Under the pieces are notes generated by a model. The model was given only the letters and a program-made list of their open reading frames with translations. It did not search any database and was not told the DNA's origin. Below are positions 1-13,287 of a stretch of DNA of 13,287 bases, in pieces; positions within the stretch are counted from its first letter, which is position 1; each line of letters opens with the position of its first letter. Origin of the DNA: Hyphomicrobiales bacterium (lineage in GTDB: Bacteria > Pseudomonadota > Alphaproteobacteria > Rhizobiales > Xanthobacteraceae); the NCBI GenBank assembly GCA_017304505.1, contig JAFKKQ010000343.1, forward strand, positions 1 through 13,287, given 5' to 3'. Position numbers and translations under genes: made by a program.

Positions 1-2
1 GA

Positions 3-1814
3 AGTCGGGCTCGGCGAAGACAAGGGCGGCGAGCGCCGCTCGAGAGGCTGAGCCTTCGCTCTCGGAGCGGCTCAGGCGCCGGGCTTCAGATCCAGTTCCT
101 GCCAGCGAATGCACGCCACGTTGCGACCGCCGGCCTGATCGTCAACCTGTTGGCGCTGGCGAGTCCTCTCTTCATCATGAACGTTTACGACCGCGTCGTC
201 CCAAACGGCGCGATCCCATCCCTGATCGCTCTTTCGATCGGGATGATAATCGCGATCGTCTTCGATTTCATAATCCGAATTGTCCGCAGCCGCATTATTG
301 ATATGACGGGCAAGAAACTCGACGTCACGTTAGCCTCCCATATCTTTGAGCACGTCATCGCGATCAAAATGGCGCAGCGGCCGACTTCGGTTGGCGTTCT
401 CGCCAATCAAATGCGCGAATTTGATTCCGCCAAAGACTTCTTCACATCCGGGAGCGTCGTTTCCGTAACCGATCTCCTGTTTGCCATTCTGTTTATCGTT
501 CTTCTCTTTGTCATTGCCGGCCCTCTTGCGTGGATACCGATCCTCCTGTTGCCGTTGATGATCGTGGTTGGCTTGGTGTTGCAGTTCCCTCTCGAACGGG
601 CAATGCGCAAGCTCCAGGCAGAGGCCGCAGCCCGTCATGGAGTTCTCGTCGAGTCGCTTGCAGGAATCGAAACGGTTCGGGCGACGGCAGCCGAAGGGCG
701 AATGCAAAAGATCTGGGAACAATCGGTCGCCGCCACGGCTCGCTCCGGCGAAGATGTGCATTTCTGGTCGTCGCTCGCCTTGACCAGCGCGAGCGCGGCT
801 CAACAAATCAACTACATCTGCATGGTTATCGTCGGCGTCTTCCTGATACTCGACGGCCGGCTCTCGGTTGGCGCGCTCGTAGCGGCGACGATGCTGTCCG
901 GTCGAGTGTTGGCCCCGATATCCGGGATCGCCTCTGTCATTAGCCGGGCCGCGCAGACGTTTGTATCGTTCAAGGCGCTCAATCGGATTATGTCGCTCGA
1001 ACGAGAGCGGCCGCCCGAGCGCACCTACATTGCCCGACGTATAGAATTGGGTTCGATCACCTTCGATAACGTCACGTTCCGATATCCCGCCGCAACGACA
1101 AATGCGCTTGAAAAGGTGTCCTTTCGTATCAACCCGGGCGAGCGCGTCGCCGTCATCGGCCGCATCGGATCGGGCAAGACAACAGTCGGCCGCTTGGTGG
1201 CGGGCTTCTATGAACCTGCGGACGGGTGCGTCCTGGTCGACGGTGTCGATATTCGGCAACTCGACCCCGCCGATCTTAGAAGCGGCGTCGGTTTCGTTTT
1301 GCAGGACACCGACCTGTTCTACGGCAAGCTGCGTGACAACATCGCTCTCGGAAAGCCAAGCGCAACCGACGAAGAGATTCTCGCTGCGGCACGGCTCGCC
1401 GGAGTGGAATCGTTTATCGCCTCGCATCCGCTCGGCTACGAAATGATGATTGCCGAGGGCGGGCGCAGCCTTTCGGGAGGCCAGAAACAGGCCATTGGCC
1501 TTGCGCGCACGCTCATCCGCCAGCCAAAGATATTATTCCTCGATGAGCCAACCGCTCATTTCGATACCCGCAGCGAGGGTGAGTTCCTGCATCGGCTGAA
1601 GACCCTTGCAGACGACAACCGCACCGTTCTGATTTCCACTCACCGGCCGTCGCTGCTGTCGTTCGTGAACCGGATACTGCTGTTCGAACAAGGCAAATTA
1701 ATTGCCGACGGTCCACGCGACAAAATCATCACATTGCTTCGCAACAGCAACCAGCAACGAAATCCGCCCTTAACGCCAGCTCAAACGGTGCCCAACGCCA
1801 GTGCGTCACGCTGA
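3..1814 (+). CDS. Type I secretion ABC transporter, permease/ATPase (LapB-like), 5' partial
   Basis: Inner-membrane ABC exporter that powers one-step secretion of a large RTX protein, most likely the adhesin encoded at 4194-8277. The frame stays open to the left window edge; the first start-like codon is TTG at 150, but family-like residues (LPANARHVATAGLIVNLLAL) precede it, so translation probably begins further upstream. Numbering from 150: the transmembrane domain covers about 1-275, with the family motif ASPLFIMNVYDRVVPN at its start. The nucleotide-binding domain covers about 300-530, with Walker A GRIGSGKTT (337-345), Q-loop Q385, signature LSGGQ (441-445), Walker B ILFLDEP with E466, and switch H498. 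No C39-like N-terminal domain is visible; it may lie outside the window or be absent. The gene overlaps the downstream fusion-protein gene by 14 bases, indicating translational coupling. Role and family are secure; substrate assignment is inferred from neighbours. Confidence 0.93.
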   Translation, partial: SRARRRQGRRAPLERLSLRSRSGSGAGLQIQFLPANARHVATAGLIVNLLALASPLFIMNVYDRVVPNGAIPSLIALSIGMIIAIVFDFIIRIVRSRIIDMTGKKLDVTLASHIFEHVIAIKMAQRPTSVGVLANQMREFDSAKDFFTSGSVVSVTDLLFAILFIVLLFVIAGPLAWIPILLLPLMIVVGLVLQFPLERAMRKLQAEAAARHGVLVESLAGIETVRATAAEGRMQKIWEQSVAATARSGEDVHFWSSLALTSASAAQQINYICMVIVGVFLILDGRLSVGALVAATMLSGRVLAPISGIASVISRAAQTFVSFKALNRIMSLERERPPERTYIARRIELGSITFDNVTFRYPAATTNALEKVSFRINPGERVAVIGRIGSGKTTVGRLVAGFYEPADGCVLVDGVDIRQLDPADLRSGVGFVLQDTDLFYGKLRDNIALGKPSATDEEILAAARLAGVESFIASHPLGYEMMIAEGGRSLSGGQKQAIGLARTLIRQPKILFLDEPTAHFDTRSEGEFLHRLKTLADDNRTVLISTHRPSLLSFVNRILLFEQGKLIADGPRDKIITLLRNSNQQRNPPLTPAQTVPNASASR

Positions 1815-2784
1815 TTTCGCTTTTGCCAACGATATCCGAACGGCGGCGGCACTAAAAACGCCGCGAACGTCGCGCCTGCTTTTGCTTGCGACAATAACAA
1901 TGCTCGTGTGCGGTGGCATTTGGGCACATTACGCCGTGCTTGATGAGGTCAAACGCGGCGCCGGTCGTGTTATTCCGTCGCGCCAAATGCAAGTCGTGCA
2001 ATCTCTCGAAGGCGGAATCATCAGAACAATATTCGTTCAGGAAGGCGATACCGTTAAGGAAGGGCAGCCGCTCGTCCAGATCGACGACACCAAATTCAGA
2101 TCCGACTTGGGTGAGCTTCGAGCCAAGCGCGATGCCATCGCGGCGAGTCTGAAGCTGTTGAACCGTGAGGTGGAGCTCACCAGCAATCTATACAAGCAAA
2201 AGGTCGTTCCCGAGATTGAAATGCTGCGCCTGCAACGGCAGGCGGCAGACGTTTCCGGTCAGCTCGCAGTCATTGAAGAAACCATAAAATCCGCCAGGGA
2301 TCGCGTTCAGCGCACCGAACTCAAAGCGCCGGCCTACGGCATCGTGAACAAAATCAACGTGACAACGATCGGCGCTGTTGTGCAACCGGGGGCGGAAATC
2401 ATGGATATCGTGCCTCTTGACGACACCTTACTCGTCGAAGGCCGCATCCGTCCGCAAGATATTGCGTTCATTCGTCCCGGCCAGTCTGCCGTTGTCAAAA
2501 TCACGGCCTACGAATCGACCGTATATGGTTCGTTGAAGGCAAAGGTCGAACGCATCAGCGCTGACACCATTGAAGAGAAGGCCGATAAAAACGACAAGCC
2601 CCAGACCTTCTATCGCGTGATCGTTCGCACCGACAGGAACTATCTTGGAACGCAACAGCACCCCCTACCGATCATCCCGGGGATGATTGCAACTGTTGAA
2701 GTTTTGACGGGGCATAAAACCGTTCTCGATTACCTGATAAAGCCCGCCAGGCTGCTGCGCGACGAAGCGTTAAGAGAGCGCTAA
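1801..2784 (+). CDS. Type I secretion membrane fusion protein, HlyD/LapC family, short coiled coil
   Basis: Periplasmic adaptor that bridges the ABC transporter at 3-1814 to an outer-membrane TolC-type channel. It starts at GTG 1801 inside the end of the transporter gene. One membrane anchor lies at about residues 25-41. The first biotinyl-lipoyl half follows (66-96, with QVVQSLEGGIIRTIFVQEGD), then two helical stretches (about 99-128 and 142-172), then the second lipoyl half (173-206) and the beta-barrel. The C-terminus, PIIPGMIATVEVLTG followed by KTVLDYLIKP and a final EALRER, is the usual HlyD signature region. At 327 residues it is about 100 shorter than the roughly 430-460 typical of LapC-like proteins. 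The missing residues come from both arms of the coiled-coil hairpin while both lipoyl halves are intact. Family is secure. Confidence 0.93.
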   Translation: MRHADFAFANDIRTAAALKTPRTSRLLLLATITMLVCGGIWAHYAVLDEVKRGAGRVIPSRQMQVVQSLEGGIIRTIFVQEGDTVKEGQPLVQIDDTKFRSDLGELRAKRDAIAASLKLLNREVELTSNLYKQKVVPEIEMLRLQRQAADVSGQLAVIEETIKSARDRVQRTELKAPAYGIVNKINVTTIGAVVQPGAEIMDIVPLDDTLLVEGRIRPQDIAFIRPGQSAVVKITAYESTVYGSLKAKVERISADTIEEKADKNDKPQTFYRVIVRTDRNYLGTQQHPLPIIPGMIATVEVLTGHKTVLDYLIKPARLLRDEALRER

Positions 2785-2802
2785 GTACAATTGTCGCGAT
2801 TT

Positions 2803-2817
2803 GAATGAATTTCATTC
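2803..2817. promoter_or_regulatory. Perfect 7-1-7 palindrome, operator-like
   Basis: GAATGAA, a single T, then TTCATTC, located 18 bases after the fusion-protein stop and 160 bases before the protease start. It is AT-rich with no T-tract beyond it, so it resembles a dimeric-regulator site more than a terminator. A loose -35-like TTGCAT follows at about 2820. The regulator is unknown and the function is inferred only from symmetry and position. Confidence 0.3.
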
Positions 2818-2891
2818 TCTTGCATTTCACCAATCGACCAATAAACGCCGCCCAAGTTAGCGCTATTTAACCGTGTCGAAGCACGAGCCGG

Positions 2892-2928
2892 CGTATCTCG
2901 CCCCTTAACAAACAGCCGGGGAGATACG
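2892..2928 (+). promoter_or_regulatory. Leader stem-loop 1 upstream of the LapG-type protease
   Basis: CGTATCT at 2892-2898 pairs with AGATACG at 2922-2928, and CCCC at 2901-2904 pairs with GGGG at 2918-2921. This gives eleven base pairs with a two-base bulge and a 13-base loop. There is no T-run after it, so it is not a standard terminator. It lies upstream of a second hairpin that covers the ribosome binding site, so the two may form a structured 5' leader. Pairing is seen; function is inferred. Confidence 0.4.
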
Positions 2929-2948
2929 GTACAGCCAAGTGCCGATCC

Positions 2949-2972
2949 AACGCCCCGGTCAACAGGGGCGTT
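2949..2972 (+). promoter_or_regulatory. Hairpin sequestering the protease ribosome binding site
   Basis: AACGCCCC (2949-2956) and GGGGCGTT (2965-2972) are perfect complements around an 8-base loop. The purine-rich ribosome binding site (AGGGG, 2964-2968) is almost wholly inside the right arm and the ATG is at 2977, so folding would mask it. This suggests control of protease synthesis at translation, by a trans-acting factor or by conformational switching. The pairing is read directly; the regulatory role is inference. Confidence 0.45.
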
Positions 2973-2976
2973 AGAC

Positions 2977-4110
2977 ATGTTGACCCGTTCGTATGGGCGC
3001 GGAGTTGCGTGCAATATCGCGATCCTCCTGGTCTCGTTTGCGGTTCAATCGGCCGCCGATGAAACCACCTCCGACATAACACCTCGGCAGACCGTCCCAA
3101 GTCTGGCCGCCAGCTTGACATCCGCCAAGCAGCCGCTCGTTTCGACCGGCGGTCTCACCGAAATCGTGTATCCGGCCGCCGGCGAAAACGGGCTGCCGCC
3201 CAGCAAGCCGACACGCGAACCGCGAGCCGCGTGGTCTCCTCCAGCTCGCTTCTTTACGATCAACCAGGTTCTATCGAAACATCAACACAACCCTTCGTCG
3301 AATGCGTCGATGCGGTTAGCTGCTGTCAATCCGACAGATCGGGCGTCCGATTCCACAACGATCAGGATTCCGCCCACCCGCGGCGATGAACCGTTCGGCT
3401 TGTTTACGTTCAAGGCACCGGAAGGGCTGCTTTGGGGTAAATGGCGCAAGGTTAAATCGGATCTCCAGGCGGCGATGCCCGCTCTCTCGCGTTGCCGCAG
3501 CAATCATGACGATTGCACACCAGGCGCCTCTCGATTTGTCGCAATCGTAGACCAGGCAAAGGTAAGCCACGGACGCGCCCGGCTCGAGTTCGTCAACCGG
3601 AAGATCAATCGTGAGATTCGCTATGTCTCCGACATGACCCAATGGGGCGCCCTGGACCGATGGTCGGCGCCGCTGAATGCCGACAAACGGGGCTCGTTCG
3701 ACACTGGCTTGGGGGATTGCGAAGACTACGCAATTGCGAAATACGTTGCGCTCCGCGAGGCCGGCGTGCCCGACAAGAATCTCCGTATCCTATTGGTACG
3801 CGACAACAACGTTCGGATGGATCATGCGGTGCTGGCTGCCCGTGAAAACGGACGCTGGATTATTCTGGACAATCGTCGCTCGGCGCTGGTCGAGGAGGAG
3901 GATACGCGGTTCCTGACGCCGCTGTTCGCCATCGACAACAGCGGCGTAAAATTCTTCGCTGCGCCCTATGCCTTATATAGCTTGGATAGTCAGTTGGTGG
4001 CGTATTCGGCCGAGATCGGCCAGACGATCGCGGTCGGAGCGGAAGAAAACGGCTCCGATATACTGCCGACCTATGCCGGCGGATCGGCCGGGCTGCCGCT
4101 ACTCATGTAA
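2977..4110 (+). CDS. lapG: Periplasmic LapG-type transglutaminase-like cysteine protease (BTLCP)
   Basis: Bacterial transglutaminase-like cysteine proteinase of the LapG family (peptidase family C93). In this family the enzyme releases a surface adhesin by cutting near its N-terminus when c-di-GMP is low. A signal peptide covers about residues 1-27. A low-complexity linker of about 110 residues precedes the catalytic domain (about 138-335). The triad is visible: Cys248 in GLGDCEDYAIAKY, His283 in NVRMDHAVLAA and Asp298 in WIILDNRRS; acidic residues beside the Cys fit the calcium-binding region known in LapG. The 377-residue length exceeds the usual 200-250 because of the N-terminal linker and a C-terminal tail of about 45. 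The ATG has AGGGG eight bases upstream, inside a hairpin. Residues 66-69 read PAAG, the same as the predicted cleavage motif in the adhesin. The gene follows the secretion genes and converges on the adhesin. Confidence 0.93.
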   Translation: MLTRSYGRGVACNIAILLVSFAVQSAADETTSDITPRQTVPSLAASLTSAKQPLVSTGGLTEIVYPAAGENGLPPSKPTREPRAAWSPPARFFTINQVLSKHQHNPSSNASMRLAAVNPTDRASDSTTIRIPPTRGDEPFGLFTFKAPEGLLWGKWRKVKSDLQAAMPALSRCRSNHDDCTPGASRFVAIVDQAKVSHGRARLEFVNRKINREIRYVSDMTQWGALDRWSAPLNADKRGSFDTGLGDCEDYAIAKYVALREAGVPDKNLRILLVRDNNVRMDHAVLAARENGRWIILDNRRSALVEEEDTRFLTPLFAIDNSGVKFFAAPYALYSLDSQLVAYSAEIGQTIAVGAEENGSDILPTYAGGSAGLPLLM

Positions 4111-4143
4111 GGAACTCCGCCGCCGGTGCAGCCGTAACGACGA

Positions 4144-4174
4144 AGCCCGCCGCGATGGTCGCGGCGGGCTCTTC
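4144..4174. terminator. Bidirectional hairpin terminator between protease and adhesin genes
   Basis: A perfect 12-base-pair GC-rich stem, AGCCCGCCGCGA (4144-4155) with TCGCGGCGGGCT (4159-4170), closes a TGG loop. It sits in the gap of about 80 bases between two convergent stop codons, at 4110 (+) and 4194 (-), so it can serve both. The T-tract on the + side is weak (CTTCATTTCT), but position and strength make terminator the best reading. Confidence 0.8.
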
Positions 4175-4193
4175 ATTTCTGCTGTCGAAACAA

Positions 4194-4530
4194 TCAGACA
4201 ATATGGATGTGCGATTGATCGATGGTTCCACCATTCTCGAGAACCGCAAGCTGCACAGGAGCGGAGGCCCCGCCGCTGCCGTCCGCGTCATATAGAAGAG
4301 TATGCGTCGATGTGTTGAAGTGGAAGCGTTCCGCCCCCGATGAGAAGTTGTTGGTCGCATCCGACCCGAACATGCCGGGCGCGCTTGCGTCAGTGCCAGC
4401 CGTAAGCCCGCCGCCGAATGCCGCCGCCAGGATATCGATCGTATCACCCTCGGCCATATTGAAATCGAGGATGTGATCGAGCCCTTCGGTGGGCGCCGTA
4501 AACTTGAAGTGATCCGCGCCCGACCCGCCA
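4194..4530 (-). CDS. Out-of-frame C-terminal RTX and secretion-signal portion of the adhesin
   Basis: This segment encodes about 111 residues starting GGSGADHFKFTAPTEGLDH and ending QSHIHIV. It holds an RTX glycine-rich turn, then the conserved region ILDFNMAEGDTIDIL seen at the C-terminus of type I-secreted RTX proteins, then an uncleaved secretion-signal-like end. It has no convincing start or ribosome binding site of its own (only a TTG at 4556) and is the natural continuation of the long adhesin frame. It is therefore part of the same gene, separated by a one-base shift, not an independent gene. Confidence 0.85.
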
Positions 4531-7500
4531 TGCCAGTATATCGACCTGGCCGTCAAGGCCCGTCAGCGTATCGTTACCGTCTTCACCCAGCAGCGTTGTA
4601 ATCAAACTCGTCGTCTGCAAGCCAAGATCGTCACCAGATGACCCCTGGGTTGTGTGAACATCCGGCGTTAGCGTCACCGAGACCGAAGATGCCTGCGGAT
4701 CACCATCCCCATCCGTGGCAATGATCGGCGTCATGACATCGAACGGATCCACGGCATTTGCCGTATCGAATGTGGCAGGACCGAGAGTGAAGGTCTTCGA
4801 CCCCGTTCCTGTAATTTCGATTGCGCTGAAGGGGTCCGTGGTTGCCGTAACAGTGAAAGTATCGCCCTTATCCATGCCGCTGAGCGTCCATGAACCGTCG
4901 CCGTTAATGGTCGCTGTCGGAGCTGTTCCGCCGGAGCCATTGGTGACGGTCACTATGATCCCGTGCGCAATGCTTTCACCCGAAGGGTCACCGACAAACA
5001 GCAGATCGTTGTCGGCGTTCAACGCTTTGATTGTAAACGACGTCGTGCCGTTGGTTTTCGTCAGTTCCTGAGTGAAGGACGTCACTTCATAGTGGTTGGT
5101 ATAAGTGGTGGTCCCTATGGTATTGCCTGTGCTCTCATTCGTGACGAAATCGAACCGAATGGTCTCGCCGTTACCGATACTCTGTCCCGATCCCACACCG
5201 AAATTCCCGGTGCTCGTGTTGACGGTATTAGTCCCGTTAGCCGTAACCAGAAGATCGTTTGGTGTATCCGGGTCGGTCAACTTGTTGAAACCTACAACGT
5301 TGACGTTTCCTCCGCTCGGGCTTGCTCCTTGAGTGGTGAACTCCGAGCCGTTGAACAGCGTCCCATTGAGGGTGAAATCCCACGTCCCGGTATCCGGATG
5401 GAGAACCTGAGTGAAGGCCAAGTCCGAACCGTCTGCGTCCGAACTGACTCCCTGAACCGTATGGGAATCGACGATGTGATAGAAGAGTTGTTCACCATTC
5501 ATATAGACGTCGTTACCGGCAGCGTCCTTAACGGCATCCCCCTCATGGACGTTGAACACCACGTCTCCGACGCCATCCGCACCGGCATGCGAAGCAAAGT
5601 TCAATGGCCCACTCAAGACGGCGTGGTTCACGTCTTCGCTGAAGATCTGTTCCGGCGTAAACGCGGTCGGAACATCGTCCCGGACCGCCAGATTGACCGC
5701 TCCCGACACATGGTCGCCCGATGTGTCCGTCGCGACCACTTGCAGGCCGTTGATGGTTACATCATTGGTGCCAAGACCCGCCGTTTGCAGCAGGTTGTCG
5801 ATTAACGTCGCCGTCACCGTCGGCGTAACGGAATTTCCGGGCGCAGCCGCGGTATTCGTTAGCGACAAGACGACGAAGTCACCGAGGTCGACCGAACCAA
5901 CGTCCTTGATCAGAGAGCCGATCAACTCTCCCCCATCAAGACGCCACTCGAGATGATACCCAGCCGCAAGACCCGTAATGGTTGGTGCCACCCAGGCCGG
6001 ATCGCCCGTCGGATTGGCGAATGCAACCATAATGTCTTCGCCAGTAGCCGTGAACGTAATGCCAGAGGTCTTCTGATCCGTTTCGCCGCGGCTTGCGGGA
6101 TCTGTGCCCGTTACAACACCGGCGGCCAAATCGGCCGGCACCGGACTTGCGTCGAGCGTCGTATCGAGCGCTGCTTCATTGACCGAAAGGGAAACCGTCC
6201 CCCCGCCGGTCGGCACCGTGTTGGTATTGACGTGGACTGTTACAGTCGCCGTCGAGGTGTCCCCATCCCTGTCCGTGATCGTGTAGGTGAACGTGTCGTC
6301 GCCGACAAACACGCCGGTCGGCGTATAGGTGAAGGTGCCGTTGTCGTTGTAGACAACATCGCCGTGAGCGCCATTCGTAGCCGTGATCGTTCCCGGTGTC
6401 GAATTGGTGGTATCGACTCCGTCGGCGCCGAACACGTCGTTGCCCAGCAATCCGCTTAGAATCGTCTCGCCGGTAATCGGTGAAGCGACCGTATCGTCAT
6501 TCGCCGTCGGAGCGTCGTCCACGATCTGGATCTGGAACGTATCGCTCGCGTCGTCCGCCGGGTTGCCGTCGCTGTCGGCGACCTTCACCGTGAAGCTCTC
6601 GTACGGCGTCAGGTCCGTGTCGTTGTCGACGTTGTGGGCCAGCGTGTAGCTGTAGCTCACCGTCGTGCCGACAATCGAGGTGATCGTCAGCGTGCCGTAG
6701 TCGCCGCTCACCGTCGCGCCCACCGCGACCGCAACGCCGTTGATCGTCACCGTCGAGGCGCCGTCGCCATTGGTGTAGCTGAACGAGCCCGTCGTCGTCT
6801 CCGAGTCCGTCCCCGAGGCCGAACCCGCAGGCAGGCCGTCGTGCGCCGGAAGACCCGCCTCGCTCACCTCCGTGCCAGGCGCGCCGGCCTGCGGAACGCT
6901 CACCGTCGGCGTGTCGTTCGTCCCGTTGATCGTGATCGTCACCGTCGTCGTCGACGGATCGCCGTCATTGTCCGTGATCGTGTAGGTGAACGTGTCCGTC
7001 AGCGTATCGCCCGTGCTCAGCGCCTGGACCGCCGGGTCGGTGTTGTTGAGCGTGTAGACATAGTGGCCATCCGCCCCGATCGTGATCGAGCCGTGGTCGC
7101 CCGTAACGGCGGTGCCCACATCGCCGGCCGCAGCCGACGACGTGTCGCCGCCGGCCTTCACACCCGTCACGCTCGCGCCGTCAGCACCCTGCACGTCGGC
7201 CGTGCCGCCGCCAACGCCCGTGATCACGTTGCCGTCCGCCGTCAGCGCAACGTCCTCCGTCACGCTGTCCGTGTCCGCATTCGCCGTCGGAGCGTCGTCC
7301 ACGATGTCGATCGTCAGTGTCGCCGTTGCCGGATCGCCATTGCTGTCGACGACCCGGACCGCGAAATCCTCATGCGTCGCGTCGCCCGACGTGTTGTCCG
7401 CGAGCGTGTAGGAGTAGCCGTAGCCCGTCCCCGGCGTGCCGGTGATCGTCAGGTCGCCATACTGGCCGTGCACCACGACGCCAGCCACACCCGCGTTGGT

Positions 7501-8277
7501 CACATCGACCTGGTTGCCGTCCTTGTCCGTCACATACAGATGGCCGATCGTATCGCCGCCCGTCGTGATGTTCAGCGAACCCGTCGCCGTCTCGCTCGGA
7601 TCGCTGTTGTTCGTGCCATTGCCGTCGGCGATCTCGCCCGACCCCGCAGGCTCCAGGCCCCGCGTCGGCAGGCCCGCCTCGGAGGCCTCGCTGTTGCCTG
7701 ATGCATCGGGGCGGTCGGGCAATACTTCAATCGTCGGCAGACTATTCGGAGCCTGGCTAAAAAGCGCGGCGGGCTCGATGTTGTGAAACTGAATCGGTGG
7801 CAACTCTTCCGCCGGGAGCAGCGACAGCGGCGTCGGTGTCGACAGCGGATCCACAGATGGATCGTGGAAATCCGCACCCGATGCGGTCGCCGCTCCACCC
7901 GTACCCGCCGCCGGCAAGACCGATTGATCGACCGTTATTGGAAACTGCGCAGCAAATTGCGCACCCGTCAGATCCTGATCCTGACCAACCCCAACAACGA
8001 TGTTCGAAAGAACCCCGCTGGAATCAAAAAATGGCTGAATGATCGCCTGACTTCCATCGGCGAAAATGATGTGAAGCGTTTGATCGGTGTTGTCATGGTA
8101 GAGCGTGATCTGCTCGTTCGCGATTGCAGTAAAATCGACCTTCACGGTCCCGGTGAAGCTCGCATGAAAGACCTCGGACTGCCCGGCTGCCGGCTTCGTG
8201 ATCTTGATAACCTGGACTGGCGAGGCTGCATTGGCAGGAGCCGACTGCGCCTGCGCGACAACGAACGGCCCGTTCAT
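4194..8277 (-). CDS. LapA-type RTX/VCBS adhesin, frameshifted near its C-terminus
   Basis: Large secreted adhesin, probable substrate of the type I system and of the LapG-type protease beside it. Start chosen at ATG 8277, which has GGGGGAGG five bases upstream; an in-frame ATG at 8307 lacks such a site. From 8277: N-terminal retention module (about 20-115, with FTAIANEQITLYH), PAAG at 122-125 followed by GADFHDPSVDPL, a Pro-rich linker to about 190, VCBS/Ig-like repeats (about 220-690, each ending in IVDDAPTAN- or NGTNDTPTV-type linkers with SDGNP or NDGDP motifs), T1SS-143-like repeats (about 700-1205), then RTX-type GEDGNDTLTG. After residue 1248 the frame continues to an unrelated tail ending at 4444, whereas the correct RTX end and secretion signal lie in another frame ending at 4194. 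Merging both gives about 1360 residues. Family assignment is strong; whether the frameshift is real is open. Confidence 0.85.
4528..4536 (-). other. Frameshift point in the adhesin gene
   Basis: Read on the - strand, the codons for Asp-Ile-Leu (last Leu at 4534-4536) are followed by four bases, GCAT, before GGC GGG TCG GGC GCG, which encodes the expected Gly-Gly-Ser-Gly-Ala. One surplus base (or two missing) at 4530-4533 therefore breaks the frame inside the RTX repeat. No long homopolymer is present, so a simple slippage error is not obvious. Confidence 0.8.
6498..7305. repeat. Internal direct repeats in the VCBS part of the adhesin gene
   Basis: A 28-base stretch at 6498-6525 recurs exactly at 7278-7305 (780 bases apart); it codes for the VDDAPTAN-type linker. 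A different 28-base stretch at 6270-6297 recurs at 6969-6996; it codes for the DTFTYTITD motif. Such exact repeats within tandem domains allow recombination that changes domain number. Confidence 0.75.
7903..7914 (-). other. Predicted LapG-type cleavage motif PAAG
   Basis: CCG GCG GCG GGT encodes Pro-Ala-Ala-Gly, residues 122-125 from the ATG at 8277. It directly follows the retention module (FPITVDQSVL) and precedes GADFHDPSVDPL. LapG enzymes cut between the two alanines of T/A/P-A-A-G motifs at about this distance from the N-terminus (about residue 108 in Pseudomonas LapA). Motif, distance and flanks all match; cleavage itself is inferred. Confidence 0.75.
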
Positions 8278-8341
8278 AAAAACCTCCCCCGTGCGTCCGA
8301 GGATCACGATTTGATCTGGAAATTAGCGACTTTAAGAAAAA

Positions 8342-8370
8342 ACGTATTCGCGCTGTTAGGGTTTGGTCAA
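8342..8370 (-). promoter_or_regulatory. Possible promoter of the adhesin gene
   Basis: On the - strand, TTGACC (complement of 8365-8370) is followed after 17 bases by ATACGT (complement of 8342-8347). This lies in AT-rich DNA about 65 bases before the adhesin ATG. The -35 box is good and the -10 box is weak. Two TTAGGGTT copies (+ strand 8356-8363 and 8388-8395) flank it. Confidence 0.35.
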
Positions 8371-8389
8371 GTATTGTTGGGGCTTTATT

Positions 8390-8406
8390 AGGGTTAAAAA
8401 ACCCCT
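8390..8406. promoter_or_regulatory. AT-rich inverted repeat upstream of the adhesin promoter
   Basis: GGGTT and AACCC form a short inverted repeat around AAAA within the run AGGGTTAAAAAACCCCT. It sits in the 320-base divergent gap between the adhesin and the small exported-protein gene, just upstream of the possible adhesin promoter. It could be a regulator site or a weak hairpin; no regulator can be named. Confidence 0.25.
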
Positions 8407-8467
8407 TTATTTTCGTTCGGTTAAGATCGGAAAACGACTAACGGCAAGCTGCTTTCCAGGCTCTTCT

Positions 8468-8496
8468 TTGCGATCCAAATAATATAACGAATAATA
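8468..8496 (+). promoter_or_regulatory. Possible promoter of the small exported-protein gene
   Basis: TTGCGA at 8468-8473, a 17-base spacer, and ATAATA at 8491-8496 sit about 105 bases before the ATG at 8601 in markedly AT-rich sequence. The assignment rests on box resemblance only. Confidence 0.3.
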
Positions 8497-8600
8497 ATGA
8501 CCGATAATGATGACAAAGGTCTGTGCAATGGCCGCAGCAGGCGCCTTGTGCTATTCGACGCTGTTTGTCAGTATTGATTGATAGGTGGAGGCGGAACGTT

Positions 8601-8957
8601 ATGAAGACGAAATGGAGCAACCGCGCTCAAGGGGCGGCAGCCTTGTTTTTTGCTGCTGGGGTGGCCGGTTTTTGCATGATTCAACCAGCGGCCGCCGAGA
8701 CATCGAGAATGTGGCTCGCCTGCGAAAACGGTCGAAATTATCCGATCCACCCCATCGCAGCATCGCGCGAACATGATCTCGTTAGCGGATACCTCATTAG
8801 CACCGGTCGGGGGCGTGGCATCCACGTTCGCCTGGTTCCAATGGGAGTTGGCTATCGCTACGCCGGTCCGGGAATATGGTTCGACGGACTGCGCGGAGAA
8901 GCCGTCCTGAACTGGGGCAAGCCCAACGCCACTCCGTGCACGGTAGTCCAGGAATAG
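8601..8957 (+). CDS. Small exported protein resembling MliC-type lysozyme inhibitors
   Basis: A 118-residue exported protein. ATG 8601 is chosen because GGAGGCGG lies just upstream and the protein then begins with a classic signal peptide (MKTKWSNRAQ, hydrophobic core AAALFFAAGVAGF, cleavage after PAAA near residue 34); the frame extends 26 codons further up without such features. The mature part of about 84 residues has one Cys near its start (WLACENGRNY) and one near its end (NATPCTVV), with a YRYAGPGIWFDGLRGEAVLNW segment resembling the strand region of membrane-bound or periplasmic C-type lysozyme inhibitors. In that family the two Cys form a disulfide. The similarity is by eye and modest, and no lipobox is evident, so hypothetical exported protein is the safe fallback. 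It diverges from the adhesin gene. Confidence 0.75.
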   Translation: MKTKWSNRAQGAAALFFAAGVAGFCMIQPAAAETSRMWLACENGRNYPIHPIAASREHDLVSGYLISTGRGRGIHVRLVPMGVGYRYAGPGIWFDGLRGEAVLNWGKPNATPCTVVQE

Positions 8958-8967
8958 GCACTCAGGT

Positions 8968-8986
8968 CTCGCCACAGTTAGGCGAG
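8968..8986 (+). terminator. Weak hairpin after the small exported-protein gene
   Basis: CTCGCC (8968-8973) and GGCGAG (8981-8986) pair around a 7-base loop, 11 bases after the stop codon. No T-run follows, so termination is only suggested by position. Confidence 0.3.
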
Positions 8987-9122
8987 CGCAATCGACGCGC
9001 TGGTCACGACTATATCCGCCAGTGATCGTAACGGTGGGCCCAAACGGCAAAACATCACTTGCCAATCATGCCGAGATGGCAGGCCTACCCGTCGGCTCAA
9101 ATTGCCGATGCTGCCCTGCTAC

Positions 9123-9347
9123 TTAATCCCACCAGCCATATTTGCGGCGAGCGTAATGCGGGATCGGGTCACAATAATTGTACCAGGAATAAGTCTGTTC
9201 AACCCATCGTAGACAGGCGACGCCAGCGGCCGGCGCTTTGAGCGGGATGACGGCTTCCCTATGTCGCGACACCGGGAGATCTGCAGCGCTGGCTGCTTGC
9301 ATCGCAGAAACGCATAGGACGGCACCGATAAAAAATGCGGAGCGCAT
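9123..9347 (-). CDS. Small exported protein of unknown function (74 residues)
   Basis: The start is the ATG at 9347, with GGGAGA seven bases upstream; a GTG one codon earlier is possible but too close to that site. The first 22 or so residues are a signal peptide (MRSAFFIGAVLCVSAMQAASA followed by ADLPV). The mature protein of about 52 residues is rich in aromatics at the C-terminus, with CLRWVEQTYSWYNYCDP and a final YGWWD. Two Cys lie 14 residues apart and could form a disulfide. I recognise no domain. The signal peptide, ribosome binding site and lack of a competing frame argue for a real gene. Its gene ends 166 bases from the end of the + strand exported-protein gene, so the two converge. 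Confidence 0.65.
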   Translation of the reverse strand: MRSAFFIGAVLCVSAMQAASAADLPVSRHREAVIPLKAPAAGVACLRWVEQTYSWYNYCDPIPHYARRKYGWWD

Positions 9348-9360
9348 CACTGAATCTCCC

Positions 9361-9592
9361 AGCTTAGAATTAATAGCCTCAGCTAATCATCTTTCAGCAG
9401 ATGCTTCAACCTTTAAGAACCGACCCGAACGCGGATCAGCTGACCGGGCCTTAATCTGCTCGCCTACTGAATAGCCGGCATCGCCTCGATTACGCCGGAT
9501 AATATGGCTCTTTGGCGTAGAGACTTGGATGAATTCCTGTCCGTTAAGGCATAATTTTTCCCCTTGGAGCTGCCTCGTTTGTGGTCCAGGTT
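9361..9592. other. Intergenic region without recognised features
   Basis: This stretch lies upstream of the 74-residue exported-protein gene and before the palindromic repeat. It must hold that gene's promoter, but no clear boxes could be chosen. No coding frame in it has a plausible start. Confidence 0.5.
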
Positions 9593-9699
9593 CTAGAGCG
9601 TTTTCGAGCGAAGTGGAGACCGGTTCGCGTGAAGAAAACGCGTCAAAACAATAACCTAGAGCTTTGCATTTGATTCCATCAAAAGCAAAAACGCTCTAG
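9593..9699. repeat. Palindromic MITE-like intergenic repeat, about 107 bases
   Basis: It is bounded by perfect 12-base terminal inverted repeats, CTAGAGCGTTTT (9593-9604) and AAAACGCTCTAG (9688-9699). Inside are further self-complementary parts: GCGTTTTC with GAAAACGC, and TTGAT with ATCAA around TCC. The GCGTTTTCGAGCGAAGTGGA core is one I recognise as a high-copy intergenic element of Bradyrhizobium and relatives. No transposase is encoded, so any past mobility would be in trans. Confidence 0.75.
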
Positions 9700-9830
9700 G
9701 CAACTTCCCAGGCTGTTGGAGTTTGTCGTGTGAACTCGTTCGGCGTCAAGTTGCCGGGCGAGGTATAGGGTCTGTCGCTGTTGTAGTGGCACCTCCATTC
9801 CTCGATCCGTTCGATAGAGTCAGCCATCGA
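9696..9830 (-). pseudogene. IS3-family transposase (OrfB) C-terminal remnant
   Basis: Read on the - strand, this segment encodes IERIEEWRCHYNSDRPYTSP then GNLTPNEF. It matches the conserved end of IS3-group OrfB integrases, whose consensus is roughly I-E-x-W-R-x-x-Y-N-x-x-R-P-H-S-S-L-G-x-L-T-P-x-E-F. Only about 35 family-like residues remain: the catalytic DDE region is absent, and the frame runs into the adjacent palindromic repeat, where it hits a stop at 9696-9698. It is a dead fragment of an old insertion, lying against a LysR-family fragment on the opposite strand. Confidence 0.75.
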
Positions 9831-9851
9831 CAGGATCGCACCCACGCCCGT

Positions 9852-10103
9852 TGTGTAGTGCGATCCAACAACGTGTTAGCTCTCGTATCGAATACAAAGG
9901 CCAGCGTTGGTGTTGCTGCGCTCCCCATCGCGCTCGGTGATGCGGAGCCTGACTTGGTACGTGTGCTTGGACCGATTCCGGAACTCACCCACGCTTGGCG
10001 CGTACTGGCGCATCCTGACACGTGGCATCGGCCGCGCGTGGCAGCTTCCTTCGATTTTGCCGCTCCTGAAACTGGTGCACTCGGACCAATATTGATCGGC
10101 TAA
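9852..10103 (+). pseudogene. LysR-family regulator, C-terminal effector-domain remnant
   Basis: From about 9852 the + frame reads ARCVVRSNNVLALVSNTKA, VGVAALPIAL, EPDLVRVLGPIPELTHAWRV, then LAHPDTWHRPRVAASFDF before a stop at 10101. This is the C-terminal half of a LysR substrate-binding domain (family pattern G-x-G-I-A-x-L-P, then D-L-V-R-V-L, then H-P-D-x-R-x-x-P-R-V-x-A-F-x-D-F). The helix-turn-helix DNA-binding domain and first half of the effector domain are missing. Upstream sequence belongs to the IS3 remnant, so the gene was probably cut by that insertion or a deletion next to it. It cannot act as a regulator. Confidence 0.7.
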
Positions 10104-10200
10104 TATAGCATTGCGAACTTTACCGGCCCGACAAATCGAACCGCCAACTAGCGATGCGAACCTGCGCCCCTGGTTTCCAAGCTGTCACCAAAGCGGTCAC

Positions 10201-11034
10201 TCACCTTCCAATTGACGGAAAAGTGGCCGTACAGTTCACGCCAGCAGGCAGTTCGTGCGTTGGATTAGCCAACAGAAGGCGAACCCCAAACGTGTCGCTG
10301 GCAGCGTCGAGCACCTTGTCGATGACGGACACTGTGGCGGAATAAACGGCTCCCGCCGGCTGACTTGGACGAATCTCTGCCTTCATGCCCTCCTTGATCA
10401 AGGGAAAGCCAACTATCGGCAGGTGGACTTCAACGCGGAGAGGATCGATCTGGGCAATCTTCATGATCTTGGCCTGCTCAAAGACATTCTCTCCCGGCGC
10501 CATAATGCGCTTGGTGACGTAACCATCGATCGGACTAACGATCGTACGCTGAGCCAGGAGGGCAGCAGCGCGCTTCATCTCGAGGACAGCAAACTCCTGA
10601 TCAGTTTCCGCTTGGCGAAGCTGCAGGACAGCCTGCTGCTGCTCGCTCAATGCCTTCTCAAGCTGGGCGGTGGAGGAGATTTGTTTGCCATGCAACTCGG
10701 TCACGCGAGAAGCTTCCTTTTTCAGGAGGTTCGCGCGCTCCCGACCGAGATCTATGATCACAGTCGATTCCGCACGAGCCTTCGCTAGATCCAAAGATGC
10801 CTGCTCAAGATCGGAGCGAAGCCGTGCGACGACCATGCCTTTCGTCACGCGGCTGCCCTGATCTACCAGCAACTCCTCCAGAATGCCGGTCACCGGGCTG
10901 CCGAGCTCGGTCGCGATAAACGGCTCGATGATGCAATCGTGTGGCCTGTCCAGGACAGAGGAGGGATCCGCGGCGGAGGCGGGCACGACGAGCACAGCCA
11001 CCAGTATCATGGCGGCGATTGTAGCCTTTAGCAT
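10201..11034 (-). CDS. Periplasmic HlyD/RND-type adaptor subunit
   Basis: A 277-residue periplasmic adaptor. Signal peptide 1-22 (MLKATIAAMILVAVLVVPAS, cleavage after ASA). The first lipoyl half (about 36-73) contains ELGSPVTGILEELLVDQGSR. A long alpha-helical hairpin (about 75-162) follows, then the second lipoyl half (163-196, SPIDGYVTKRIMAPGENV) and a beta-barrel (197-275). It is short and lacks a clear membrane-proximal domain, so it resembles the small RND-type adaptors. The ATG at 11034 follows the SecA-like stop by 9 bases and has GGGGGGATC just before it, so translation is probably coupled. No RND pump or TolC gene follows; downstream is debris. In context it may join the SecA-like ATPase and the upstream adaptor or peptidase protein in one export machine; that is inference. 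Confidence 0.9.
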   Translation of the reverse strand: MLKATIAAMILVAVLVVPASAADPSSVLDRPHDCIIEPFIATELGSPVTGILEELLVDQGSRVTKGMVVARLRSDLEQASLDLAKARAESTVIIDLGRERANLLKKEASRVTELHGKQISSTAQLEKALSEQQQAVLQLRQAETDQEFAVLEMKRAAALLAQRTIVSPIDGYVTKRIMAPGENVFEQAKIMKIAQIDPLRVEVHLPIVGFPLIKEGMKAEIRPSQPAGAVYSATVSVIDKVLDAASDTFGVRLLLANPTHELPAGVNCTATFPSIGR

Positions 11035-11043
11035 GATCCCCCC

Positions 11044-13023
11044 TTATTCCCCTCGCCCGCTGAACGCGAGCAGATCCTGAAGACTGTCGTCGCCGTGTAG
11101 CAGGCGCTTGCGGATTCCGCCGTGGCGACGCTCGGTGGTCCGCTGAGCCAAACTGAAGAGCATCCGGGCCAGCCAGTCGGGCAAATGCGCACGACGCGTC
11201 GACCATCTATCGAGCAGCCAGCCAAATACGCCACGCACCAGCTCGTCATCGAGGCTGACCATAGCCTGCCCCTCGCCGAGGTCGCCCTGGCGGCCGCTGC
11301 GGCCGAAGAGCTGACGATCAATGCGGCCGGCCTCATGACGCTCGGACGCTATGACAAACAACCCACCGGTTTGGGCAACCCCCGGAGCGAGGCTGATGTC
11401 GGTTCCGCGCCCAGCCATATTCGTAGCCACCGTCACCCGGCCGGGCTGTCCCGCTTGGGCCACGATCTCGGCCTCGGCCCGGTTCTGTCGCGCATTGAGC
11501 ACACTGTGCTTGATACCGGCTTTGTTGAGCAGCTCCGAAATGTGCTCGCTATCCGCCACCGATCGCGTACCGACAAGGACAGGGCGGTCAGCTGTGTGAA
11601 GTTGCGCCACCCGATCCGCGATCGCCTGCCACTTCGCTTGGGAAGTTGGATAGATAAGGTCGCCGTGTATCGTCCGCCGCTGGGGTCGGTTGGTCGGAAT
11701 GCGGACAGTGTCCAATCGGTAGACCGCCCACAATTCACCCGCGACCTCCCGCGCGGTGCCGGTCATCCCCGCCAGCTTCAGATAACGCCTGAAGAAACGC
11801 TGATAGCTGATCCGCGCGAGGGTCTCCTGCCGGCCAGAAATTTCCAGCCCCTCTTTCGCCTCGACCATCTGGTGCAGGCCGCGCTCCCAGGAGCGATCGG
11901 CCATCACTCGCCCCGTATACTCGTCGACGATGCGGACCCGCTCCTCTTCGACAATGTAATGCTTGTCGCGCGTATAGAGGTGCACGGCCGCCAGCGCCTG
12001 ACGTATGATGTCTTCGCGATGGCCCGGAGCATTCCACACGCCTCCGTAGCGGTCAGTGAGGCGCTTGGCATGCGCACGACCGAGATCGGTCAGGTCAATG
12101 CGGCGCTCGTGTTCGCTGACCAAATAGTCTCGGCTGGCATGCATTCGCCGGGCCGCGTCCAGCGCCTGGCGGTAGACTCGCTCTTGATCACCCGTACCCC
12201 GGCCTCCCGAGATAATCAGTGGTGTGCGCGCTTCGTCGACGAGCACGCTATCGGCCTCGTCGACAATCGCGAAGCACAGGCCACGCATTACAAGCCGGGC
12301 GGCGCGCGGGTCTGCGCGGTGCAACCCTTCGATCTTGAGGTGGAGAGCCCGGCTTTCCTGCTGCAGCAGGAGGCGGTCCTTCAGATAGTCGAAAACCACC
12401 TGCTTGTTCGTGCAATAGGTAATCGAGCAACCATAGGCATGGCGTCGCTCGGGCGGGCTCATCCCCTCCAAGATCGTGCCAACGCTGAGGCCCAATGCGT
12501 CATAGAGCGGCTTCATCCAGGCGGCATCGCGCGCGGCCAGGAAGTCGTTGACCGTGATGATGTGAACCGGAATGCCGGCGAGCGCAGCCGTCGCCGCGGG
12601 TAGCGTTGCGGTGAGCGTTTTCCCTTCACCCGTCTCCATCTCTGCGACTTTGCCGCGCATCATTGCCCAGCCGCCAAGCAACTGGACGTCGAAATGACTC
12701 ATCCCAAGCTTACGGCTCGCCGTTTCGCGGATCACCGCGAAGGCTCTGGCTACCAAATCGGGTCGCAAACCATTGCGGTGCAAATCGCGACGCAGAACGG
12801 CCACGGCTTCATCAAGTTCTTTCGGCGCAAGCGATTCGAGATCAGCGGATGCCTTGGCGACCTGCCGCAGAAAGCCCCGATCAAGGTTATAACCGCCAAA
12901 ACGTTGGAAAAAGGCGCCGCACATGGCGCTGGCGGTGCGGTCCAGCCAGCTTTCCCGCTCTTCCTCCCGCTCGGGATAAGTACCTGCCGCAATACCGGGC
13001 CGGAGCAACACCGCTTCAGACAT
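11044..13023 (-). CDS. Short SecA-like ATPase lacking the wing, two-helix finger and zinc tail
   Basis: SecA-family motor ATPase, 659 residues against about 900 for housekeeping SecA. Visible: Walker A METGEGKT (129-136), VDEADSVLVDEARTPLIISG (254-273), the preprotein cross-linking region (about 220-375), GLHQMVEAKEG (382-392), AGMTGTA (418-424), and motor domain 2 with LVGTRSVADSEHI and ATNMAGRGTDI (533-543) plus FGRSGRQGD (573-581). The last part, AQRTTERRHGGIRKRLLHGD, matches the start of the helical scaffold, but the protein stops 15 residues later. The helical wing, two-helix finger and CxCxSG zinc motif that bind SecY, SecB and membrane are therefore missing. The ATG overlaps the upstream stop by 8 bases; the adaptor gene follows 9 bases after the stop. 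It is a paralogue with a specialised role, not the essential secA. Function beyond ATP-driven translocation is unknown. Confidence 0.92.
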   Translation of the reverse strand: MSEAVLLRPGIAAGTYPEREEERESWLDRTASAMCGAFFQRFGGYNLDRGFLRQVAKASADLESLAPKELDEAVAVLRRDLHRNGLRPDLVARAFAVIRETASRKLGMSHFDVQLLGGWAMMRGKVAEMETGEGKTLTATLPAATAALAGIPVHIITVNDFLAARDAAWMKPLYDALGLSVGTILEGMSPPERRHAYGCSITYCTNKQVVFDYLKDRLLLQQESRALHLKIEGLHRADPRAARLVMRGLCFAIVDEADSVLVDEARTPLIISGGRGTGDQERVYRQALDAARRMHASRDYLVSEHERRIDLTDLGRAHAKRLTDRYGGVWNAPGHREDIIRQALAAVHLYTRDKHYIVEEERVRIVDEYTGRVMADRSWERGLHQMVEAKEGLEISGRQETLARISYQRFFRRYLKLAGMTGTAREVAGELWAVYRLDTVRIPTNRPQRRTIHGDLIYPTSQAKWQAIADRVAQLHTADRPVLVGTRSVADSEHISELLNKAGIKHSVLNARQNRAEAEIVAQAGQPGRVTVATNMAGRGTDISLAPGVAQTGGLFVIASERHEAGRIDRQLFGRSGRQGDLGEGQAMVSLDDELVRGVFGWLLDRWSTRRAHLPDWLARMLFSLAQRTTERRHGGIRKRLLHGDDSLQDLLAFSGRGE

Positions 13024-13287
13024 CGAACAGCCTCAGGAAGACTTGACGGATCCAGCGATAGAGCTGGAAGCCGATCGGCTCGGTGCCATGATCAAAACGA
13101 ACCTTGACGCGCTGGCCAATGAACGCGCGGTCGTCAACAGCCGGAAGTGCGATCTCATATTCGAAATAGCGATCGAGGGCCGTAACGCCTCGGCTGTCGC
13201 GCGGATCGATGGAGATGCTGCCTCCACCCATCGTACCGAGGGCCGGTGTGGGGAGTGCCCTTAATCCCTCCGGCACTTCGCGGACAA
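13016..13287 (-). CDS. C-terminus of an HlyD-like / M50-peptidase-associated protein, 5' partial
   Basis: The final 90 or so residues of a protein whose frame runs past the right window edge; the GTG at 13276 is internal, since Val-Arg-Glu codons precede it in frame. Visible residues include LPTPALGTMGGGSISIDPRD, ALDRYFEYEIALP, and IGQRVKVRFDHGTEPIGFQ before LYRWIRQVFLRLFDV. This resembles the C-terminal beta-barrel end of adaptor-like proteins that are often fused to or encoded with membrane-embedded M50 zinc metallopeptidases. The HExxH catalytic region would be upstream and cannot be seen here, so peptidase activity is not shown. The stop overlaps the start of the SecA-like gene by 8 bases, placing both in one operon. 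Confidence 0.7.
   Translation of the reverse strand, partial: VREVPEGLRALPTPALGTMGGGSISIDPRDSRGVTALDRYFEYEIALPAVDDRAFIGQRVKVRFDHGTEPIGFQLYRWIRQVFLRLFDV

Follow-up and report, generated by a model that had tools for sequence, protein, structure and literature searches.

A finger-less SecA-like ATPase encoded with an M50-HlyD fusion protein and a periplasmic adaptor: a probable ABC-free exporter of giant LEPR-XLL proteins in Pseudomonadota

Type 1 secretion is represented by HlyB-HlyD-TolC and, for giant adhesins, by LapBCE. The locus described here resembles it in its HlyD-type adaptors, in the TolC-type outer-membrane protein (OEP) of some loci and in a putative cargo that is very long and poor in cysteine, but differs in that no ABC exporter was found within the operon, where an M50 fusion protein and a short SecA stand instead, and in that the cargo has a conserved N-terminal motif. 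The same gene set was described by Kamneva, Poudel and Ward in 2015 (PMC4452313), whose main text reports secondary SecA_DEAD proteins that lack SecA_SW or retain a small piece of it, and a conserved locus with genes for GAF-HlyD, Peptidase_M50-HlyD, HlyD/biotin-lipoyl and sometimes OEP proteins. In that text SecA was proposed as the ATPase and M50 as the pore, the similarity to M50 was termed rather weak and the role of the locus completely unknown; no cargo is named there, and neither 'giant' nor 'LEPR' is used. The paper also lists the operon in Methylobacterium extorquens AM1 (MexAM1_META1p2399-2402) and reports that during exponential growth most of it was silent or almost silent. The preliminary description of the present DNA had taken its operon for an uncharacterised export system, and that adjective has to be withdrawn: the machine it proposed is a rediscovery, since both the locus and the same idea of a SecA ATPase with an M50 pore are already in the main text of 2015. 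Relative to that text, the present analysis adds the LEPR-XLL cargo, a code of signal types, loci that have no intact short SecA and the intact catalytic motifs of the M50 protein.

The window analysed here, 13,287 bp, is contig C311 in its full length; the genome is fragmented, with 550 contigs and 3.08 Mb. The arrangement first described for its operon, three minus-strand genes with an overlap of 8 bases (13016-13023) between the 89-aa and 659-aa ORFs and a gap of 9 bases (11035-11043) between the 659-aa and 277-aa ORFs, was confirmed by the ORF list:

13016..13287, minus strand: C-terminal 89 aa of a PqqD-M50-HlyD fusion (ORF 13016-13285, open at the contig end)
11044..13023, minus strand: short SecA-like ATPase, 659 aa (ORF and domain matches)
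10201..11034, minus strand: periplasmic adaptor, HlyD_D23/RND_mfp, 277 aa (ORF and domain matches)

Judged by its domain and alignment matches, the window holds the locus of 2015: genes for M50-HlyD and HlyD proteins accompany one for a SecA_DEAD protein that has no SecA_SW. The GAF-HlyD gene is not on this contig; it lies on C145, another contig of this genome (87% against the nearest relative), beside the start of an M50 gene of the PqqD-M50-HlyD kind. C145 also carries a partial giant gene (72% over 2,760 positions) with its end ahead of GAF-HlyD, and we infer that it belongs together with C311. No OEP family match was obtained among the eight window proteins scanned, and a type 1 ABC gene in the window lies about 8 kb off, on the strand opposite to the operon. 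A second SecA frame elsewhere in this genome is full-length, with 935 aa. The 277-aa adaptor matches RND_mfp (TIGR01730, over the cut-off) and HlyD_D23, and by eye its N-terminus resembles a signal peptide.

No Pfam family matched the 89-aa piece; it aligns to the C-terminus of the 716-aa M50-HlyD protein of the nearest relative (L051 5746-7896, E 1e-53), covering about residues 628-716 in the numbering of that protein, and an M50 alignment profile finds it as well (3.9e-24, positions 628-717). The L051 protein carries HExxH at residue 210 and the domains HlyD_3, PqqD and, under the cut-off, Peptidase_M50 (21.1 of 27.2). Pfam M50 scores of other relatives are 16.9 (L067, under the cut-off) and 29.2 (L272, of class B as defined below, over), and PqqD is marginally over its cut-off in one of the two M50 fusion proteins scanned; the PqqD-like N-terminal domain corresponds to model residues 12-105. 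Both zinc motifs, HExxH and N-x-x-P-x4-D, are intact in 28 of 28 M50 relatives and lie in helices of the predicted model, features by which these relatives are predicted to be M50 peptidases of the site-2 protease kind. The piece in the window does not span the zinc-motif region, but the C145 piece shows HELGH, so that the suggestion of an M50-associated upstream gene has held.

Profile searches of the 659-aa protein against Pfam and NCBIfam returned SecA_DEAD (6e-104), the SecA P-loop and PP_bind, and no Pfam match to SecA_SW. The protein aligns only to residues 30-604 of Bacillus subtilis SecA; in its predicted model, residues 42-659 correspond to about 14-612 of B. subtilis SecA and also to about 13-661 of Escherichia coli SecA, the motor and preprotein-binding parts matching SecA structures at 39-50% identity. 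Among 32 aligned SecA-like proteins, the one from the window included, the Walker A motif GEGKT is found in 29, DE[AV]D in all 32, and GRGTDI and GRxxRQGD in 26 each. The domains predicted from sequence and model are thus those of the motor and preprotein-binding parts of a SecA translocase, with the ATPase motifs. Like SecA and SecA2 translocases, the protein has both motor domains, the substrate-binding domain and the Walker and DEAD motifs; unlike them, it stops within what would be, by the domain boundaries of SecA, the first scaffold helix. Wing, two-helix finger and C-terminal tail are all missing from alignment and model, which bears out the term 'finger-less' used earlier, and the score lies below the cut-offs of all eight NCBIfam SecA/SecA2 models matched.

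The operon recurs widely. Searches with M50 located 583 loci, of which the best 80 are called the named loci. Of the 77 with room for it, 75 have GAF-HlyD no more than 1.5 kb ahead of M50, and of the 78 with room on the other side, 74 have SecA no more than 1.5 kb behind M50; an adaptor follows SecA in 55 of 68, and GAF-HlyD, M50-HlyD, short SecA and adaptor stand all four in this order in 51 of 66. The gene order is therefore not unique to one strain, and domains and conserved order together support the earlier proposal of an operon of export type whose SecA-like motor is finger-less. OEP was recognised in 3 of the 80 named loci, in 13 of 40 others and in 11 of 19 further loci. A search of the 80 named loci with one ABC exporter query gave matches in 7, none of them within the four-gene block, and in two Sulfuritalea loci (L161, L162) an ABC gene of exporter length lies about 1.5 kb past the adaptor. 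By this search, an ABC exporter encoded with the adaptor, as in type 1 secretion, is not a feature of the operon.

ORFs of more than 1,000 aa adjoin the operon in many relatives, and in one of them the N-terminal domain is LEPR-XLL (NF012209; 24.8 bits, cut-off 17), a motif with only two mentions, both in passing, in the literature searched. In 398 Pseudomonadota genomes, where M50 scoring took two candidates per genome, the M50 fusion was found in 93 and LEPR-XLL over the cut-off in 85; 71 genomes have both, 14 LEPR-XLL only, 22 M50 only and 291 neither (Fisher 3e-44, shared ancestry ignored). The LEPR profile, 24 residues long, also exceeded its cut-off in 1 of 14 genomes of a control set. 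Genomes with an M50 score above 500 bits (class A, see below) have LEPR-XLL in 38 of 38 cases, a count that excludes the genome of the window, where M50 is in two partial pieces and the LEPR-XLL profile found no match. A further draw of 151 genomes, at least 5 of which overlap earlier ones, gave 13 with both, 8 with LEPR-XLL only, 8 with M50 only and 122 with neither; M50 was present in 8 of 9 new genomes with a LEPR match of at least 22 bits, and a LEPR match in 8 of 9 new class A genomes.

Physical linkage points the same way. Among 74 LEPR matches examined, 42 are on the same contig as an M50 gene, and in these the giant lies within 10 kb of M50 in 37 and within 16 kb in 40, the latter limit having been chosen after the gaps were known. 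The 74 comprise the 67 matches of at least 20.2 bits, minus four (G307 and G374, with no M50 gene found, G280:C227 and the second match of G398), plus nine weaker ones and those of G080 and G006. The extent of a giant was taken as motif position plus open frame, except that for G080, with an interrupted frame, the distance is to the end of the giant; positions of G006 and G080 are rounded. The open frame reaches at least 2,000 codons in 50 of the 67, is below 1,000 in 13 and has a maximum of 19,427. Given this linkage and co-variation with the exporter in relatives, as read from their sequences, the LEPR-XLL giants are very probably its cargo. A small processed peptide, the cargo first suggested, is less likely than the neighbouring giant LEPR-XLL protein; no such gene stood out beside M50 or SecA in the gene lists of relatives.

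The M50 proteins fall into class A, scoring above 500 bits with alignment A1, and a sister class B, at about 260-370 bits; the classes of G113:C17 and G187:C310 were set by M50 score. Giants linked to class A have an S-type motif (LE[PED]R.LLS[AG][DE]-like) in 25 cases and a D-type motif (LEPR..[LFY]D[AG][AT]-like) in one, G366 (n=26), whereas those linked to class B have 14 D-type and 0 S-type motifs (n=14; Fisher 6e-10, shared ancestry ignored). In this count LLNSD (G239) and LLFSAT (G281) were taken as S-type, LEDR and LENR matches were typed by the residues past the last two hydrophobic letters of the motif, and three matches are of neither type (G146, G187:C24, G245:C416). The three genomes G105, G183 and G229, which have D-type matches, all carry class B besides class A, and in G105 the class B M50 gene lies about 4 kb from the D-type motif; the second LEPR match of G398 is likewise D-type, with a class B M50 gene about 7 kb away. 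In the further draw, class A genomes were S-type in 11 of 11 matches, including G579 (M50 split across two contig ends, motif SGG), and class-B-only genomes D-type in 2 of 2, a LEPR match being missing in three of the five class-B-only genomes.

The short SecA is usual in class A, not constant. In G109 (765 bits, L265) and G101 (786 bits, L269) the SecA relative has lost both the Walker A and the DEAD motif, and the class A loci of G426 (L258) and G281 (L259) showed no SecA within about 20 kb. A search of 14 class B loci (L255-L257, L260-L264, L266-L268, L271-L273) found no intact short SecA and gave one weak match (1.4e-4). As loci of both classes gave no intact short SecA, it is not required in every such system; either another energy source serves those loci, or SecA is an add-on, for example for longer cargo. 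The linked giants of G426, G281 and G109 are nevertheless S-type, and these sequences suggest that the code is read by the M50 protein or an adaptor rather than by SecA.

The putative giants, 37 long ORFs lying upstream of GAF-HlyD or taken from the long-ORF list, most without a visible N-terminus, contain 0.47 Cys per 1000 residues, compared with 10.8 in 142 SecA and GAF-HlyD ORFs. RTX repeats are present in one giant. In the nearest relative the LEPR-bearing ORF has 1,493 codons before its stop, and another ORF follows directly (L337 6235, 6238), a break that is either real or a sequencing error. A candidate C-terminal export motif, [IVLM]xW in the last 60 residues, occurs in 21 of the 37 putative giants and in 4.1% of internal windows; it was not built upon, because it was picked from the same sequences and a narrower form occurs in 4 of 30 only.

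The N-termini ahead of LEPR (n=13) have a net charge of -2 to +9, positive in 12 of 13, and are unlike Sec signals since all 13 are without a hydrophobic core (top 15-residue mean 0.77). This bears on the alternative that the short SecA is an accessory, SecA2-like protein feeding SecYEG, so that the giants cross the inner membrane by Sec, with the M50, HlyD and OEP proteins confined to roles in the periplasm and outer membrane. The resemblance of its motor and preprotein-binding parts to SecA structures would fit such a role, and the housekeeping SecA could serve those loci where no short SecA is recognisable; yet the short protein is without wing, finger and C-tail, its gene is placed within the M50/HlyD operon, and the 13 giants offer no hydrophobic signal. 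We regard this explanation as unlikely. It is considerably less likely still that M50 is a regulatory membrane protease, sensing through HlyD and GAF and controlling the giant genes with no part in transport. M50 proteases are mostly known from regulated proteolysis, and a GAF domain was indeed detected in the HlyD partner protein by the domain scan of the nearest relative; but HlyD domains are fused to both the M50 and the GAF proteins, the locus has an adaptor gene besides and, in some cases, one for OEP, and the code sits in the N-terminus of the giant itself. That the cargo is a two-partner TpsA protein or another neighbour, with the LEPR giants as bystanders, is scarcely credible: TpsB was recognised in 11 of 139 loci searched, every one of them within L051-L090, and the large neighbouring proteins scanned for a TpsA-type N-terminal domain both have it (2 of 2), but the 80 named loci, where operon order is conserved, gave no recognisable TpsB, and LEPR linkage and code hold in both classes.

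The operon is probably the inner-membrane and periplasmic part of an ABC-free, type-1-like exporter with LEPR-XLL giants as cargo, a reading built on gene content and sequence; it is tempered slightly by the two class A loci that showed no SecA and by the rarer pairing of class B with LEPR in the further draw. In such an exporter, the mostly basic, non-hydrophobic N-terminus with LEPR-XLL would mark the giant for this route and not for Sec, recognition perhaps being by the PqqD/RRE-like N-terminal domain of the M50 protein or by the M50 site. The M50 protease, its catalytic motifs intact, would then cut near LEPR-XLL; such cleavage of the giants is somewhat more likely than not. Where present, the short SecA, with clamp and motor kept and the SecY-engaging wing and finger gone, would thread the unfolded, Cys-poor chain into an M50/HlyD membrane complex, and we lean slightly towards its working without SecY. 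Finally, GAF-HlyD, the HlyD part of M50 and the soluble HlyD adaptor would join a TolC-type outer-membrane channel, the gene for which (OEP) is in the locus in some genomes. A fuller reading, which we consider evenly balanced between true and false, is that of a separate secretion system for giant proteins in which a fusion of intramembrane M50 protease, peptide-binding PqqD-like domain and adaptor reads and cuts LEPR-XLL, the finger-less SecA drives chains as long as about 19,000 residues through a conduit of M50, HlyD and TolC without SecY, and S- and D-type signals separate co-resident classes.

The cargo and the signal code are apparently new within the literature searched. For the export of the largest bacterial proteins, the co-varying cargo, signal and exporter make one testable system out of a locus that had no assigned role in 2015 and a little-mentioned motif. 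If the proposal is true, a SecA without finger and wing would also be an example of a Sec motor put to new use apart from its channel.

A gene for a DUF3467 protein lies at most 1.2 kb upstream of the GAF-HlyD gene of the operon in 23 of the 74 named loci that have enough contig sequence on that side, the named loci being the best 80 of the 583 found by M50. In the three proteins that were read, an early stretch, IKW or VVW, is similar to the [IVLM]xW found near the C-terminal end of many putative giants, very long proteins whose genes lie by the operon. The DUF3467 protein is small, about 100 aa, and was seen at L058, L061, L065, L068, L071 and L082 in relatives' genomes as well as at named loci.

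A TpsB two-partner gene is found close to the operon in 11 loci (L060, L062–L064, L066–L069 and L071–L073), and in several of these large proteins of about 3,000–3,800 aa come next. A TpsA-type N-terminal domain was present in both large proteins scanned (L096 and L091); no TpsB was seen at the operon locus of the L091 genome.

The window itself also carries a type 1 secretion cluster, detected by ORF and family searches, and an adhesin gene.

Within 3–4107, + strand: LssB/LapB-type ABC exporter, interrupted by the contig start
Within 3–4107, + strand: HlyD-type adaptor
Within 3–4107, + strand: C93 cysteine protease, LapG-like, scoring under the LapG model's cut-off
4444–8307, − strand: BapA/VCBS-type adhesin gene, part of the region 4194–8307

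The final portion of the adhesin gene is apparently carried on in a different frame (4194–4556), and there seems to be a frame break, either genuine or assembly-derived.

The SecA relatives at L265 (12742–14694) and L269 (3946–5811), each in an operon of the same kind, have lost the Walker A and DEAD motifs, and are apparently dead SecA copies retained at their operon position. Numerous M50 fusion matches of both classes, A (above 500 bits) and B (about 260–370 bits), some of them partial, occur in genomes G113, G105, G229, G183, G159 and G213, with a maximum of eight in G229, and several giants, very long proteins with an N-terminal LEPR-XLL motif, are often present in these genomes.
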